A DNA stretch of 64,000 bases, from contig JACAFB010000002.1 in the NCBI GenBank assembly GCA_013388545.1, positions 62,001 through 126,000 on the forward strand. The letters are read 5' to 3'. The position numbers and the translations under genes were made by a program. Positions 1 through 64,000 of the stretch are shown here, piece after piece. Position 1 is the stretch's first letter, and each line of letters starts with the position of its first letter. Source of the stretch: Ignavibacteriaceae bacterium (lineage in GTDB: Bacteria > Bacteroidota > Ignavibacteria > Ignavibacteriales > Ignavibacteriaceae). A model generated the notes under the pieces. It was not told the origin of the DNA, made no database searches, and worked only from the letters and a program-made list of their open reading frames with translations.

Positions 1-1
1 T

Positions 2-598
2 GTAACTGTAAAAACACGGCTTGGCTGGGATTCTAAAAGTATTCAAATACTGGATGTAGCGAAAAGAATTGAAGATGCGGGTGCAAAAATACTTACTGTT
101 CATTGCCGTACAAGGGCACAAGGTCATAAAGGAGATGCTGATTGGAGCTGGATACCAAGGATAAAGCAAACTATTGATATACCTGTCATTCTTAATGGAA
201 ATGTACTTACTGCTATGGATGTAATTAATGCTTTTAATCAAACAGGAGCTGATGGAATAATGATTGCTCGTGGTGCAATCGGTAATCCATGGATATTCAA
301 AGAGGCGAAAGAACTTTTAGCTAAAAATGATCTTCAATATGAAGTTAGTAATGAACTCAAAATCAAAACTTGTCTTAGGCATCTTGAACTTGCTATAGAA
401 ATAAAAGGGGAGAGGCGTGCTGTTATTGAACATAGAAAATTTTATTCAGGTTATCTTAAAGGAATGCCCAATTCTTCAGCTGTCAGAAATAATTTGATGG
501 CATTATCTGATTTCATCTCTGTACGCGAAGTTCTGCTTAATTATTCAGAGATTCTTCTAAATAATCAACATATTTATGGCTTCGGTCAATCAGTTTAA
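2..598 (+). CDS. dus: tRNA-dihydrouridine synthase, C-terminal part (cut by window edge)
   Basis: Reading frame 2 is open from the first bases (VTVKTRLGWD...) to the stop at 598, so the ORF-track start at 215 is only an internal Met. Dus enzymes use FMN and NADPH to reduce uridines in the tRNA D-loop. The visible part has the family's TIM-barrel second half: a K-R-LGWD strand, an HCRTRAQGHKG segment with the FMN/tRNA-binding basic residues, a 'PVILNGNV' strand and 'GADGIMIARGAIGNPWIF', the phosphate-binding end of the barrel. The helical C-terminal domain with HRKFYSGYLKG follows. The N-terminus lies outside the window. The next gene starts 23 bases before this stop, so the two are probably co-transcribed. 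Confidence 0.93.
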   Translation, partial: VTVKTRLGWDSKSIQILDVAKRIEDAGAKILTVHCRTRAQGHKGDADWSWIPRIKQTIDIPVILNGNVLTAMDVINAFNQTGADGIMIARGAIGNPWIFKEAKELLAKNDLQYEVSNELKIKTCLRHLELAIEIKGERRAVIEHRKFYSGYLKGMPNSSAVRNNLMALSDFISVREVLLNYSEILLNNQHIYGFGQSV

Positions 599-1184
599 GA
601 GAAAATTTGCAAGAGTTATTTCAACTCTTTTTGTACCGCCATCATTCACAATAATAGTTTTTACAATCTTTGCATTTTCAATTGAGTCTTCTATTTTGAA
701 AAAGACAATAGTTTTATTATCCGCATATATTTTTGGTTTTGCTTTGCCGATTTATTCCTTTCTGAAGATGCGCAAGCTTGGTAAAATCAGCGACCAGGAT
801 GCGATGATTAAAGAACAAAGAACAAAACCTTTCTTAATATCAATTGCTTATTATTTTGCTGGTCTTTTTTTATTATTACTTTTTGAGGTTAGTGTTGTCT
901 CAATTGCATTTTGGATTTGCCATATTACAACCACTGCTATTGTAATTCTCGTTAATAAATTTTGGAAGATAAGTGTTCACTCGATTAGTTCAGCCGGCGG
1001 AATTACTGCATTGTTTGTTGCCTTTGGAAGTTCTGTTTTACCTCTGTTCATATTACCTGTCCTGGTTGGCTGGACAAGATTTGAATTAAAATGCCATTCC
1101 ACTATGCAGATAATTGCAGGATTATTTTTTGGAACATTGTTAACATACTTACCAATGATTCTGTTAATAAAACATTTTTCCTGA
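576..1184 (+). CDS. PAP2-like integral membrane protein
   Basis: A 202-residue protein with about five or six hydrophobic segments. It resembles the PAP2 (lipid phosphatase/haloperoxidase) superfamily: a KEQRTKPF segment in the place of the first motif, a short WKISVHS segment in the place of the PSGH motif, and R-x5-H (RFELKCH) in the place of the third motif. In classical enzymes the third motif continues H-x3-D; here it reads H-x3-Q, so the charge-relay Asp seems to be missing. It may be a divergent lipid phosphatase or a non-catalytic membrane member. It overlaps dus by 23 bases. Family placement is moderate and function is not established. Confidence 0.6.
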   Translation: MASVNQFKRKFARVISTLFVPPSFTIIVFTIFAFSIESSILKKTIVLLSAYIFGFALPIYSFLKMRKLGKISDQDAMIKEQRTKPFLISIAYYFAGLFLLLLFEVSVVSIAFWICHITTTAIVILVNKFWKISVHSISSAGGITALFVAFGSSVLPLFILPVLVGWTRFELKCHSTMQIIAGLFFGTLLTYLPMILLIKHFS

Positions 1185-1275
1185 AGCAATTTAACTAACT
1201 TATAAGATTCATTTATTTATTTAATTAAATATTTGCTAACTTATTGTATCCTAATGCAAATTATAACAGTCATAG

Positions 1276-2031
1276 ATGATTAAATATCAAACAATTGACG
1301 ACATCGGATTAATTTCGCTCAACAGGCCTGAAAAACGAAATGCTCTTCATCCTGAGATGTGCATACAAATAACTAACTTGCTTGAAAAGCTAGAAACCGA
1401 AAAAAGTATTAAAGCTATTATTATTACCGGAGAGGGAACAAGCTTTTGTGCAGGTGCTGATTTGGAAAATCTGAATGAATTAACTAACGCCGGCGTGAAA
1501 GAGAATCTTTCAGATTCCGAAATAGTTTCAAGATTATTTTTGAAACTTTACAATTTTAATAAACCAACTTTTGCAGCTGTAAATGGACCTGCAATTGCCG
1601 GAGGTTGTGGGTTGGCAAGTGTTTGTGATTTTATAGTTGCAGATGAATTAAAAGCAAAATTTGGATATTCTGAAGTTAAGATCGGATTTATTCCTGCAAT
1701 AGTATCAACTTTTTTTATAAGGAGGATTGGTGAAGGACGGGCTCTGCATTATCTTCTTTCAGGAGAATTATTTGATGCGAAACGAGGGAAGGAAATAGGA
1801 TTTGTAAATTACATCTCTTCTAATCTTATTGATGAAACCATACAAATGGCAAAGACTATTGGCTCTCTGCCACAACAAAGTTTTTTAATCACTAAACAAA
1901 TGATAAAAAACATATCGAATCTTCCGGTTGAAGATTCAATTAAATATTGTTTGAATCTTAATACAATTACCAGGACAACAAAAGATTTCAAAGAAAACCT
2001 TAAAACCTTATCAAAGAAAAGAGACAAGTAA
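1276..2031 (+). CDS. Enoyl-CoA hydratase/isomerase family protein
   Basis: A 251-residue crotonase-fold protein, normal family length. The two oxyanion-hole segments are visible: 'SFCAGADL' (around residue 55-62) and 'AIAGGCGLASVCDF' (around 108-121), with 'GYSEVKIGFIPA' following. Crotonases act on acyl-CoA thioesters (hydration, isomerisation, or ring chemistry). The subtype cannot be set from sequence alone; a methylglutaconyl-CoA hydratase-like role is common for this length. The apt start codon follows one base after the stop, so the two genes likely share a transcript. No other fatty-acid or branched-chain degradation gene is adjacent. Confidence 0.88.
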   Translation: MIKYQTIDDIGLISLNRPEKRNALHPEMCIQITNLLEKLETEKSIKAIIITGEGTSFCAGADLENLNELTNAGVKENLSDSEIVSRLFLKLYNFNKPTFAAVNGPAIAGGCGLASVCDFIVADELKAKFGYSEVKIGFIPAIVSTFFIRRIGEGRALHYLLSGELFDAKRGKEIGFVNYISSNLIDETIQMAKTIGSLPQQSFLITKQMIKNISNLPVEDSIKYCLNLNTITRTTKDFKENLKTLSKKRDK

Positions 2032-2032
2032 T

Positions 2033-2566
2033 ATGATTTCAAATGAGCTTTCCGGGTTTGTCAGAAATATTAAGGATTTTCCGAAACAGGGAATTATGTT
2101 TCGGGATATAACTACATTGTTGAAAGAACCAAAAGCGCTGAATAAAACTTTGGAATTGCTTTTTGAAAAAGCTGAAATTGCTGCGCCAACAAAGGTTGCC
2201 GGAATTGAGTCACGCGGTTTTATTTTTGGAGGAATGTTGGCAAACAGATTGAATGTTGGTTTTATACCGATCAGAAAACCGGGAAAACTTCCCGCAAAAA
2301 CAATCTCTCAAACATATGAACTCGAATATGGAACCGATAAGTTGGAAATTCACGAAGATGCTGTCCAACCCGGAGATAGAATTTTAATTCACGATGATCT
2401 CCTTGCAACAGGAGGAACCGCCCTTGCCGCGTGCAGCCTTGTTGAAAAGCTTGGAGGTATTGTTGTTCAAAATTCTTTTATTATTGAACTAAGTTTTCTA
2501 AACGGAAGAAGTAAGCTGCGAAGTTATGATGTTGTATCGTTAATTAATTATTCCAGCGAAGAATGA
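2033..2566 (+). CDS. apt: Adenine phosphoribosyltransferase
   Basis: A 177-residue type I phosphoribosyltransferase making AMP from adenine and PRPP (purine salvage, cytoplasm). Clear family signatures are 'FPKQGIMFRDIT' near the N-terminus, 'ESRGFIFG' in the adenine-site region, the flexible loop 'RKPGKLPAKT', and the PRPP-binding motif 'ILIHDDLLATGGTA'. Length matches bacterial Apt. It follows the enoyl-CoA hydratase by one base and converges with rsmI, the last 19 bases of both genes overlapping tail to tail. Confidence 0.96.
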   Translation: MISNELSGFVRNIKDFPKQGIMFRDITTLLKEPKALNKTLELLFEKAEIAAPTKVAGIESRGFIFGGMLANRLNVGFIPIRKPGKLPAKTISQTYELEYGTDKLEIHEDAVQPGDRILIHDDLLATGGTALAACSLVEKLGGIVVQNSFIIELSFLNGRSKLRSYDVVSLINYSSEE

Positions 2567-3255
2567 AGAATATTTGAATTATTTACCGGTGAAATTATAA
2601 CTATAAATTCTCCTTTTATCTTTTTCTCAGCAAGTTGACTTTTTAATTCATAAGGTTTACCCCTCCAAACTTCCTCAAACATTTTTGTAAGCTCTCTAAA
2701 AACATGCACATATCTGTTGGGAAAAAATTCACAAAGTTCACCGATAAGTTTTTCAATCCTGTGAACAGATTCATAAAAAATAATAGTGCAGTTTATTTTC
2801 TGAAGCTCTGAAAGTTTCTTTTGTCTTCCTTTTTTATTCGGGAGAAATCCAACAAATAAAAATTCGTTTGATGGTGTTCCACTAATTGAAAGAGCTGCAA
2901 TTAATGCACTTGCACCCGGAACCGGGACAACTTTGATACCTTCCTGAATAGCCAGAGAAATAAGTCTTGACCCCGGGTCTGATATAGTTGGTGTTCCGGA
3001 ATCGCTTACCAGAGCACAGGAAGAGCCATTTTTAATTTTCTCAATTATCGAATCTGCTTTTCGTTCTTCATTAACCGCATTAAGACTGATTAGTGGTTTA
3101 CTTATCTCATAATGCTTGATAAGATTTACAGTGGTTCTGGTGTCTTCACAAATTATAAAGTCAACTTGATTCAATACCTCAAGAGCTCTTAATGTGATAT
3201 CCTTCAGGTTGCCGATAGGTGTGCTGACTACAAAAATAGAATTATTGTTAACCAT
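2548..3255 (-). CDS. rsmI: 16S rRNA (cytidine(1402)-2'-O)-methyltransferase
   Basis: A 235-residue SAM-dependent tetrapyrrole-methylase-fold enzyme that 2'-O-methylates C1402 in the decoding centre of 16S rRNA. Diagnostic segments are 'VSTPIGNLKDITLRA' at the N-terminus, 'CEDTRTT', 'LVSDSGTPTISDPG' and 'VPVPGASA', all strongly conserved in RsmI. It starts just downstream of the terminator of the lysine aminotransferase gene on the same strand, so it probably has its own promoter or depends on read-through. It converges with apt with a 19-base overlap. Confidence 0.95.
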   Translation of the reverse strand: MVNNNSIFVVSTPIGNLKDITLRALEVLNQVDFIICEDTRTTVNLIKHYEISKPLISLNAVNEERKADSIIEKIKNGSSCALVSDSGTPTISDPGSRLISLAIQEGIKVVPVPGASALIAALSISGTPSNEFLFVGFLPNKKGRQKKLSELQKINCTIIFYESVHRIEKLIGELCEFFPNRYVHVFRELTKMFEEVWRGKPYELKSQLAEKKIKGEFIVIISPVNNSNILHSSLE

Positions 3256-3269
3256 AATTTTAAATGTTT

Positions 3270-3300
3270 AAAAAAGACAACGGCTCCAATAAGAGCCGTC
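3270..3300 (-). terminator. Intrinsic terminator after the lysine aminotransferase gene
   Basis: Read on the minus strand, an ACGGCTC/GAGCCGT stem with a short loop is followed by TTTTTT. It sits 26 bases past the stop of lat and 15 bases before the start of rsmI, separating the two minus-strand genes. Confidence 0.75.
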
Positions 3301-3325
3301 ATCTGCAAGTAGTGTATTTAATAAA

Positions 3326-4696
3326 TTAATTATTTGACGCCATCAAACTTAAAACTTTCCTGATAATTGTCAATCCCTTATCTATTTCACTCTTCGTAAT
3401 GTTAAGTGGTGGTCTGAAGCGGATAGTTTTTAATCCGCAGCCTAAAATTATCAGTTTTTCCTTTTCTGCAAGATGTCTGAACTGTTCTCTTTCCTCGGTT
3501 GAATTAAAATCAAATGCACACATCAGCCCTAGTCCCCGGGAATTTGATATCAAATGCGAAAATTCTGCCTGTAACAGGTATAATTGATTCAGCAAGTATT
3601 CACCTACGATTTTTGAATTTTCAACCAGTTCATCTTCTTTCATTATGTCAAGAATATGTTTTGAACGGACCATATCAACAAGGCAGCCACCCCAGGTTGA
3701 ATTTATACGGCTTGATACGGTGAAACAGTTTGATTGTATTTCATCTATTCTATCAGAGGCCATTATTCCGCAAATCTGTGATTTCTTCCCGAATGCAACA
3801 ATATCCGGTTTCACAAAATGTTCGTAAGCCCAGAATTTACCCGTAATTCCAAAACCAGTCTGAACTTCATCAAACATCAGCAGAATTTCATTTTCGTCTG
3901 CGATTTCTCTTAGCTTCTGAAAAAATTCTTTTCTGAAAAAATGATCTCCGCCTTCAGCCTGAATGGGCTCGATGATGATTACTGCAATATCATCTTTGTT
4001 ATTTCTGATTGCAGAATATATTTCATTTACAGCCTGAGTTTCAAGCTTGAGTATTTCGTCAATATGTTCTTCAGGAGGAAATTTGATTTTTGGATTTATA
4101 ATTCTTGGCCAGTTAAACTTCGGGAAGTACTTAATCTTATTGACATCGGTATTGGTTAATGAAAGTGCATAACCGCTTCTTCCGTGAAATGCTTCTTTGA
4201 AATGAATTACCTGATGACCTTTTTCTTCTTTATATCCTTTTTCAAAATTTTTTTGAACCTTCCAGTCAAAGGCGACTTTTAAGCCATTTTCAACAGCCAG
4301 TGTTCCTCCTGAAATAAAAAACAGATGTTTCATGTAATCAGGTTTTGCAATTCTTGAAAATGTATCAACAAATTCTGCCATATGAGTTGTATATATATCA
4401 GAATTTGAGGGTTTGTTTACTGCAACGAGACTAAGCTCTTCTCTTACCTTTTGATTGTTTAATTTGGGATGATTTAATCCGATTGGTGAAGAAGCAAAGA
4501 ATGTAAAAAAATCCAGATATTCCTCGCCGGATATTTCATCAACAATATAAACACCGTGACTTTTTTTCAGGTCTAAAACTATGCTGAAGCCATCGGCAAG
4601 CATATTTCTGGAAATTATTTCGTGTACGTTTTCAGGTAATACACAATCATTAATATCAATAAACTTTTCACTAACTGATGCATCAAAGGATTTCAT
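3326..4696 (-). CDS. lat: L-lysine 6-transaminase (lysine epsilon-aminotransferase)
   Basis: A class III PLP aminotransferase that moves the epsilon-amino group of lysine to 2-oxoglutarate, giving 2-aminoadipate 6-semialdehyde. Visible features are the Lat-type start of the fold (GEEYLDFFTFFAS), 'FFISGGTLAVENG' at the PLP phosphate site, 'FHGRSGYALS', 'MFDEVQTGFGITGK', and the Schiff-base lysine in 'AFGKKSQICG' around residue 300; FGKKSQ is typical of Lat rather than of ornithine or GABA aminotransferases. The start is set at the second Met of the ORF because an AAGGAG Shine-Dalgarno lies just upstream of it (456 residues). It is divergent from the Rrf2 regulator and the ALDH7 gene that would use its product. 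Confidence 0.9.
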   Translation of the reverse strand: MKSFDASVSEKFIDINDCVLPENVHEIISRNMLADGFSIVLDLKKSHGVYIVDEISGEEYLDFFTFFASSPIGLNHPKLNNQKVREELSLVAVNKPSNSDIYTTHMAEFVDTFSRIAKPDYMKHLFFISGGTLAVENGLKVAFDWKVQKNFEKGYKEEKGHQVIHFKEAFHGRSGYALSLTNTDVNKIKYFPKFNWPRIINPKIKFPPEEHIDEILKLETQAVNEIYSAIRNNKDDIAVIIIEPIQAEGGDHFFRKEFFQKLREIADENEILLMFDEVQTGFGITGKFWAYEHFVKPDIVAFGKKSQICGIMASDRIDEIQSNCFTVSSRINSTWGGCLVDMVRSKHILDIMKEDELVENSKIVGEYLLNQLYLLQAEFSHLISNSRGLGLMCAFDFNSTEEREQFRHLAEKEKLIILGCGLKTIRFRPPLNITKSEIDKGLTIIRKVLSLMASNN

Positions 4697-4803
4697 GGCG
4701 TTACTCCTTGAATTCTTATTCAAAAAAAATGTCTGTTTGAGAAAAAGGTCAGAGAAATGAGTAGAGAATTAAAAAACGTTTTCGAAACGCGAAACGAAAT
4801 AGC

Positions 4804-4828
4804 TTAACAGGGTTTTTAATCCTGTTAA
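4804..4828. promoter_or_regulatory. Inverted repeat TTAACAGG-N9-CCTGTTAA
   Basis: A perfect 8-bp dyad with a 9-base AT-rich spacer, 108 bases upstream of the lat start. It has no flanking T-run, so it is not a good terminator. A regulator binding site for lat is the most natural reading, but that is inference. Confidence 0.4.
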
Positions 4829-5004
4829 CCTGGCAAATGTGATTTGAATTTTCATAATTAGTGTAATTTTTTCTATAGAAATTTAATTCTTTTACAGTAC
4901 TTTAGCAATTAAATTGAAAATCAATGCTTTTCCTTTTCCAACTCTAAGAATAACAAACTCTATGCTAAAGTTTCGTCGCTCTGTTGTTTTTTATAAAATA
5001 AATG

Positions 5005-5021
5005 GTTACACTATCTGTAAC
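5005..5021. promoter_or_regulatory. Inverted repeat GTTACA-N5-TGTAAC next to the Rrf2 gene start
   Basis: A perfect 6-bp dyad with a 5-base spacer, 14 bases before the ATG of the Rrf2-type regulator. Position and symmetry fit an operator for a dimeric winged-helix repressor and suggest autoregulation. This is inference from position only. Confidence 0.45.
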
Positions 5022-5035
5022 AATTTTATTAATTT

Positions 5036-5455
5036 ATGTCAGCTTCAACAAAACTCTCAACCGCAGTAAGAGCTTTATGTTTTCTTGCCGAACATCATCC
5101 CGATCCCCAAACAAGTGCTGACATATCAAAATTTTCAGAGATAAATGCTTCTAAAATCAGGCAAATTCTCTCCATGCTTGTCAAGGGAGGCATCGTAAAA
5201 AGTTCATACGGCAAAAAGGGCGGCTTTATGCTGAATAAAGAGCCAGCAAAATTGCATTTGCAGGAAGTTTATTGTGCCATTGAGGATAGAAAAGCGTTCT
5301 ATTTGAATGTCAGTAAAAGCACAGCTCAAATAAAGCCTAAACTCAATTCTTTAAATAATTACTTCTTAAATTTTTTTGCTGATATCCAAATTGATATTGA
5401 AGAAAAAATGAAAAAAATAACATTAGAACAAATTCTTTTACACTTAAAACAATAA
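5036..5455 (+). CDS. Rrf2 family transcriptional regulator
   Basis: A 139-residue Rrf2-type winged-helix regulator ([15 protein letters not shown], ...[37 protein letters not shown]). The three-cysteine cluster that binds an Fe-S centre in IscR and NsrR is absent; only two isolated cysteines are present, so it resembles the cluster-free YwnA/CymR type that responds to small molecules or protein partners. It lies 14 bases before the ALDH7 gene and divergent to lat, so it probably controls lysine catabolism. The effector is unknown. Confidence 0.88.
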
Positions 5456-5469
5456 TCCGGAGACTTAAT

Positions 5470-7002
5470 ATGGATTTCTTAAAAACACTAGGAATAAAAG
5501 AGCAAAATTTTGGAAGTTGCTCGGGAACGTTATGGCAAGAAACAAAAGATCAGGGAGAATTAAAAATTCATTCTCCTGTTGACGGCAAAAAAATAGCTTC
5601 AGTATATCAGGCATCAGAGAAAGATTATGAAGAGCTGATTAAAAAAGGAATTAAAGCATTTAATTATTGGAGACTGGTTCCAGCGCCTAAGCGCGGTGAA
5701 ATTGTCCGTCAAATAGGAAATAGACTTCGTCAATATAAAACCGCTTTGGGCACTTTAGTATCTTACGAAATGGGAAAATCTCTTCAGGAAGGATTGGGTG
5801 AGGTTCAGGAAATGATTGACATTTGCGACTTTGCAGTTGGTCAATCAAGACAGCTTTATGGTTTTACAATGCAGTCTGAGAGGCCGTTCCACAGAATGTA
5901 CGATCAATACCATCCGCTAGGAATTGTATTCACAATTTCAGCTTTCAATTTTCCGGTTGCAGTCTGGTCGTGGAATGCTATGATAGCTGCTGTTTGCGGT
6001 GATGTTAATATCTGGAAGCCATCCTCAAAAGTTCCACTGTCAGCAATTGCAACTCAAAACATTGTAGCAGAAGTCATAAAAGAAAATAATTTGCCGGAAG
6101 GTATCTTTTCACTGATTATTGGCAAGGGATCAACTATAGGAGAGAAAATCCTGAATGATCATAGAATTCCTCTTATCTCCATTACAGGATCTACCAAGGT
6201 TGGACAGCACGCTGCTGAGGTGATTGCCAAAAGATTTGGCAAATCGATTCTTGAACTTGGCGGTAATAACGCAATCATTCTGACTCCTGATGCAGATCTG
6301 AAAATGGCTATACCTGCAATAGTATTTGGTGCAGTAGGCACTGCTGGTCAAAGATGTACTACAACAAGAAGACTAATCATTCATGAATCAATATATGATC
6401 AGGTCAAGGAATCGCTTGTTAAAGCTTACAGCAGTCTGAAAATAGGAGATCCGCTGGATGAAAAGAATCATGTTGGTCCTTTAATCGATAAATCTGCAGT
6501 AAATGATTTTACAAATGCCCTGAAGAAAGTTAAGGAAGAAGGTGGAAAGGTAATTTATGGCGGTGAGGTACTGTCAGGTCCCGGATATGAATCGTGCACT
6601 TACGTTAAACCTGCAATCGTTGAAGCTGAAAATCATTATGAAATAGTTCAGGAAGAAACTTTTGCCCCTATTCTTTATTTGATAAAGTACAAAGGTGAAG
6701 TTCAGAATGCAATTGCACTTCAAAACGGAGTTAAACAAGGATTGTCCTCATCCATCTTCACAAATAATTTAAGAGAAGCGGAATTATTCCTATCTGCAGC
6801 TGGTTCTGACTGTGGAATTGCAAATGTTAATATTGGTACATCGGGTGCAGAAATTGGCGGAGCTTTTGGCGGCGAAAAAGAAACGGGCGGAGGCAGGGAA
6901 TCAGGGTCAGATGTCTGGAAGTGTTATATGAGAAGGCAAACAAATACAATTAATTTTGGTACTACACTTCCTCTTGCACAGGGAATAAAATTCGAAATTT
7001 AA
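5470..7002 (+). CDS. amaB: ALDH7-type aldehyde dehydrogenase (2-aminoadipate semialdehyde dehydrogenase)
   Basis: A 510-residue NAD(P)-dependent aldehyde dehydrogenase of the antiquitin (ALDH7) type. Seen in sequence: the NAD-binding Rossmann region ('[21 protein letters not shown]'), 'ITGSTKVGQ', the catalytic Glu region 'LELGGNNAI', the catalytic Cys in '[13 protein letters not shown]', and the ALDH7-typical end '[22 protein letters not shown]'. ALDH7 enzymes oxidise 2-aminoadipate 6-semialdehyde to 2-aminoadipate. The divergent lat makes exactly that semialdehyde, which strongly supports the call. It is co-transcribed with the Rrf2 regulator and followed by a terminator. Confidence 0.9.
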
Positions 7003-7015
7003 GATTATCTAAAAG

Positions 7016-7053
7016 GGAAGTGAGAATTCTCACTTCCTTTATCTTTTCTTTTT
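7016..7053 (+). terminator. Intrinsic terminator of the Rrf2-ALDH7 unit
   Basis: A perfect palindromic stem GGAAGTGAGA/TCTCACTTCC is followed by a T-rich tail (TTTATCTTTTCTTTTTT), starting 14 bases after the ALDH7 stop. Confidence 0.85.
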
Positions 7054-7184
7054 TACCTCACATAATTTAAATGTTACAGTTTTACCTTTTTGATACATAA
7101 TATCCTTATAAAAAATCTATGAATAGCTTTTCACTTTTCTGGCTTGATCTTTGATCATGTATTTCAGTAAAAATGAGTTAAGGA

Positions 7185-7898
7185 ATGTCATCTTTCAAGT
7201 TCGAAGACCTTCTATCATACGATGCTGATTGGGAAACAATTCAGTATTCATTTCTTAAAAAAGTAAAAGAGATAAATTCTTGCTTTAAAAAGTTCAAACT
7301 TTATCCTGCACTTGACGAAGTTATTTTACTTGTAACAAAAATAGAAAACCTGTTAAAGAAAAAGATTGAACAGAAATTTTTACTCGAAAAAGAAGTTGAG
7401 GGTTCGCTGATTAATGACATTATCTATGTTGCAGATTCACCAAAAAATATAAGCTCAGAAAAGGACAAAATAATTGAACTTCTTAGATGGTCGCTTTCTT
7501 TACTTAAAGATTCTTTGACTGAGGGAATGGTTATTTATGAATTTGTAAACTCTAATCTGAAAATCAGGCAAATAGGAAAAAGTACAAATCGAACTGAGGG
7601 TTATTTTGTAATTAAAGACATTAAAAAATCACTCCTTCTGATAAATCATTATTCTTCTTCAACTCTTAATTTATCTGAAACAGGTTACGAAACTATTGAC
7701 ACAAAAATCCTGCGGGCAATTCCTTTTACTCTTGTTGATAAATCACTGGAAGATATTTTATTTGATTTTAAAAGGCATATAACGGGAATAAGCAACCCAG
7801 CATTATTTGTTATAGATTCAGAAATTGACTTCCCGTATTTCGAAACAATTTTGCCAGTGCTTAAGGATAAGCTTCAGGAAGAAATAAGCCTGTTCTGA
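7185..7898 (+). CDS. Hypothetical protein
   Basis: A 237-residue protein with no signal peptide and no membrane segment, so probably cytoplasmic. It is mostly alpha-helical at the N-terminus, rich in Lys/Glu and weakly coiled-coil-like (residues ~20-110), with a more beta-like C-terminal half. I recognise no domain. The ATG is preceded directly by AAGGA with unusually short spacing, and an in-frame stop just upstream leaves no alternative start. It converges with the processing protease and its stop is one base from that gene's stop. Codon use looks like its neighbours. Confidence 0.7.
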   Translation: MSSFKFEDLLSYDADWETIQYSFLKKVKEINSCFKKFKLYPALDEVILLVTKIENLLKKKIEQKFLLEKEVEGSLINDIIYVADSPKNISSEKDKIIELLRWSLSLLKDSLTEGMVIYEFVNSNLKIRQIGKSTNRTEGYFVIKDIKKSLLLINHYSSSTLNLSETGYETIDTKILRAIPFTLVDKSLEDILFDFKRHITGISNPALFVIDSEIDFPYFETILPVLKDKLQEEISLF

Positions 7899-7899
7899 T

Positions 7900-9978
7900 T
7901 TATTTAATTTCCAGTTCTATAAAATCGGCAAGAATGTTTCCGGTTTCTTTTAATAAAATATCATCATTATCAGGACTATCTTTTGGAATCTCACCTTTCT
8001 CTAAAAGTTTAAGCCCTAATTTTTCTCTTCTAAGATTTTCCCTCTGAAAAGTTTTTTCTTCCTCGGCTTCTTTCTCTTTTTTTCTGATATCCTCATTTAG
8101 AGAGATAAATTTTCTGTCCCTGTTTGCATTATATTCTTCAATTTGTTCGAAGATATAATCAAACTCAGCATTTTTTTCTATTCTTGATAAATGTCGTTCT
8201 CTTAATTCGGGTATAACAGATGATAGATTTCCAACTTTTTGATAATCAGTCGGATTTATTTGATCCCAGGGAAGAGCATTTTTTTCAGAGCTTTCGCCAA
8301 ATTCATCGTGATTAAATGCCGTAGGAAGCTGAATATCAGGTATGACTCCTAGATTTTGAGTACTGCCGCCGTTTATTCTGTAATATTTTGCAACTGTAAG
8401 TTTAATCTGTCCAAATTTATTTTCTGAGTTAGGAATCATTCTGTTAAGATCAAGAAGATTTTGAACTGTTCCTTTTCCAAATGTTTTTTCACCTACAATA
8501 ATTCCCCGCCCATAATCCTGAATAGCTCCTGAGAATATTTCAGATGCCGAGGCACTAAATCGGTTAACTAAAACGACTAAAGGACCATCATAAAATAATT
8601 TTGGATCAGGATCATCACCGATTTCAATACTGCCATCTGAATTCCTGACTTGCACCACCGGGCCATCTTTAATAAATAATCCCGTAAGCTCTATCGCTTC
8701 GCTTAATGCTCCGCCACCGTCATTTCTGAGATCGATGATTATTCCATCAACATTTTCCTGTTGTAATTCTTTAATAAGCTTCTTTACATCTTTGGTTGTG
8801 CTTTTGGTTTCCGATTGATCTTTTGAATTAAAACTGGTATAGAACTTTGGAATTTTTATAACTCCGATCCTGTAACTTTTATCGTCTCTGGTTAATTCAA
8901 GAACAGATTTATTTGCTGCTTGTTCTTCAAGAATAATTTTATCGCGAACAAGGCTGACTACAATTGGAATAAAATCTGCACCCGCGCCTTCGGGAAGTAT
9001 TTGCAGTCTGACTACTGTTCCTTTGGGTCCGCGAATTAATTTTACCACATCGTTAATTCTCCAGCCAATTACGTCAATGAATTCTCCATCTTCACCCTGT
9101 GCCACACTTACAATTCTATCGTTCACTTTAAGAATTCCGCTTCTTGAGGCCGGACCTCCGGGTATAATCTCAACTATTTTAGTATAATCTTCGTCATTCT
9201 GAAGTGTTGCGCCAATACCTTCAAATGATAGACTCATATCAATATTAAAATTATCGAATGTTATCGGCGAAAGGTAGTTTGAATGTGGATCAAGAGCAGA
9301 AGTGTATGCATTCATATAAAGCTGGAAAACATCATCACTGTTGTACTGAAGTACAGCTTTTCTGAGATTATTATATCTTTTTCTGAGAGTTTCCGAAATA
9401 TCAGGCCATTCTTTACCGGTAAGCTTCAAATTAAGAGCATCATTTTTAATTCTCTTTCTCCATATCTCCAAAAGCTCACCTTCACTTTTAGGCCAGGGAG
9501 ATTTTGAGCGGTCAATTTCAAAATTTTCATCGATTGTAAAATCAAATTCTTTATTAAGAAGAGAATCTGCATACTTCATAATGTAAATTAATCTGTGCCG
9601 ATAAACGTTGAATATATCAAAAGCGGGGACAACATCACCCTCCATAATAAAATCATCAATCTTATACCTGTAATTCTCCAGACTTTTTATATCTGATTCA
9701 AGGAAGTAGCTGCGTGAGTGGTCCAATGATTCGATATATCTATCAAAGACCACCGATGATAGAGAATCATTCAATTTAAACTTCCTGTAATGATATCGTG
9801 TTAGTATGGTGTTAACTAACTGACTTTCTGTGGAGAAGTAATCTTTTGGAGAAATATTGCTAAGTGTATCCTTACTGAAAATATCGCTTCGCAGTGTTCT
9901 GTGACTGCCTTCAACTGCAATAAATAAAAAAATACCTGCACTTAACAAAAGAAAAATAAAAATCTTCTTCATTTTCAT
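7900..9978 (-). CDS. prc: C-terminal (tail-specific) processing protease, S41 family
   Basis: A 692-residue periplasmic serine protease of the Prc/Tsp type. In order: an N-terminal signal sequence (KKIFIFLLLSAGIFLF), a helical N-terminal domain, a PDZ domain (around 'SLSFEGIGATLQND' to 'VVRLQILPEG'), the S41 core with the catalytic Ser in 'NRFSASASEIFSGA' and Lys in 'GEKTFGKGTVQ', then a Lys/Glu-rich helical C-terminal extension as in E. coli Tsp. The length fits Prc rather than the shorter CtpA type. Such proteases trim or degrade periplasmic proteins by their C-termini. It has a candidate promoter just upstream and faces the hypothetical gene tail to tail. Confidence 0.93.
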   Translation of the reverse strand: MKMKKIFIFLLLSAGIFLFIAVEGSHRTLRSDIFSKDTLSNISPKDYFSTESQLVNTILTRYHYRKFKLNDSLSSVVFDRYIESLDHSRSYFLESDIKSLENYRYKIDDFIMEGDVVPAFDIFNVYRHRLIYIMKYADSLLNKEFDFTIDENFEIDRSKSPWPKSEGELLEIWRKRIKNDALNLKLTGKEWPDISETLRKRYNNLRKAVLQYNSDDVFQLYMNAYTSALDPHSNYLSPITFDNFNIDMSLSFEGIGATLQNDEDYTKIVEIIPGGPASRSGILKVNDRIVSVAQGEDGEFIDVIGWRINDVVKLIRGPKGTVVRLQILPEGAGADFIPIVVSLVRDKIILEEQAANKSVLELTRDDKSYRIGVIKIPKFYTSFNSKDQSETKSTTKDVKKLIKELQQENVDGIIIDLRNDGGGALSEAIELTGLFIKDGPVVQVRNSDGSIEIGDDPDPKLFYDGPLVVLVNRFSASASEIFSGAIQDYGRGIIVGEKTFGKGTVQNLLDLNRMIPNSENKFGQIKLTVAKYYRINGGSTQNLGVIPDIQLPTAFNHDEFGESSEKNALPWDQINPTDYQKVGNLSSVIPELRERHLSRIEKNAEFDYIFEQIEEYNANRDRKFISLNEDIRKKEKEAEEEKTFQRENLRREKLGLKLLEKGEIPKDSPDNDDILLKETGNILADFIELEIK

Positions 9979-10014
9979 CTTAATTTGATTTTCAATGTAT
10001 TAATTCATTACCGG

Positions 10015-10022
10015 CAAAGATA
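10015..10022 (-). promoter_or_regulatory. Candidate -7 element (TAnnTTTG) for the processing protease
   Basis: The minus strand reads TATCTTTG, 37 bases upstream of the protease start. It matches the Bacteroidota sigma-70 -7 consensus TAnnTTTG. Upstream at about the right distance is an A/T run (TTTT in minus sense) instead of a clean TTTG. Confidence 0.4.
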
Positions 10023-10084
10023 TTACAACCCCGCTCCAAAAAAAATGATTTATTCGGTACTAATAAGTATAATTTCCGAAATAA

Positions 10085-11419
10085 TCAGAATGGATGTTGT
10101 TCGTGGAATTTGATCAGACGCTCTTTCAATACAGGGAACTGATCCCTCGATACTAAGGAAACGCAGGCTCTTATACCCTCGGTTCTTTCGCTTCCGGTAA
10201 TTGAAAGTGCAATGGCGCTTATTCCATAGTAAAGAAGTTCTTCAAGCAATTGCTCGCCGGAAAATCCAGGGTAGGAAAGAGTGAAATAAAATCCATCGGC
10301 GATGGGATCTTTATCATCTTTATCATAAACAATACTAAAACCATTATCAGTGAACAACTTCTTCATAATTTTAGCTTTTTCACCGTATTCTTTAACAGCT
10401 TCAACAAAATTGAATCTTCCTTCATTTGCTTCCTTATACATCGCAGCCAGGGCATACTGAGCAGAATGAGTAACACCTGCACTGAGAGCATAAAGGGTTC
10501 CAAATATCATAGAGTAGCCGAAGATGTCGTAAGAGTAAAACTTTTTAAGATTTTCGGATTTCCTGTTAAAGAGGTGATCAGAGATCATCATTATTCCTAT
10601 GCGCTGACCGGCATAGCTGAAAATTTTTGAACTGGAAATCAACAATATATAGTCATCATTATAATTTGCTATTGAGGGCTGATAGGGAGGAACACCTGGT
10701 TTAGATAAATCTTTTCTGAAATCCATAGCGAAATAAGCAAGGTCTTCAACTACAATCGCATCATATTTCTTTGCCAGATCTGAAATTATTTTCAATTCTT
10801 TATCCGTAAAGCAAATCCACGAAGGATTGTTTGGATTTGAATATAGGATGCCGCATATGTTACCTTTTTTCAGATAAGATTCAAGCTTATCCTTCAAAGC
10901 ATCGCCCCTGTAGTTATATACATCAAAGCTTTCCCATTTTTGTCCCAGTACTTTAAGTTGCTGCTTGTGAACAGGAAAGCCAGGATCTATAAAAAGCATT
11001 GTATCTTTACCATCCTGAAATCTGCTCAAAGTTATAAAAGCAGAAAAACTGCCCTGCATTGAACCAACCGTAGGAATGCAGCCTTCAGGATTAACATCAA
11101 TGTTAAGAAATAATTTTGCAAATAAAGATGCTTCTGCTTTAAGTTCCGGGATTCCGTGAATATCGGGATAAATTGCAGCAACTCCTTTTTCAAGAGCATT
11201 TATTTCGGCATTAACACCAATCTGAGTAGGCGGGAGGCCGGGAACACCCATTTCCATCCTGATAAATTGCTTGCCTGTTGTTTTTTGAATTTCGTCTATT
11301 AGTCTTTTAATTTCTCTTATCGAAGCAGTACCAATGTTGCTAATTTTTGATTCTGCTATTTTCTGTTTAACGACATCAGCATCAATTGGGGTATCGATTA
11401 TTTCAGGTGATTTCAACAT
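10085..11419 (-). CDS. Pyridoxal-phosphate-dependent aminotransferase (class I/II)
   Basis: A 444-residue fold-type I aminotransferase. Visible motifs are 'MGVPGLPP' near the N-terminal substrate-binding end, 'ILYSNPNNPSWICFTDKEL' (PLP-ring Asn), 'VVEDLAYFAMDF' (Asp/Tyr contacting PLP), 'SSSKIFSYAGQRIG' with the Schiff-base Lys, and a C-terminal Arg region. The substrate cannot be read from sequence. The family commonly acts on aspartate, alanine or aromatic amino acids, and this long type is frequent in Bacteroidota. It is a single-gene unit with a candidate promoter upstream. Confidence 0.87.
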   Translation of the reverse strand: MLKSPEIIDTPIDADVVKQKIAESKISNIGTASIREIKRLIDEIQKTTGKQFIRMEMGVPGLPPTQIGVNAEINALEKGVAAIYPDIHGIPELKAEASLFAKLFLNIDVNPEGCIPTVGSMQGSFSAFITLSRFQDGKDTMLFIDPGFPVHKQQLKVLGQKWESFDVYNYRGDALKDKLESYLKKGNICGILYSNPNNPSWICFTDKELKIISDLAKKYDAIVVEDLAYFAMDFRKDLSKPGVPPYQPSIANYNDDYILLISSSKIFSYAGQRIGIMMISDHLFNRKSENLKKFYSYDIFGYSMIFGTLYALSAGVTHSAQYALAAMYKEANEGRFNFVEAVKEYGEKAKIMKKLFTDNGFSIVYDKDDKDPIADGFYFTLSYPGFSGEQLLEELLYYGISAIALSITGSERTEGIRACVSLVSRDQFPVLKERLIKFHEQHPF

Positions 11420-11506
11420 TTTGGTAGTGCCTTTCTTATCTGTAATGATTTGAATTAAGAAGGATTGTTAATTTAGATTTCATAGAAAAATTTAATATTA
11501 CCCTAT

Positions 11507-11514
11507 CAAATATA
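11507..11514 (-). promoter_or_regulatory. Candidate -7 element (TAnnTTTG) for the aminotransferase
   Basis: The minus strand reads TATATTTG about 90 bases upstream of the aminotransferase start. No clear -33 TTTG at the expected spacing, so the support is one half-site only. Confidence 0.3.
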
Positions 11515-11660
11515 ATCAATCTCTCAACTAAATTTACAGCGGCTATCCCTTAATTCATTTTCTGAATTTTAATTATTAAATTTCGATAGTTAATAAATCA
11601 GTATTAACCTTCATCATTAAGCCAGCGAAAATTCAACTAGGATATAACTAAAGGTTCAGT

Positions 11661-12419
11661 TTGAAAATTGTTCATTCCCCGGTTAAGCAAATTATTGAGT
11701 TAGAAAACCATATATTCTTGCTGAAAATTCATTCCCCTGAAATTGCCAATTCAATAAAACCCGGCCAGTTTTTGAATATTAAGGTATCGGATAATATTTA
11801 TCCATTACTTCGCAGGCCATTTAGTGTTTGCGATGTTGAGGGTGAGAACATTTTTTTAATGTTTAATATTTTTGGCGAAGGTACCAAGATTCTTGCACAC
11901 AAAAAAATTGGTGATGATGTTGATATCCTCGGACCTCTTGGAAATGGATTTAATTTTGAGGATGACTTTGATACGGCAATTATTGTTGCAGGTGGCTTAG
12001 GAGTTGCACCTTTTCCTTTCTTAAATAGATATCTAAAGGACAAAGAAATTTATTCTTTTATCGGAGGTCGATCTTCAAAGGATGTCATAACATATAAAAT
12101 AATTAATCCTGAAATTTCTACGGATGATGGTTCGCTTGGATTTAGGGGTACGGTTGTTGAACTTCTCGCCCAGAATCTTCATCGGATAAATAATAGAAAA
12201 GTAAAAATTTTTGCTTGCGGTCCGAATGCAATGTTAAGAGCATTACGTGAACTATGTTTGGAGAAAAATTTATTATGTGAGGCTTCAACTGAATGTGCTA
12301 TGGCTTGCGGATTTGGAATTTGTCAGGGCTGCCCAATTGAATCTTCTAATAATCCTGATAAATATCTGCTTGTTTGCAAAGACGGACCTGTTTTTAATAT
12401 CAGCGAAGTAATAATATGA
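11661..12419 (+). CDS. pyrK: Dihydroorotate dehydrogenase B, electron-transfer subunit
   Basis: A 252-residue ferredoxin-reductase-like protein that passes electrons from the PyrD FMN to NAD via FAD and a 2Fe-2S cluster (pyrimidine synthesis). Seen: the FAD-binding 'LRRPFSVCD' segment, the NAD-binding 'IIVAGGLGVAPFPFL', and the C-terminal cluster ligands in 'ECAMACGFGICQGCP' with a later Cys (LLVCKDGP). The start is TTG; no ATG fits the conserved N-terminus. The stop overlaps the pyrD start (ATGA), as is typical for the pair. Confidence 0.94.
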   Translation: MKIVHSPVKQIIELENHIFLLKIHSPEIANSIKPGQFLNIKVSDNIYPLLRRPFSVCDVEGENIFLMFNIFGEGTKILAHKKIGDDVDILGPLGNGFNFEDDFDTAIIVAGGLGVAPFPFLNRYLKDKEIYSFIGGRSSKDVITYKIINPEISTDDGSLGFRGTVVELLAQNLHRINNRKVKIFACGPNAMLRALRELCLEKNLLCEASTECAMACGFGICQGCPIESSNNPDKYLLVCKDGPVFNISEVII

Positions 12420-13336
12420 GTTCTGTCGACTTCAAAGTTGAAATAGGTGGTTTAAAGCTCCGAAGTCCTATTCTGCTTGCATCTGGCACAGTGGGTTATG
12501 GTCACGAGATTGCAGAATTCATCAATATGAATTCTCTTGGTGGAATTGTCACAAAGTCAATCAGTTTAAAGCCGAGGAAAGGCAATCCACCACAGCGCAT
12601 AGTTGAAACTCCGGCAGGTATGTTAAATGCAATTGGCTTAGCAAACGTTGGAGTTGAAGAATTCATAAAAGAAAAAATTCCATTTCTAAAAAAGTATGAT
12701 GTACCGGTAATTTGCAATATTGCCGCAAGCAGTGTTGAAGAATATGTTGAGTGCACTAGGCTTCTTGATTACGAAGAATCGATTAAAGCATTTGAAATAA
12801 ATGTATCTTGTCCCAATGTTAAAGAAGGAGGTCTTCAATTCGGAAATGACCTGAAGTCAGTTGGGATCGTAACCAATAAAGTAAGAGCAGTAACAAAAAA
12901 ACCTTTGATAATAAAACTTTCGCCCAATGTTTCTAATATTTCCGATTTTGCTCAGATAGTAAAAGATGAAGGCGGTGATGCAGTATCAGCAATAAATACT
13001 TTAGTTGGAACAGCTTTCAATATTTTTACGCGAAAACCAAAAATAAAAAATGTAAATGGGGGACTATCAGGGCCTGCAATTAAACCAATAGCACTTGCAA
13101 AGGTTTTTGAGATTAAAAGAAAGGTCGAAATTCCGATAATAGGCATTGGCGGTATAATGGATTGGAAGGATGTGGTTGAATTTATGATTGCCGGTGCTTC
13201 AGCAATTCAGCTTGGAACCGTAAACTTCATAAATCCTATTGCAGCAGATCAAATCAAAAAAGATTTAGAAGAATACTGTGTCAGCAACAAAATTCAAAAA
13301 ATATCAGAATTGACCGGAAGTTATATTTTGGAATAA
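12416..13336 (+). CDS. pyrD: Dihydroorotate dehydrogenase B, catalytic subunit
   Basis: A 306-residue class 1B dihydroorotate dehydrogenase (FMN, cytosolic, works with PyrK). Seen: 'GLKLRSPILLASGTVGYG', 'LNAIGLANVGVEEF', the catalytic cysteine in 'EINVSCPNVKEGG', 'PLIIKLSPNV', and the FMN phosphate site 'IIGIGGIMDWKDVVEFMIAGASAIQLGT'. A cysteine rather than serine base at the active site, together with the adjacent pyrK, supports class 1B. It is followed two bases later by folC. Confidence 0.95.
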   Translation: MSSVDFKVEIGGLKLRSPILLASGTVGYGHEIAEFINMNSLGGIVTKSISLKPRKGNPPQRIVETPAGMLNAIGLANVGVEEFIKEKIPFLKKYDVPVICNIAASSVEEYVECTRLLDYEESIKAFEINVSCPNVKEGGLQFGNDLKSVGIVTNKVRAVTKKPLIIKLSPNVSNISDFAQIVKDEGGDAVSAINTLVGTAFNIFTRKPKIKNVNGGLSGPAIKPIALAKVFEIKRKVEIPIIGIGGIMDWKDVVEFMIAGASAIQLGTVNFINPIAADQIKKDLEEYCVSNKIQKISELTGSYILE

Positions 13337-13338
13337 TT

Positions 13339-14598
13339 ATGAATTTAGAGCAATCATTAAACAAACTCTTTTCTTTGCATACATTCGGAATAAAGCTTGG
13401 TCTTGACAATATTAAAAAATTCCTGAATGAAATTGGTAATCCCGAAAAAAAATTAAAAGCATTTCATTTGGCAGGATCGAATGGAAAGGGAAGCACCTCA
13501 TCTTTTATTGCAAGCATTCTGATGGAAATGGGATTTAAAGTTGGTCTTTATACTTCGCCGCACTTCGTTAGATTTAATGAAAGAATTATGATAAATAATC
13601 ATGAAATTCCAGATGATTATATATCGCGGTTCATTATTGAGCACGAAAAGCATATTGATGAATTTCAATTGACTTTTTTTGAAGTTACAACAGCAATGGC
13701 TTTCAAATATTTTGCCGATAAAAAAGTAGATTTTGCTGTTATTGAAACAGGTCTTGGTGGAAGGCTTGATGCTACAAATGTTCTTAATCCACTGGCAGTT
13801 GTAATTACATCCATAAGCCTTGAGCATACAAATGTTTTAGGAACAACTATTCCCGAAATAGCTTTTGAAAAAGCAGCAATCATAAAACCCGGAGCCAAAG
13901 TATTTATCGGAAGACTCCCTGAGCAGGCTGAGATTTTAATTGAAAGTAAAACCAATGCAAACAACTGTGAACTCTTCGAGCTTGATGATTACATAAATAT
14001 CAAAGACGATACTATAGAACTATACACAGAAGAAATTGAATTAGACGACTGGTCAATGCCTCTGAGGGGAATTTACCAAAAATTTAATGCTGCACTTGCC
14101 GCATTAACTGTAACAAAAACACTTGATTATAATAATCCAAGAGTCATTTGTCACGGAATTAAAAATGTAATTAAGAATACTAATATTCAGGGAAGGTATG
14201 AATTTTACAGAACCAAGCCGGATATTATTTTTGATTCTGCCCATAACCTTGCAGGTGTAGAAAATTTCCTATCAGAATTCAAGAAACACAGCAAAAATTA
14301 TTCAAGAAGAATTCTTCTTTTTGGAGTTATGAAAGATAAATCTATCCGTGAAATGCTTAAAACACTAAATGAAGAATTTGAAGAAATTTATATTACACAC
14401 ATAAATTACGAACGTGCAGCAAGTACTGATAATATAATTGAGGCCGTAAAAGACTTAAATCTTGACCTTAAAATTTGCTCTGATAAGTTAGCTTTGATAT
14501 CCGAAGTAGAAAAAGGGAACCCGGCAAACTGTCTTGTGGTACTGGGAAGCATGTACCTCCTGGGAGAAATAAAATCAGAACTTTCAGGAAAAACTTGA
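13339..14598 (+). CDS. folC: Folylpolyglutamate synthase / dihydrofolate synthase
   Basis: A 419-residue Mur-ligase-family enzyme adding glutamate to dihydropteroate or folates with ATP. Seen: the P-loop 'LAGSNGKGSTSSFIASI', 'VGLYTSPHFVRFNERI', 'ETGLGGRLDATNV' (Mg/ATP region), 'SLEHTNVLG', and the C-terminal ligase domain with 'DSAHNLAG'. The length is normal. It is third in the pyrK-pyrD-folC run, with a two-base gap after pyrD. Whether it has both activities cannot be told from sequence. Confidence 0.94.
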   Translation: MNLEQSLNKLFSLHTFGIKLGLDNIKKFLNEIGNPEKKLKAFHLAGSNGKGSTSSFIASILMEMGFKVGLYTSPHFVRFNERIMINNHEIPDDYISRFIIEHEKHIDEFQLTFFEVTTAMAFKYFADKKVDFAVIETGLGGRLDATNVLNPLAVVITSISLEHTNVLGTTIPEIAFEKAAIIKPGAKVFIGRLPEQAEILIESKTNANNCELFELDDYINIKDDTIELYTEEIELDDWSMPLRGIYQKFNAALAALTVTKTLDYNNPRVICHGIKNVIKNTNIQGRYEFYRTKPDIIFDSAHNLAGVENFLSEFKKHSKNYSRRILLFGVMKDKSIREMLKTLNEEFEEIYITHINYERAASTDNIIEAVKDLNLDLKICSDKLALISEVEKGNPANCLVVLGSMYLLGEIKSELSGKT

Positions 14599-14761
14599 CA
14601 TTTTTTTTTAGAAAATGTAAGTTTGGGCTGTTCCTCGAGTTCCTTTCGAAGACGGAATTAATCAATTTTGTTTAATTAACCTCAATTTCATACCGGATAT
14701 TTCTGAGAAATTCAAAATTGAACTTAAAAATTTTATTCACTTTTATTCTTAGGGTAAATCA

Positions 14762-16015
14762 ATGCCAATGGACATTTCCGAACTGAAGTCAAAGAAAATT
14801 GTTGAATTAAATGAAATCGCAAAAGAGCTGGGTATTGCAGGCTATAGTGATTTCAGAAAACAAGAGTTAATCTTTAGAATTCTTGAAGCCCAGACTGCAA
14901 AAGACGGCTTAACCTTTTCTAAAGGCGTTCTTGAAGTTCTGCCCGATGGTTATGGCTTCTTGAGGTCATCAGACTATAATTATCTTCCTTCTCCGGACGA
15001 TATTTATGTCTCACCATCTCAGATAAAAAAGTTTAGTCTCAGAACCGGTGATTTTGTCAGCGGACAGGTAAGGCCTCCAAAAGAAGGTGAAAGATTTTTC
15101 GCTTTGCTTCGTGTTGAAGCTGTAAACGGTCTTGCTCCTGAGGGAATAAGAGAAAGAACTTTGTTCGATAACCTTGTGCCGGTATACCCCACAAAGAAAA
15201 TCCAGCTTGAATCTGCACCTGGCGAATATTCAATGAGAATTATGGATTTATTAACCCCGATCGGCAAAGGGCAGCGAGGCTTGATCGTATCTCCGCCTAA
15301 AAGTGGTAAAACGGTTTTACTTCAAAAAATTGCCAACTCAATTTCAAGAAATCATCCTGAAATAAAATTGATTATTCTGTTAATTGATGAACGCCCTGAA
15401 GAAGTTACTGATATGGAAAGATCTGTAAAAGCAGAAGTGATCAGTTCAACTTTTGATGAACCTGCCGACAGACATGTCCAGGTTGCAGATATGGTAATCG
15501 AAAAAGCGAAAAGAATGGTTGAGGCAAAAGAAGATGTCGTCATACTTCTTGATAGTATCACCAGATTAGCACGTGCACACAATATCGTTGTACCCCACAG
15601 TGGAAGAATCTTATCGGGCGGAGTTGATTCAAATGCACTTCATAAACCCAAAAGATTTTTTGGCGCTGCAAGAAACACTGAAGACGGCGGAAGCCTTACA
15701 ATTATTGCAACTGCCTTGATTGATACCGGAAGCAGAATGGATGATGTTATTTTTGAAGAGTTCAAAGGCACTGGTAATATGGAAATCGTATTGAATAGAG
15801 ACTTGAGCGATAGAAGAATTTTCCCTGCAATTGATGTTAATCGTTCCGGAACCCGTCGTGAAGAAATGCTTATGAAAGAGGATGATCTTGCCAAAATCTG
15901 GATTTTAAGAAAAATCCTGAGTGATTTCAGCCCGGTTGAAGCGATGGAATTTCTCCTCGACAAGATGCGCGGCACTAAAAACAATAAAGATTTCCTCAAT
16001 AATATGAACAGCTAA
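14762..16015 (+). CDS. rho: Transcription termination factor Rho
   Basis: A 417-residue hexameric RNA-dependent ATPase/helicase. Domains in order: N-terminal helix bundle ([19 protein letters not shown]), cold-shock-like RNA-binding domain ('[15 protein letters not shown]', '[12 protein letters not shown]'), and the ATPase with Walker A '[16 protein letters not shown]', '[17 protein letters not shown]', Walker B '[16 protein letters not shown]', the Q-loop region and '[15 protein letters not shown]'. No insertion domain is seen. An AGGG ribosome site lies 7 bases before the ATG. A 163-base leader separates it from folC, which may serve Rho autoregulation, although no specific element was found. 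Confidence 0.97.
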
Positions 16016-16119
16016 CCGCGTTTTATTTAACAAGAAAAATTGCTGAGTAACTTTAATTCAAAGATTGATAATTACCTTGATTGATTGAACTTCAGGAATA
16101 AACTTTGTCCTAAAAAAAA

Positions 16120-17385
16120 ATGATATCAAGAATAATTTTAATCAGTCTGCTTTCAACAATCTATTTGTTCAGTCAGTCCCTCGAACACATTTTTTTTCAA
16201 AGTGTTGTTCAAATCAACACTACTTACGGTCAATCAACTTATTTCACCGGTAAAATTTCTTATAACAGGCTTGTATTTGAAAAGAAGAACAATCTTTTTT
16301 ATTCAGGCCTCGAGGTAATTGCCGAAATCAGAGACTCTTCAGGAAACTTCGTTGATCGTGAGATAGTTACATCTGAAATTCATACTGATGATTTTACAGC
16401 TACTAACCAGAATGAAAAGTATCTTAATTTTCTTGTTAAGTTTGATTTGAAGCCCGGCAATTATTCAGTAAATGCGACTGCAAAAGATCTCAACTCAAAA
16501 TCAGAAGTTACACTTGATTCAACTTCTTTAAACATTTCAGCTGATAATAATAACCAGGATTTTAGCACCCCTTTAATAGTTCAATCAACAAATAAATCCT
16601 GTGGAAAGCTTCATTCATTTGAATTTGTGAATTTTCGTAATTCAGTTCCTTTCGATGGAAAGGAATATCAGATGCTTATTCCGGCTAAAGACACTGCACT
16701 CAAAAAAATTTTTGTTACTATAAGAAGTGAAGGAAAAATTTATTATTCAGGTAATTCGACAACTGCAGTGACAGGCCTGGTTAATCTTGTTGAGTGTGAT
16801 GGAAATATTCTGGCTGAAATTGATTCTACAAAAAATTTGTCAAAAATATTTATCCTTAAAGGATTTAATTCTGAACTTGTTGAGGGACCAATAGAAATAG
16901 AAGTATCATCAGATTTCAAATCAGCAACGAATCAGAAATTTAAGTCAAAAGTTGAATGGTTTAACAAACCAATTTCACTTACAAGGCCTGAATTTGCAAT
17001 TCAGTCTTTAAAATTTCTTGAGCCGGATTCAGTTATCACTTCATTATTGAAAGAAGAGGGAGAAAATTACTCCAAAGCTTTATTTTCTTTTTGGAAGAAG
17101 TACGATCCCACGCCGCTTACTGCATTCAATGAATTGATGAAAGAATATTATGGCAGAGTAGATTATTCGTTGAGAAATTTCAGAACTAATAATGGAAAAA
17201 TCGGTACTGAAACCGACCGGGGCAGAATTTATATTACTTATGGCAAACCTAAAAGAGTTACACGCGATTCCAACAAAGATGGTAAAGTTGTTGAGAAATG
17301 GTTTTATTCCAAACCTGAGCTTCAATTCGTGTTCATTGATCGAACGGGCACAGGAGATTTTAAGTTAGAGAAAGAAGATGATTAG
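16120..17385 (+). CDS. GWxTD domain-containing secreted protein
   Basis: A 421-residue exported protein. It starts with a short signal peptide (MISRIILISLLSTIYLFSQS), continues with a beta-rich region (~20-290) and ends with the GWxTD-type domain, recognisable by 'FWKKYDPTPLTAFNELMKEYY', 'YSLRNF', 'ETDRGRIYITYGKP' and 'WFYSKPELQFVFID'. The family is common in Ignavibacteria and other FCB or Acidobacteria genomes; its function is unknown. It overlaps pdxA by 8 bases, so it is translated from the same message. Confidence 0.82.
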   Translation: MISRIILISLLSTIYLFSQSLEHIFFQSVVQINTTYGQSTYFTGKISYNRLVFEKKNNLFYSGLEVIAEIRDSSGNFVDREIVTSEIHTDDFTATNQNEKYLNFLVKFDLKPGNYSVNATAKDLNSKSEVTLDSTSLNISADNNNQDFSTPLIVQSTNKSCGKLHSFEFVNFRNSVPFDGKEYQMLIPAKDTALKKIFVTIRSEGKIYYSGNSTTAVTGLVNLVECDGNILAEIDSTKNLSKIFILKGFNSELVEGPIEIEVSSDFKSATNQKFKSKVEWFNKPISLTRPEFAIQSLKFLEPDSVITSLLKEEGENYSKALFSFWKKYDPTPLTAFNELMKEYYGRVDYSLRNFRTNNGKIGTETDRGRIYITYGKPKRVTRDSNKDGKVVEKWFYSKPELQFVFIDRTGTGDFKLEKEDD

Positions 17386-18373
17386 CGTTGTATTTACTTG
17401 CGGCGATATAAATGGAATCGGGCCTGAAATAGTTGTTAAATCATTTAACAGAATAGCAAGAAAAAAAAATTCTCTGATCTTTGTTTGTCCCGGAAATGTT
17501 TTTCTCAAAACTATAAAATCGATACCTCCTGAATTTGATTTTCAAATAATAAAGAGTCCCGAATTTATTTCGAAAGAGAGAGTTAATGTTTTAGATATTG
17601 GTGAATATGAATTAAATCCGGGCAGTCCTTCCAGAATTTCAGGCAGAGTATCATTCGATTCACTTAAAACAGCTTTTGGATTAATTCAGCAAAAAAAAGC
17701 CGATGCTCTGGTAACTGCTCCTATCTCTAAAACAGCTTTGAAAATGGCAGGAATAAAATTCCCCGGGCATACTGAAATTCTGGCTGGCTGGACAAATCAA
17801 AAAAAATATCTGATGACATTTTTATCGCCCAAATTCAATGCCGCACTTGTTACTATTCACGAAGCAATTAAACAAGTCCCATCGTTAATAACCCGGGAGA
17901 AAATCTTTGATTCGTTGAATATTATAACACAATCAGCCAAAATTGATTTCCGGATCAAGAAACCGAAAATTGCTGTTCTGGGATTGAATCCACATGCCGG
18001 TGAAAATAATATTATTGGTTATGAAGAGTATAAAATAATTTCTCCGGTTATTAAGAAATTTAACAAAAGATTGTTTGTCGAAGGACCATTCTCACCTGAT
18101 GCTTTCTTTGCAAACAAAAGATTTGTTGAATTTGATTTCGTGCTTGGAATGTATCACGATCAGATTTTAATTCCTTTTAAAATGATGAATTTTTCAAATG
18201 GAGTAAACTTCACTGCTGGTTTGCCAATGGTCCGAACCTCTCCAGACCACGGAACAGCATTCGATATTGCAGGGAAAAATATTGCTGACCCTGATAGTAT
18301 CATTGCCGCATACAACTATGCCATTAAAATAGTAAAAAACCGGATTTACTATGCCCGCTTTAGAAAAAGCTAA
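17378..18373 (+). CDS. pdxA: 4-hydroxythreonine-4-phosphate dehydrogenase
   Basis: A 331-residue NAD-dependent, divalent-metal enzyme of the DXP-dependent pyridoxal phosphate pathway. Seen: 'CGDINGIGPEIVVK' at the N-terminus, 'ALVTAPISKTALKMAG', 'FPGHTEILA' with a metal-ligand His, 'LGLNPHAGENN', 'GMYHDQILIPFK' and 'RTSPDHGTAFDIAGK'. The length is standard. It overlaps the upstream GWxTD gene by 8 bases and the downstream methyltransferase by 23 bases. No other pdx gene is nearby. Confidence 0.96.
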   Translation: MISVVFTCGDINGIGPEIVVKSFNRIARKKNSLIFVCPGNVFLKTIKSIPPEFDFQIIKSPEFISKERVNVLDIGEYELNPGSPSRISGRVSFDSLKTAFGLIQQKKADALVTAPISKTALKMAGIKFPGHTEILAGWTNQKKYLMTFLSPKFNAALVTIHEAIKQVPSLITREKIFDSLNIITQSAKIDFRIKKPKIAVLGLNPHAGENNIIGYEEYKIISPVIKKFNKRLFVEGPFSPDAFFANKRFVEFDFVLGMYHDQILIPFKMMNFSNGVNFTAGLPMVRTSPDHGTAFDIAGKNIADPDSIIAAYNYAIKIVKNRIYYARFRKS

Positions 18374-19088
18374 AAACTATGATCAATTATTTCATATTTA
18401 TGATCATATAATGCGAAATGTGAATTACTCACATTGGGCTTCTTACATAATTCAAATATCAAAGAAATTCGTTAAAAATCCGGTTCAGGTTCTTGAGATA
18501 GGATCAGGTAACTGCAAACTTGCTAATCAGCTTCAAAGACATTTTAATTTTTTCATTGCGAGTGATTATTCCTTTAGAATGCTGCAGTCAGCGGGGAACA
18601 GGACCAAACATAAAGTTTGTCTTGATATGACTTCGCTTCCATTTTTAAATAAATTCGACTTGATAATAAGTGCATTTGACAGCATAAACTATTTAACCTC
18701 GGTAAAAAAGTTGAGTCTTCTATTCAGAGAAGTAAGGAGCGTTTTATCCGAAAAAGGAATTTTTACATTCGATGTTAGTCTTGAAAGTAATAGCTATAAA
18801 TACTTAAAAGATGGTAACAGGATATATAAAATTAAAAATATAAAAGTTCAGCAATCCAGTTCATTTAACCCATCAACTCGTGTACATACTAATAAATTTA
18901 TAATAGATTTTAAGGCTAATGGTTCATATATTGAAGTTCATAAACAGAAAATTTTTAGCTTTGATACATATTTCGAAATTTTTCAAAAATCTAAGTTAAA
19001 AGTTCTTGATTGTTTAAATGCATTTACATTCGAAGAGGGGAACAAAAACTCTGACAGAATTCAATTTGTAATAACAAAAACAGGATGA
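18351..19088 (+). CDS. Class I SAM-dependent methyltransferase
   Basis: A 245-residue methyltransferase. The glycine-rich SAM site is 'VLEIGSGNCKLANQL', followed by 'ASDYSFRMLQSA' (acidic ribose-binding position) and 'FDLIISAFDSINYL', a motif common in methyltransferases of the type that acts on small molecules. The substrate is unknown. The start overlaps pdxA by 23 bases and ftsE begins one base after the stop, so it is inside the same operon. Confidence 0.85.
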   Translation: MPALEKAKNYDQLFHIYDHIMRNVNYSHWASYIIQISKKFVKNPVQVLEIGSGNCKLANQLQRHFNFFIASDYSFRMLQSAGNRTKHKVCLDMTSLPFLNKFDLIISAFDSINYLTSVKKLSLLFREVRSVLSEKGIFTFDVSLESNSYKYLKDGNRIYKIKNIKVQQSSSFNPSTRVHTNKFIIDFKANGSYIEVHKQKIFSFDTYFEIFQKSKLKVLDCLNAFTFEEGNKNSDRIQFVITKTG

Positions 19089-19089
19089 T

Positions 19090-19764
19090 ATGCTTTCAAT
19101 TAAAAAAGTAGACTTCAGCTACGATTCAAATGAGATCTTTAAAGACCTTGACCTTGAAATGACGCAGGGTGAATTTATTTTTCTTGTCGGTAAAAGCGGT
19201 GTTGGTAAAACTACACTTCTTCAGTTGATTTATATGAACCTGCTTCCTAAATCCGGTTATATAAAGATTGGTGAGTTCAGTTCAAATATGATTAAACCAA
19301 AGCAACTTCCGGAACTTCGGAAAAAAATAGGAATCGTTTTTCAGGATTATAAATTACTAAGGGATAGAACAATAGCTGAGAATCTTTCTTTTATCCTCGA
19401 AGTTACAGGGAAACCGCATTCAGAAATTACCAAAAGAATTATTGAAGTTCTCTCTGATGTTGGACTCTCACACAGAAGGTACAGTTACCCTGATGAATTA
19501 TCAGGTGGTGAAAAGCAGAGAGTAGCTATCGCTCGCGCTATAATTAACGACCCGATTCTCGTACTTGCTGATGAACCTACAGGAAATCTTGACCCTGAAA
19601 CTTCAGGCGAAATTATAGATATTCTAAAAAAAATTAATGCTCGTGGAACCGCTGTCTTGATCGCAACTCATAATTATGAAATCGTAAAAAAAGTTGATAC
19701 AAAAATCTATAAGCTTGAAAACGGAAAGGTGGAAAGGACAACCTTAGCCCAATTATACAACTAA
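19090..19764 (+). CDS. ftsE: ABC transporter ATP-binding protein, FtsE type
   Basis: A 224-residue ATPase. Seen: Walker A 'VGKSGVGKTTLLQL', Q-loop 'IGIVFQDYKLLRDRTIAENLSFILEVTG' (characteristic of FtsE), signature 'LSGGEKQRVAIARA', Walker B 'ILVLADEPTGNLDPET' and H-loop 'LIATHN'. FtsE pairs with FtsX to activate peptidoglycan hydrolases at division; no ftsX is adjacent, so the partner must be elsewhere. A LolD/MacB-type ATPase is a less likely alternative. It ends convergent with adk, overlapping by 4 bases. Confidence 0.83.
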   Translation: MLSIKKVDFSYDSNEIFKDLDLEMTQGEFIFLVGKSGVGKTTLLQLIYMNLLPKSGYIKIGEFSSNMIKPKQLPELRKKIGIVFQDYKLLRDRTIAENLSFILEVTGKPHSEITKRIIEVLSDVGLSHRRYSYPDELSGGEKQRVAIARAIINDPILVLADEPTGNLDPETSGEIIDILKKINARGTAVLIATHNYEIVKKVDTKIYKLENGKVERTTLAQLYN

Positions 19765-20405
19765 AGCGAAAGAGCTTTTATAATTTTTGAATTAACTTCT
19801 TCAACTGACCCCAAACCATCAATCGTAATAGATTTGTTTTTCTTTTCGTAATAGCTTAATACTGGTTTGGTGTTCTGGTTGAATACTTCCAGTCTTCTCT
19901 TAATAACATCTTCTCTATCGTCGTTTCGCTGATAAAAGCTTTCCTTTGAATCGCAATTAGGGCAAGTATTCCTTCCATCTAATTCAGCAGATGTAAATAT
20001 ATGATTACATACTTTACAGGCTTTCCTGTTAGTTAATCTTTTAATTATCTCATCTTCATTAGCAGTTATATTTAACAGATAGAGGTCTTTAAAGTTGAGT
20101 TCTTTCATCAGTTTATCCAATGCTTCGGCTTGCGCAACTGTGCGGGGGAAACCATCAAGAATAAATCCATTTGTGCAGGAATCATTTGTGATAGTATCGC
20201 GGATTATTCCTATCATAATCTCATCAGGAACAAGTTCGCCCCGGTCCATAATTTCTTTTGCTTTAAGCCCGAGCTGGGTTTTATCATTTACTGCGGCTCT
20301 TAAAATATCTCCGGTTGAAATATGAGGAATGTTAAATTTTGAAGATAAGATTTTTGCTTGTGTACCTTTCCCCACGCCGGGGGATCCGAATAGAATGATG
20401 CGCAT
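19761..20405 (-). CDS. adk: Adenylate kinase (zinc-type LID)
   Basis: A 214-residue enzyme interconverting ATP+AMP and 2 ADP. Seen: P-loop 'LFGSPGVGKGTQAK', 'STGDILRAAV', 'GFILDGFPRT', and a LID domain with four cysteines, 'CKVCN' and 'CPNCDS', the zinc-binding form common in Gram-positives and many FCB bacteria. The ORF track begins at TTG; the next codon is ATG and is taken as the start. It is convergent with ftsE. Confidence 0.96.
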   Translation of the reverse strand: MRIILFGSPGVGKGTQAKILSSKFNIPHISTGDILRAAVNDKTQLGLKAKEIMDRGELVPDEIMIGIIRDTITNDSCTNGFILDGFPRTVAQAEALDKLMKELNFKDLYLLNITANEDEIIKRLTNRKACKVCNHIFTSAELDGRNTCPNCDSKESFYQRNDDREDVIKRRLEVFNQNTKPVLSYYEKKNKSITIDGLGSVEEVNSKIIKALSL

Positions 20406-20485
20406 CAATTTCTCATTTTTTTAATTGTGAAATTATGATATATGTCGATTTTTATCAAGGAAGCCAGTACACGAAAAGTTATTAT

Positions 20486-20953
20486 TTAAGTTTTTTCCCG
20501 AACTTTAGAAAAAAATTCTATTAATAGTCTACTGCTTTCGTCACTAAGCAATCCAGAATATACTTTACAGGAATGATTTAGTTTTCCTTCGGCAGGAATA
20601 TTATACAATGAACCACACGCTCCAAATTTAGGATCAAACGCCGCAAAGTAAATGGCATTGATTCTTGAGGATAATATTGCCCCCGTGCACATTAAACAAG
20701 GCTCAAGCGTAACATAAATATCGCATTCGTTAAGCCTCCAGTCAGATAAATGATTGGAAGCGGCTGTTAGAGCAATCATTTCAGCGTGTGCAGTAGCATC
20801 ACAGAGTTTTTCGGTTTGATTATAACCTCTACCAATTATTTTATCTTTATGAACAACAACTGAACCGACGGGAATTTCACCTTCCTGAAAAGCTCTTTCA
20901 GCTTCCTGCAATGCAGAGTACATAAAACGATATTTATCTTCACTAAAAAGCAT
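20486..20953 (-). CDS. tadA: tRNA adenosine(34) deaminase
   Basis: A 155-residue zinc deaminase making inosine at the wobble position of tRNA-Arg(ACG). Seen: 'AHAEMIAL' (His ligand and catalytic Glu) and 'TLEPCLMCTGAIL' (two Cys ligands). Its substrate, a tRNA-Arg(ACG), is encoded in this window at 32.6 kb, which supports TadA over guanine or cytosine deaminases of the same fold. It lies between tRNA-Arg(TCG) and adk on the minus strand. Confidence 0.93.
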   Translation of the reverse strand: MLFSEDKYRFMYSALQEAERAFQEGEIPVGSVVVHKDKIIGRGYNQTEKLCDATAHAEMIALTAASNHLSDWRLNECDIYVTLEPCLMCTGAILSSRINAIYFAAFDPKFGACGSLYNIPAEGKLNHSCKVYSGLLSDESSRLLIEFFSKVREKT

Positions 20954-20995
20954 ATTATATCAGAATAGAAATAGCAGGCAGATCTAAATTTATGT

Positions 20996-21072
20996 TGGTA
21001 CGCCCGGAAGGACTTGAACCCTCAACCCTCAGATCCGAAGTCTGATGCTCTATCCAATTGAGCTACGGGCGC
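20996..21072 (-). tRNA. tRNA-Arg(TCG)
   Basis: On the minus strand the cloverleaf is complete: acceptor GCGCCCG/CGGGCGT, D-arm TAGCTCAATTGGATAGAGC, anticodon stem TCAGA/TCTGA with loop CTTCGGA (anticodon TCG, codon CGA), T-loop GGTTCAAGTCC. Discriminator A and a genome-encoded CCA are present. Confidence 0.95.
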
Positions 21073-21455
21073 ATAAATAAAACTTATCTTATATTTCAGC
21101 CGGTGCTTACAGATACAAAAATTACTTTTTTAACACGTAAAGATAGTAATTATAATCCAGATTTTTCATTAGATATTCGCTTACAGATTTATAATTTATT
21201 AACACAATATTAATCCCGTTTGAAAATTCCGGATTAAATAAGATCTTTTCAAAAATATTTTTTGATTTTAGTTGTACCTATAAAGAATAATTTATATTTT
21301 TTGTGTGAAGCTAAGCTTATTAACTAAGCTTTTATAAAATTGCTGATTCAAAAATCAAAATCCATCTTGAATGGTATGTTAAAATCCAATAGAGAATTCT
21401 TACAAATACTCTTTCCTATAAAATATTCACTCATAACTTATCATGGAGGTCTATT
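21073..21455. other. Gene-free region upstream of a T9SS cargo gene
   Basis: About 380 AT-rich bases between tRNA-Arg and the next gene. It must hold the minus-strand tRNA promoter and the plus-strand promoter. The only symmetry noted is AAGCTTA-TTAAC-TAAGCTT at 21313-21331. No ORF with a ribosome site, no RNA family recognised. Confidence 0.5.
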
Positions 21456-23315
21456 ATGCGAAACAGAATACTTATAACTTCTTTGGTTCTGTTTTTATTC
21501 TCGGTCTTGGTTATTGCTCAGGAAGGACCACGCGACTGGTCAAAGGCAGCTACAAACTTTAATAATCCCGGCGTTGTTCATAGTCCAGCCGGTGATGGTA
21601 TTTTGGCTGTTGAATCATTTGAAGATGCAACTTTTCCTCCTCCGGGATGGATAAAACTGAATCCTGACGGTGGATCAGGTTGGAATAGACAAACTGCTGG
21701 AACATCTCCAATTCCTGGCTGGAATGGTGGAACTATAACTGCTCCAGCAGGCGGCGGCAACGCTGTTGCTTTCTGCACCTGGAATACCGGTGGTACAACA
21801 GCAAACGATCAGTGGCTTGTTACTCCACAAATTACTAATGTTCAGCCCAATGATTCTCTGATATTCTGGATGCTTATACCCGGTTACACAAATGCATATC
21901 TAGAAAATGTAGATATTTTAATTTCAACAACAGGAACAAATCCTTCTAATTTTACTATACCTGTTGCCCTTTTAACTTTTCCTGTTAATAATACAGATAC
22001 TCTTTGGAAAAGATATGCCTATAAACTCGGTGATTTTGTTACTGCTGGTTCAAATATATATGTTGGTTTCAGAGAACATGTTGCTGATAACTTTAACGAA
22101 GGCGCTGCTGTTCTTCTTGATTTGGTTCAAGTCAAAGAAGGTGCTGGCTCTTCCGTAGTTTTCTTTGATAATTTTGATACCTATACTGCCGGAACTGATA
22201 CTTTAGCTTGCCAGGCTCCGGTTTGGACAACCTGGAGTAATGCAGCTTGTGGTCCTGAAGATGCAGATGTTTCTGCTTTATTTGCATACAGCGGAACAAA
22301 ATCTGCTTTCATTAAACCAAATGATGATCTTGTGAAAGATTTTGGTACTGCATTCTCATCCGGAATATATAAAATAAGTTTCCGAGTCTTTATAAACAGT
22401 GGAAAAGCCGGTTACTTTAATACTCTTGCTACGTTTGCAGGTGGAAGTAGTGCCTGGGGTCTTGAAGTTTATTTTGATGTTGGTGGTGGCGGACGTGTTA
22501 ATCCTAACGGATCTGTTCCTGCTACGTTTACGTGGACTCCTGGAGTTTGGAATCTGGTAGAGCATTACGTTGACCTTGATGCTGATTTATCATACTTTTA
22601 TTTCAATGGTGTATTGGTTCACCAGCAGACCTGGACAGTTGGCGCCTATACAAGCACCATCCCCAAAACCCTTGATGCTAATGACTTCTATGGTGCCACA
22701 TCTCAGGACAATATGTATTTTGATGATTACAAAGTTGAACAAGTTTCTGTTGTTCCGGTCGAATTAACTTCATTTACAGCTTCTGTAACAAATAACGGTC
22801 AGGTTCTTTTAAACTGGACAACTGCCACTGAAGTAAATAACCACAGATTTGAAATTGAAAGAAAAGCTGAAAACAGCGGCTATGTGACTATTGGTTATGT
22901 TGAAGGTGCCGGAACTACTACCGAAGCTCAGGAATATTCGTTTTTGGATGTAAGTGTTCAGCCTGGTGTTTACACATACAGATTGAAACAAGTTGATCTT
23001 AACGGTACATTTGAATTCAGTAACGAGATTTTGGTAGATGTTCATCCTCCATTGAAATTTGCTCTCGAACAGAATTACCCCAATCCATTCAATCCTGCAA
23101 CAACCATCAGGTTCTCAACAGTTGAGCCTTCAATAGTAAAGCTTTCTGTTTACAATGCTCTTGGTGAGGAAGTTGCTGTTTTGAAAAATGAATTCTTACA
23201 AGCTGGTTTCTATGAAGTTCAGTTTGATGCTTCAACATTTGCAAGCGGAGTTTATTACTACAGATTGCAATCCGGTTCTATGGTTGAAGTTAAAAAGATG
23301 ATACTTACCAAGTAG
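21456..23315 (+). CDS. Secreted T9SS cargo protein with choice-of-anchor J-like and lectin-like domains
   Basis: A 619-residue exported protein starting after a strong GGAGGT site. Signal peptide at residues 1-22 (LFLFSVLVIAQ), then a choice-of-anchor J/MAM-like beta-sandwich (~50-220; 'ESFEDATFPPPGWIKLN', 'NDQWLVTPQI'), a second jelly-roll/LamG-like domain (~225-430; 'FFDNFDTYTAG', 'NMYFDDYKVEQV'), an FN3-like domain ('VELTSFTASV', 'LLNWTTATEVNNHRFEIER', ~430-525), and the C-terminal type A sorting domain ('LEQNYPNPFNPATTIRF', ending in VKKMILTK). It is expected to cross the outer membrane by T9SS and be attached or released. No catalytic domain is seen; binding to a carbohydrate or surface is a guess. 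Confidence 0.85.
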   Translation: MRNRILITSLVLFLFSVLVIAQEGPRDWSKAATNFNNPGVVHSPAGDGILAVESFEDATFPPPGWIKLNPDGGSGWNRQTAGTSPIPGWNGGTITAPAGGGNAVAFCTWNTGGTTANDQWLVTPQITNVQPNDSLIFWMLIPGYTNAYLENVDILISTTGTNPSNFTIPVALLTFPVNNTDTLWKRYAYKLGDFVTAGSNIYVGFREHVADNFNEGAAVLLDLVQVKEGAGSSVVFFDNFDTYTAGTDTLACQAPVWTTWSNAACGPEDADVSALFAYSGTKSAFIKPNDDLVKDFGTAFSSGIYKISFRVFINSGKAGYFNTLATFAGGSSAWGLEVYFDVGGGGRVNPNGSVPATFTWTPGVWNLVEHYVDLDADLSYFYFNGVLVHQQTWTVGAYTSTIPKTLDANDFYGATSQDNMYFDDYKVEQVSVVPVELTSFTASVTNNGQVLLNWTTATEVNNHRFEIERKAENSGYVTIGYVEGAGTTTEAQEYSFLDVSVQPGVYTYRLKQVDLNGTFEFSNEILVDVHPPLKFALEQNYPNPFNPATTIRFSTVEPSIVKLSVYNALGEEVAVLKNEFLQAGFYEVQFDASTFASGVYYYRLQSGSMVEVKKMILTK

Positions 23316-23332
23316 TTTAATTCTTTAAAAAG

Positions 23333-23366
23333 TCCGGCGCGGAGAAATCCGTGCCGGAAATTTTTT
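23333..23366 (+). terminator. Intrinsic terminator
   Basis: Stem TCCGGCGCGGA/TCCGTGCCGGA (one G-T wobble) with a short loop, then AATTTTTTC, 17 bases after the stop of the T9SS cargo gene. Confidence 0.88.
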
Positions 23367-23511
23367 CTTCGACTTAATTTTCTCCTAACCGCACATCATT
23401 TTATTTTCCCTTTTCACTTTCTTAAGCAGACACTCATAACATATCTTCACTTTTCAAATCGCTGTTTTGATAAATTTACGAGCAAATTTATCATTAAAAG
23501 GAGCATTGATC

Positions 23512-25656
23512 ATGAAAAAGCTTTTACTTTTACTTTCAATTCTGTTCTACCAAACCGGAATCTTAACAGCGCAGGAAGGAATGTGGCTGTTAAACCAAAT
23601 TAATATGTTCGATCTGAAAGAATATGGTTTTCAGATTAGTGCGGATGATATCTATGATCCTGAGAAACCTTCATTATTTAATGCAATAATTCAGCTCGGA
23701 GGAGGTACTGCTTCTTTTGTTTCTCCTGAAGGTCTGATTCTTACAAATCATCACGTTGCATACACTGCTCTTCAAAGAGCTTCGACATCTGAAAATAATT
23801 ACCTTGCCAACGGATTTTTAGCAAACAACAAATCTGAGGAAATCCAGGCTCCGGGTTATGTTGCAAGAATTTTACTGAAGATGAAGGATGTTACTAATGA
23901 CATTCATTCTTATCTAAAAGATGCTAAAGATCCTATGGATCGTCAAACCAAGCTTCAGGAAAAAATAAAAGCGATTACCGATGAAGCAAAAGGAAATTTA
24001 ACTGATATACAAGCAAATGTTTCGGAAATGTATAACGGAAGAGAATATTATCTGTTTGTTTACAAAACTTTTAAAGATGTGAGATTAGTTTACGCGCCAC
24101 CTGAATCAATTGGAAAGTTTGGCGGTGAAATTGATAATTGGATGTGGCCAAGACACACCGGTGATTTTTCATTCCTGCGAATTTATGCTGCGCCAAACGG
24201 AGAGGGAAGAGAATACAATACTGATAATATTCCTTATAAGCCTAAAGTATGGTTGAAATTATCCAATTCGGATCTGGATGAAGGTGATATTACTTTCATT
24301 TTGGGTTTCCCCGGTTTTACCACAAGGTATAGATCTTCAAATTCGGTCAGATGGAATCTTTATGAAAATTACCCCTTTACAATTAAAAACTTCAGGGAAA
24401 TAATTGATTTGATGGACGAGCTAACGAAGAATTCAGAGGAAGGACAATTAAAAGTTGCCGCCTTTAAATCAGGTTTAGCAAATACACTTAAAAATTCTGA
24501 AGGTAAAGTTGAAGGAATGATAAAAATTAATTATCTCCAGAAAAAATTAGATTTCGAAAAGAAATTTTTGGATTGGCTGGCAGAGAATCCTGATTTGAAG
24601 GCAAAATATGGTTCTGTGTTTAGCGATGAGAAAAAACTCTATGATGAACTTCAAAAGAACAAACAAAAAGATAATGTTCTCGGAATCCTTGGTGGACTCG
24701 CCGGAACACCGCTGTCCTTAGCAATTCAGATTTACAATTCAGCAAAAGAATTCGACAAACCGGAATCTGAACGTCAATCAGGATTTACGCCTGAAGCATT
24801 AGAGAATTTTAAAAGGCAGGTTTCATTCCAGTATGCGAATTATTTCATGCCCGTTGATAAAGCCTTAATGGTTCGCGGATTAAAGATGGCTTCGATGCTT
24901 CCTGAAGGACAAAAGCTAAATGGTATTTCAAATCTAATGATCGGTGGAAAGACTCCGGAAGAAATTGTAGAGGAGTTTTGGAAAACTTCAAAGTTGACTG
25001 ATCCTGAATATGCTAAATCGTTAATTGGTTTATCAGTTAAAGAACTTGAGGCGCTTAATGATCCGTTTATCAAACTTGCTGCAGCACTAAGTGAGGATTT
25101 CGATGATTCTCAAAATCGTGGCCAGAATTTCAATGTCTCTGTTACTCAAATCAGAAAACTTTATATTGATGCACTCTATGAATGGAAGGGAAGCAAGTTG
25201 TATCCGGATGCTAACGGAACAATGAGGTTCACGTTTGGTCCGGTAAGAGGTTACAATCCAGCAGATGCAGTCTGGTATTATCCGTTTACTACCTTGCGAG
25301 GTGTAATCGAAAAGGAGAAAAACCAGGATCCGTTCGATGTTCCTGATAAGCTTGTAGATCTTTACGAGAATAAAAATTGGGAAGGATACGTTGATCCGGA
25401 TTTAGAACAGGTTCCTGTTGCTTTTACTCATATGTGTGACATCACTGGTGGTAACAGCGGAAGTCCGGTTATGAATGGCAAGGGAGAACTTATTGGATTA
25501 GCTTTTGATGGCAACTATGAAGCAATGATAAGTGATTGGCAATACGATGCAGAACTTCAGAGAACCATATCAGTTGATGTAAGATATATTCTTTTTGTAA
25601 CTGAAAAGTTTGGCAATGCGGGTTATTTGTTAAAAGAAATGGGTGCTGTCAAATAA
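23512..25656 (+). CDS. S46 family dipeptidyl-peptidase (DPP7-like)
   Basis: A 714-residue exported serine peptidase that removes dipeptides from peptide N-termini in the periplasm. The start is placed at the ATG at 23512, which follows AAAAGGAG and gives a proper signal peptide (KKLLLLLSILFYQTGILTAQ); the track's TTG start adds 15 unlikely residues. Catalytic elements: His in 'LTNHHVAYTAL', Asp in 'GGEIDNWMWPRHTGDFSFLRIY' and Ser in 'GGNSGSPVMN'. Eighteen residues after the Ser is Gly ('AFDGN'), the position that is Gly in DPP7 and Arg in DPP11, so a hydrophobic P1 preference is predicted rather than Asp/Glu. A terminator follows. Confidence 0.93.
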   Translation: MKKLLLLLSILFYQTGILTAQEGMWLLNQINMFDLKEYGFQISADDIYDPEKPSLFNAIIQLGGGTASFVSPEGLILTNHHVAYTALQRASTSENNYLANGFLANNKSEEIQAPGYVARILLKMKDVTNDIHSYLKDAKDPMDRQTKLQEKIKAITDEAKGNLTDIQANVSEMYNGREYYLFVYKTFKDVRLVYAPPESIGKFGGEIDNWMWPRHTGDFSFLRIYAAPNGEGREYNTDNIPYKPKVWLKLSNSDLDEGDITFILGFPGFTTRYRSSNSVRWNLYENYPFTIKNFREIIDLMDELTKNSEEGQLKVAAFKSGLANTLKNSEGKVEGMIKINYLQKKLDFEKKFLDWLAENPDLKAKYGSVFSDEKKLYDELQKNKQKDNVLGILGGLAGTPLSLAIQIYNSAKEFDKPESERQSGFTPEALENFKRQVSFQYANYFMPVDKALMVRGLKMASMLPEGQKLNGISNLMIGGKTPEEIVEEFWKTSKLTDPEYAKSLIGLSVKELEALNDPFIKLAAALSEDFDDSQNRGQNFNVSVTQIRKLYIDALYEWKGSKLYPDANGTMRFTFGPVRGYNPADAVWYYPFTTLRGVIEKEKNQDPFDVPDKLVDLYENKNWEGYVDPDLEQVPVAFTHMCDITGGNSGSPVMNGKGELIGLAFDGNYEAMISDWQYDAELQRTISVDVRYILFVTEKFGNAGYLLKEMGAVK

Positions 25657-25674
25657 TTTAAACCTTGATCTAAG

Positions 25675-25701
25675 AAGGGCAGTTAAAATCTGCCCTTTTT
25701 T
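25675..25701 (+). terminator. Intrinsic terminator of the S46 peptidase gene
   Basis: Stem AAGGGCA/TGCCCTT with a 9-base AT-rich loop, followed by TTTT. Located 19 bases after the stop, between two convergent genes. Confidence 0.85.
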
Positions 25702-25729
25702 ATTTAAGCAAACTTAGAGTTGAAATGCA

Positions 25730-26620
25730 TCAATATCCGGATTGAACGGGAGATTTCATATTTCCTAAACCAATCGCATTTATTAATTCCTCATAGTTGA
25801 TTAAAGTCAAACCATATTCTTCATCTGAATTAATTTTAGAGAATGAGATTAAAGCTTTTAGTTCTGACTCCCGATGTTTACTCATCTCTTTCAAGCCAAA
25901 TGAATTCTCATCTATCAGAGCGCTTAGTTCATCATTATCAATTCCGATATGGCAGACAAGTAAATTTACTTTCGAGGAATCTAAGCCTGAAAGCGAAGTT
26001 TTTAGATAACCTTCCTTTTCATCAACAGGAATACTATACATACTTTTGAGATCAACTTCTCCGAAATATCTCGATACTCCCAAATTATATTCCTTCGCGA
26101 GTTTCTCAACAATTGCTCTCATTTCAGGAGTCTCAACAGCGGTTCCCATATGATAATCGAGATAGTATATTTTAATTCCACTTTTTATTGCCCGCTCAAT
26201 CTGAGCTCGAAGTTCTGTTTCAACCTCATCTATAGATGGATTGTTTGCAAAGAAAGATTCTCTTGATGGGAAGAAATAACCATTCGAGTCGACTAAAGAT
26301 GGAACAGTTCCTGCACCTGAAACAGGACCCCATTTATAATTTTTCCATTCTGAATTTAAAGTGAGATGAATTCCAACGCTGATTTCCGGATGACTTTTCA
26401 GGATTTCTACAGCCTCCTGGTACCAGTTACATGCAAACATTACAGAAGCTGAAAATTTCAAACCTGAATCAATTAACTCTTTCGCTGCCAAATTAACAGA
26501 ATGTGACATTCCGATATCATCACATCGAATAAGAAGAAGCTTTGAGTTCTTTTCACTTTGTGTATATCCTGAAACAGACAGGAAGATTACACTGATTAAA
26601 ATTAAAATGTATCTCTTCAC
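25730..26620 (-). CDS. Exported YdjC/ChbG-like carbohydrate deacetylase family protein
   Basis: A 296-residue protein of the YdjC/ChbG family, whose studied members remove acetyl groups from chito-oligosaccharides. Seen: a signal peptide (YILILISVIFLSVSGYTQS), the metal-site pair 'IRCDDIGMSHSVNLA', 'VGIHLTLNSEW' with a metal His, and 'YYLDYHMGTAVETPE' with further His residues. Unlike E. coli ChbG it is exported. The substrate is not known. It is co-oriented with the radical SAM gene, which ends 26 bases upstream of this start. Confidence 0.85.
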   Translation of the reverse strand: MKRYILILISVIFLSVSGYTQSEKNSKLLLIRCDDIGMSHSVNLAAKELIDSGLKFSASVMFACNWYQEAVEILKSHPEISVGIHLTLNSEWKNYKWGPVSGAGTVPSLVDSNGYFFPSRESFFANNPSIDEVETELRAQIERAIKSGIKIYYLDYHMGTAVETPEMRAIVEKLAKEYNLGVSRYFGEVDLKSMYSIPVDEKEGYLKTSLSGLDSSKVNLLVCHIGIDNDELSALIDENSFGLKEMSKHRESELKALISFSKINSDEEYGLTLINYEELINAIGLGNMKSPVQSGY

Positions 26621-26646
26621 TTTTTAGCTTTCCGATGAATTGATGA

Positions 26647-27861
26647 CTAGTTCATCTGATCTAAAAAATTTTTAGGATATGTTTTGAGATTCATTCCAAA
26701 ATTCAACTGCTCTTCCATTCTGCAGGACCAAACAAGCTTGCCATTCCATACCGTAATATCCGGACACCCATCGCACATATTCTGTCTTCCATCTTCAAGA
26801 AAATCTATTGGTTGAATAATCATCACAGACTGGTAATAAAGTTTCCTAAATAGATTCAAAGGATTTTTATAATAATTTTTAAAAGTTTTTTTCAATTGTT
26901 TATCAAATAAACTTAGCAATAGCATTAATTTCCCTTTAGAGGTATCTTTTGGTGATGCATAAGCAAGATACCGATTCTTTAATAAATGGTTGAATGTTTG
27001 AATAATTTCTATTCCCTTAGAACCCATGTAACCATAAATTTTATTTTTTCTTCCTAATCTTCCAGTGAGCAGCCACTTGAATGAATCAGGCTGCTCTGAT
27101 CCATTAAGATAAGCACAGTTTTCGAAGTCCGGATATTCAGTACGAATTATTTCAACAATTTCCTCAGCTTTGATATCAGTTCTCTCTAAAGGATCTTCAT
27201 TATAAACTAATTGACTCATATCAATCTTTTTTGGTCCAAGAAAAAAATCAACCTTTTTATTATTAACAGCACGATAGAGAATAAAGACCATTACCTGAAC
27301 AATATTAATATTTTCCTGAGCCCATTTTAAAACTCCGGGAATAAATTGCATAGTGTCTTCATAAACTGTGGAATTAAAAGCGCAGGATATATTTTTAACT
27401 TCAGACAACATTTTAGCATAATGAAATCTTAATTCATTCAATTCAATTTCATTTTTATCTTTCCAGCCGGGCCGATTCTGCTTACTGTCTATATGAAATG
27501 TAAATCCGAATACACCTGCTTTTTTTAATTCGGTGAGAAGCACTTTATCTAAAGCTAATCCATTTGTATTAATAATAGGCTTTAGATTTTTTTCTTTAAT
27601 AATTTTAACAATCTCTACGATGTCTGGATGAGTCAATGGGTCTCCACCTGCAATTGATACTCCATCACATCTTCTGAGCCTGGTAAAGATTTCTAATTCT
27701 TTTCTTATTTCTTCAATTGACTTGTGACTGTTGTTTTCGTTTTTCCGATAACATCCATCACAGGAAAGATTACATTTGGCAGTCGGTTCGAGCCAGGAAA
27801 TCGAATTATCAGTCAAATTCCACGGCAGCCGATAATAATCAAGATGGTTAAGATTAAGCAT
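26647..27861 (-). CDS. Radical SAM protein with a C-terminal cysteine cluster
   Basis: A 404-residue radical SAM enzyme. The 4Fe-4S/SAM motif CxxxCxxC is in 'AKCNLSCDGCYRK' near residue 31-40, followed by the 'SIAGGDPLTHPDIVEIV' GGD/GGE motif. The C-terminal 40 residues contain a second cluster, 'MCDGCPD' and 'WSCRMEEQ', suggesting an auxiliary Fe-S site like SPASM/Twitch proteins, although the spacing does not match canonical SPASM. No peptide precursor is evident nearby, so a RiPP role is not supported. The reaction is unknown. It may share a transcript with the exported deacetylase-like gene. Confidence 0.85.
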   Translation of the reverse strand: MLNLNHLDYYRLPWNLTDNSISWLEPTAKCNLSCDGCYRKNENNSHKSIEEIRKELEIFTRLRRCDGVSIAGGDPLTHPDIVEIVKIIKEKNLKPIINTNGLALDKVLLTELKKAGVFGFTFHIDSKQNRPGWKDKNEIELNELRFHYAKMLSEVKNISCAFNSTVYEDTMQFIPGVLKWAQENINIVQVMVFILYRAVNNKKVDFFLGPKKIDMSQLVYNEDPLERTDIKAEEIVEIIRTEYPDFENCAYLNGSEQPDSFKWLLTGRLGRKNKIYGYMGSKGIEIIQTFNHLLKNRYLAYASPKDTSKGKLMLLLSLFDKQLKKTFKNYYKNPLNLFRKLYYQSVMIIQPIDFLEDGRQNMCDGCPDITVWNGKLVWSCRMEEQLNFGMNLKTYPKNFLDQMN

Positions 27862-27947
27862 TTATTTACCGTTAATTGAATTTAAATAAATTTAAGTTAT
27901 AAAAAGTTAAACTATACGAATCAGGATGTCAATATCTCTTAGATTAT

Positions 27948-27955
27948 CAAAGATA
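27948..27955 (-). promoter_or_regulatory. Candidate -7 element (TAnnTTTG) upstream of the radical SAM gene
   Basis: The minus strand reads TATCTTTG 87 bases upstream of the start codon. No good -33 partner at the usual spacing. Confidence 0.25.
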
Positions 27956-28064
27956 AAAGATTCATCCGACCGAATAATTTATCTGTACAAAAAGTTAAAA
28001 GTATCTGTTAATAAAAATCTTTGAATCTTTCACTTTTCTTTTATTAAAATCAGTAAATATGCAT

Positions 28065-28072
28065 TAAATTTG
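28065..28072 (+). promoter_or_regulatory. Candidate -7 element (TAnnTTTG) for the aromatic amino acid operon
   Basis: TAAATTTG lies 22 bases before the ATG of the fusion gene, which would give a very short leader. No attenuator or leader peptide rich in Phe or Tyr codons is visible in the 230-base upstream region. Confidence 0.4.
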
Positions 28073-28094
28073 CCGGAAATAATCTGGAATTCAT

Positions 28095-30110
28095 ATGAAA
28101 GAATTAAGGGAAAAAATAAATATTCTCGATAAACAAATTATTGGACTTCTCGCTGAGCGAAGAAAACTTAGCAGGCAAGTAATAGAATTAAAAGACGAGA
28201 AGAAAGCTCCGATACGTGACAAAGAAAGAGAAAAAGAAATCCTCCAATCAGTTTTGAAGACTGCAAAAGATTATGGATTAGACTCACATTATGTTACAAA
28301 GCTTTTTAATACAATAATCGAAGACTCAGTTCGTTTACAACAAAACCAGGTACTTAAAACTACGAATTTTGAAAACACTGCATCGATAAAAATTGCTATT
28401 CAGGGAATAGAAGGTTCCTACAGCTATCTTTCAGCAAAACAGTATTTCAATGATTATGGTGATCTGGAATTTGTAAAGAAAAAAACCTTTGAAGAGGTAG
28501 TAAAATCAGTAGAAAATGAAGAGGCAGATTTTGCTGTTCTTCCAATCGAGAATACAACTTCTGGAAGCATTAATGAAGCTTACGATGCACTAATGGATTC
28601 TTCATTATTTGTAGTTGGTGAAGAAATATATCAAGTCAAGCATTGCCTGGTATCCAAAAATGAAATCCCACTATCTAAGATCCAAAAGATATATGCACAT
28701 CCTCAGGCAGCAGTTCAATGCAGTAAGTTTCTCTCAAAATTAACAGACATTGAAGTTGAATACTTTGCAGATACAGCTATGTCTGTTCAAAAAATCAGTG
28801 AATCCGAATCAAGTGATACAGCAGCAATTGGAAGCGAAGAGGCTGCAAGAATTTTTAATGTGACAGTTTTAAGAGAAGAAATCGCTAATCAATCCGGTAA
28901 TTACACCAGATTTTTAATTTGCTCAAAGCGTCCCATTGAAGTGGATTTACGAATTCCAAGCAAGACTTCATTAGTTTTTGCTACTGCACATTCTGCTGGT
29001 TCCCTTGTTGATGCATTGCTTATTTTTCAAAAATATAAAATCAATATGACCAAGCTTCAGTCAAGACCTATAATTGGAAATCCCTGGGAAGAGATGTTTT
29101 ATCTTGATTTTCAGGGAAACACAGCAGACTCAAATGTTAAATCTCTTTTAGAAGAATTTGGAAAGCACACCAGGTTTTTCAGAGTGTTGGGTTGTTTTGC
29201 ATCAAAGGAAATCGAAGTGGCAAAAATTGATGTGAAAGATATTGAAGACCTGCCTACTCCAACTATTAATATCACTTCGGAACTGCCAAAAGTTAAAACT
29301 GAAAGTAAATCAGCTTCTGTTTCATACAAACTTGCAAGCCGAAATTATAAAGTTGAAGATACAGTAATAAAAGTTGGCGATGTATTAATTGGAGGTAATA
29401 ACTTTATAGTAATGGCAGGACCGTGTTCAGTTGAGTCGAAAGAAATGATTCTTGAATGTGCGAAAGAAGTAAGAGATAATCACGCACAAATATTGCGCGG
29501 AGGCTGCTTTAAACCAAGAACTTCACCTTATAGTTTTCAGGGAATGGGTTTTGAAGGATTGGAGTATCTCAAACTTGCAGGTGAATCATATGAACTACCA
29601 ATAATTACTGAAGTACTTTCTACCGAGCAGGTTGATGAAGTGGCAAGATATTCTGATATCCTTCAGATTGGAGCACGAAATATGCAGAACTTTCCTCTTT
29701 TGACAGCAGTTGGGAAGATAAATAAACCTGTGATGCTCAAACGATCTATGATGGCCTCGCTGGATGAACTCTTGAATTCAGCTGAATATATATTAGCTCA
29801 GGGCAACAGGCAGGTTATTTTGTGTGAGAGGGGAATTAGAACATTCGAAACAGCAACAAGAAATACTTTGGATTTAAGTTCAGTTCTTGTTCTAAAGGAA
29901 CTAACACATCTGCCTGTTGTAGTTGACCCATCACATGCAGTTGGTCAAAGAGACAAGGTTATTCCTTTGGCAAAGGCCGCAAAAGTAGTTGGAGCGCACG
30001 GAATAATGGTTGAGTTTCACCCTGAACCCGAAAAGGCTTTAAGTGATGGGCCTCAGGCTCTATATTTCAATCAGTTCAGAGAATTAATGAAAAATATTAA
30101 TAGACTTTAA
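28095..30110 (+). CDS. Fused chorismate mutase / prephenate dehydratase / ACT / DAHP synthase
   Basis: A 671-residue multifunctional protein. Residues 1-85 are an AroQ-type chorismate mutase ('[20 protein letters not shown]', '[12 protein letters not shown]'). Residues ~97-275 are prephenate dehydratase ('[15 protein letters not shown]', '[16 protein letters not shown]', 'GNYTRFLI' with the catalytic Thr-Arg-Phe). Residues ~285-365 are a phenylalanine-sensing ACT domain ('[11 protein letters not shown]', cf. the ESRP motif). Residues ~405-671 are a type I-beta DAHP synthase ('[12 protein letters not shown]', '[17 protein letters not shown]', '[10 protein letters not shown]', '[10 protein letters not shown]'). 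PheA (CM-PDT-ACT) and CM-DAHPS fusions are established; all four parts on one chain couple pathway entry to the Phe branch. tyrA follows 9 bases later. Confidence 0.95.
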
Positions 30111-30119
30111 AATTTTAAT

Positions 30120-31202
30120 ATGTCGATAAGGATTTCAATAATTGGATTAGGATTGATCGGAGGTTCACTTGCCAAAGGGTTTAAGAGAGCAAACAAAGAC
30201 ATTTATATCTCTGCATTTGATAAAGATGATGTTTTATTAAAAGCCCTGGAAGAAGAGATAATTGATGAAAAGCTTGAATCATTCGAAGAATCGTTAAAGA
30301 ACAAGATTGTTTTTATTTGTCTTCCTGTTGAATTGAGTTTAGATGTTTTTAAGAAGTTAATTCCCCTGATGAATGATGAGAATATTTTAACTGATGTTTG
30401 CAGTGTTAAAAAAGTCTTTTCTGATTTTTGGAAAAATAATCACAGAAAAGGCTGTTACATTGGCGGGCACCCAATGACGGGAAAAGAGAAAGGTGGTTAT
30501 CAGAATTCAGATCCACTGCTCTTTGAAAACTCAGTTTATATTCTTACAGATGAAACTGATTCATCTTTAAAAAATCAAGAATTAGTATCATTAATAGAAT
30601 TACTAGGTTGCCGGATTACAATTCTTGAGTCGTCGCTCCACGATAGAATAATTGCAAGAGTGAGTCACATTCCACAGTTACTTGCAGTTGCTCTGGTTAA
30701 TTCTTCATCAAAAGAAGAAAGGGGAAGAAAATTCACCAGCTTTGGGGCAGGTGGTTTTCGTGATATGACCAGGATTGCCTCGAGCGATTTTGGATTGTGG
30801 AAATCAATTTTCAAATACAACAAAGAAGAAATTTTGATCGGTTTTTCTGAACTGATCTCAACAATAGAAAAAACAAAAGAATATCTTTCTAAAGATAATT
30901 TTGAATTCCTCGAAAAGCAGTTTTCAACAGCACATTTATTACGCGATGAAATTCCAAAAGATTCAAAAGGATTTATATCACCTCTTTTTGATTTGTTCAT
31001 CAGTGTAAAAGATGAACCGGGTGTGATCAGTAAAATTTCTACTGAGCTTTACCTGAATAACATCAATATAAAAGATATAGAGCTTTTGAAAATCCGTGAG
31101 GGTGATGGTGGAACTTTCAGACTCTCTTTTGAAAGTGAGGAAGCCGTAAATAGAGCTGCAAATTTACTTAATGCATTAGGCTTTCAAACAAGAATAGTAT
31201 AA
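30120..31202 (+). CDS. tyrA: Prephenate dehydrogenase with C-terminal ACT domain
   Basis: A 360-residue NAD-dependent enzyme turning prephenate into 4-hydroxyphenylpyruvate (tyrosine branch). Seen: the Rossmann glycines 'SIIGLGLIGGSLAKGF', 'FICLPVE', 'GGHPMTGKEKGGY' (substrate His region), and 'ARVSHIPQLLAVAL' (second conserved His). The last ~70 residues are an ACT domain ('SVKDEPGVISKISTELYLNNINIKDIEL'), a likely tyrosine sensor. It is nine bases after the PheA-DAHPS fusion and surely co-transcribed. Confidence 0.94.
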   Translation: MSIRISIIGLGLIGGSLAKGFKRANKDIYISAFDKDDVLLKALEEEIIDEKLESFEESLKNKIVFICLPVELSLDVFKKLIPLMNDENILTDVCSVKKVFSDFWKNNHRKGCYIGGHPMTGKEKGGYQNSDPLLFENSVYILTDETDSSLKNQELVSLIELLGCRITILESSLHDRIIARVSHIPQLLAVALVNSSSKEERGRKFTSFGAGGFRDMTRIASSDFGLWKSIFKYNKEEILIGFSELISTIEKTKEYLSKDNFEFLEKQFSTAHLLRDEIPKDSKGFISPLFDLFISVKDEPGVISKISTELYLNNINIKDIELLKIREGDGGTFRLSFESEEAVNRAANLLNALGFQTRIV

Positions 31203-31283
31203 TGACAATAAATTCAATAGAAATAATTCATCCGGATAGAAGAATTATCCGGAATTTCCACTTAATATTATTTGGTTGAGCAT

Positions 31284-32585
31284 ATGGAAAAAAACAACGA
31301 AGAAAATAAAGGCGTCGGATCATTTCCCAAAAACTTTTGGACAGTGATTGTAATGGAATTCTTTGAACGGGGATCTTATTATGGTGTGATGTCAATTTTA
31401 TCGGTCTATCTTGTATTGAGTACAGAAAAGGGAGGATTAGGATTTTCTAAAGAAAGTGTAGGAGTAATAAAAAGTACGATTCAACCATTGCTTTATTTAC
31501 TGCCGATACTTTCTGGTGCACTTGCCGACCGTTTTGGTTACAGAAAGACTTTATTTTTTGCTTTTACTGTGATGAGTGCAGGCTACTTCTTCACAAGCTT
31601 ATTTACCTCTTATCCATTAGTTTTTATGAGTCTTATTTTAATGGTCATTGGTGCCGGATTTTTCAAACCAATAATTTCGGGAACCATTGCCAGATCAACT
31701 GACAAATCAAACTCAACACTTGCTTTTGGAATTTTTTATTGGACCATCAATTTGGGTGCTTTTATTTTCCCGTTAATTCTTGTTCCAATTCTAAAAGAAA
31801 TATCCTGGTCATATATTTTTATTATGGCCGCAATCGGAACAGGTTGGCTTTTGATCTTAAACTTGTTTGTTTACAAGGAGCCGCAAAAACCTGAAAGCAC
31901 TAAATCTGTTTACGATGTTCTTAAAGGTGCTTTACTTGTTCTTAAAGACTTCAGGTTTATTATCATGATAGTCATTTATTCAGGATTCTGGATACTTTAC
32001 TTTCAGATGTTTGATACTGTGCTCTGGTATTTTACCGATTACATGGATATGAAACCAATTAATGATATCGTTAATTCCGTGCTTGGAATTTTTATGACCA
32101 ATCCAGAATGGAAATTTGATGCCGAACACGTTACTGTTATTAATGCCGGAACAATAATCCTTTTGCAGATACTTATTTCAAAAATTGTTAAAAATACAAA
32201 AGCACTTCCCACGATGATAACAGGAATTGCTTTGGGGACTTTAGGAATGGGTATTCTTGCAATTTCCACTCACGCATGGGTTTTTATGGCTGGAATAATC
32301 ATCTTCTCAATTGGAGAGATGACAGCGCATCCAAAATTTATTAGTTATGTAGGCTTAATTGCACCTGAAGATAAAAAAGCTCTCTATTTAGGTTACGCAT
32401 TTCTCTATGGTGTTCTTGGCAGCGGAATTGGAGGTGTGCTTGGTGCAAATTTATATGTTCATTTTGTTGATAAGCTAAACAACCCTAGTCTGTTATGGTT
32501 TATTTTCAGCCTGATTGGAGTTGTTACAATTATCGGTTTGCTGCTATATAACCGATTTATTGCGGTTAGGCACTCTGATATTTAG
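31284..32585 (+). CDS. POT/PTR2 family MFS peptide transporter
   Basis: A 433-residue inner-membrane protein with about 12 hydrophobic segments. The proton-coupled oligopeptide transporter motif ExxER-YYG is present ('EFFERGSYYGVMSIL'), with the MFS loop 'GALADRFGYRKTLF'. The track start is TTG; the ATG four codons later is preferred. It is shorter than the 450-500 residues usual for POT carriers. Substrate di/tripeptides are typical of the family but not proven here. A related protein is at 48.8 kb. Confidence 0.85.
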   Translation: MEKNNEENKGVGSFPKNFWTVIVMEFFERGSYYGVMSILSVYLVLSTEKGGLGFSKESVGVIKSTIQPLLYLLPILSGALADRFGYRKTLFFAFTVMSAGYFFTSLFTSYPLVFMSLILMVIGAGFFKPIISGTIARSTDKSNSTLAFGIFYWTINLGAFIFPLILVPILKEISWSYIFIMAAIGTGWLLILNLFVYKEPQKPESTKSVYDVLKGALLVLKDFRFIIMIVIYSGFWILYFQMFDTVLWYFTDYMDMKPINDIVNSVLGIFMTNPEWKFDAEHVTVINAGTIILLQILISKIVKNTKALPTMITGIALGTLGMGILAISTHAWVFMAGIIIFSIGEMTAHPKFISYVGLIAPEDKKALYLGYAFLYGVLGSGIGGVLGANLYVHFVDKLNNPSLLWFIFSLIGVVTIIGLLLYNRFIAVRHSDI

Positions 32586-32604
32586 TTGAAGAAATTTAAA
32601 GTGA

Positions 32605-32632
32605 AAATGCCCGCTTCCTGAATGAAACGGGC
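32605..32632 (-). terminator. Possible terminator of tRNA-Arg(ACG)
   Basis: On the minus strand a GCCCG/CGGGC stem with imperfect inner pairing is followed by ATTTTC, just past the tRNA 3' end. It lies between two convergent units and might serve both. The T-run is short. Confidence 0.4.
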
Positions 32633-32636
32633 TATT

Positions 32637-32713
32637 TGGTACACCCGCAGGGATTCGAACCCCGAACCTTCTGATCCGTAGTCAGATGCTCTATCCAATT
32701 AAGCTACGGGTGC
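32637..32713 (-). tRNA. tRNA-Arg(ACG)
   Basis: Complete minus-strand cloverleaf: acceptor GCACCCG/CGGGTGT, D-arm TAGCTTAATTGGATAGAGC, anticodon stem TCTGA/TCAGA with loop CTACGGA (anticodon ACG), T-arm with GGTTCGAATCC. Discriminator A and encoded CCA. A34 is expected to become inosine by TadA, encoded at 20.5 kb. Confidence 0.95.
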
Positions 32714-32832
32714 AAGAGTTTTTTGTCTTTTAAATTTTTACGGGAAAATTGATTTAAGACAAATCAAATTTAATACAATTTAATTGTACAAACAATTGAT
32801 CTAATAATAGTACGTGATAATTTAATTTCATA

Positions 32833-33288
32833 ATGACTCGTGTCTTAATTTTACTTGATGCAGGAATCGGGCTGATATTTTTGGTTGCTCCAATTGCAGC
32901 TTTAATTCTTACTATCGTTATTTCTGTAATTGAATCACTAATCCTTAACCGGAAAGCAAATAATTATAAAAAAATATTTACTGCTTCCTTGTTAACTAAT
33001 ATGCTTTCAACTGCAGCAGGATTCATCATTTTATTCTGGATGCTTTTCGTAAACGTATTAAAAGAATTATCTGAGTTATCAGGACTATCATTTGATATTG
33101 ATCGGGAATTATCTGGTTATATCGGCAGAACTGTTTTGCTGATTATTTTCTTTGTTCTAACATTATTAGTGGAGATACCTTTATTGAAAAAGCTTCTCAA
33201 GAATTTTCCTTCTATAACTGTTAACGATGTAATCTTCGCAAATTTTATTTCATACATTCTGATTTCAGTTATATTCTTTAAATATTAA
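32833..33288 (+). CDS. Small integral membrane protein, unknown function
   Basis: A 151-residue protein with about four membrane-spanning segments (residues ~5-37, 50-75, 98-120, 130-150) and short loops. No cleavable signal peptide and no conserved motif I can name. It stands alone, 100 bases after the tRNA and 185 bases before the response regulator. Codon use is like its neighbours. Confidence 0.65.
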   Translation: MTRVLILLDAGIGLIFLVAPIAALILTIVISVIESLILNRKANNYKKIFTASLLTNMLSTAAGFIILFWMLFVNVLKELSELSGLSFDIDRELSGYIGRTVLLIIFFVLTLLVEIPLLKKLLKNFPSITVNDVIFANFISYILISVIFFKY

Positions 33289-33472
33289 ATAATTACAAAT
33301 TTTACAACTGAGTAATTATTTGAATCCTAATCAGCTTCCAAGCAATATATTACTTAATTGACAGAATATTCACTCCAGATATTTCCCGATAAACATTTTT
33401 TTAACATTTCCTTAATCATTATTTAACATTGCCAACAGTAATTTTTAACACACAAAGCGAAAGTCTTTGAAA

Positions 33473-34162
33473 ATGATAAAAATATTACTGGCAGATGATC
33501 ATACCGATATAGTTGAATTCCTAAAGTACAATCTTGAGAAAAATCACTTCACGGTAATAACTGCATTTAATGGTAATGAAGCACTGGAAAAATTAAGTGA
33601 AAATCCGGATTTAATTATTCTTGATATTATGATGCCAGAGCTGGATGGATTTGAAACCCTGAAAAAAATTCGCGAGGATAAAAATTTTGACAGGATTCCT
33701 ATCTTACTGTTAACAGCGAAAGAAGGGGAGTTGAATGAAATAAAAGGATTAGAGCTGGGAGCCAACGATTATATTAAAAAACCAATCTCTCCATACAAAC
33801 TTATAGCCCGTATAAAATCTAATTTAAGAAGTACAAAAATTTCCGAAACTAAACAAGCACCTCTACTAAATGTTAAGTATGGCCCAATAGAAATAAATAA
33901 AGAAACATATGAGGTTTTTATTGATGGCGATCAGAAAATATTTCCGAGAAAAGAATTTGAAATACTTTATTTGTTTCTGACCAACCCAGGTAAAGTTTTT
34001 TCAAGGGAAATGATACTTAATGAAATTTGGGGAGTTGAGGTTAATATCATCGACAGGACAGTGGATGTACATATAAGAAAAATTCGGAAAAAGCTAGGAG
34101 AGTACAAGGATTATATCGATACCTTAAAGGGAATAGGTTACAGATTAAAAAATCTAATCTAA
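33473..34162 (+). CDS. OmpR/PhoB-type response regulator (no kinase nearby)
   Basis: A 229-residue regulator. The N-terminal receiver domain has the acidic pair 'LLADDH', the phospho-acceptor Asp in 'LIILDIMMPELDG' (~53), 'LLLTAKEGE' (Thr) and the Lys in 'YIKKPISP'. The C-terminal winged-helix DNA-binding domain has 'FPRKEFEILYLFLTNPGKVFSREMILNEIWG' and 'RTVDVHIRKIRKKLG...IGYRLK'. The ATG after the track's TTG start is preferred. No histidine kinase is encoded beside it. It sits upstream of the TonB receptor gene, its most plausible target. Confidence 0.93.
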   Translation: MIKILLADDHTDIVEFLKYNLEKNHFTVITAFNGNEALEKLSENPDLIILDIMMPELDGFETLKKIREDKNFDRIPILLLTAKEGELNEIKGLELGANDYIKKPISPYKLIARIKSNLRSTKISETKQAPLLNVKYGPIEINKETYEVFIDGDQKIFPRKEFEILYLFLTNPGKVFSREMILNEIWGVEVNIIDRTVDVHIRKIRKKLGEYKDYIDTLKGIGYRLKNLI

Positions 34163-34540
34163 AATTTACCCACTCCTAAGGGAATTCTTCTCAGTTAAAA
34201 CAAATGCTTAGTAAGCTGAATATTATTTCTAAGTGTGATTCTGTTCTTCAAATACTTTATAAAGTTTTTCTATAAAAAAATTATAAAAAAAGCTTTTTTC
34301 TATAATGTGTTAATTTCAATAGTCTTAAAGCTTTCATTTAATCTATTCTTTAGGTGTTTAATTAAACCAATTCATTTCTCTAGTCTTAAGAACAAATAAA
34401 ATCATTTTTCATTTTTCAAATTTTAATTTGTTAATACTAAGGTAATATTTATTTAAACAATTCGTAAATCTTCGATAATAACGCCGTAATAAAACCATCA
34501 TAAGTTTGCCCCACGTTTCATTTATTTGAGAGGGTTATTA
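34163..34540 (+). promoter_or_regulatory. Upstream control region of the TonB receptor gene
   Basis: About 380 very AT-rich bases. It contains two copies of TAGTCTTAA (34320 and 34381, 61 bases apart), a 12-base palindrome GTTTAATTAAAC at 34356-34367 between them, and a TAnnTTTG box near the gene. No ORF is supported. The repeated element could be the response-regulator site. Confidence 0.4.
34501..34508 (+). promoter_or_regulatory. Candidate -7 element (TAAGTTTG) of the TonB receptor gene
   Basis: Matches TAnnTTTG, 32 bases before the chosen ATG. No clear -33 TTTG, which would fit dependence on an activator. Confidence 0.4.
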
Positions 34541-37318
34541 ATGTTTAAAATATTACTGTGGTATATAATTTATTTTAGCATTAGTGGGTCAGTCGTTTTT
34601 GCTCAATCAACCGGAACTTTAACAGGAAAGGTGATTGATGCTACTACGGGAGAGAATATAATTGGGGCAAATGTTTTGGTGGATGAAACCAATCTTGGAG
34701 CAGCTACGGATATTGAAGGAACCTTTATAATTAAAAATGTTCCTGCCCGAACTGTCAGCATAACTATTACTTTTATCTCTTACACAAAGACAACAATTAC
34801 TGATGTTGTTGTAGAAGCTGGTAAAGTAAAGACAGTAAATGTTAGCTTAAAACCTCAAACCCTTGACATTGGAACAGAGGTAGTAGTCGTTGGCAGTATC
34901 TCAGGGCAATATGAGGCGGCATTATTAAATCAGAGAAAAAAATCCATACAGATAAGTGATGGTATCAGCGCTGAACAAATAAAACGATCAACTGACAACA
35001 CCACCGCAGAAACCTTGAGGAGAGTTCCGGGTCTGACTTTACTGGACAACAAATACATCTTTGTCCGCGGAGTGAGTGAAAGATACAACACAGCATTATT
35101 AAATAATTCCCCTCTTGCCAGTTCCGAGCCAGATAAAAAAGATTTTGCATTTGATTTAATACCTTCAAACCTGATAAATAATACAACAGTAATAAAATCA
35201 TTTACTCCTGACGAACCGGGTGATTTCTCAGGAGGGCTTGTGAAGGTTAATACTGTCGAATTTCCGTCCGAAACAATTTTTTCTTTTAGTTATTCAACCT
35301 CATATGTTGATAATGTTTCAACTAAACAATACAACACATATCAAGGCAGCAATACTGATTTTCTGGGATTTGACAACGGTTTCAGAAAATTACCGGAAGG
35401 ATTTCCTGATCCTCTAACCTTTAAGAATTATGATAACAGTCTAACTGATACCAACAGAACTTATTGGTCAAAAAAACTAAATGACAAATGGGGCATTCAA
35501 AACAGAAAAGAATTTCTTGATCAATCATTTGCTCTGACATATGGAGATAGGTTTAACATTTTTGATAGTGATTTAGGCATTATTGCCTCATTAACATATA
35601 AGACAGGTATAAACTCAAAAAATATTACAACCCGTGATATAGAAAGTAAAGAGAATAAAACTTTTTTCTACGATTATTCTGGTTACAGATTCTCTAAAAA
35701 TGTTTACTGGGGAGGTCTGATAAACATCTCTTATAAATTAGGAGAGCTGCACAAAATCAGCTTAAAAAATACTTTAACTGTTGATTCAGATGACGAAGTC
35801 ACAAAACTTCAGGGATTTAAATTTGATTATCAGGATGAAAGAATAATTAATGCCTTAAGATATGTTTCAAGAAATCTTTATTCAGGACAGTTAGCCGGTA
35901 CAAGTATAATCCCGCTCTTTAATAATATTCAGATTGATTGGAGAGCATCTTATTCATCTTCCTTCAGGGACGAACCAGATTACAGAAGAAACGCTTATAA
36001 TCGGGATATAGCTGATTCAAATACAACAAATCCCTTTTACGCTTATATACCAAGAGATCCCGACTTTTATGCAGGAGGAAGATTTTATTCTACTCTTAAA
36101 GATTATAAAAGAGGACTAGGAATTGATCTGACTCAAACATTTGACTTTCTGAAAATCAAAACAGGCGTAAACCATTATAACAGCTCGCGATCTTTCAATG
36201 CCAGATTATTAAGTGTTACTGATCCTTTTGGATCTGCCCGCCAAACCATTGGCTTGTGGGATCTTGATTCTCTTTACAGGGTTGATAACTTCAGTAAAAG
36301 ATACATAATGATGAGAGAATTTTTTGACCCGGCAAATGATTATACATCAAAAGATAATTTATTTGGTTACTATTTGATGACCGAGTTAAGCTTCAATTTA
36401 ATTAATCTGAACTTTGTACTAATCTCCGGTTTAAGAATTGAGAATTATGAATTAAAGTTAAGAACAACTTCGTCCATTGCAACGGGAATGAAACCAATTA
36501 CTGTTGATAATTTTAACAGCGATTTGCTTCCTGCATTTGGATTAATTTACAGAGTCACAGACGCACTGAACATCCGACTTTCTTTCAGTAGAACAATCAA
36601 CAGACCTCAGTTCAGAGAAATTGCACCTTTTGTTTATTATAACTTTGAAGATCAAACTCTGGTAAGAGGTAACACTGAATTAAAACAAGCAAATATTTCT
36701 AATTATGATTTACGATTTGAAGCATTTCCAGACATTGGAGAATTAATCTCCCTCAGCTTATTCCTTAAAGAGTTTCGCAATCCTATCGAAAGAGTTTTTT
36801 TAGTCTCAACAGGTCAAAACGACCGAACATTCGCAAATGCATCATTCGCACGCAATGCAGGTTTTGAAATAGAATACAGAACATCTCTTGGCAAAATTTT
36901 GAACCTTTTTGACAATTTTAATTTTACAGCCAACTATTCAAGAATCTGGTCAGAAATAGAAGAGACAAATATTGGTACCGGAAGGCAATTACGACCTATG
37001 CAAGGTCAAAGTCCATATGTAATTAATCTTTCATTAAACTACCAAAATATTCAATATGATTTTTCAATAAACCTGTTATTCAACAGATTCGGAAAAAGAA
37101 TCATAGAAACTGCAAATTTTCAAGGGGATGATATTTATGAATTTCCCCGGGATATCATCGATTTAGTAGCTACAAAGGGAATTGGGGATCAGGTCGAAAT
37201 TAAGTTCTCAATCAAAGATCTTTTTGCTCAACCTTATGAATACTTTGAAGATGATATTCTGGTCAAAAAATATACAACTAACACCAAGCTGTCACTTGGT
37301 GTTAGTTACAAGCTTTAA
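34541..37318 (+). CDS. TonB-dependent outer-membrane receptor with N-terminal carboxypeptidase-like domain
   Basis: A 925-residue SusC-like receptor. The ATG at 34541 is used because GAGAGGG lies just upstream and the signal peptide (FKILLWYIIYFSISGSVVFAQ) begins there. Next comes a CarboxypepD_reg-like domain ('GKVIDATTGENIIGANVLV', ~25-110), a plug domain (~125-230: 'RRVPGLTLLDNKYIFVRGV', 'SERYNTALLNNSPLASSEP', 'GDFSGGLVKV') and a 22-strand-type barrel to the C-terminus. Plug wording RGVSERYNTALLN is found in a receptor class spread across Bacteroidota and Proteobacteria. No SusD partner follows; three T9SS-secreted proteins do. The substrate is unknown. Confidence 0.93.
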   Translation: MFKILLWYIIYFSISGSVVFAQSTGTLTGKVIDATTGENIIGANVLVDETNLGAATDIEGTFIIKNVPARTVSITITFISYTKTTITDVVVEAGKVKTVNVSLKPQTLDIGTEVVVVGSISGQYEAALLNQRKKSIQISDGISAEQIKRSTDNTTAETLRRVPGLTLLDNKYIFVRGVSERYNTALLNNSPLASSEPDKKDFAFDLIPSNLINNTTVIKSFTPDEPGDFSGGLVKVNTVEFPSETIFSFSYSTSYVDNVSTKQYNTYQGSNTDFLGFDNGFRKLPEGFPDPLTFKNYDNSLTDTNRTYWSKKLNDKWGIQNRKEFLDQSFALTYGDRFNIFDSDLGIIASLTYKTGINSKNITTRDIESKENKTFFYDYSGYRFSKNVYWGGLINISYKLGELHKISLKNTLTVDSDDEVTKLQGFKFDYQDERIINALRYVSRNLYSGQLAGTSIIPLFNNIQIDWRASYSSSFRDEPDYRRNAYNRDIADSNTTNPFYAYIPRDPDFYAGGRFYSTLKDYKRGLGIDLTQTFDFLKIKTGVNHYNSSRSFNARLLSVTDPFGSARQTIGLWDLDSLYRVDNFSKRYIMMREFFDPANDYTSKDNLFGYYLMTELSFNLINLNFVLISGLRIENYELKLRTTSSIATGMKPITVDNFNSDLLPAFGLIYRVTDALNIRLSFSRTINRPQFREIAPFVYYNFEDQTLVRGNTELKQANISNYDLRFEAFPDIGELISLSLFLKEFRNPIERVFLVSTGQNDRTFANASFARNAGFEIEYRTSLGKILNLFDNFNFTANYSRIWSEIEETNIGTGRQLRPMQGQSPYVINLSLNYQNIQYDFSINLLFNRFGKRIIETANFQGDDIYEFPRDIIDLVATKGIGDQVEIKFSIKDLFAQPYEYFEDDILVKKYTTNTKLSLGVSYKL

Positions 37319-37440
37319 TTCACATAAACTGTACATCGTTATTTTCTGAAAGGAGGTGTTTACGGAATTAAAGAAAATTTTGAAAAAATATCCGTCAGAA
37401 ATTTAAAGAATTTTTAACTATTAACAAGGAGTTCAACAAA

Positions 37441-40341
37441 ATGAAAAAGATTTGGAGTCTATTACTGACAGTAGTTTTAGTTGTGCCGGTTTTTGCTCAA
37501 TTAACACCAACTGACAGCACAATAACCAACAATGGCGGTGCTGGAATTACATCCAGCGTTGTCCTTGATAAAAACAAAGTATATTTAATTCAGGGATTTG
37601 TTTACGTAAGAAACGGTGGAACACTAACAATTCCTGCAGGTACAGTATTATTAGGAGAAAAATCCTCACAGGGATCATTGATCATCGAAAGAGGAGGGAA
37701 AATATTTGCTAATGGAACTGCCCAGGAACCAATTGTCTTCACAAGTCAACAACCAGCAGGTTTAAGGACCCGCGGCGACTGGGGAGGAATAGTGATTTGT
37801 GGAAAAGCAGCTAACAACAGACCTGGTGGAAACTTTGTTGTTGAAGGTAATATTGGAAGCACTGCCGGCTATGGCGATGGAGGAATTGTTCAGGATGATA
37901 ATGATAACAGCGGAGTTCTCAGGTATGTAAGAATTGAATTTCCAGGTATAGCTTATACTCCTAACAATGAAATTAATGGTTTAACTCTTGCTGCTGTTGG
38001 CAGAGGAACAACAATTGATCATGTTCAGGTTAGTTATTCCGGAGATGATGCTTTTGAGTTTTTTGGCGGAACAGTAAACGCAAAATATTTAATTGCTTAT
38101 AAATCGCTGGACGACGATTTTGACACTGATTTTGGATATTCAGGTAAAATCCAGTTTGGAGTAGCTTACAGAGATCCGAGATTGTCTGATGTTAGTAAAA
38201 GTGAAGCATTCGAAACAGATAACGATGGAAGCGGGACTACGGCTTCTCCCAGAACTGAACCAGTGTTTTCAAATATTACTGTAATTGGACCCAAAAGGTT
38301 AGCAACAGACGTTAGCCCTACAAATTTTGATTCTGATTTCTATTATGGAATTCATCACCGAAGAGCAACAAGGCATAATCTGTTTAACAGCTTGATTATG
38401 GGTTTTGATGAAGGTGGTATCTTCTTGGATGGTGCAACAGTGCAGGGAGACACAGCCAATTTCACCTATAAAAATAATCTCTTCACGGGGATGTCAAAAT
38501 TAATTGAACCAACAACTTATAATGCCTGGTTTTCTGGGTATGGAAATTCTCTCTCTTCCGACCTAAACGCTGGTCTTTTAAAGGCTCCTTTCAATCAAAC
38601 AAGTCCAGTTATGATACCACAAGCGGGTTCTCCTCTTTTGGGTACAGCTTCATTCACTGGTAGTAAAATATCTGATCCTTTTTTCACAGTAGTTACTTAT
38701 CGTGGTGCTTTTAGTGGTAATGGTTCAGAAAGATGGGATCTTAACTGGGCTAATTATGATCCGCAGGGAATTGTCTATAATAATAGCAACTTAGTCTGGT
38801 CTTCAATTATAAATTTAACAAGTCCATCAAACAAAACTGCTTCAGTTATCATCGGTCGTGGCGTTGGTGCAACAGATGGAATTGATGCATCATTCGGAGA
38901 AGCAAATCTGCCGCCAGTTCCGCCAACAGGTGTTGATTTAAGATTAGAACTTCCAGGCGGGACACAATTCAGTGCTCTTGACATCAGAAGTGCAGCTACC
39001 ACTTCCAGTGTTATCACTTACACACTTGATATGCAGGACCCCGGTGTGCTTAATTGGGATCCTAATCAACTTGGAGCAGGAAAGTTTACATTGAAAGACG
39101 GTTTTGGTGGTTCAGTATTTCCAAATCTGGATATGAAAACTGCTTCATCTCAAAATGTATCCACATTAACTTCTGTTCTTATAGAAGTTGATACAAGGTT
39201 TAATCAAACCATTGTCGTAGGCAACCAGTGGAATCTTGTATCATTTCCCGGAGTACATCCGAATAGTATGAGTGTTGATACTCTATATAGAGGCAGAGAT
39301 TTAACAACACCCGTTTACAAATTTTCCGGCGGATATGTTACAACCTCTACGATGACACCAGGAGAAGGATACTGGATGTTTCATAATGGAGTTAGAACTT
39401 ATAACTGGAATGGAACAACTCAATCAGGTATTCTTTATCCAAAGCTTAACTACTCAGCAAGAAATGTTTTCGAAGCTCCAAGTGGCTGGTCAATTATTGG
39501 TGGTTATGAATATAATGCAGATGTAAACTTCATCAGAACCATGCCAGAGAATAAGAGAACGGGATTGATATATAAATATGTACCAGGTAGCGGTTATTCT
39601 TCTGTTGGAGTGCTTGAACCAGGATTAGGTCATTGGGTTGAACTCACAGGTGCTGCAAACATAATTATACCGGGACCATTTGCAGGCACGCTTGGTAAAA
39701 ATCCTGCTGATGAATTGATACAATCTAACTGGGGTAAAATACTCATTTCAGATGCAATTGGTCAACATTATACATTGTATGCAGCAAATGGTGACGTTGA
39801 TCTAAAAACTTTCAACTTGCCTCCATTACCACCTGCAGGTTTATTCGATGTTAGATTTGCATCACAAAGATTCGTGGAAGATTTATCGGCTACACAGTTA
39901 ATCAATTTAACCGGAGCAGTCTATCCTGTTACAATTTCAGTTGAAGGAATGAATATGAAGTTAGATTATTCAACTGAGTCTGGAAAAGTTAGTACTATTT
40001 TGAAAAATGGTGATAATCATAAAATAGCAAACAGCAGTAATAATACTTTAAGTGTTAAAACCGAAAAAGTAATTCCAGATGAATATATCTTAGAACAGAA
40101 CTATCCAAATCCATTTAATCCAACAACCACAATCAAATTCTCTATTCCAATGGCAGGTAACGTAAAGCTTACGATCTATAATGCTGTTGGTCAGAGAGTT
40201 GCGGAACTGGTTAATGGAACATTGGAAGCGGGTTCTTATTCATTTAATTGGGATGCTACAAAGATGGCATCAGGTTTATATTTCTATGAATTAAACACCA
40301 ATAACTTTTCTTCAGTAAAGAAGATGATGCTATTAAAATAA
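37441..40341 (+). CDS. T9SS cargo protein, beta-solenoid-like with two LPPxPP modules
   Basis: A 966-residue exported protein with an AAGGAG site. Signal peptide 1-20. Residues ~25-460 are a glycine- and beta-rich region with solenoid-like wording ('GTLTIPAGTVLLGEKS', 'GDWGGIVICGKAANN'). A first LPPxPP module is at ~465-590 ('FGEANLPPVPPTGVDLRLEL'). Two 'WNLVSFPG/GWSIIGG' domains follow (~595-765), then a second module at ~768-850 ('NLPPLPPAGLFDVRF') and a type A sorting domain ('LEQNYPNPFNPTTTIKF', ending VKKMMLLK). It follows the TonB receptor by 122 bases. It is likely a surface or extracellular partner of that receptor; function unknown. Confidence 0.87.
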   Translation: MKKIWSLLLTVVLVVPVFAQLTPTDSTITNNGGAGITSSVVLDKNKVYLIQGFVYVRNGGTLTIPAGTVLLGEKSSQGSLIIERGGKIFANGTAQEPIVFTSQQPAGLRTRGDWGGIVICGKAANNRPGGNFVVEGNIGSTAGYGDGGIVQDDNDNSGVLRYVRIEFPGIAYTPNNEINGLTLAAVGRGTTIDHVQVSYSGDDAFEFFGGTVNAKYLIAYKSLDDDFDTDFGYSGKIQFGVAYRDPRLSDVSKSEAFETDNDGSGTTASPRTEPVFSNITVIGPKRLATDVSPTNFDSDFYYGIHHRRATRHNLFNSLIMGFDEGGIFLDGATVQGDTANFTYKNNLFTGMSKLIEPTTYNAWFSGYGNSLSSDLNAGLLKAPFNQTSPVMIPQAGSPLLGTASFTGSKISDPFFTVVTYRGAFSGNGSERWDLNWANYDPQGIVYNNSNLVWSSIINLTSPSNKTASVIIGRGVGATDGIDASFGEANLPPVPPTGVDLRLELPGGTQFSALDIRSAATTSSVITYTLDMQDPGVLNWDPNQLGAGKFTLKDGFGGSVFPNLDMKTASSQNVSTLTSVLIEVDTRFNQTIVVGNQWNLVSFPGVHPNSMSVDTLYRGRDLTTPVYKFSGGYVTTSTMTPGEGYWMFHNGVRTYNWNGTTQSGILYPKLNYSARNVFEAPSGWSIIGGYEYNADVNFIRTMPENKRTGLIYKYVPGSGYSSVGVLEPGLGHWVELTGAANIIIPGPFAGTLGKNPADELIQSNWGKILISDAIGQHYTLYAANGDVDLKTFNLPPLPPAGLFDVRFASQRFVEDLSATQLINLTGAVYPVTISVEGMNMKLDYSTESGKVSTILKNGDNHKIANSSNNTLSVKTEKVIPDEYILEQNYPNPFNPTTTIKFSIPMAGNVKLTIYNAVGQRVAELVNGTLEAGSYSFNWDATKMASGLYFYELNTNNFSSVKKMMLLK

Positions 40342-40355
40342 TTCTTTCATCAAGA

Positions 40356-40384
40356 TTACCTATCTCCGCAAAGGAGGTAGGTAA
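40356..40384 (+). repeat. Intercistronic hairpin with buried AAGGAGG
   Basis: Stem TTACCTATCTCC/GGAGGTAGGTAA (one G-T pair) around a GCAAA loop, 14 bases after the stop. No T-run follows, so termination is doubtful; mRNA 3'-end protection or partial termination between the two cargo genes is more likely. The AAGGAGG inside the stem precedes no gene. Confidence 0.6.
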
Positions 40385-40455
40385 CTTTGAATAAGAATTT
40401 CACTTAGAATTGATTTTAGAACTTAAAACAAAAATTTAGAGGAACCAGAAATTTT

Positions 40456-43038
40456 ATGTCAAAAAAAGGTATAAAAATATTTTTATTTATTCTTGGGATT
40501 TTACTCCTTAACACGAGTAACATTTTTTCCCAGGCAGAAATTGATATTCCAATAACCGTCAGTAATAATGCACCGTCACCAAATTCAACTCCAACCTTTA
40601 TAGGATTGGATCTTACAGCAACTGATACGCTTGATGTTGGATTAGGCGAGGCAAATCTTCCTCCTCTTCCACCAGCAGGTGTTTGGGACGTAAGATATGA
40701 TTTGGGTGGTGGAAAATCTTCATTCCGCGATTATAGAAATGCACCTTCATATCCTTTTACGGGAACCAAAACTCATTTACTTAAATGGCAGCAAGCAACC
40801 GGTGCAACAACAGTCACTATAACCTATAATATGCCCGCGAATTCCTCCTTAAGAATTCAGGACACATTTGGCGGACCAATTTTAAATGTTGGTCCCTTTA
40901 CCGGTTCAGGTTCATATACTATTACTAATACATCATTAACTTCGGTCAACTTAATTGTAGAATACTCTGCGATTAATCCACCTGTTTCAGGACCAATATT
41001 CAATATATCTCCCTCGTCTCCGCTCACGATTCCACCAACTGCAGTTGGTTCGTCGAACTCTGCCAATGTAACAGTAAGTAACACAGGAACAGCTGCATTG
41101 GATATCACAAGTATAACTTCGTCAAATCCTGAATTTACAATAGCACCAACAAGTGCTACAATTCCTGCAAGTGGAAATCAGGTATTTGTAGTTACATTTA
41201 CACCAACTTCTCTTGGAAATAAAACAACTAATCTTGTATTTACCCATAATGCTTCAGGTTCACCGACAACATATGTTGTAAATGGAGTAGGAGCAGACGC
41301 TGGTCCTACTTTTTCAGTTACACCAACATCATTAACATTCAATACCAATCAGGGTGTACCTGTCACTCAAAATGTAACTGTAACTAATAATGGTTTAACA
41401 AATGCTTTGGCTATTTCTAGTGTAACCACAAGCTTGCCTTACTCAGTCAGCCCTACCTCAGCAAATATTCCTGCAGGCGGGAGTCAGGTATTTGCGGTAA
41501 CATTCAGCCCAACAACCGGTGGTTCATTTCCAGGTTCTCTGGTTTTTACACATAATGGGACAACATCACCGGATTCTGTGACCTTATCGGGTACCGCTGT
41601 TTCAGTTTTTGGATTAGTATTTGCCCAAGAAAAAAGGTATGTAAAAGAAGATTCAACCTATACAGATATTATCCAACTGAAAAGTCTAACTCAAACAACT
41701 CAGGCAATTCAGTTCAGATTATTAGTCAATAAATCAACTGGAGATAATTCGATAATTACTTTTCAAAGTATTGAAAAGGGAGCTGATATAGCTGCAAATC
41801 CAAACTGGTCATTGCAATACGAAATATACAGAGGCCCTATTACTGCAAATGGCTCATCGGTTGACTCAATCTATGTGCTGTTATACAACCTTCAGCAAAA
41901 TAGTGGATTGCCTGCTGGCAGTTATGATTCACTTTTAAAGGTTAATTACTATGTAGTTGATTTACCAGCTTTGGTTGATACATCAAAATCATCCTTTAAA
42001 ATTGATAATGCACAGGGAAGTACTTATCAGGGTGCCCCGGTCAATATAACACCTTCACGCGATAAATTTGAAGTTTTTGTTACAAACAGAGCTTCATCTC
42101 TTGGTGACGTCAATGGCGATGGAAGTATAGATATTCTTGACTTAATAAATGTTGTAGATCATATACTTGGCAGAGATTCGCTTAATGCCAGTGAATTTGC
42201 CAGAGCGAATATTGCCCCCTGGACAGTTGGTGCTCCAGCCCCAACTCCGGATGCATTTGTTAATGTTCAGGATCTGGCAGTAATACAGAATATAATATTA
42301 ACCGGGTACTATCCAAGTGGTGTGGCTCTGAATAGAGCATCTTTTATAGCTACTGTTGATGAAAAGCTGTTGAATAAAATAAATGGCTCGGCTAAAGTTA
42401 AGTTATTTATAACTAATGACGGTATAGCCGTTAAATTGGATTCGGACATCGGAATCCGTGGTGTTCAGCTTGAATTCAATAACGTTAAAACTGAGATTGG
42501 CAATATGTTAATTGATTCAAGACTTGGCGGCGGTTATTATCATCAGTCGGGTGATCTTTTGCGTGTGCTATTATATGATCAGGCTGGAAATGCTGTTATT
42601 AATGAAGGTGATAATTTGGTCGCAAATATGCCATTTGATTTATCAGATCCGAAATCAGTTTCGATCAATAAAATAATTCTTGTGAGCATTAACAATCAAA
42701 AGATAGATGATATAAATGTTGAGATATATTACAGTAATGCTCCGGAAATACCTGTTGATTATTCTCTTTCTCAGAATTTCCCAAATCCATTCAATCCAAG
42801 CACAAGTATTCAATTTTCTGTGCCAAAAACCGGATTTGTAACGATAAAAGTATATGATTTAATTGGACAAGAAGTTACTACTTTGTTCGCTGGAATAGCA
42901 GAAAGAGGATTGTACACTTTAATATGGAACGGGAAAGATGATAATGGAAACCTTGTAAGCAGCGGAAGCTATATTTACAGGATGTCAGCTAATGATGGGG
43001 GATTTGTTTTATCAAAGAAAATGACTTTTCTGAAATAA
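40456..43038 (+). CDS. T9SS cargo protein with LPPxPP module, choice-of-anchor D repeats and dockerin-like segment
   Basis: An 860-residue exported protein. Signal peptide 1-26. Residues ~28-175: LPPxPP module ('LGEANLPPLPPAGVWDVRY'). Residues ~180-390: two choice-of-anchor D/ASPM-like repeats ('NVTVSNTGTAALDITSI', 'NVTVTNNGLTNALAISSV'). Residues ~395-545: cohesin-like beta-sandwich. Residues ~550-625: dockerin-like calcium loops ('LGDVNGDGSIDILDLINVV', then 'PDAFVNVQDLAVIQNII'). A second beta domain is at ~640-770 and the type A sorting domain lies near 780-860 ('LSQNFPNPFNPSTSIQF'). Dockerin and cohesin-like parts suggest protein-protein assembly at the cell surface. No enzyme domain. Confidence 0.87.
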   Translation: MSKKGIKIFLFILGILLLNTSNIFSQAEIDIPITVSNNAPSPNSTPTFIGLDLTATDTLDVGLGEANLPPLPPAGVWDVRYDLGGGKSSFRDYRNAPSYPFTGTKTHLLKWQQATGATTVTITYNMPANSSLRIQDTFGGPILNVGPFTGSGSYTITNTSLTSVNLIVEYSAINPPVSGPIFNISPSSPLTIPPTAVGSSNSANVTVSNTGTAALDITSITSSNPEFTIAPTSATIPASGNQVFVVTFTPTSLGNKTTNLVFTHNASGSPTTYVVNGVGADAGPTFSVTPTSLTFNTNQGVPVTQNVTVTNNGLTNALAISSVTTSLPYSVSPTSANIPAGGSQVFAVTFSPTTGGSFPGSLVFTHNGTTSPDSVTLSGTAVSVFGLVFAQEKRYVKEDSTYTDIIQLKSLTQTTQAIQFRLLVNKSTGDNSIITFQSIEKGADIAANPNWSLQYEIYRGPITANGSSVDSIYVLLYNLQQNSGLPAGSYDSLLKVNYYVVDLPALVDTSKSSFKIDNAQGSTYQGAPVNITPSRDKFEVFVTNRASSLGDVNGDGSIDILDLINVVDHILGRDSLNASEFARANIAPWTVGAPAPTPDAFVNVQDLAVIQNIILTGYYPSGVALNRASFIATVDEKLLNKINGSAKVKLFITNDGIAVKLDSDIGIRGVQLEFNNVKTEIGNMLIDSRLGGGYYHQSGDLLRVLLYDQAGNAVINEGDNLVANMPFDLSDPKSVSINKIILVSINNQKIDDINVEIYYSNAPEIPVDYSLSQNFPNPFNPSTSIQFSVPKTGFVTIKVYDLIGQEVTTLFAGIAERGLYTLIWNGKDDNGNLVSSGSYIYRMSANDGGFVLSKKMTFLK

Positions 43039-43048
43039 AGCATTTCTT

Positions 43049-43080
43049 ATTCATCTCTCTCTTTACAGAGAGAGATGAAT
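43049..43080 (+). repeat. Intercistronic hairpin
   Basis: A perfect 13-bp stem ATTCATCTCTCTC/GAGAGAGATGAAT with loop TTTACA, 10 bases after the stop. Followed by TAAAATATC, not a T-run, so it is at best a weak terminator. Confidence 0.6.
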
Positions 43081-43209
43081 TAAAATATCTAAGAAAAAAG
43101 GAAATAATTCTTGTTTCTCTGAGTGTCAATTAAAAACATTACTTAAATGATCTTAGAGAAAAAATAATTAAATCATTAAAATATTTTACAATAAACGGGA
43201 AGAATAAAA

Positions 43210-43998
43210 ATGAAATTAGCTTTAATACTTATTTGTGTTTTCGTTTTGACAGGATTATTGAAATCTCAAACTAATCCTGCAATTATGATCAGCCTTGAAT
43301 TTTCAGATCCGGTAGAATCCAGAACAATCTATTTTGGGATTGATCCGACAGCAACTGACAGTTTAGATTTTCTTTTAGGTGAAGCAAATCTGCCACCATT
43401 CCCACCAGCACCAACTCTTGAAACCAGATTTCTTTTACCCATTGATAATTTTGCAGGAACGAAAAGTACATATAAAGATTTCAGAAATGGAAATATTCCA
43501 TTCAGCGGACAAAAAGAACATAGAATACAATTTCAAAGCAGAGGCTCATTAAAGATGTTTTGTAATTTGCCACCAGAAATAAATATACAGGTAACAGATT
43601 TATTTGGTGGAGTAATACTTAACACCAATCTTTCCGGTATAGATACATTGAGTATACCTGATGCTCTGAATCAACTTAAATTTTTCATCAATTATAATAA
43701 TGCAACTTTAGTTGATGAGGAACAATTTCAGGACATAGATTTTAATTTATCTCAAAATTATCCTAATCCTTTCAACCCTTCTACCAATATTCAATTTACT
43801 TTGAATAATCGTCAGTTTGTCAGGCTGACCATTTTTGATTCAATTGGTCGGGAGATTGCTACGTTAATTAACGATGAGATATCTGCCGGAGTTCATAATG
43901 TTTATTTCAATGCAGACGGTCTTACTAACGGAGTGTATTATTATAGATTAATTTCAGGGAATTTATCCCAAACAAAGAAAATGATATTGATAAAATAA
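43210..43998 (+). CDS. Small T9SS cargo protein consisting of one LPPxPP module
   Basis: A 262-residue exported protein: signal peptide 1-19, a single LPPxPP module (~25-165: 'FGIDPTATDSLDFLLGEANLPPFPP', 'YKDFRNG', 'IQVTDLFGGVILNT', 'LKFFINY') and a type A sorting domain (~175-262; 'LSQNYPNPFNPSTNIQF', ending TKKMILIK). The module aligns by eye across its whole length with the N-terminal module of the 860-residue neighbour, so the gene looks like a stripped-down paralogue. It shows that the module can stand alone as a secreted unit. Confidence 0.87.
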   Translation: MKLALILICVFVLTGLLKSQTNPAIMISLEFSDPVESRTIYFGIDPTATDSLDFLLGEANLPPFPPAPTLETRFLLPIDNFAGTKSTYKDFRNGNIPFSGQKEHRIQFQSRGSLKMFCNLPPEINIQVTDLFGGVILNTNLSGIDTLSIPDALNQLKFFINYNNATLVDEEQFQDIDFNLSQNYPNPFNPSTNIQFTLNNRQFVRLTIFDSIGREIATLINDEISAGVHNVYFNADGLTNGVYYYRLISGNLSQTKKMILIK

Positions 43999-44081
43999 CC
44001 TTCAAAATCAGTTTTATCATATAATTTTAACTTAATGTACTGACAATAATTATCAATTAGATTTACTGCAGATGGCATAAG

Positions 44082-44663
44082 ATGAACACTGATAATGAAA
44101 ATGAAATAATTTTACTAAAGTCTAATTATCTAATACCCATATTGAACAATATAACCAAAAGGAATTCTTCATATAGTCGGTATAAAGTTAATGCACATTA
44201 TTTAAATTGTTCCTGTAAAGAATACAGATTGAATACAAAATATTACGAATTGAGAGATTTGAGAAGGATTTGTAAGCATATATTTTTCATAATCACCAGA
44301 GATTACAGAAATAGTGTTGATGAATTGACATCACTTTTGCTTGAACACAGGTTTTGGGACAAAATTGAAAATGTAATTGAATTAAAAGTATTTAAAGAGA
44401 ATATTTTTGTTGGTTTTGAAAAGGATCTTAAGTTCGTAAGAATCTACCGGAAATATATAAACTGGAAATACTATTCCTACCTCATAGAATCAAAATCGTG
44501 GGAGCATAATCTCCCTCCTTTTAAGTCATCAAATAAAAATGAAAAGTTGATTAGCTTCTTATTAGCTGAAGCTAAAAATAATTTTAATCTTACGAAGAGC
44601 TCAAGAAAAAACCGCCTGGAGATGGTATCTCAGGCGGTTGTCGAAGGGGAGAGAGTAGGATAA
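44082..44663 (+). CDS. SWIM-type zinc-finger protein
   Basis: A 193-residue protein with no signal peptide. Near residues 42-70 it has the SWIM pattern CxCx(n)CxH: 'LNCSCKEYRLN' followed by 'RRICKHIFFII'. SWIM fingers bind DNA or proteins and are usually part of larger proteins such as transposases or SWI/SNF ATPases; here little else is present. The last ~20 residues are encoded by a GC-rich hairpin that reads as a terminator on the other strand, so the natural C-terminus may have been changed. The ribosome site is weak. Lying 83 bases after the T9SS cluster, it may be an extension of that unit. Confidence 0.65.
   Translation: MNTDNENEIILLKSNYLIPILNNITKRNSSYSRYKVNAHYLNCSCKEYRLNTKYYELRDLRRICKHIFFIITRDYRNSVDELTSLLLEHRFWDKIENVIELKVFKENIFVGFEKDLKFVRIYRKYINWKYYSYLIESKSWEHNLPPFKSSNKNEKLISFLLAEAKNNFNLTKSSRKNRLEMVSQAVVEGERVG
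44605..44639 (-). terminator. Orphan minus-strand terminator inside the SWIM gene 3' end
   Basis: On the minus strand AACCGCCTG/CAGGCGGTT (extendable with ATCT/AGAT) is followed by TTTTTTC. There is no annotated minus-strand gene upstream of it, so it may end a small RNA. Confidence 0.6.
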
Positions 44664-44850
44664 ATAAATTAACTACCTTTCAAAGGTATTCTGTCAATAT
44701 TAAATCAAGATTACCATAAGATTAAGAAATTTTTAGCTTTCTGTTAATTAAACATTAATTAAGAGCAGAATTTCTCTTAATACTCATAAACCCTTACAAA
44801 TAACTCCAATCTCTGTTTAATATATTTATTACGTTTGAATAAGTATAAAT

Positions 44851-44882
44851 AAAAACGCCCTCTACTCTGTCACGGAGAGGGC
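44851..44882 (-). terminator. Orphan minus-strand terminator in gene-free region
   Basis: The minus strand reads GCCCTCT-N12-AGAGGGC then GTTTTTATTT. No coding gene lies upstream on that strand for more than 1.6 kb. Confidence 0.6.
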
Positions 44883-45188
44883 AAGCTCCACTTTAAGCGG
44901 CTAACAGAAGTTTCTCTAAAAGAAATTTAACTGTTAAAAGCTACTGCAAAATTTAAAGTATTATCTTGTTAATTTAATTACCATTATATAAAAACATCGT
45001 TAAACTAGTGTTAAAGAGAAATGAAAGACATTTCATTATTTTTAGCACAGTTGCTTTTTATGTAACAATATTGAATCAATAAATACATATTCAAAATTCC
45101 AAAGAAAAAGAAAATAATTTTTTATGAGATTTGTTAAATGATAATTAAATCAATTTAATTTTAATGTGGCGTATTAAAAATATTAGTT

Positions 45189-45196
45189 TAATTTTG
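45189..45196 (+). promoter_or_regulatory. Candidate -7 element (TAATTTTG)
   Basis: Matches TAnnTTTG, 28 bases before the ATG of the secreted protein gene; a GTG/TGTGG sequence stands at the -33 distance rather than TTTG. Confidence 0.4.
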
Positions 45197-45224
45197 TAAC
45201 AAAATTTTCAGGAAAATTATAATA

Positions 45225-46055
45225 ATGCAAGTTAGAATCCTTTTAATAAAAGTATTTATTTCTATCTTATTTATTTCTAATGGTACAATTCAAGCACAGA
45301 CGTATGCTGATAATAGCAAGATAGCATTCATCAGACAGCATAACGTTAAATCAATTAAAGTGACTTCGTATCCGTATATAAAAGGTGAGCCTTCAAAAAA
45401 GGGAGTGCTTAAAAATTCCTATCATTACGATATGGAAGGGAAATTGATTGATGTCTATAATTACCTTCCTGATGGTTCATTGGTTTCGCAAAATAAATAC
45501 ATTTATAATCTTGATGACAGCCTGATAACATTTCAATATTTCAGTATTACAGGAGGAGGAAATTCAACTACCAGGATTGAATATGAAGCGTCTGGATTGC
45601 GGAAGGCTGAGTACTTTCAAAAAAGCGGGAATAACGTTCTCAGTGCAACCTATAGTTATAATAAATTAAAACTTCCTGCAGAAGTAACTTTGTTTATCGA
45701 TCCATTTTCAGGTAAAACCGGAAAAGTTACATATGAATATGATCAGAATAACAGATTAGTCAGTTTAACAAGGCAAAACATAGGAAAGATTCCATTCCTG
45801 AAAGAAGTTTTTTATTATGACTCTGCCGGTGCATTAACCGGAATAACATCATTTGATGAAGATCAGACTATAAGAAAATCAATTAAATATAAGTATGCTC
45901 AGAAAGGAAAAATAATTGAGATATTTACTGAGGAAATGAATTCATCTGAGAAGCGGCTTTTATTTTATAACAGCAAAAGAATGTTGATTGAAGAGAAAGT
46001 ATCCTCCTCTGCAAAAGGAATGTTCTTGATCAAATATGAGTACGAGTATTATTGA
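45225..46055 (+). CDS. Exported protein with YD/RHS-like repeats, unknown function
   Basis: A 276-residue protein with a signal peptide (LIKVFISILFISNGTIQAQ). The mature part is a series of beta-hairpin repeats of about 20-25 residues built around 'Y.Y' pairs ('YHYDMEGKLIDVYNYL', 'YEYDQNNRLVSLTRQ', 'FYYDSAGALTGITSF'), like the YD repeats of RHS proteins but without the RHS core or toxin domain. There is no T9SS sorting domain, so it may stay in the periplasm. Single-gene unit with a candidate promoter. Confidence 0.72.
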   Translation: MQVRILLIKVFISILFISNGTIQAQTYADNSKIAFIRQHNVKSIKVTSYPYIKGEPSKKGVLKNSYHYDMEGKLIDVYNYLPDGSLVSQNKYIYNLDDSLITFQYFSITGGGNSTTRIEYEASGLRKAEYFQKSGNNVLSATYSYNKLKLPAEVTLFIDPFSGKTGKVTYEYDQNNRLVSLTRQNIGKIPFLKEVFYYDSAGALTGITSFDEDQTIRKSIKYKYAQKGKIIEIFTEEMNSSEKRLLFYNSKRMLIEEKVSSSAKGMFLIKYEYEYY

Positions 46056-46287
46056 TCTTAAATTCATCGACCCTGTGTAACATAATAAAATATTTAATCA
46101 TAAATTTCTTACACATACCATTGTAAAAATCTCTTTTTTATTTATTTCTCTGAATTTGTAACTAATTAAGAAATGCCTGAAAATAAGACATTTTCAAACT
46201 TCTTTTGATAGCAAGTTGCAGTTTTTAAATAAAATTAACGGATGGTATGGTTATTGTACCCATAATGAAAAAACTTATGAGGTTACA

Positions 46288-46422
46288 ATGAATTATTTAG
46301 TGTTAGCTCTCGGATTGATGCTCGGAAGTTTGATTTACCGTGTTCTGAGCGCAATTAATAATCACGTAAAAGAAAGAAAAGAGCTTGAGAGTCTTTTCCT
46401 TAAGTCAGAAAGCTCAAACTGA
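46288..46422 (+). CDS. Small single-span membrane protein
   Basis: 44 residues if started at the ATG at 46288 (weak TGAGG upstream). Residues ~2-20 form one hydrophobic segment (NYLVLALGLMLGSLIY) followed by a charged helix (KERKELESLFLK). The track's longer form begins at TTG and adds 24 residues without character. No family recognised; it could be spurious. Confidence 0.4.
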   Translation: MNYLVLALGLMLGSLIYRVLSAINNHVKERKELESLFLKSESSN

Positions 46423-46473
46423 TCCCAAATCTAAAACACATTCAATAATCAAATCTATTTTTTAACCATTTTC

Positions 46474-46509
46474 AAAAAAAAATCCTCAGAGTTTAACACT
46501 CTGAGGATT
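46474..46509 (-). terminator. Intrinsic terminator of the STAS gene
   Basis: On the minus strand AATCCTCAGAG/CTCTGAGGATT with a 7-base loop is followed by a long T-run, 25 bases after the STAS stop. A textbook case. Confidence 0.92.
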
Positions 46510-46533
46510 ACTCAACCATCATAGGAGAACTAA

Positions 46534-46896
46534 CTATGAAAAGAAACTCATTATAGCGGCCTTGCGCGTTGGATAAGAATTGAAAGTCTTTAAAACTTGT
46601 GTTTTCGAAATCAGAAATCTTGCCATAGCAACTGGTTCAACAATTCTCAATTCACCACCTCGCTGTAACATCTCTTTCATTAAGACCACAATTGATCCAA
46701 TAAAAGTAGAATCAATAAACTCACAAGTACTCAGGTCTATGATTATCTTTCTGAACTTCAGATCGATATCGTGTTTAACAAATTCTTTGAAATTCAATGC
46801 ATCTTTCATTGTTGCACAATTAAGATTCACAACCTCAATGGCAACGTCTTTGTAATAAAACCTTTGAAAGTCTTCCATTATTTCCTCAATTGACAT
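46534..46896 (-). CDS. STAS-domain protein (anti-sigma-factor-antagonist type)
   Basis: A 120-residue single STAS domain. The typical core is 'RKIIIDLSTCEFIDSTFIGSIVVL', with the Ser after Asp (DST) in the position phosphorylated in SpoIIAA and RsbV. Such proteins release sigma factors or act in partner switching once dephosphorylated. No RsbW-type kinase or PP2C phosphatase is adjacent. It is a monocistronic gene with a strong terminator. Confidence 0.86.
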   Translation of the reverse strand: MSIEEIMEDFQRFYYKDVAIEVVNLNCATMKDALNFKEFVKHDIDLKFRKIIIDLSTCEFIDSTFIGSIVVLMKEMLQRGGELRIVEPVAMARFLISKTQVLKTFNSYPTRKAAIMSFFS

Positions 46897-47050
46897 TATT
46901 TAATGAAACTTCTTGATGTATAATTCAATTCAAGTGCCAAATATTTTTTTTAATTTCAGAAGTTTTTTAAGTAATTATTTCATTTTAGTGTTTCATTTTT
47001 TAACAAACAGCTTTTTACGAAACAATTTATGGAATGCGAAATTACGAAAC

Positions 47051-48670
47051 TCACTCAACTGTAATATACTCACAGTCATCAGGTATTTCAGGCTTTACTA
47101 TAATCACTTCTTCTTTGAGCAGGGCAACCTTCCCGACTTCCATGCCTTTTCGTTTAATCACATATTTTTTAAATGTATATGAAACCGGCACCATTCCGGA
47201 TGTTTTTGCTTTACTATGATAAGCTGCAATTGAAGCAGCTTTCTTAATAACACTTTTTGGTACAGCTGCTTTTGAGTTTTCAATCCTTAAAACAGCGTGC
47301 GAACCGGAAACACTTCTTGCATGAAACCAATAATCATTTTGCTTTGCAAATTTCAAAGTAAGCAGGTCATTGTTCTGACTATCTTTCCCTACAAATAAAT
47401 GAAATTGTTTTTCGATTAAATAGTGTTTGAACTTATTTCTTAAATCTTCTCGAGAATAAGATTGTTCATGTTTTTTAATTTTCAGTACGCTCATAATTTC
47501 TTCCAGGGCTTTTTTTGAATTTGCTTCATTAAGCTTCCACGAAAGTTTCTTAAAATTTTCATATTTGGTTATTGTTTCAGCAAGCAGTTGTTGATTTTTT
47601 ACAAATGAGACCTTTTCATTCCGGGCTTTTTGAAAATATATGTCGGCATTTTTCTGAAGCGAAAATCTTTTATCGATGGGAATTTCGATCCGAATTCCGT
47701 TTTTATAAATATCTTCAACAACAATTTTATCTTTTGGATGATTTTCGTGCTGAAGATTTATCAAGAGTAAATTTCCAAGTTTATTGTACAAATCCTCCTT
47801 GCTTCCTCTTTGAATAAGTGTTTCAAGTTTACTTATTTTATTTGAAAGACGGTCTAACTCCTTTTCAATATTTTTTTCTGCAAGCTTTCTATCTGAATAA
47901 TAATTTTCAAGAGCCAGTTTCTTTGAAATAAAAAATTTAATACCTTCATTCACGGAATCAAATTCCTTAACCAAAGCTTCCGCAGGCCTAAGAAATGAGA
48001 CTGGTTTCAGAATGACCTCACGCGTTGATTCATCATGGTAAACGCCAAGTGAATCTTTTTCAATTAGCTTAATCAGATTAAAAATAATTTTCCCGTCAAT
48101 CTGGTCAACGATTGTTTTACATTCCAAAATAATTTCTTTACCGATAATTGGAAAATCTTTTCTTAATGATTCCTCATCTTCATATTCCCGAAGCTTATCA
48201 AGTGTAATGGAATTATAAAAATCAGTAAATACGTGTTGGGATAGCTCAATACTAAACTTTTCTGAGAATTCATCGTCCGCTTTTTTGAAAAACTCGTAAT
48301 TCCTGCCGGATTCTGTCAGACACACATTGGTAAACTTGCCTCTGATAAAAAAGTAAATTGAAAAATTCTTAAATAAGAATCTGATTAACCTGTCATTATT
48401 AGAAATTGAGATTGATTGAATTTTTGCGGGAAGAAATTTCTGAAAAAATCCAATTGAGTTTTTCTTTGCTCTTTTAAAGCTATCCCTTAAGATTAAGAAG
48501 GGTAATCCGGGATTAACGCTTATTTCTATAAACTGAGTCTTTCCATTTTTATTAAATGAAAGAATCAACTTTTCTTTTTCTTGTGAGAAAGCATCGTTTA
48601 AAACAAATCCATCCAGTTCGTTGTTTAATTCAACTGCGAGCCGGTTCAGAATAAAATAGTTTTTAAACAT
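47051..48670 (-). CDS. rqcH: NFACT family protein (RqcH-like ribosome quality control factor)
   Basis: A 539-residue protein of the NEMF/Tae2/FbpA family, which binds stalled 50S-peptidyl-tRNA complexes and adds C-terminal Ala tails. In order: NFACT-N (~5-200), a coiled-coil middle (~260-400; 'LDRLSNKISKLETLIQ'), and the NFACT-R RNA-binding domain near the C-terminus ('NDYWFHARSVSGSHAVLRI', 'AASIAAYHSKAKTSGMVPVSYT'). The Asp-Arg pair is present in 'NNDRLIRF'; the Glu-Ile-Met motif of Bacillus RqcH seems replaced ('FFIRGKFTN'). Divergent to the POT transporter gene. Confidence 0.9.
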   Translation of the reverse strand: MFKNYFILNRLAVELNNELDGFVLNDAFSQEKEKLILSFNKNGKTQFIEISVNPGLPFLILRDSFKRAKKNSIGFFQKFLPAKIQSISISNNDRLIRFLFKNFSIYFFIRGKFTNVCLTESGRNYEFFKKADDEFSEKFSIELSQHVFTDFYNSITLDKLREYEDEESLRKDFPIIGKEIILECKTIVDQIDGKIIFNLIKLIEKDSLGVYHDESTREVILKPVSFLRPAEALVKEFDSVNEGIKFFISKKLALENYYSDRKLAEKNIEKELDRLSNKISKLETLIQRGSKEDLYNKLGNLLLINLQHENHPKDKIVVEDIYKNGIRIEIPIDKRFSLQKNADIYFQKARNEKVSFVKNQQLLAETITKYENFKKLSWKLNEANSKKALEEIMSVLKIKKHEQSYSREDLRNKFKHYLIEKQFHLFVGKDSQNNDLLTLKFAKQNDYWFHARSVSGSHAVLRIENSKAAVPKSVIKKAASIAAYHSKAKTSGMVPVSYTFKKYVIKRKGMEVGKVALLKEEVIIVKPEIPDDCEYITVE

Positions 48671-48791
48671 TCAGAATACCAATTTAAAATCGCTATAAAT
48701 TCATCTGAATAAATATATACAAGTTATCATCTCTTTGTTAGTAAAAATAAGCTTACATATATTTACAGCCAATCATTAAAGAGGTGTTAAA

Positions 48792-50072
48792 TTGGCTGTT
48801 TCAGAAAACATAAACAAACTAAAATCCGGTTTCCAAACTTCATTCTGGGTAGCAAACGGAATGGAACTTTTCGAAAGACTTGCTTACTACGGACAAGCAA
48901 CAATTCTTAGTGTTTTTCTCCGCGATCACCTCAATTTTAATGAGGTCCAGGCAGGACAGCTTTCATCCATTTTCGGTGGTTTAATTTACTTTCTGCCGAT
49001 TTTTGCAGGTGCTCTTGCAGATAAGTTTGGTTTCAGAAAAGCTTTTTCATTTGCATTTTTTGTTCTTGCAATAGGCTACTTTCTTATCGGTTCAACCGGT
49101 ATGTTAAGTTTTAAAGGAGTTTACTCGGAAACAAATTTGTTCTTGATTCTCACCTTAATCCTTGTGTTCACAGCAATCGGTGGATCTTTTATTAAACCAA
49201 GTGTACTTGGAACAGTTGCTTTAACAACTACTTCTGAAACTAAATCGCTCGGATATGCAATTTACTATTGGCTGGTGAATATGGGAGCTGCAATTGGTCC
49301 TTTTATTGCATTTCTTGTTCGGGATTCCTTCGGTATTGAGTTTGTCTATATTGTTTCTGCTGTGAGCTGTGGCTTGATGTTTATTACAACAATTTTATTC
49401 TATAAAGAACCCGAAGCAAAAGTAAATGAAAAACGTGATGATATTGTTTCCGTTGTCAGGAATCTTTTTACTGTAGTAAAGAATTTCAAGTTCATGATTT
49501 TCCTGCTCATTTTTGCACTTTACTGGATTGTATTTTGGGAGTTCTTTATAGTAATTCCATTTTATGTTTCCGATTATATTTCACCTGAGGCTCCCATTGA
49601 ATTGATTCTGTCAGTCGGAGCCTGGACAATCATCTTTCTTCAGATTCCTATTAACAGGCTTACGAAAAACATCCCTACACCAACTGCAATTATGATTGGA
49701 TTTATTTTCGCTGCTTTGAGCTGGTTCCTTCTCTATTTTTCTTTCCTTGCCGGAGTTACTGTAGGTGTTGGACTTATAATTGGGACAATTTTTATTTTCT
49801 CAGTTGGTGAACAGACTCAGGCACCAAGGTTTTATGAATATCTTGCCGATCTTGCTCCAAAAGGACAGGCAGCCTTGTTCCAGGGTTTTGCTTTTCTTCC
49901 AATTGCAATTGCGTGGACTTTCGGCGGTACTTTTGGCGGTTGGATCTATCAAAGCTTCGGACGAAAGGAAGTCGGTCAGCCGGAAATCGTATTTCTTATT
50001 ATCGGATTAGTTGGAGTTGCCGCTGCCTTATTGATGTGGATCTATAATTTATTAGTACATAAAGCCAAATAG
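48792..50072 (+). CDS. POT/PTR2 family MFS transporter
   Basis: A 426-residue inner-membrane transporter with about 12 hydrophobic segments, paralogous in layout to the one at 31.3 kb. It has the ExxER motif ('GMELFERLAYYGQATIL') and 'GALADKFGFRKAF'. TTG start, supported by a GAGGTG site six bases upstream and by the lack of an in-frame ATG before the conserved motif. Oligopeptide/proton symport is the family role; substrate unproven. Confidence 0.85.
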   Translation: MAVSENINKLKSGFQTSFWVANGMELFERLAYYGQATILSVFLRDHLNFNEVQAGQLSSIFGGLIYFLPIFAGALADKFGFRKAFSFAFFVLAIGYFLIGSTGMLSFKGVYSETNLFLILTLILVFTAIGGSFIKPSVLGTVALTTTSETKSLGYAIYYWLVNMGAAIGPFIAFLVRDSFGIEFVYIVSAVSCGLMFITTILFYKEPEAKVNEKRDDIVSVVRNLFTVVKNFKFMIFLLIFALYWIVFWEFFIVIPFYVSDYISPEAPIELILSVGAWTIIFLQIPINRLTKNIPTPTAIMIGFIFAALSWFLLYFSFLAGVTVGVGLIIGTIFIFSVGEQTQAPRFYEYLADLAPKGQAALFQGFAFLPIAIAWTFGGTFGGWIYQSFGRKEVGQPEIVFLIIGLVGVAAALLMWIYNLLVHKAK

Positions 50073-50136
50073 AAATAAAGGCTTCGATCTTTAACTGAAT
50101 TTGATTTAATATTCGATTGATAATATATTTCGTTAA

Positions 50137-50883
50137 ATGAAAAAGTACTTAAAAAAAGCGCTGATTGCTCTAACTATATTTTTAATCATACTGGTTCTGC
50201 TTGATTTAATCATACTGCCGTGGTACGTATCCTCGCCTGAAGTTGCTGTTCCAAATGTTGTTGGTAAAAGTGAAGAACAAGCAATTTCAATTCTCTCACA
50301 TCTTGGTTTTGATCCTAAATTAGCTGATACTACTTATGATACTAAATATCCCGAAGGAATAATATTTCATCAAAAACCACAATCAGGAAAGCTTGTTAAA
50401 AAGGGAAGAATCATTTACTTGTTCCTCAGCGGGGGAGAGAAGCTGGTTAAAGTACCACAGTTAAAAGGGAAAAATATTCGTGATGCAAAATTCGCTTTGG
50501 AAAGAGTTGGACTTTCATTGGGGAATATCGAAGAGCTTGAATCAAATCAACCAAAGGACATGATTTTCGATCAGGAATATATTGAGGGTTCACCTTTGAA
50601 GAAGGGTAGTACTGTGGGAGTTAGTGTTAGCATTGGAATTGGAGGAGGCGAAATAATTGTCCCGAATTTAATTGGTAAATCTCTGGCTGAAGCACAAATA
50701 ATTATTAAAGACAGTTCGTTTGCGATTGGCAAAATAAATTATCAGCCTTCATCCACTCTTCTGCCAAATACCGTGATTGATCAATATCCAACCGGCGGCA
50801 ACAAATTAAACAAGGGAGATAAAATTGATCTCTTCGTTACAAGAGCATCTGTTACTGGAGAAGAAACTTTACGAGAGGAATGA
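50137..50883 (+). CDS. PASTA-domain membrane protein without kinase
   Basis: A 248-residue protein with one N-terminal membrane span (residues ~8-30) and three PASTA repeats outside ('VPNVVGKSEEQAISIL', 'VPQLKGKNIRDAKFAL', 'VPNLIGKSLAEAQIII'). PASTA domains bind peptidoglycan fragments or PBPs and usually sit on Ser/Thr kinases or PBP2x; neither is attached here. Its stop overlaps the rpe start (ATGA), so the two are translationally coupled. A cell-wall role is inferred. Confidence 0.9.
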   Translation: MKKYLKKALIALTIFLIILVLLDLIILPWYVSSPEVAVPNVVGKSEEQAISILSHLGFDPKLADTTYDTKYPEGIIFHQKPQSGKLVKKGRIIYLFLSGGEKLVKVPQLKGKNIRDAKFALERVGLSLGNIEELESNQPKDMIFDQEYIEGSPLKKGSTVGVSVSIGIGGGEIIVPNLIGKSLAEAQIIIKDSSFAIGKINYQPSSTLLPNTVIDQYPTGGNKLNKGDKIDLFVTRASVTGEETLREE

Positions 50884-51536
50884 TGGGAATTCTGGCGCCT
50901 TCAATTTTATCGGCTGACTTTTCAAATTTATCACAACAAATCAGGCTGACCGAAATGGCCGGGGCTGATTGGATTCATTGTGACGTTATGGATGGACAAT
51001 TTGTCCCTAATCTTACATTCGGGCCTGTTGTAGTTGAAGCAGCCCGAAAAGTAACAAGGCTTCCAATTGACGTTCACCTTATGATTAAAAACCCGGATAA
51101 TCTTATTGAGGAATTCTTTAAAGCCGGTGCAGATTTTATCTCAGTGCATTTTGAAGAAGTGGTTCACCTGAACCGGACTGTTAAAAGAATTAAGGACTTT
51201 GGCATTAAAGCAGGCGTTGCAATCAATCCTTCAACTCCTGTCAGCAGTCTGGAAAATATAGCCGAATACATCGATCTGCTTTTGATAATGACTGTTAATC
51301 CGGGATTTGGCGGACAAAGTTTTATTTCAAATTCATTTAAAAAAATAACAGAAGCAGCTGAGCTCAGGAAAAAATTAAATGCAAATTTCCTGATAGAAGT
51401 TGATGGTGGAATAAATAAAGAAACTATAAGCAGGGTTAGAGATGCCGGTTGTGATGTGTTTGTTGCCGGTTCCGCAATATTTCATTCAGAAAATATTCCG
51501 GCAGAAACGGCAGCACTGAAAAATTTGATAAAGTAG
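50880..51536 (+). CDS. rpe: Ribulose-phosphate 3-epimerase
   Basis: A 218-residue TIM-barrel enzyme interconverting ribulose 5-phosphate and xylulose 5-phosphate. Seen: 'LAPSILSADFSNLSQQI', 'IHCDVMDGQFVPNLTFGP' (metal His and Asp), 'PIDVHLMIKNP', 'LLIMTVNPGFGGQSFI', and 'IEVDGGINKETI' (catalytic Asp). Two ATGs in a row; the first overlaps the PASTA gene stop. Confidence 0.96.
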   Translation: MMGILAPSILSADFSNLSQQIRLTEMAGADWIHCDVMDGQFVPNLTFGPVVVEAARKVTRLPIDVHLMIKNPDNLIEEFFKAGADFISVHFEEVVHLNRTVKRIKDFGIKAGVAINPSTPVSSLENIAEYIDLLLIMTVNPGFGGQSFISNSFKKITEAAELRKKLNANFLIEVDGGINKETISRVRDAGCDVFVAGSAIFHSENIPAETAALKNLIK

Positions 51537-51601
51537 TAATCAGGTATCTCTTAAGAACTCAAACTCGTTTCAATCATTTCTTATTTTAATCTTATTGTAA
51601 A

Positions 51602-52747
51602 TTGATTACTCAAATCATAAATATTTCAATCGAAGAATCAAAAACGGATATTTTTAAGAAGTACAGGATAAATGAAGAAAAGCTGGATTTCCTGGGTAAT
51701 TGCATTGAAGTCAGGAACGTGTCACACTCAGATCTGGATGAATTAAAATGTTTTGCAGAAGCAAATAGAATTGAATTATTCATTAGCACTGAAAGCCAGT
51801 TCAACACAAATATACTGATCACAAAAAATATTTTTGAATTAAGAAAATCTTTTTCAATTTCAGGTTTATCATCTGCTGTTTCAATACTTTCTTCAATTGA
51901 TAATTTTCTCAACTACAATGAAATAAATTACCGGATTAATAATCGTGAACTGAACTTTAATCGCGCATACCTGATGGGAATACTTAATGTTACTCCTGAT
52001 TCGTTTTCAGACGGTGGTAGATTCAGAGACTCTGATGCAGCAGCAGAATATGGATTAGAAATGATTTCAAATGGTGTAGATATTATTGATGTTGGGGGCG
52101 AATCAACCAGACCGGGAAGCGACCCCGTCGGTTTAAATGAAGAAATTGACAGAGTGATTCCGGTAATAGAAAAGATATCAAAGGCTGATCCCGATGCCAT
52201 AATTTCGGTTGATACAACAAAAAGTAATGTTGCTGATTTGGCACTACAAGCGGGTGCTTCAATTATTAACGACGTCAGCGGCTTAACATTGGATCCTCAG
52301 ATGATTGATACAGCTGCAAACTACAATGCATCTGTAGTAATTATGCATATTAAAGGAACACCCAAAACAATGCAAACAAATCCTGATTATGTAAATTTAA
52401 TAGAAGAGATTTACGGTTTTTTATATAATCAGTGTATTAAGGCAAAAAATAAAGGTATTAAAAATATTTTTATTGATCCCGGGATAGGTTTTGGGAAAAG
52501 AATAGAACACAATTTTGAAATTATTAACCGACTTGAAGAATTTAAATCCTTAGGTTTTCCTATTTTAACGGGTGTATCAAGAAAATCTTTTTTAGGAAAG
52601 TCTTTCGATCTTGAGATTGATCAACGGGATTTTATTTCAGCAATTACGGATGCTGTAGCAATTAAGAATGCAGCCAGAATTATACGCACTCACAATGTTA
52701 AATTTGGTTTACAGGTAGTTAAATTATTGAATCATTTTATTCGATAA
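51602..52747 (+). CDS. folP: Dihydropteroate synthase with N-terminal extension
   Basis: A 381-residue form of the ~280-residue enzyme joining p-aminobenzoate to hydroxymethyl-dihydropterin pyrophosphate. The DHPS core starts near residue 118 ('LMGILNVTPDSFSDGGRF'), with 'DIIDVGGESTRPGSDPV', 'ISVDTTKSNVADLAL', 'IINDVSGLTLDP', 'VVIMHIKGTPKTMQ', 'FIDPGIGFGKRIEHN', and 'GVSRKSFLGK'. The first ~110 residues are an unassigned alpha/beta extension. The start is TTG with no clear ribosome site, so the true start could be further inside the extension. cdaA follows 6 bases later. Confidence 0.92.
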   Translation: MITQIINISIEESKTDIFKKYRINEEKLDFLGNCIEVRNVSHSDLDELKCFAEANRIELFISTESQFNTNILITKNIFELRKSFSISGLSSAVSILSSIDNFLNYNEINYRINNRELNFNRAYLMGILNVTPDSFSDGGRFRDSDAAAEYGLEMISNGVDIIDVGGESTRPGSDPVGLNEEIDRVIPVIEKISKADPDAIISVDTTKSNVADLALQAGASIINDVSGLTLDPQMIDTAANYNASVVIMHIKGTPKTMQTNPDYVNLIEEIYGFLYNQCIKAKNKGIKNIFIDPGIGFGKRIEHNFEIINRLEEFKSLGFPILTGVSRKSFLGKSFDLEIDQRDFISAITDAVAIKNAARIIRTHNVKFGLQVVKLLNHFIR

Positions 52748-52753
52748 GCAATA

Positions 52754-53572
52754 GTGTTTGACTTATTCAAATTCGGTTTTATAACTTTTACTTTTGCCGA
52801 TCTGATCGACATTCTGATCGTATCATTTATTCTTTTAAAGTTGTATACCATACTCAGAGGCACAATTGCTGCACAAATATTTTTCGGGTTAATGATCGTG
52901 CTCATTCTTTCATTTATCGCACAAGCTGCAAACTTTAAAGCATTAAGCTGGTTATTAAAACTTGTAACAGACATTTGGGTAATCGCATTTCTGATCTTAT
53001 TCCAGCCTGAGATCAGAAGAGTGCTGGTGATTCTTGCGCGTAATCCATTCTTTAAAATATTTTCAAGACCCGTATCAGCCGAAACAGCAATTATTGTTGC
53101 TGAAGCTGCTTATGAATTATCTCAGCGTCAGCACGGAGCTTTAATAGTATTGATCAAATCATCAGGCATTCGTGGTTTTGCCGAGACCGGTGAAATCATA
53201 AATGCAAGACTTAGTAAAGGATTATTGACTTCAATATTTTTTCCAAGATCAACTTTACACGATGGTGCGGTTATTATCAATAACAACGTGATTGAAGCTG
53301 CAAGGTGTACACTACCATTATCCGCAACAACTAAATATCAGGGAGATAACCTTGGTATGCGGCACAGAGCAGGTCTGGGAATTTCTGAACAAGCAGATGT
53401 AATCACTGTAATTGTATCAGAAGAAACCGGAAGCATATCTGTCGCTGAGGAAGGAAATTTAACCAGAGGATTATCAAAAGAAGCTTTGAAACAAAGATTA
53501 ACTAAAAACCTTCAAGGTTCTACTGTTAAGGGTATAAGAAATATCTTTAAAAAAAATGTACGAGAAAGCTAA
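52754..53572 (+). CDS. cdaA: Diadenylate cyclase CdaA
   Basis: A 272-residue membrane-anchored enzyme making cyclic di-AMP from two ATP. Three N-terminal membrane helices (~10-85), then the DAC domain with 'STLHDGAVII' (DGA motif) and 'MRHRAGLGISEQADVI' (RHR motif). GTG start, directly after folP; a folP-cdaA pair is frequent in Bacteroidota, in place of the Firmicutes cdaA-cdaR-glmM arrangement. No phosphodiesterase or cdaR is nearby. Confidence 0.95.
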   Translation: MFDLFKFGFITFTFADLIDILIVSFILLKLYTILRGTIAAQIFFGLMIVLILSFIAQAANFKALSWLLKLVTDIWVIAFLILFQPEIRRVLVILARNPFFKIFSRPVSAETAIIVAEAAYELSQRQHGALIVLIKSSGIRGFAETGEIINARLSKGLLTSIFFPRSTLHDGAVIINNNVIEAARCTLPLSATTKYQGDNLGMRHRAGLGISEQADVITVIVSEETGSISVAEEGNLTRGLSKEALKQRLTKNLQGSTVKGIRNIFKKNVRES

Positions 53573-54215
53573 AACTTGTGCAATAATTCCTTTCTTTAAT
53601 GAACAAACATCAATAAGGGAGGTTGTTGAAAGAACAAAAAATTATGTTGATTGCATAATCGGGGTTAATGACGGTTCGACTGATGATTCGGAAGAGCGTA
53701 TAAAAAATATTGATAATGTTTTGCTGATAAGTTTTTCTGAAAATAAAGGAAAGGGATTTGCAATCAGAAAAGCTTTTGAAAAAGCTATTGAACTTGATTA
53801 CGACTATTTTTTAATTCTTGATGCTGATTTACAGCATCCTCCGGAATTAATTCCTGGTTTGGTCGGATTGTTGAACAATTGCGATATTGTATGTGGAAAT
53901 CGTATGAATAATACAGGTCGTATGCCGATTCAAAGAATTTTAAGTAACAGATTAACTTCACTTTTACTTTCTTTGAAGACAGGAATTGATATTATGGATA
54001 GCCAATGCGGATTTAGAGCATTCAAGAAAGAAATTATTCCAAAGCTGATACCTGGTAACAATGGCTATGAAGCTGAAAGTGAAATTTTGATTCTTGCGGC
54101 AAGAAATAACTTTAAAATTGGTTTTTTTGATATACCTTCAGTCTATGAAAATCAAACCAGCAAAATGAAGCCCGTTAAAACTATTTTGGGATTTATAAAA
54201 ACATTATTTATGTAA
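53556..54215 (+). CDS. Family 2 glycosyltransferase
   Basis: A 219-residue GT-A enzyme of the polyprenyl-phosphate mannosyl/glucosyl transferase type. Seen: 'CAIIPFFNEQTSIREVV', 'GVNDGSTDDSEERI', 'ENKGKGFAIRKAF', and the metal-binding 'ILDADLQHPPE'. The C-terminus lacks the membrane helices of GtrB-type enzymes. The sugar and acceptor are unknown. It overlaps cdaA by 17 bases, so it is part of that operon. Confidence 0.88.
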   Translation: MYEKAKTCAIIPFFNEQTSIREVVERTKNYVDCIIGVNDGSTDDSEERIKNIDNVLLISFSENKGKGFAIRKAFEKAIELDYDYFLILDADLQHPPELIPGLVGLLNNCDIVCGNRMNNTGRMPIQRILSNRLTSLLLSLKTGIDIMDSQCGFRAFKKEIIPKLIPGNNGYEAESEILILAARNNFKIGFFDIPSVYENQTSKMKPVKTILGFIKTLFM

Positions 54216-54220
54216 TCAGT

Positions 54221-54682
54221 ATGAGCAAATCCAGGAAATGGGAAATATCTGGCTTGAGTAAAAAGCAAACTCTCAGTAGCGCATTAAAACGAATATTTAA
54301 TACCAGAATAAAAACTTTGTTACGAGCTATTGAGAAATATTTTGAAACCGGTTCCGTAGAAGCTCTTCACGAGGTAAGAATCGGATTAAGAAGAGTGAGA
54401 TATTCACTTGAATTATTTTTCTGCTGCATTGATAAAAATGTTTTTTTTAAATTCTATAAAAATATTGAAGAATTGCAGGATTTATCAGGTCTGGTTCGTG
54501 ATATTGATATTATGAAAATAAATATTGAAAGCATTTCTTCGGATAAAAATATTGATATTCCTGCCTCAATAACTGAGGAGCTTGAATCACGCAGAAAAAA
54601 TCTTGAAGATGATCTTAGATTAAAACTAATGAAATTTACCCGTAGTAAAACATTAAAAGAGTTCAACAAATTACTTGACTAA
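54221..54682 (+). CDS. CHAD-domain protein
   Basis: A 153-residue alpha-helical protein, most of it one half of a CHAD domain: 'LHEVRIGLRRVRYSLELF' carries the conserved His and the Arg-rich face, then 'LQDLSGLVRDIDIM'. CHAD domains bind polyphosphate; full domains are 200-300 residues, so this is a short version. It is 5 bases after the glycosyltransferase and 11 before the UPF0173 gene. A Ppx/GppA phosphatase is 5 kb away, with no direct link. Confidence 0.82.
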   Translation: MSKSRKWEISGLSKKQTLSSALKRIFNTRIKTLLRAIEKYFETGSVEALHEVRIGLRRVRYSLELFFCCIDKNVFFKFYKNIEELQDLSGLVRDIDIMKINIESISSDKNIDIPASITEELESRRKNLEDDLRLKLMKFTRSKTLKEFNKLLD

Positions 54683-54693
54683 AGGAGCGAAAT

Positions 54694-55371
54694 ATGAAAC
54701 TAAGATATTTTTCTCATTCGGCTTTTCAATTTACTTCTGCTTCAGGAAAGATAATTTTAATTGATCCTTTCATAACCGGAAATCCTACCTCACCGGTAAA
54801 AGAAAAAGAGTTAAATGCTCATTACATAGTTCTAACCCACGCACACGGTGACCATATCGGGGATGCATTTTCAATTGCAAAAAGATGTGGGTCAACATTT
54901 ATCTGTGTAAATGAACTGGCGAATTATTGTGCATCTAAAGGATTTAAAGCTCATAACATGCATATAGGAGGCGGTTATAATTTTGAATTTGGTCGGCTAA
55001 AATTCACTATTGCTCACCATGGATCATCAACTCCCGATAACATTTACGGCGGCGAACCAGCAGGAGTAATTTTATCTATTGATGGAAAAAATATTTATCA
55101 CACTGGCGATACAGGTTTGTTTTACGATATGAAACTCATTGGTGAAATGCATTCAATTGATTATATGCTATTACCAATCGGAGACAATTTTACTATGGGA
55201 ATCGACGATGCTGTAAAAGCTGTTGAGTTGACGAATCCTAAAATTGCAATTCCGATGCACTACAATACATTCCCTGTGATTAATGCTGATCCATACGAAT
55301 TTAAGAAAAAAGTAGAATCAATCGGCAAACGATGTCGTGTTATGGAATTTGGTGAAGTAATCGATCTGTAA
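54694..55371 (+). CDS. UPF0173 metal-dependent hydrolase (metallo-beta-lactamase fold)
   Basis: A 225-residue protein after a good AAAGGAG site. The metallo-beta-lactamase motif is 'LTHAHGDHIGDAF', with 'TIAHHGSS', 'YHTGDTG' and 'PMHYNTFP' supplying the other ligands. The family is widely conserved as UPF0173/YtkL; its substrate is not established. Last gene of the rpe-folP-cdaA block before the parA promoter. Confidence 0.92.
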   Translation: MKLRYFSHSAFQFTSASGKIILIDPFITGNPTSPVKEKELNAHYIVLTHAHGDHIGDAFSIAKRCGSTFICVNELANYCASKGFKAHNMHIGGGYNFEFGRLKFTIAHHGSSTPDNIYGGEPAGVILSIDGKNIYHTGDTGLFYDMKLIGEMHSIDYMLLPIGDNFTMGIDDAVKAVELTNPKIAIPMHYNTFPVINADPYEFKKKVESIGKRCRVMEFGEVIDL

Positions 55372-55403
55372 TTTTTAATATTTTATTAAAGAAAGAATAA
55401 ACA

Positions 55404-55411
55404 TAACTTTG
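55404..55411 (+). promoter_or_regulatory. Candidate promoter of parAB (TTTT-N19-TAACTTTG)
   Basis: TAACTTTG matches TAnnTTTG and a TTTT stands exactly 19 bases upstream at 55381-55384, close to the Bacteroidota TTTG-N19-TAnnTTTG layout. It is 31 bases before the parA ATG. Confidence 0.5.
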
Positions 55412-55442
55412 TGTCGCATATTTTATCATTCAGAAAGAATAA

Positions 55443-56228
55443 ATGGGTAAAGTAATATCGATAGCAAATCAGAAAGGTGGTGTTGGAAAAACGACAACCG
55501 CAATCAATGTTTCATCACTGCTTGCTGCATCAGAGAAAAAAACCCTGCTTATTGACATTGATCCGCAGGCTAATTCTTCCTCCGGAATTGGTATCATTAA
55601 TCACAGCCCGTCTGTGTATGATGTGCTGATAGGGAATAAAGAAGTATCTGAAGTTTCTACTAACACTTTTATGCCTTTTCTTGACATCCTTCCCTCAAAC
55701 ATAAATCTTGTTGGTGCAGAAATCGAAATCATAGATATTCCCGGAAGAGAGAGCCTTCTAAAAACTGCTTTGCAAAACGCAAGGCAAATCTATGATTTTA
55801 TAATTATCGATTGCCCGCCCTCATTGGGCTTGCTTACTTTAAACGCTCTTACTGCGAGTGATTCAATACTAATTCCTGTTCAGTGCGAATATTTTGCTCT
55901 CGAAGGACTGGGCAAATTGCTGAATACAATAAATATTGTTAAAAAGAACTTTAACAAAGATCTATCAATTGAGGGTGTTTTGCTTACAATGTTTGATACC
56001 CGGTTACGGTTATCTCACCAGGTCGCAGAAGAAGTCAAAAAATATTTCGGAGATAAAGTATTTAAGACTATAATTCACAGAAATGTAAGAATTTCAGAAG
56101 CACCAAGCTACGGAAAACCAATAATTCTATATGATGCTGTTTCCAGCGGTGCAAAAAATTATATGGCACTTGCATCTGAACTTCTGGAAAACAATTCTTT
56201 CGAGATTAAGGCAGCGGGCAATGAGTAA
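55443..56228 (+). CDS. parA: Chromosome partitioning ATPase ParA (Soj)
   Basis: A 261-residue deviant Walker ATPase. Seen: '[17 protein letters not shown]' (deviant Walker A with the signature Lys), '[16 protein letters not shown]', '[19 protein letters not shown]', and '[16 protein letters not shown]'. It segregates the origin region together with ParB-parS. parB begins inside the last codons (8-base overlap). Confidence 0.96.
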
Positions 56229-57168
56229 GTTAAAACCTGGTTTGGGAAGAGGACTTGATGCCCTCATTAGTCCGGATAAGCTCACTGAAGATTCTCAGGG
56301 CCAAAAAGTATTCAAAGAATTAGCGGCTGATAATGGCAAAGATTACGATATATTGACCCGTATTCCCGTAGAAAATATTTCTCCAAATCCTTTTCAACCA
56401 AGAACATCAATAAATCCTGAAGCTCAGGAAGAATTAAAAAAATCTATTTTGGCACATGGTTTAATCCAACCAATAACTGTAAGAAGAAAAGGCCAAAGAA
56501 ACTATGAACTTGTTTCAGGCGAAAGAAGACTTAAAGCCTGCAAGGAAATAGGATACCGTGATATTCCTGCATATATAATTAAAGTCGACACTGATGAAGC
56601 TATGCTAGCTATGGCACTTATTGAAAATATTCAGCGCGAAAAATTAAATCCGATAGAAATTGGCTTAGCTTACAAAAGACTTATGGATGAATGTCATTTA
56701 ACCCAGGAGCAAATTGCCGATAAAGTTGGAAAGGACCGAACAACGGTTGCTAATTCGATCAGGCTCTTAAAGCTGCCGCATGAAATTCAGGAAAGTTTAA
56801 TTAAAGAAGAAATCTTTATGGGTCATGCCAGGGCACTGATTAACCTTCCAAATGCTGAACTTCAGATCTATGCTCTAAACAAAATAAAAGAAAACAATCT
56901 TTCAGTTAGAAAAGTAGAACATTTGGTAAAAAAACTTTTAACTTCAGGCAAAGCAAATAAGCCGTTCCATATAATCAAAACCTCAGCTACATTATTAAAT
57001 GCTAATGTAAGTGATCTTGAAGACAGACTCCGGAAAATATTAGGTACAAAAGTAATTTGTAAACAACAAAAAGATGGAAGCGGGGAAATTACAATTGAGT
57101 TTTATTCTCACGATGAACTTGAAAGATTGTTTGAACTATTTGAAAACATCAATAAAACATATAATTAG
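56221..57168 (+). CDS. parB: Chromosome partitioning protein ParB
   Basis: A 315-residue parS-binding CTPase. The start is ATG at 56221 ([15 protein letters not shown]); the track's 30 extra residues are read-through in the parA region. Seen: '[20 protein letters not shown]', '[11 protein letters not shown]', '[18 protein letters not shown]' (CTP-binding), '[20 protein letters not shown]', '[25 protein letters not shown]' (helix-turn-helix). No parS palindrome was seen in the window by eye. Confidence 0.95.
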
Positions 57169-57640
57169 AATCCAGATTCTTTTCCTGCTAATTGTCGCTT
57201 CGGCTTCAGCTCAGGAGTATTTTTCATCAGACTCTGCTGATGTTGATTATGATACAACCTCTGCTTTTGTTATGCAAAAATCTCCCTGGACATCTGTTTT
57301 ATTCAGCGCAGTTCTGCCCGGTGCAGGACAAATTTATAATGAATCTTATTTGAAGGCTCCTGTAATATGGACAATAACAGGTTTACTTGTTTATGGATGG
57401 ATTGTGAATAATGATAACTACATTTACTACCGCGATCTTTATGAAAAGACACCAGCTAAGGTTTATAAAGATCTTCGATACTTTTACCAGGATCAGAGAG
57501 ATGAATTAGCCATTTATATAGCTTTGGTCTACTTTTTAAACCTGGTTGATGCTTACGTCGACGCTCATCTCTTTGACTTTAATGTTGACGAAAACACTAT
57601 CACAGGAACACCAGAGTTCGGAATAAAAATCAGATTTTAG
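57113..57640 (+). CDS. DUF5683-family exported/membrane protein
   Basis: A signal-like hydrophobic stretch ([18 protein letters not shown]), then the DUF5683 core: 'SPWTSVLFSAVLPGAGQIYNES' and 'VIWTITGLLVYGWIV', followed by a helical segment rich in Tyr/Asp and 'YFLNLVDAYVDAHLFDF'. The family is typical of Bacteroidota and often follows parB, as here. Function unknown. The start is uncertain: all good candidates lie inside parB, and the ATG at 57113 (56-base overlap) is used; a TTG just after it is also possible. Confidence 0.75.
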   Translation: MNLKDCLNYLKTSIKHIIRIQILFLLIVASASAQEYFSSDSADVDYDTTSAFVMQKSPWTSVLFSAVLPGAGQIYNESYLKAPVIWTITGLLVYGWIVNNDNYIYYRDLYEKTPAKVYKDLRYFYQDQRDELAIYIALVYFLNLVDAYVDAHLFDFNVDENTITGTPEFGIKIRF

Positions 57641-57652
57641 TCCGGGATTTTT

Positions 57653-58357
57653 ATGAGTAATAATCAGATTTGTAAAAGTTGTAATTCAATTAATCCTCTT
57701 TTTGAGCTGAACTGCAGAAATTGCAAGTCGTACCTAAGAGACAAAGTTTTTAATATTGACTTTATAAAGGTCTTTCTCAAATTAATTGAGTCACCTCAAT
57801 CCGCTTTCAGATCGATTATATTTTCTGAACATAAAAATTTTGTTTTGTTACTAAATCTCGTCATACCAGTAAAGCTTCTGATATTTAAGAAATGGTTCGG
57901 AGTATATCTATTTGACTCAAGTGCCCAATCGGTAGTGCTGATAATCGATTACTTGATCCATCTAACAATTTATTCTTCGATAGTTTATATCTTTTCATCA
58001 ATTCTGAGATTTTTGACGCAAAGAAGCAATAATGAAGCTCGGTTAAAAGATAATTACTCAATATTGATTTATGCATCAATTCCTTATCTCGTTGGTGCAG
58101 TTATACTTTTTCCATTCGAGCTTATTTTATTCGGAAACTTTTTATTTAGTGCTAATCCCTCACCATTTGTTTTCAAAGAGGTTCAGGCATACCTAATGTT
58201 GATGTTTGAATCAATTCTCATAATCTGGTCATTTCTTCTGACTTTTTTTGCCGTAAAAGTTCAAACAAATAAAAATATAGTATCATTCATCTTTTCGCTG
58301 TCATTCAACGGAATTAATTTTTTGCTGTTAAAAGTGATAAGTTACTTTTTGTCGTAA
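57653..58357 (+). CDS. Zinc-ribbon plus Yip1-like membrane protein
   Basis: A 234-residue protein. It begins with a zinc-ribbon of two CxxC pairs ('CKSCNSINPLFELNCRNCKSYL', residues 6-28), followed by ~five membrane segments arranged like Yip1-domain proteins ('FLKLIESPQSAFRSIIF'). Bacterial Yip1-like proteins have no settled role. It follows the DUF5683 gene by 12 bases and precedes nadB. Confidence 0.75.
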   Translation: MSNNQICKSCNSINPLFELNCRNCKSYLRDKVFNIDFIKVFLKLIESPQSAFRSIIFSEHKNFVLLLNLVIPVKLLIFKKWFGVYLFDSSAQSVVLIIDYLIHLTIYSSIVYIFSSILRFLTQRSNNEARLKDNYSILIYASIPYLVGAVILFPFELILFGNFLFSANPSPFVFKEVQAYLMLMFESILIIWSFLLTFFAVKVQTNKNIVSFIFSLSFNGINFLLLKVISYFLS

Positions 58358-58407
58358 AAAATTTCTTATTTTAATAACACATTAAGACCAAATATCTGAA
58401 TCTGAAA

Positions 58408-60030
58408 ATGACTACTAGTTTTAAAACTGATGTACTAATAATTGGAAGTGGAATAGCAGGACTGTTTGCCGCTTTAAAAATCTCAGAATTCGCAGAAGTA
58501 ATAATTGTAACAAAGAAAAACTCAGCTGAATCAAATACGAATTATGCACAGGGGGGAATTGCCTCGGTTCTTTCTTCAGAAGACAGCTTTGAAAAGCATA
58601 TTCAGGATACACTGATTGCCGGTGCCGGTTTGTGCGATTATTTGGCAGTTAAAAAAATGGTTGAAGAAGGCCCGGCACGAATTAAAGATCTGATTAAGTA
58701 CGGTACAGAATTCACTAAAAAGAACGGCCAGCTTGATCTTGTTAAGGAGGGGGGACATTCTGTTTCAAGAATCGCCCACACCAGAGATTTTACCGGAAGA
58801 GAAGTTGAAAGAGCCTTGATTCAGGCTGTAATGAACTCTAATAATATTCATTTAATGGAAAATAATATCGCTATAGATCTTATTACTGAACATAATCTTT
58901 TGCAACTCAGAGATATTGATTTAGAAAACCGACATTGTTTTGGTGCATATGTTCTGGATATTGCTTCAAACAAGGTTAACAAGATTGTATCAAAAGCAAC
59001 TGTTTTATCGACTGGCGGATTGGGACAAGTTTACCTGCACACCACCAATCCCAAAATTGCAACTGGAGATGGCTTTGCTATTGCATATAGAGCAGGTGCA
59101 AAAATCGGAAATATGGAGTTTGTCCAGTTTCATCCTACATCGTTATATGAGTTAAATCACCAAATTGATAAACCTTCTTTTCTTATTTCCGAGGCTGTGA
59201 GAGGTTTCGGGGGTAAACTATTTACGAGGGATGGAAATTCCTTTATGCAAAATTATGATGATCGTAAAGAACTTGCTCCTCGTGATATAGTAGCAAGAGC
59301 AATTGATAATGAGCTTAAGAAAGGAGGAGAAGATTTCGTTTATCTTGATATTACTCATAAAAGTTCTAATGAAATCATAGAACATTTTCCTCAGATATAT
59401 CAAACGTGTTTATCAAAAGGAATTGATATCACTAAAGAACCAATACCAGTGGTGCCGGCTGCTCATTATTGCTGTGGTGGAGTAGTGGTTGATCTTGAGG
59501 CAAGAACATCTCTTAATGGACTATATGCTTGTGGTGAAGTTTCTATGACCGGGGTTCACGGGGCAAACAGGCTTGCGAGTAATTCTCTACTTGAAGCCAT
59601 TGTTTTTGCAGACAGCGCATCGTCAAGTATTAAAAAACTTATTAAATCCTCTCAAATTAGTTCAATCGAATTTCCCGACTGGGACGATTCAGGTACCCTC
59701 ACATCCGATGAGAAAGTACTTTTAACTCATAGCATTAAAGAACTAAAAAATACCATGTGGGATTACGTTGGTATAGTTCGTTCTAGTCAAAGATTGTTAC
59801 GAGCTCAAAAACGAATATTAAATCTGAAGGAAGAAACAGAAATTCTTTATAAAAAAACCAAAGTTTTTGAGGAAATACTTGAGCTTAGAAATCTGATACA
59901 ATCCGCTGAATTAATAATTTTTTCAGCCCTGTTTAGGAAAGAGAGCAGGGGACTGCATTTTAATATTGATTATCCAGAAAAAGATGATACAAAAATCATA
60001 AACACTATCCTGAGGAATGAAAGTCTTTAG
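58408..60030 (+). CDS. nadB: L-aspartate oxidase
   Basis: A 540-residue FAD enzyme oxidising aspartate to iminoaspartate, the first step of NAD synthesis from Asp. Seen: the FAD Rossmann 'VLIIGSGIAGLFAALKI', 'NTNYAQGGIASVLSSEDSFEKHIQDTL', 'EGGHSVSRIAHTRDFTGREVE', 'MEFVQFHPTSLY', 'VPAAHYCCGGVVVD' and 'GVHGANRLASNSLLEAIVF'. nadA and nadC are not here. Its last 26 bases overlap the convergent Ppx/GppA gene. Confidence 0.96.
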   Translation: MTTSFKTDVLIIGSGIAGLFAALKISEFAEVIIVTKKNSAESNTNYAQGGIASVLSSEDSFEKHIQDTLIAGAGLCDYLAVKKMVEEGPARIKDLIKYGTEFTKKNGQLDLVKEGGHSVSRIAHTRDFTGREVERALIQAVMNSNNIHLMENNIAIDLITEHNLLQLRDIDLENRHCFGAYVLDIASNKVNKIVSKATVLSTGGLGQVYLHTTNPKIATGDGFAIAYRAGAKIGNMEFVQFHPTSLYELNHQIDKPSFLISEAVRGFGGKLFTRDGNSFMQNYDDRKELAPRDIVARAIDNELKKGGEDFVYLDITHKSSNEIIEHFPQIYQTCLSKGIDITKEPIPVVPAAHYCCGGVVVDLEARTSLNGLYACGEVSMTGVHGANRLASNSLLEAIVFADSASSSIKKLIKSSQISSIEFPDWDDSGTLTSDEKVLLTHSIKELKNTMWDYVGIVRSSQRLLRAQKRILNLKEETEILYKKTKVFEEILELRNLIQSAELIIFSALFRKESRGLHFNIDYPEKDDTKIINTILRNESL

Positions 60031-60949
60031 CCTTTAACTTACGAATAGCATAACCATATCTTAATCCTTTTGTGCTAACGATAATCTCATCTATTTCTAG
60101 TAACTTACATATATTCAATAATATAACTGAACCAATTAAAATTAAATCTTCCCGTCCTTCGACAATCTTTCCATACTTTTGAAGTACTTCAGAATAAGAT
60201 AAAACTGATAGTTTCTCTACGATAGAATTCAACTCTGTAATTGAGATTTTAATTCCATCAATTTCACTCTCCTTGAAAGTACTAATTCCTAATTTTATGG
60301 ATGCCAAAGTTGTCGCCGTTCCTGCTACTGCAATAGTTATGTAAGGAGCACGCGGAATGTACTTTAATTCACTCAGCTCGTTTACTAAGTACTCATTTAG
60401 TTTTACTAATGAAACCTTTGAGATAATATTTTGAGCACTAAGCGCAAACTTTTCCTGAAGAGAAACTACCCCAAACTTGAAACTTTTTCTGAATAATAAT
60501 TTTTCTTTTTGCCCAATAAATATTTCTGTACTTCCGCCTCCAATATCTATAACAAGCGCTGTTGAATTAGAATTTAATTCCATTATCGAGCCAATAAAAG
60601 AAAATTCGGCCTCATCTTCCCCTGTGATAATTTCAATTTCTAAATTCAACTCATCTTTAATGCTTTGAATTACTTCTCTTGAGTTAATTGCTGTTCGGAA
60701 AGATTGTGTTGCAGCTATAAATATTTTTTCACAATCATAGTCATCGGCTAACTTCTTAAAGTGGGTTAGGATTTTTTTTAATAACAAAATTTTTTCATTC
60801 AATAGCTTACCTTCATAGGTCAGCCCCTTACCAATTCGTGGGATGCGGTATTCGTTTCTGATTGGAATGATTTTATTTGAAGAAGATTCGTACCTTGCGA
60901 TTAGCAAGATTACAGTATTTGTTCCTATGTCGATTGAAGCAAAATTCAT
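60005..60949 (-). CDS. Ppx/GppA family phosphatase
   Basis: A 314-residue actin-fold phosphatase, the size of the short exopolyphosphatase/pppGpp phosphatase form. Seen: 'SIDIGTNTVILLIA' (phosphate loop 1), 'FIAATQSFRTAINS', 'EIITGEDEAEFSFIG', 'LVIDIGGGSTEIFIG' (phosphate loop 2), 'VAGTATTLASIKLGI'. It could cleave polyphosphate, pppGpp or both; the sequence does not decide. Divergent to the small membrane gene downstream. Confidence 0.92.
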   Translation of the reverse strand: MNFASIDIGTNTVILLIARYESSSNKIIPIRNEYRIPRIGKGLTYEGKLLNEKILLLKKILTHFKKLADDYDCEKIFIAATQSFRTAINSREVIQSIKDELNLEIEIITGEDEAEFSFIGSIMELNSNSTALVIDIGGGSTEIFIGQKEKLLFRKSFKFGVVSLQEKFALSAQNIISKVSLVKLNEYLVNELSELKYIPRAPYITIAVAGTATTLASIKLGISTFKESEIDGIKISITELNSIVEKLSVLSYSEVLQKYGKIVEGREDLILIGSVILLNICKLLEIDEIIVSTKGLRYGYAIRKLKAKDFHSSG

Positions 60950-60987
60950 CTTTTTATATATTTAAGTTAATTATAAATAAAAATAGT

Positions 60988-61518
60988 ATGAAGAATTTAA
61001 ATTCAGCAGCAAAAATATTTTTATACCTGAGCATTCTTTCAAGTTCAATTTGGATCGGAAGTTATTTAGTTAAGATTTTTACGATTTACAGAATATTTGA
61101 AGAGGAAAATCTTAACATCAAAGAAATATTCAACGTCACTGATTTATCAGGTTTATTCTATGTTTTAGTTCCGGTAGTTGCCACATCATTTACTGTTTAT
61201 ATAATATTTTTCTTTTCACTTCTGCTTTTTTTAGTTACTGCAAAATTAAATTTCAAAATTCACGGCTGGCTTTTTATAAGCGTTGTAATTTTTTTAATTA
61301 CGCTGCCTTTTGAAGTTTATTTAATGACACTTGATTACAAATTTCTATCGGCTGTACTTGCAGAAAATTATAGTCCTGATTATTTATTCGGCATTCTCAA
61401 GTCCCGCATTAGTATGTTCAGCAGCTTTCCAATTATTCAGATTTTTAGCTACTTCGGAATTATTTATCTTATATTATTCAAGCCATTAACCAAATCAGAA
61501 AATCATAATGAAAATTAG
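60988..61518 (+). CDS. Membrane protein, unknown function
   Basis: A 176-residue protein with about four hydrophobic segments (~8-30, 58-85, 98-120, 150-170). The ATG at 60988 is chosen; the track's earlier start would run 37 codons antisense through the ppx start region. No motif recognised. It overlaps the next small gene by 11 bases and is likely co-transcribed with it and aroQ. Confidence 0.65.
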   Translation: MKNLNSAAKIFLYLSILSSSIWIGSYLVKIFTIYRIFEEENLNIKEIFNVTDLSGLFYVLVPVVATSFTVYIIFFFSLLLFLVTAKLNFKIHGWLFISVVIFLITLPFEVYLMTLDYKFLSAVLAENYSPDYLFGILKSRISMFSSFPIIQIFSYFGIIYLILFKPLTKSENHNEN

Positions 61519-61780
61519 AGAGAAAGAATTCGAAGAAATAATAGAGGACTTGAAATCAATAGCTGCACAGCTTGGAGCTAAAGTCAGATTTGAGAAGGGT
61601 GACTTTGCCGGCGGTTATTGCATAATTAATGAAGATAAAGTAATTGTGATAAATAAGATGGCAAACCTTCAGAGAAAAGTTATGATTCTTTCTGCAGCAT
61701 TAAAAGAACTTGGAGTTGATGAAATTTATTTATCACCCCGAATAAGAGAGATTATTGATGAAATGGCGGACATAAAATGA
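61508..61780 (+). CDS. Small conserved-looking protein, unknown function
   Basis: A 90-residue soluble alpha/beta protein (REKEFEEIIEDLKSIAAQLG; 'GGYCIINEDKVIVINK'; 'ALKELGVDEIYLSPRIREI'). It overlaps the upstream membrane gene by 11 bases and aroQ by 4 bases (ATGA), so it is tightly coupled in translation to both. I do not recognise the family; the even charge distribution and the coupling argue for a real gene. Confidence 0.7.
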   Translation: MKIREKEFEEIIEDLKSIAAQLGAKVRFEKGDFAGGYCIINEDKVIVINKMANLQRKVMILSAALKELGVDEIYLSPRIREIIDEMADIK

Positions 61781-62208
61781 AAATTCTTGTAATTAATGGT
61801 CCAAATCTTAATCTTCTTGGTAAAAGAGATAAGGATCAGTATGGAAACATTTCTCTTGAAGAAATTTCAGATAATTTGAAAAAAGAGTTCCCGGATATTT
61901 CTTTTGATTTCTATCAATCAAATATTGAAGGCGAATTAATAAATGTTATTCAGCTAGCTGAAAGAGATTATGATGGTCTGATTATCAATCCCGGGGGATA
62001 TGCTCACACATCAGTGGCAATCGCCGATGCTCTTTCGGTCCTTAAAATTCCTAAAGTAGAAGTCCATCTCTCTCATCTTGTGAATAGAGAATATTATCGG
62101 CAGAAACTCATCACGGCAGCATCCTGCGATGGGTACGTTTCTGGCTTTAAAGAGTTAAGCTATGGTGCAGCAGTATACATTTTAATGAATATTTCTAAAA
62201 AACGCTGA
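61777..62208 (+). CDS. aroQ: Type II 3-dehydroquinate dehydratase
   Basis: A 143-residue dodecameric shikimate-pathway enzyme (third step). Seen: 'LVINGPNLNLLGKRDKDQYG' with the catalytic Arg/Tyr loop, 'FYQSNIEGELINVI', 'LIINPGGYAHTSVAIADAL' and 'VEVHLSHLVNREYYRQKLI' (catalytic His, Glu). It belongs to the same pathway as the DAHP synthase fusion at 28 kb, but in a separate operon. Confidence 0.96.
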   Translation: MKILVINGPNLNLLGKRDKDQYGNISLEEISDNLKKEFPDISFDFYQSNIEGELINVIQLAERDYDGLIINPGGYAHTSVAIADALSVLKIPKVEVHLSHLVNREYYRQKLITAASCDGYVSGFKELSYGAAVYILMNISKKR

Positions 62209-62330
62209 GCTCTGTGCTCCCGATGATTGAAACTCCAGGATTTTTATTGAATAATGAGTATTTCATCATTAAATAAACCATATTACTGTACAAAGAATAA
62301 CAGAGTTTTCTTACTTTCGGATTCAAGTAG

Positions 62331-62364
62331 TTACAATATTTCTTTCTTATTAAAGAAATTGTAA
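62331..62364. promoter_or_regulatory. AT-rich dyad upstream of the MerR gene
   Basis: TTACAATATTTCTTT-CTTAT-TAAAGAAATTGTAA: a 13-bp stem with a two-base bulge, 94 bases before the ATG. It might be an operator for the regulator itself; AT-richness makes chance symmetry possible. Confidence 0.3.
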
Positions 62365-62457
62365 AGCATAATTAAAGTACTTAATTATTTAATTCGAAGA
62401 TATTGTAAATAAATTATTCAATATTTATTTTATACTTAAATAAAATAATCGTATTGA

Positions 62458-62850
62458 ATGAAGAATCTTGCTATAAAAAAACTCTATTATTCAATCAGTG
62501 AAGTCAGCAAAATAACTGAAATTGAACAGTATGTTCTTAGATACTGGGAAACTGAATTTGAACAACTCAAACCTCAGAAGAACAGAGCTGGAAACCGTAT
62601 TTATACAAATAAGGATATACAGTTAATATTACATATTAAAGGACTTCTTAGAAATAAAAAATACACAATTGAAGGAGCAAAAAAGATTCTTGAAGATTAT
62701 TCTCCTGATCAGACTACAACCATTGATGAAAAAGAAGTACTATCTGAAAATCAGAATATCAGACCTGAAGTAAAAAAGGATAAATCATCGCTTAAAAAGG
62801 ATCTTGAAGAAATAAAGAATTTTCTAGAAGAATTACTACTTAAATTATAA
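62458..62850 (+). CDS. MerR family transcriptional regulator
   Basis: A 130-residue protein with a MerR winged helix at 9-78 ('YYSISEVSKITEIEQYVLRYWETEFEQLKPQ', 'RIYTNKDIQLILHIKGLL') and a short, charged C-terminus with a coiled-coil-like end. The wing and 'LRYWE' follow the Bacteroidota MerR type that lacks a sensor domain. Its stop codon is one base from the first base of tRNA-Pro, so it is probably on the tRNA transcript. Confidence 0.88.
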   Translation: MKNLAIKKLYYSISEVSKITEIEQYVLRYWETEFEQLKPQKNRAGNRIYTNKDIQLILHIKGLLRNKKYTIEGAKKILEDYSPDQTTTIDEKEVLSENQNIRPEVKKDKSSLKKDLEEIKNFLEELLLKL

Positions 62851-62851
62851 C

Positions 62852-62925
62852 CGGAACGTAGCGCAGCCCGGTAGCGCACTTGAATGGGGTTCAAGGGGTC
62901 GCGGGTTCAAATCCCGCCGTTCCGA
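62852..62925 (+). tRNA. tRNA-Pro(GGG)
   Basis: Complete cloverleaf of 74 bases: acceptor CGGAACG/CGTTCCG, D-arm GCGC/GCGC, anticodon stem CTTGA/TCAAG with loop ATGGGGT (anticodon GGG), T-arm GCGGG/CCCGC with TTCAAAT. Discriminator A is followed by CTA, so CCA is not encoded, unlike the two tRNA-Arg genes in this window. Confidence 0.95.
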
Positions 62926-62931
62926 CTAAAA

Positions 62932-62964
62932 TAAAACCTCCCTCTATGGAGGTTTTATTTTTTT
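62932..62964 (+). terminator. Intrinsic terminator after tRNA-Pro
   Basis: Stem AAAACCTCC/GGAGGTTTT with a six-base loop, then ATTTTTTTATT. It starts 8 bases after the tRNA. Confidence 0.92.
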
Positions 62965-63106
62965 ATTATAGCTTAGTGATAACTTATATTAATGAATATG
63001 AAAATCTTTAAGCCAGAATATTATGAGATAAATTGTTTAAAACTATTTAATTAAATTGCGTTGGTTACTGTATTAAAATTGTAGTATTAACTATTTCTAA
63101 TTCATT

Positions 63107-64000
63107 ATGAATTATATAGATGACAAACCGATTTCTTATTGTGGGATATTTGGAGTATTCGGTTCTGATACAGCTGCTCTAAATACTTATTATGGCCTTC
63201 ATGCCCTTCAACACAGAGGTCAGGAAGCTACAGGAATTGTAACAAGACATTTTACCGAGCAGGGGAAACCATTTTTTAATCTTACGAAAGGGGAGGGATT
63301 AGTTTCTGAAGTATTCAGTGATCCATCAACCCTAAGTGATAATTTAAAGGGCAGTGCTGCAATCGGGCACAATCGTTACTCAACTACAGGTTCGGCAAAG
63401 TCACGCAAAAATATTCAACCGTTTGTAGTTAATTACAGAATGGGAAATCTTGGAATTGGTCATAACGGAAATTTAACTAACGCCAATGTGCTACGAACTC
63501 AATTAATAAATGAAGGTGCAATCTTTCAAACAACAAGTGATACTGAAGTAATTCTTCATCTTATTGCCCGGAGTAAACTTGATAACCAGATTGATCAGAT
63601 ACTTGAAGCGTTAAGAAAAGTTGAAGGAGCTTACTGTGTTGTTATTCTTACTGATGACAAATTAATTGCTGCAAGAGATCCACTTGGTTTCAGACCTTTA
63701 TCTATAGGAAAACTTGAAAATAGCTTTCTGATTGCTTCAGAAACCTGTGCATTTGATATCCAGTCCGCAAATTTTTTAAGGGAAATTGAACCTGGCGAAT
63801 TGGTTGTAATTGATGAAGATTCAGTAAAAACCGGGAATATTAAATCATACAGAATAAATGACGAAAAAATTGAGAAGAAACATTGCATTTTTGAATTCAT
63901 TTATTTCTCCAGGCCCGATAGTTATATCTTCGGTCATAACGTCGATAAAATGAGAAGAAGATTAGGAAAAATTTTAGCAAGAAAACACCCGGTAACTGAT
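63107..64000 (+). CDS. purF: Amidophosphoribosyltransferase, N-terminal part (cut by window edge)
   Basis: An open frame of 298 codons running off the right edge, absent from the ORF track because it has no stop in the window. PurF makes phosphoribosylamine from PRPP and glutamine, the first step of purine synthesis. It has an 11-residue propeptide, then the Ntn glutaminase nucleophile Cys12 in 'SYCGIFGVFG', 'GLHALQHRGQEATGIV', 'GHNRYSTTG', 'IGHNGNLTNA', 'DTEVILHL', and 'AARDPLGFRPLSIG'. The phosphoribosyltransferase domain is only begun ('SRPDSYIFGHNVDKMRRRLG'). Confidence 0.95.
   Translation, partial: MNYIDDKPISYCGIFGVFGSDTAALNTYYGLHALQHRGQEATGIVTRHFTEQGKPFFNLTKGEGLVSEVFSDPSTLSDNLKGSAAIGHNRYSTTGSAKSRKNIQPFVVNYRMGNLGIGHNGNLTNANVLRTQLINEGAIFQTTSDTEVILHLIARSKLDNQIDQILEALRKVEGAYCVVILTDDKLIAARDPLGFRPLSIGKLENSFLIASETCAFDIQSANFLREIEPGELVVIDEDSVKTGNIKSYRINDEKIEKKHCIFEFIYFSRPDSYIFGHNVDKMRRRLGKILARKHPVTD

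Follow-up and report, generated by a model that had tools for sequence, protein, structure and literature searches.

The window (the whole stretch of 64,000 nucleotides that was analysed) contains three consecutive genes, P1, P2 and P3, whose products are cargo proteins of type IX secretion (T9SS), and which follow the gene of a TonB-dependent receptor. P1 (37441 to 40341, 966 amino acids) begins 122 bases downstream of the receptor gene on the same strand, and is followed by P2 (40456 to 43038, 860 amino acids) and P3 (43210 to 43998, 262 amino acids). The open reading frames in our list were called mechanically from ATG, GTG and TTG starts, so the starts of neighbouring genes may be off. The source genome is MAG-like, with 2.9 Mb in 88 contigs. 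Features of the locus are as follows, where window-excluded profiles are those built from relatives only, with every window sequence removed.

34526-37318, + strand: TonB-dependent receptor with CarboxypepD_reg, Plug and barrel domains (Pfam PF00593 E 1.4e-23, PF13715, PF07715)
37441-38799, + strand: N-terminal solenoid-like half of P1, about residues 1-453 (family search; no Pfam match)
38800-39201, + strand: module copy 1, M type, P1 residues 454-587, GEANLPPVPP (window-excluded profile)
39211-39720, + strand: P1 linker with two GWNxxS...GYW repeats, P1 residues 591-760 (phmmer)
39730-40074, + strand: module copy 2, C type, P1 residues 764-878, FNLPPLPPAGLFDVRF (window-excluded profile, hhalign, tree)
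40084-40338, + strand: P1 T9SS type A sorting tail (TIGR04183 E 3.2e-12, PF18962 E 9e-10)
40543-40971, + strand: module copy 3, N type, P2 residues 30-172, GEANLPPLPP (window-excluded profile, tree)
40981-41595, + strand: P2 ASH / choice-of-anchor-D Ig-like domains (PF15780 E 9.8e-19, NF012200 E 1.8e-15)
42100-42177, + strand: P2 dockerin-like EF-hand segment, DVNGDGSIDILD (PF00404)
42760-43035, + strand: P2 T9SS sorting tail (TIGR04183 26.6 bits, cut-off 23)
43285-43701, + strand: module copy 4, N type, P3 residues 26-164, GEANLPPFPP (window-excluded profile, AlphaFold2)
43741-43995, + strand: P3 T9SS sorting tail (TIGR04183 E 3e-10)

All three proteins end in a T9SS type A tail that scores above the curated TIGR04183 cut-off of 23 bits (46.3 bits in P1, 26.6 in P2 and 40.0 in P3). 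SprA (1018.6 bits, cut-off 200) and PorU (974 bits, cut-off 420), the translocon and the sortase of the T9SS, are encoded in the same genome, where T9SS tails number about 125 (of 127 matches, some of them fragmentary, 124 exceed the cut-off). P3 consists of a signal peptide, the module and the tail, and nothing more, which is how the first-pass annotation had described it. The dockerin motif reported there for P2 is real though borderline, since PF00404 scores 22.8 bits on the whole protein and 24.0 bits on a fragment, against a cut-off of 22.9. The P1 linker is unmatched in Pfam even at E 10, and phmmer matches to it lie beside most C-type modules, which makes this two-repeat element a constant neighbour of that type. 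Downstream of P3, positions 44082-44663 encode a 193-amino-acid protein that has a SWIM-like CxC...CxH pattern and matches no Pfam family, and positions 45225-46055 encode a secreted 276-amino-acid protein with single RHS/YD-type repeats slightly under the Pfam cut-off.

The modules of P1 (two), P2 and P3 are four homologous copies of one domain family. By pairwise BLASTP, P2 matches P3 with E 1e-24 and the first P1 copy with E 3e-11. Window-excluded profiles recover all four copies, with domain E-values of 1.7e-26, 6.5e-36, 1.1e-39 and 1e-32 for copies 1 to 4, and detect no further credible copy in the six frames of the window. Copy 2 is short and divergent, and is homologous over its whole length by comparison of profiles, the other being that of the N/M type described below (hhalign 99.4%, E 1.8e-21). 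A whole-genome search finds the module restricted to these three adjacent genes. The central proposal of the first-pass annotation, a module shared by three consecutive T9SS cargos, is therefore borne out, and its copy coordinates lay close to those listed above. The DxFGGxxxxN turn that it described is indeed present in three copies; the closing [VF]xY that it also described is found in P2 and P3, but is not exact in the first copy of P1.

Two types of module can be distinguished, namely N/M, to which three window copies belong, and the shorter C, represented by one. C modules directly precede a T9SS tail in 73 of 76 cases, with a median gap of 5 residues. N/M copies are present in 17 of 41 near relatives and in 84 of 396 genomes sampled across the phylum Bacteroidota, and C copies in 14 and 72 of these, respectively; most genomes from other orders of the class have a single C copy. 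N/M modules also occur in 67 of the 72 C-type genomes (Fisher p 3e-53), a value that ignores relatedness and the frequent presence of M and C in one protein, and this co-occurrence is partly a product of such shared proteins and of shared ancestry. In a tree of 231 modules, built on few alignment columns and with many open forks, all 75 C copies fall on one side of a branch with support 98. The first window copy clusters with M copies of relatives, the P2 copy groups with its P2 counterparts at loci L033 and L034 (support 93), and the C copy groups with the C counterparts of the same two loci. N/M and C are two ancient types of one domain.

Some further occurrences were noted. A tighter pattern scan retrieved 26 loci, nearly all from Ignavibacteria or MAGs, and matches in a plasmid search were limited to the T9SS tail and its approach. 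The contigs of Melioribacteraceae SCALA702 (G037) hold about 29 N/M and 33 C matches, as against four copies in the genome of the window. A partial module occupies positions 377-526 of L096, on a contig labelled Desulfobacterales; since this copy is single and partial and lies on a short contig, it may reflect contamination, a binning error or transfer.

Pfam and PDB sequences were searched with both 47 N/M and 29 C members, and NCBIfam with the 47 N/M members; the domain libraries covered were thus Pfam and NCBIfam rather than all of InterPro. No reproducible family match was obtained in these searches, in agreement with the first-pass annotation, which could not match the module to a named family. 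One of the 47 N/M members weakly matches choice-of-anchor D / ASH (E 0.0045). These Ig-like domains resemble the module in being surface beta-sandwich accessory domains, and lie beside it in P2, but are a separate family.

The P3 module is confidently predicted by AlphaFold2, using 44 sequences, to form a ten-strand beta-sandwich (pLDDT 94.7, pTM 0.88). Foldseek identifies no match to it among solved PDB structures at E 1e-3 (best E 0.054), and the TM score (query) is at most 0.34 among the best 50 matches listed. The fold is likewise unmatched at E 1e-3 in a viral structure library. A model of the P1 region that spans the M module, linker, C module and tail (pLDDT 85.9) gives just generic Ig-chain matches; both predictions are of single chains. 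The module may have an unusual beta-sandwich fold, with a looser beta-sandwich kinship possible. Nothing relevant emerged from the literature, which we searched for a described module and for a T9SS / TonB / beta-helix operon. In this module, surface proteins of Bacteroidota share a family of beta-sandwich domains that had not been assigned before, and recognising it would give annotation a name for a recurrent class of "hypothetical T9SS proteins".

The gene arrangement in the window recurs elsewhere. In another genus (L033), a large C-type protein is followed by an N-type protein of about 960 amino acids and then by one of about 360, and the same order is found in a second genus (L034), where the contig end cuts the third gene. 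Residues 502-966 of P1 share 48% identity with the large L033 protein, and identities to counterparts are 41-55% for P2 and 39-51% for P3. These loci sustain the earlier suggestion that the three cargo genes form a unit. At most of the loci sampled from other orders of the class, an M-linker-C-tail protein of about 1050 amino acids is followed by an N-type protein of about 260. A recurrent cluster of up to five genes (L119-L133), found across families of the class, encodes a very large NM cargo, a cargo of about 650 amino acids, a protein of about 390, a C-type cargo of about 1050 and an N-type protein of about 260. The protein of about 390 amino acids resembles Cohesin by eye, but its Pfam match is sub-threshold (E 0.1), and we rejected this assignment.

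Loci were sampled by module matches, and the following adjacency rates therefore apply to this sample. Among 43 small module proteins, defined as those of 400 amino acids or less, 26 lie directly beside a C-type protein encoded on the same strand, four more lie beside another module protein (30 of 43 in all), and 13 have no module neighbour. The minimal module-plus-tail protein, singled out in the first-pass annotation, is thus a recurrent partner of a large cargo. In a distant family (L136-L144), the small protein, as read from its sequence, begins with a lipobox-like segment, contains an InlB-like repeat region and carries a module at its C end. All 10 small partners seen in this family have the lipobox, and five of the 10 adjoin a giant C-type T9SS protein; the module-bearing lipoproteins have no T9SS tail match. 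We considered that a small partner might occur only where the large protein lacks an M module, but the partner is found with both kinds; because M-containing C-type proteins also have one, simple complementation, in which the partner replaces a missing M, is not seen.

The large proteins vary greatly at the other end. The 72 C-type proteins bear 27 unrelated N-terminal parts, and cassette swapping is general. C modules of genome G001 that are almost identical lie behind different N-terminal cargo parts (L068, L042 and L043), suggesting recent cassette exchange or gene conversion.

We propose, tentatively and at somewhat less than an even chance, that the module is a surface-assembly domain that joins large secreted cargos to small co-encoded partners. 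The C type sits at a fixed place before the T9SS tail of the large cargo, and the N/M type lies inside large cargos or makes up nearly the whole of the small protein. After export, the small partner would stay at the surface on an anchor of its own (of T9SS type, or lipid in some lineages) and would use its N-type module to dock to the large cargo, so assembling or retaining the latter on the cell. The N-terminal half of the large cargo is exchangeable, and in the window is a solenoid from a family that partners TonB receptors. That small partners carry either a T9SS tail or a lipid anchor favours a surface-held role. A narrower version, which we consider unlikely, is that docking is homotypic in Bacteroidota, the C type of interchangeable large cargos pairing with the type carried by the small anchor protein, whether secreted or lipidated. 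If true, this would display or retain giant proteins, and would be a second way to hold T9SS cargo besides sortase attachment.

In how it would work, such docking is comparable to the cohesin-dockerin system, in which complementary domains encoded by separate genes join surface proteins. However, the module is not a cohesin (no significant Pfam match, and no Cohesin match at E 0.1 among the 47 and 29 module members), both partners here carry homologous domains, and docking is our inference. The organisation of particular T9SS cargos into structures after delivery is poorly known, and there are many cargos per cell. The module is confined to a single locus here, forms conserved pairs of C-type and small proteins across classes of the phylum, and is missing from current family libraries. 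P3, with 262 amino acids, offers a small and concrete handle on cargo organisation.

The module might instead be a generic structural spacer, a rigid beta-sandwich filler that, in the manner of Ig-like stalk domains, has no specific partner and whose C copy insulates the cargo from the T9SS tail. By position, though not by sequence, its closest known analogue is the IgSF domain of the gingipain RgpB, which lies before the T9SS tail and has been proposed to act as a spacer or insulator (PMC4804311). IgSF domains of RgpB, Kgp and PPAD resemble the module in being beta-sandwiches directly upstream of a T9SS sorting domain (PMC4804311), but have seven strands rather than ten and no sequence match to it. 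Moreover, gingipain chains are absent from the best 50 Foldseek matches listed for the module, and a co-encoded module-only partner is not described for them. The fixed position of the C module before the tail is also suggestive of a spacer, as are tandem arrays of three or four module copies in L038 and L051. However, the genome has one C module among its roughly 125 tails, and the module is therefore not a general tail spacer. A small module-only protein is also recurrently paired with it, and nearly all copies share several conserved charged residues, which is more than a filler should need. We regard a spacer as somewhat unlikely.

Binding of a glycan or metal ion by the PPxPP loop and conserved D, E and R residues, with P1 to P3 as adhesins or glycan binders, is quite improbable. 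The N/M copies do have an Asp-rich DPxATDGID loop, a near-invariant E and two DxR motifs, which such a role could use, but the C copies lack the Asp-rich loop. Carbohydrate-binding modules usually have conserved aromatic residues, whereas no aromatic residue is conserved at 80% or more in the N/M copies. In addition, none of the 47 N/M and 29 C members matches a CBM, Foldseek matches no known binding module at E 1e-3, and polysaccharide-degrading enzymes are not among the neighbours.

We give little credence to a function in export, whereby a T9SS component would read the C module as an extended sorting signal and the small protein would act as a secretion chaperone. The constant position of the C module and the presence of SprA and PorU are compatible with this idea, but in one family the partners are lipoproteins whose module lies at the C end, and a C module is absent from nearly all the T9SS tails in this genome. 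With one such module among about 125 tails, a general requirement for export was rejected.

The T9SS type A sorting domain itself (TIGR04183 / PF18962) occurs at the C-termini of P1, P2 and P3. It is a domain distinct from the module, which it follows, and lipoproteins without a tail match carry the module too.

The first-pass annotation suggested, from the four-gene order, that the receptor and the three cargos form one surface system, and took as its test whether the module is linked to this receptor class or scattered at random. The three cargos are linked, the modules are associated with each other and their distribution is non-random, but the receptor link fails. That the cargos capture a substrate for the adjacent receptor is the least credible reading and is largely refuted for the module: although the receptor gene immediately precedes P1 in the same orientation and the P1 solenoid family usually lies beside this receptor type, examination of about 80 loci found a receptor homologue in only 2 of 43 small-protein module loci (the window itself being one), no module in any of 29 other sampled solenoid loci, and no receptor at L033 and L034, which keep the three-gene order.

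The receptor is the partner of the P1 solenoid half, not of the module. The N-terminal 455 residues of P1 represent a family present in 195 of 297 sampled genomes, and a homologue of the window receptor is adjacent in 25 of the 29 other solenoid loci fetched. Members are mostly about 550 amino acids long, comprising solenoid and T9SS tail with no module. Since this family occurs with the receptor and without the module, a receptor-partner solenoid has here been joined to a module cassette, and substrate uptake is possible for the solenoid half of P1. The pair of TonB receptor and solenoid T9SS protein (window 34526-38799; L168-L195) is conserved across much of the phylum.

Follow-up and report, generated by a model that had tools for sequence, protein, structure and literature searches.

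What do two terminator-like hairpins end when no gene lies upstream of them on their strand? The question is raised by the 560 bases of AT-rich DNA (18-30% G+C in the gap region) that separate a SWIM-like ORF from the next plus-strand gene, within a window of 64,000 nucleotides (62001-126000 of its contig) taken from a genome of 2.9 Mb in 88 contigs. An earlier note on this DNA had proposed that the two hairpins, here H1 and H2, mark the ends of one or two small RNAs. We examined the hairpins, the upstream DNA that might drive their transcription, their conservation and the competing ways of reading them. The features from which the argument starts are as follows.

44082-44663, plus strand: SWIM-like ORF (CxC...CxH), 193 aa
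44605-44639, minus strand: H1, intrinsic-terminator-like hairpin with T-tract, antisense to the SWIM-like ORF at its 3′ end
44848-44882, minus strand: H2, intrinsic-terminator-like hairpin with T-tract, tail GTTTTTATTT
45225-46055, plus strand: next gene downstream, its protein secreted-looking and weakly matching RHS repeats
46534-46896, minus strand: STAS gene, with its own terminator at 46481-46509

Two minus-strand hairpins of terminator type

Both hairpins and their T-runs were located on the minus strand where the earlier note had put them. H1 (AACCGCCTGAGATACCATCTCCAGGCGGTT, 44610-44639, -17.5 kcal/mol) lies within the last 54 nt of the SWIM-like ORF and is antisense to it, as had been claimed. 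Its stem runs straight into TTTTC, or TTTTTTC with the stem's own TT (T-tract 44611-44606), so that seven of eight minus-strand bases directly at the stem are T. H2 (GCCCTCTCCGTGACAGAGTAGAGGGC, 44857-44882, -12.2 kcal/mol) is located 194 nt past the SWIM stop codon and is followed by the minus-strand T-run of its tail. In both cases a GC-rich stem runs directly into a U-tract, the arrangement by which intrinsic terminators are recognized.

Counting both strands, the window contains 8 T-run hairpins at -14 kcal/mol or below and 11 at -12 or below. A first-order Markov null gave 0 and 0.67, respectively, per strand per 64 kb; at the -12 threshold this is an expectation of ~1.3 for both strands versus the 11 observed. 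H1 ranks near the top of the window in energy and folds far better than its shuffles (z -3.8). H2, with an energy near the lower edge of the gene terminators, is the weaker hairpin, since its 76-nt neighbourhood folds no better than shuffles (z -0.85). The statement that the two are as good as the terminators of known genes was nevertheless borne out: both resemble the genome's gene terminators and stand above the Markov null. Judged from their sequence, we take H1 and H2 to be real minus-strand terminator-type signals.

No minus-strand gene precedes either hairpin

Gene terminators of this genome mostly start 5-27 nt past the stop codon. Among minus-strand ORFs that have a start codon and at least 20 codons, none stops just before H1 or H2. 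From 44640 up to the STAS gene, itself followed by a terminator of its own, the minus strand carries no gene; the absence of an upstream gene, also part of the earlier note, is thereby upheld. Two short start-codon ORFs on the minus strand (44974-45048 and 45011-45094) have their stop codons over 90 nt short of H2, and the longest minus-strand stop-to-stop stretch in the gap is at most 36 codons. No protein gene overlaps the hairpins on the same strand, as is expected of an intergenic sRNA.

Orphan terminators were surveyed in a 464-kb sample of the same genome. Only three compact hairpin/T-run sites outside called genes proved to be orphans: H1, H2 and the reverse side of a tRNA-Pro terminator. 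The simple gene caller had overlooked the SWIM-like and STAS genes, which affects orphan rates; hence visual inspection was used to judge which sites are orphans, for compact ones only. The label of orphan minus-strand terminators is well supported.

Promoter candidates upstream of the hairpins

The earlier note had pointed to a possible sigma-70-like promoter, TTGTTA-N18-TAAAAA, upstream of H2. The string is present on the minus strand (~45068-45039), but its type is wrong for this genome: it matches 4 of 6 bases per hexamer and is missing from the consensus scan list, and a sigma-70 promoter of the TTGACA/TATAAT kind was rejected because of this poor match and because the tRNA genes use TTG-N20-TAnnTTTG instead. 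De novo two-block promoter discovery ended in AT-rich noise, so the promoter type was derived from the upstream regions of tRNA genes in the same genome (n=32). These promoters read TTG-N20-TAnnTTTG, often then C, with a score of at least 8 in 17/32 tRNA upstreams versus 1/32 on the opposite strand, and at 0.24 per kb of coding DNA. The motif is that of the Bacteroidota primary sigma factor, described for Bacteroides and Flavobacterium (PMC7366714, PMC9723704). Three minus-strand candidates resemble it, the last of them within the promoter region of the downstream gene.

44681-44688, minus strand: exact -7 element TACCTTTG, candidate RNA1 promoter, TTG at 17 nt (usual 20)
44946-44954, minus strand: weak -7-like element AAATTTTGC, candidate RNA2 promoter, TTA 20 nt upstream
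45207-45200, minus strand: -7 element AAATTTTG, TTG at N20, score 8
45189-45207, both strands: promoter region of gene 45225-46055, with TAATTTTG on the plus strand (45189-45196) and AAATTTTG on the minus strand

Of random non-coding positions, 26% have a site as good as TACCTTTG or AAATTTTGC at 40-110 nt upstream, and 14% have a minus-strand site as good as AAATTTTG no more than 400 nt away. None of the three minus-strand candidates is significant alone; they are at chance level. A 17-bp palindrome, AATTTTGTAACAAAATT (45190-45206), covers the -7 elements of both strands in front of gene 45225-46055, which makes it a possible bidirectional promoter; palindromes with arms of at least 8 and a centre of 0-1 nt occur at ~0.13 per kb of non-coding DNA.

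Predicted anatomy of the minus-strand RNAs

The sequence shows the hairpins, their T-tracts and their strand, and no credible gene for them; transcription, both start sites and any function of the minus-strand RNAs are inferred. The predicted RNAs, and a further structure between H2 and the downstream gene, are the following.

44605-44676, minus strand: candidate RNA1, ~72 nt, CU-rich unpaired stretch UACUCUCUCCCCUUCGAC followed by H1
44851-44942, minus strand: candidate RNA2, ~92 nt, SL1 (UAACAG..CUGUUA), SL2 (CCGCUUAAAGUGG) and terminator H2
44984-45067, plus strand: long imperfect hairpin, ~34 pairs of which four are G-U, z -4.3

In the likeliest anatomy RNA1 would run from ~44676, a start placed 5 nt past its -7 element, to 44605; H1 would be preceded by 37 nt that are CU-rich and for the most part unpaired, and the RNA would cover the final 59 nt of the SWIM-like ORF on the opposite strand. 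Its CU-rich stretch might pair in trans, or the RNA might act in cis, as an antisense RNA against the SWIM mRNA at its 3′ end. With the start at 44676 its fold has a z of -5.5, mostly contributed by H1; the upstream body alone gave -2.0. The RNA ending at H2 would in the same scheme be either RNA2, from ~44942 to 44851, or a longer one of ~345 nt from the element at 45207. The minus-strand piece 44850-44945 is predicted to fold into stem SL1, the small stem SL2 and the terminator, and the RNA2 body showed no extra stability compared with shuffles. Neither RNA body shows unusual structure upstream of its hairpin.

Folding is often better in plus-strand windows than in minus-strand ones, mainly through H1, which counts on both strands, and through the hairpin 44984-45067, single copy in the genome and stable on the plus but not on the minus strand. 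Regarding G-U pairs, those of SL2 favour the minus strand whereas those of SL1 and of the long hairpin favour the plus strand; pointing to different strands, the structures do not settle which one is transcribed.

Searches for relatives and known families

No copy of the locus was found elsewhere in its own genome at a meaningful E-value, and a dispersed repeat of REP or MITE type was rejected, the locus being single copy. In Rfam no family reached its gathering score (best rli38, 25.5 bits versus a cut-off of 49, E 0.67), and a known RNA family was likewise rejected. A likeness between the flank of H1 and that of the STAS terminator (GGAGA..AACTA, plus strand) was dropped as well: a DNA search with it returned short coincidences, one of them at a Shine-Dalgarno site.

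A DNA search of 59 genomes revealed no relative that keeps the sequence. The covariance-model search of related genomes proposed in the earlier note was run with models of RNA1 and RNA2 on 80 family genomes and detected no conserved copy or structure. The best RNA2 match (32 bits) was rejected, lying inside a 517-aa ORF, and so was the best RNA1 match (31 bits): it marks the end of an ordinary minus-strand gene, whose terminator stem coincidentally follows UACUCUCUCYCCU as well. The remaining alignments viewed showed the common hairpin alone or weak stems, and some were ordinary gene terminators. Since the genus is a singleton among the genomes searched, the absent conservation is not evidence against function.

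Used as protein anchors, the SWIM-like ORF and gene 45225 recovered only relatives of 23-33% identity, whose neighbours differ where inspected. The SWIM-like ORF has no Pfam match; its family relatives (23-32% identity) stop, by our estimate, short of the H1 overlap, so that H1 probably once lay outside coding sequence. The C-terminus of the ORF is ~25-40 codons longer than in these relatives and the surplus covers H1, and an earlier stop codon may possibly have been lost. The family relatives adjoin a second ORF of roughly 211-224 aa that resembles, by eye, an HTH/LexA-type repressor, a gene context quite unlike that at 44082-44663.

Hairpins at the gene ends of the upstream cluster

The SWIM-like ORF is the last gene of a plus-strand cluster (34526-44663) that also comprises a TonB receptor and three T9SS-sorted proteins; the C-terminal sorting domains in the window are of the Por secretion type. 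Together with an NFACT protein whose nearest named relatives (up to 47% identity) are MAGs of Ignavibacteria and other Bacteroidota, these domains suggest a placement of the genome in Ignavibacteria. In four of the five cluster genes the 3′ end has a strong hairpin with no plus-strand T-run (37275-37308, 40357-40383, 43049-43080 and H1 itself, 44610-44639), compared with ~12/326 sampled gene ends. As the cluster was chosen after the hairpins had been seen, this contrast is suggestive and no planned test. The cluster hairpins may possibly be intercistronic elements of mRNA processing or stability, and H1, as one of the four, may be a hairpin of a plus-strand mRNA 3′ end.

37275-37308: TonB receptor hairpin, inside the 3′ end of the gene, -20.6 kcal/mol, with minus-strand T-run TATATTTTTT

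A few bases separate the T-run of the TonB hairpin from its stem, and TTG-N19-TAAATTTC at 37405 on the minus strand resembles a promoter. This makes 37275-37308 a candidate for another antisense RNA, of ~130 nt, and suggests that antisense RNAs at the gene ends of the cluster are possible. With H1 and 37275-37308, at least two cluster genes would end in antisense-oriented terminators. On this basis one could imagine a lineage-specific sRNA pair, the first member with a CU-rich anti-Shine-Dalgarno-like stretch and also antisense at the SWIM 3′ end, within a cluster-wide antisense system, a scheme that we consider very improbable as a whole.

Weighing the explanations

That H1 and H2 are real intrinsic terminators, at which one or two short non-coding RNAs from the minus strand of the gap end, is, in our estimate, close to an even chance, and it is the best single reading of the locus. 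It is preferred because the terminators equal those of the genome's genes in quality and exceed the Markov null, because they are near-sole compact orphans in 464 kb, because no start-codon ORF of at least 20 codons stops just before them, because minus-strand elements of the TTG-N20-TAnnTTTG type stand at plausible distances and because the orphan density fits the sRNA numbers of Bacteroides thetaiotaomicron (PMC7366714). Against it count the chance-level promoters, the bodies of no unusual structure, the lack of detected conservation and of an Rfam match, and the several windows that fold better on the plus strand. Thus the one or two small RNAs of the earlier note survive as a proposal, but with a promoter type that was wrong, lineage-type replacements that do not rise above chance and a credible plus-strand alternative for H1. 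The same terminators would also be seen if the promoter of gene 45225 fired both ways and tandem terminators halted a functionless divergent transcript, ~345 nt long to H2 with read-through to H1, before it entered the SWIM-like ORF and the cluster in antisense direction. A single promoter would then account for two consecutive terminators, the palindrome overlaps both -7 elements, the minus element scores 8 with TTG-N20, and symmetric -10 elements give rise to divergent, often non-coding transcripts in E. coli and Salmonella (PMC10268837). The palindrome may however be fortuitous in DNA of 18% G+C, and the frequency of equally good minus elements given above also weakens this insulator, which we hold to be unlikely.

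We regard as unlikely, and a little more so, that H1 and perhaps H2 are 3′-end or intercistronic hairpins of the TonB-T9SS-SWIM cluster mRNA, protecting or processing it, with the A-run incidental. The excess of such hairpins in the cluster speaks for it, as do the better fold z-scores of plus-strand windows, the plus-only stability of 44984-45067 and the SWIM relatives, from which H1 may once have sat just past the stop codon. It has to contend with the T-run directly at the H1 stem (p = 0.06 for a T-run beside a random non-coding strand position), with two of the three other cluster hairpins having no stem-adjacent minus T-run like that of H1, and with H2, which lies off the gene ends and has a minus T-run of its own. 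Quite improbable is a relic, in which H1 and H2 once ended a minus-strand gene since deleted or decayed: decay is the simplest source of orphans where terminators normally follow a gene by 5-27 nt, but the minus-strand open stretches between the hairpins or upstream of H2 do not exceed 36 codons, the region has 18-30% G+C, and the scenario requires the loss of two separate genes. Least credible are chance hairpins beside chance T-runs. T-runs are common in AT-rich DNA and H2 is moderate (z -0.85), but for a hairpin of the strength of H1 the null expectation is near zero, and two such sites stand less than 250 nt apart on the same strand.

Relation to known systems

Transcriptomes of Bacteroidota commonly contain intergenic sRNAs that end at a terminator, as well as antisense RNAs (PMC7366714, PMC9723704), so that the candidates belong to a known kind and the locus is a plausible sRNA candidate of that kind. 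A limited search of the open literature surfaced no sRNA studies in Ignavibacteria. If the preferred reading is true, the minus-strand RNAs would be candidate sRNAs for this group, and orphan terminators together with the TAnnTTTG promoter type could help to catalogue such RNAs in members that are uncultured; as the evidence stands, this is an ordinary candidate for an ordinary kind of feature.

In Bacteroides thetaiotaomicron, a start site together with an intrinsic terminator was found for 49 intergenic sRNAs (PMC7366714). Like these RNAs, for example GibS, the candidates would be short and intergenic, with a predicted TAnnTTTG-type start and an intrinsic terminator end; unlike them, they are predictions from sequence, with no sequence kinship expected, and come from another class within the broader phylum group. 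RNA1 would also resemble the DonS-type RNAs (PMC7366714) and the antisense RNAs of Flavobacterium psychrophilum (PMC9723704) in lying opposite a coding gene and in its predicted length, although DonS-type RNAs sit opposite susC homologs and candidate RNA1 opposite the 3′ end of a SWIM-like ORF. Finally, the palindrome in front of gene 45225 is comparable to the bidirectional promoters of E. coli and Salmonella (PMC10268837), with a palindromic -10/-7 region and overlapping elements on both strands, but its element is of the TAnnTTTG type and its divergent starts are predicted.
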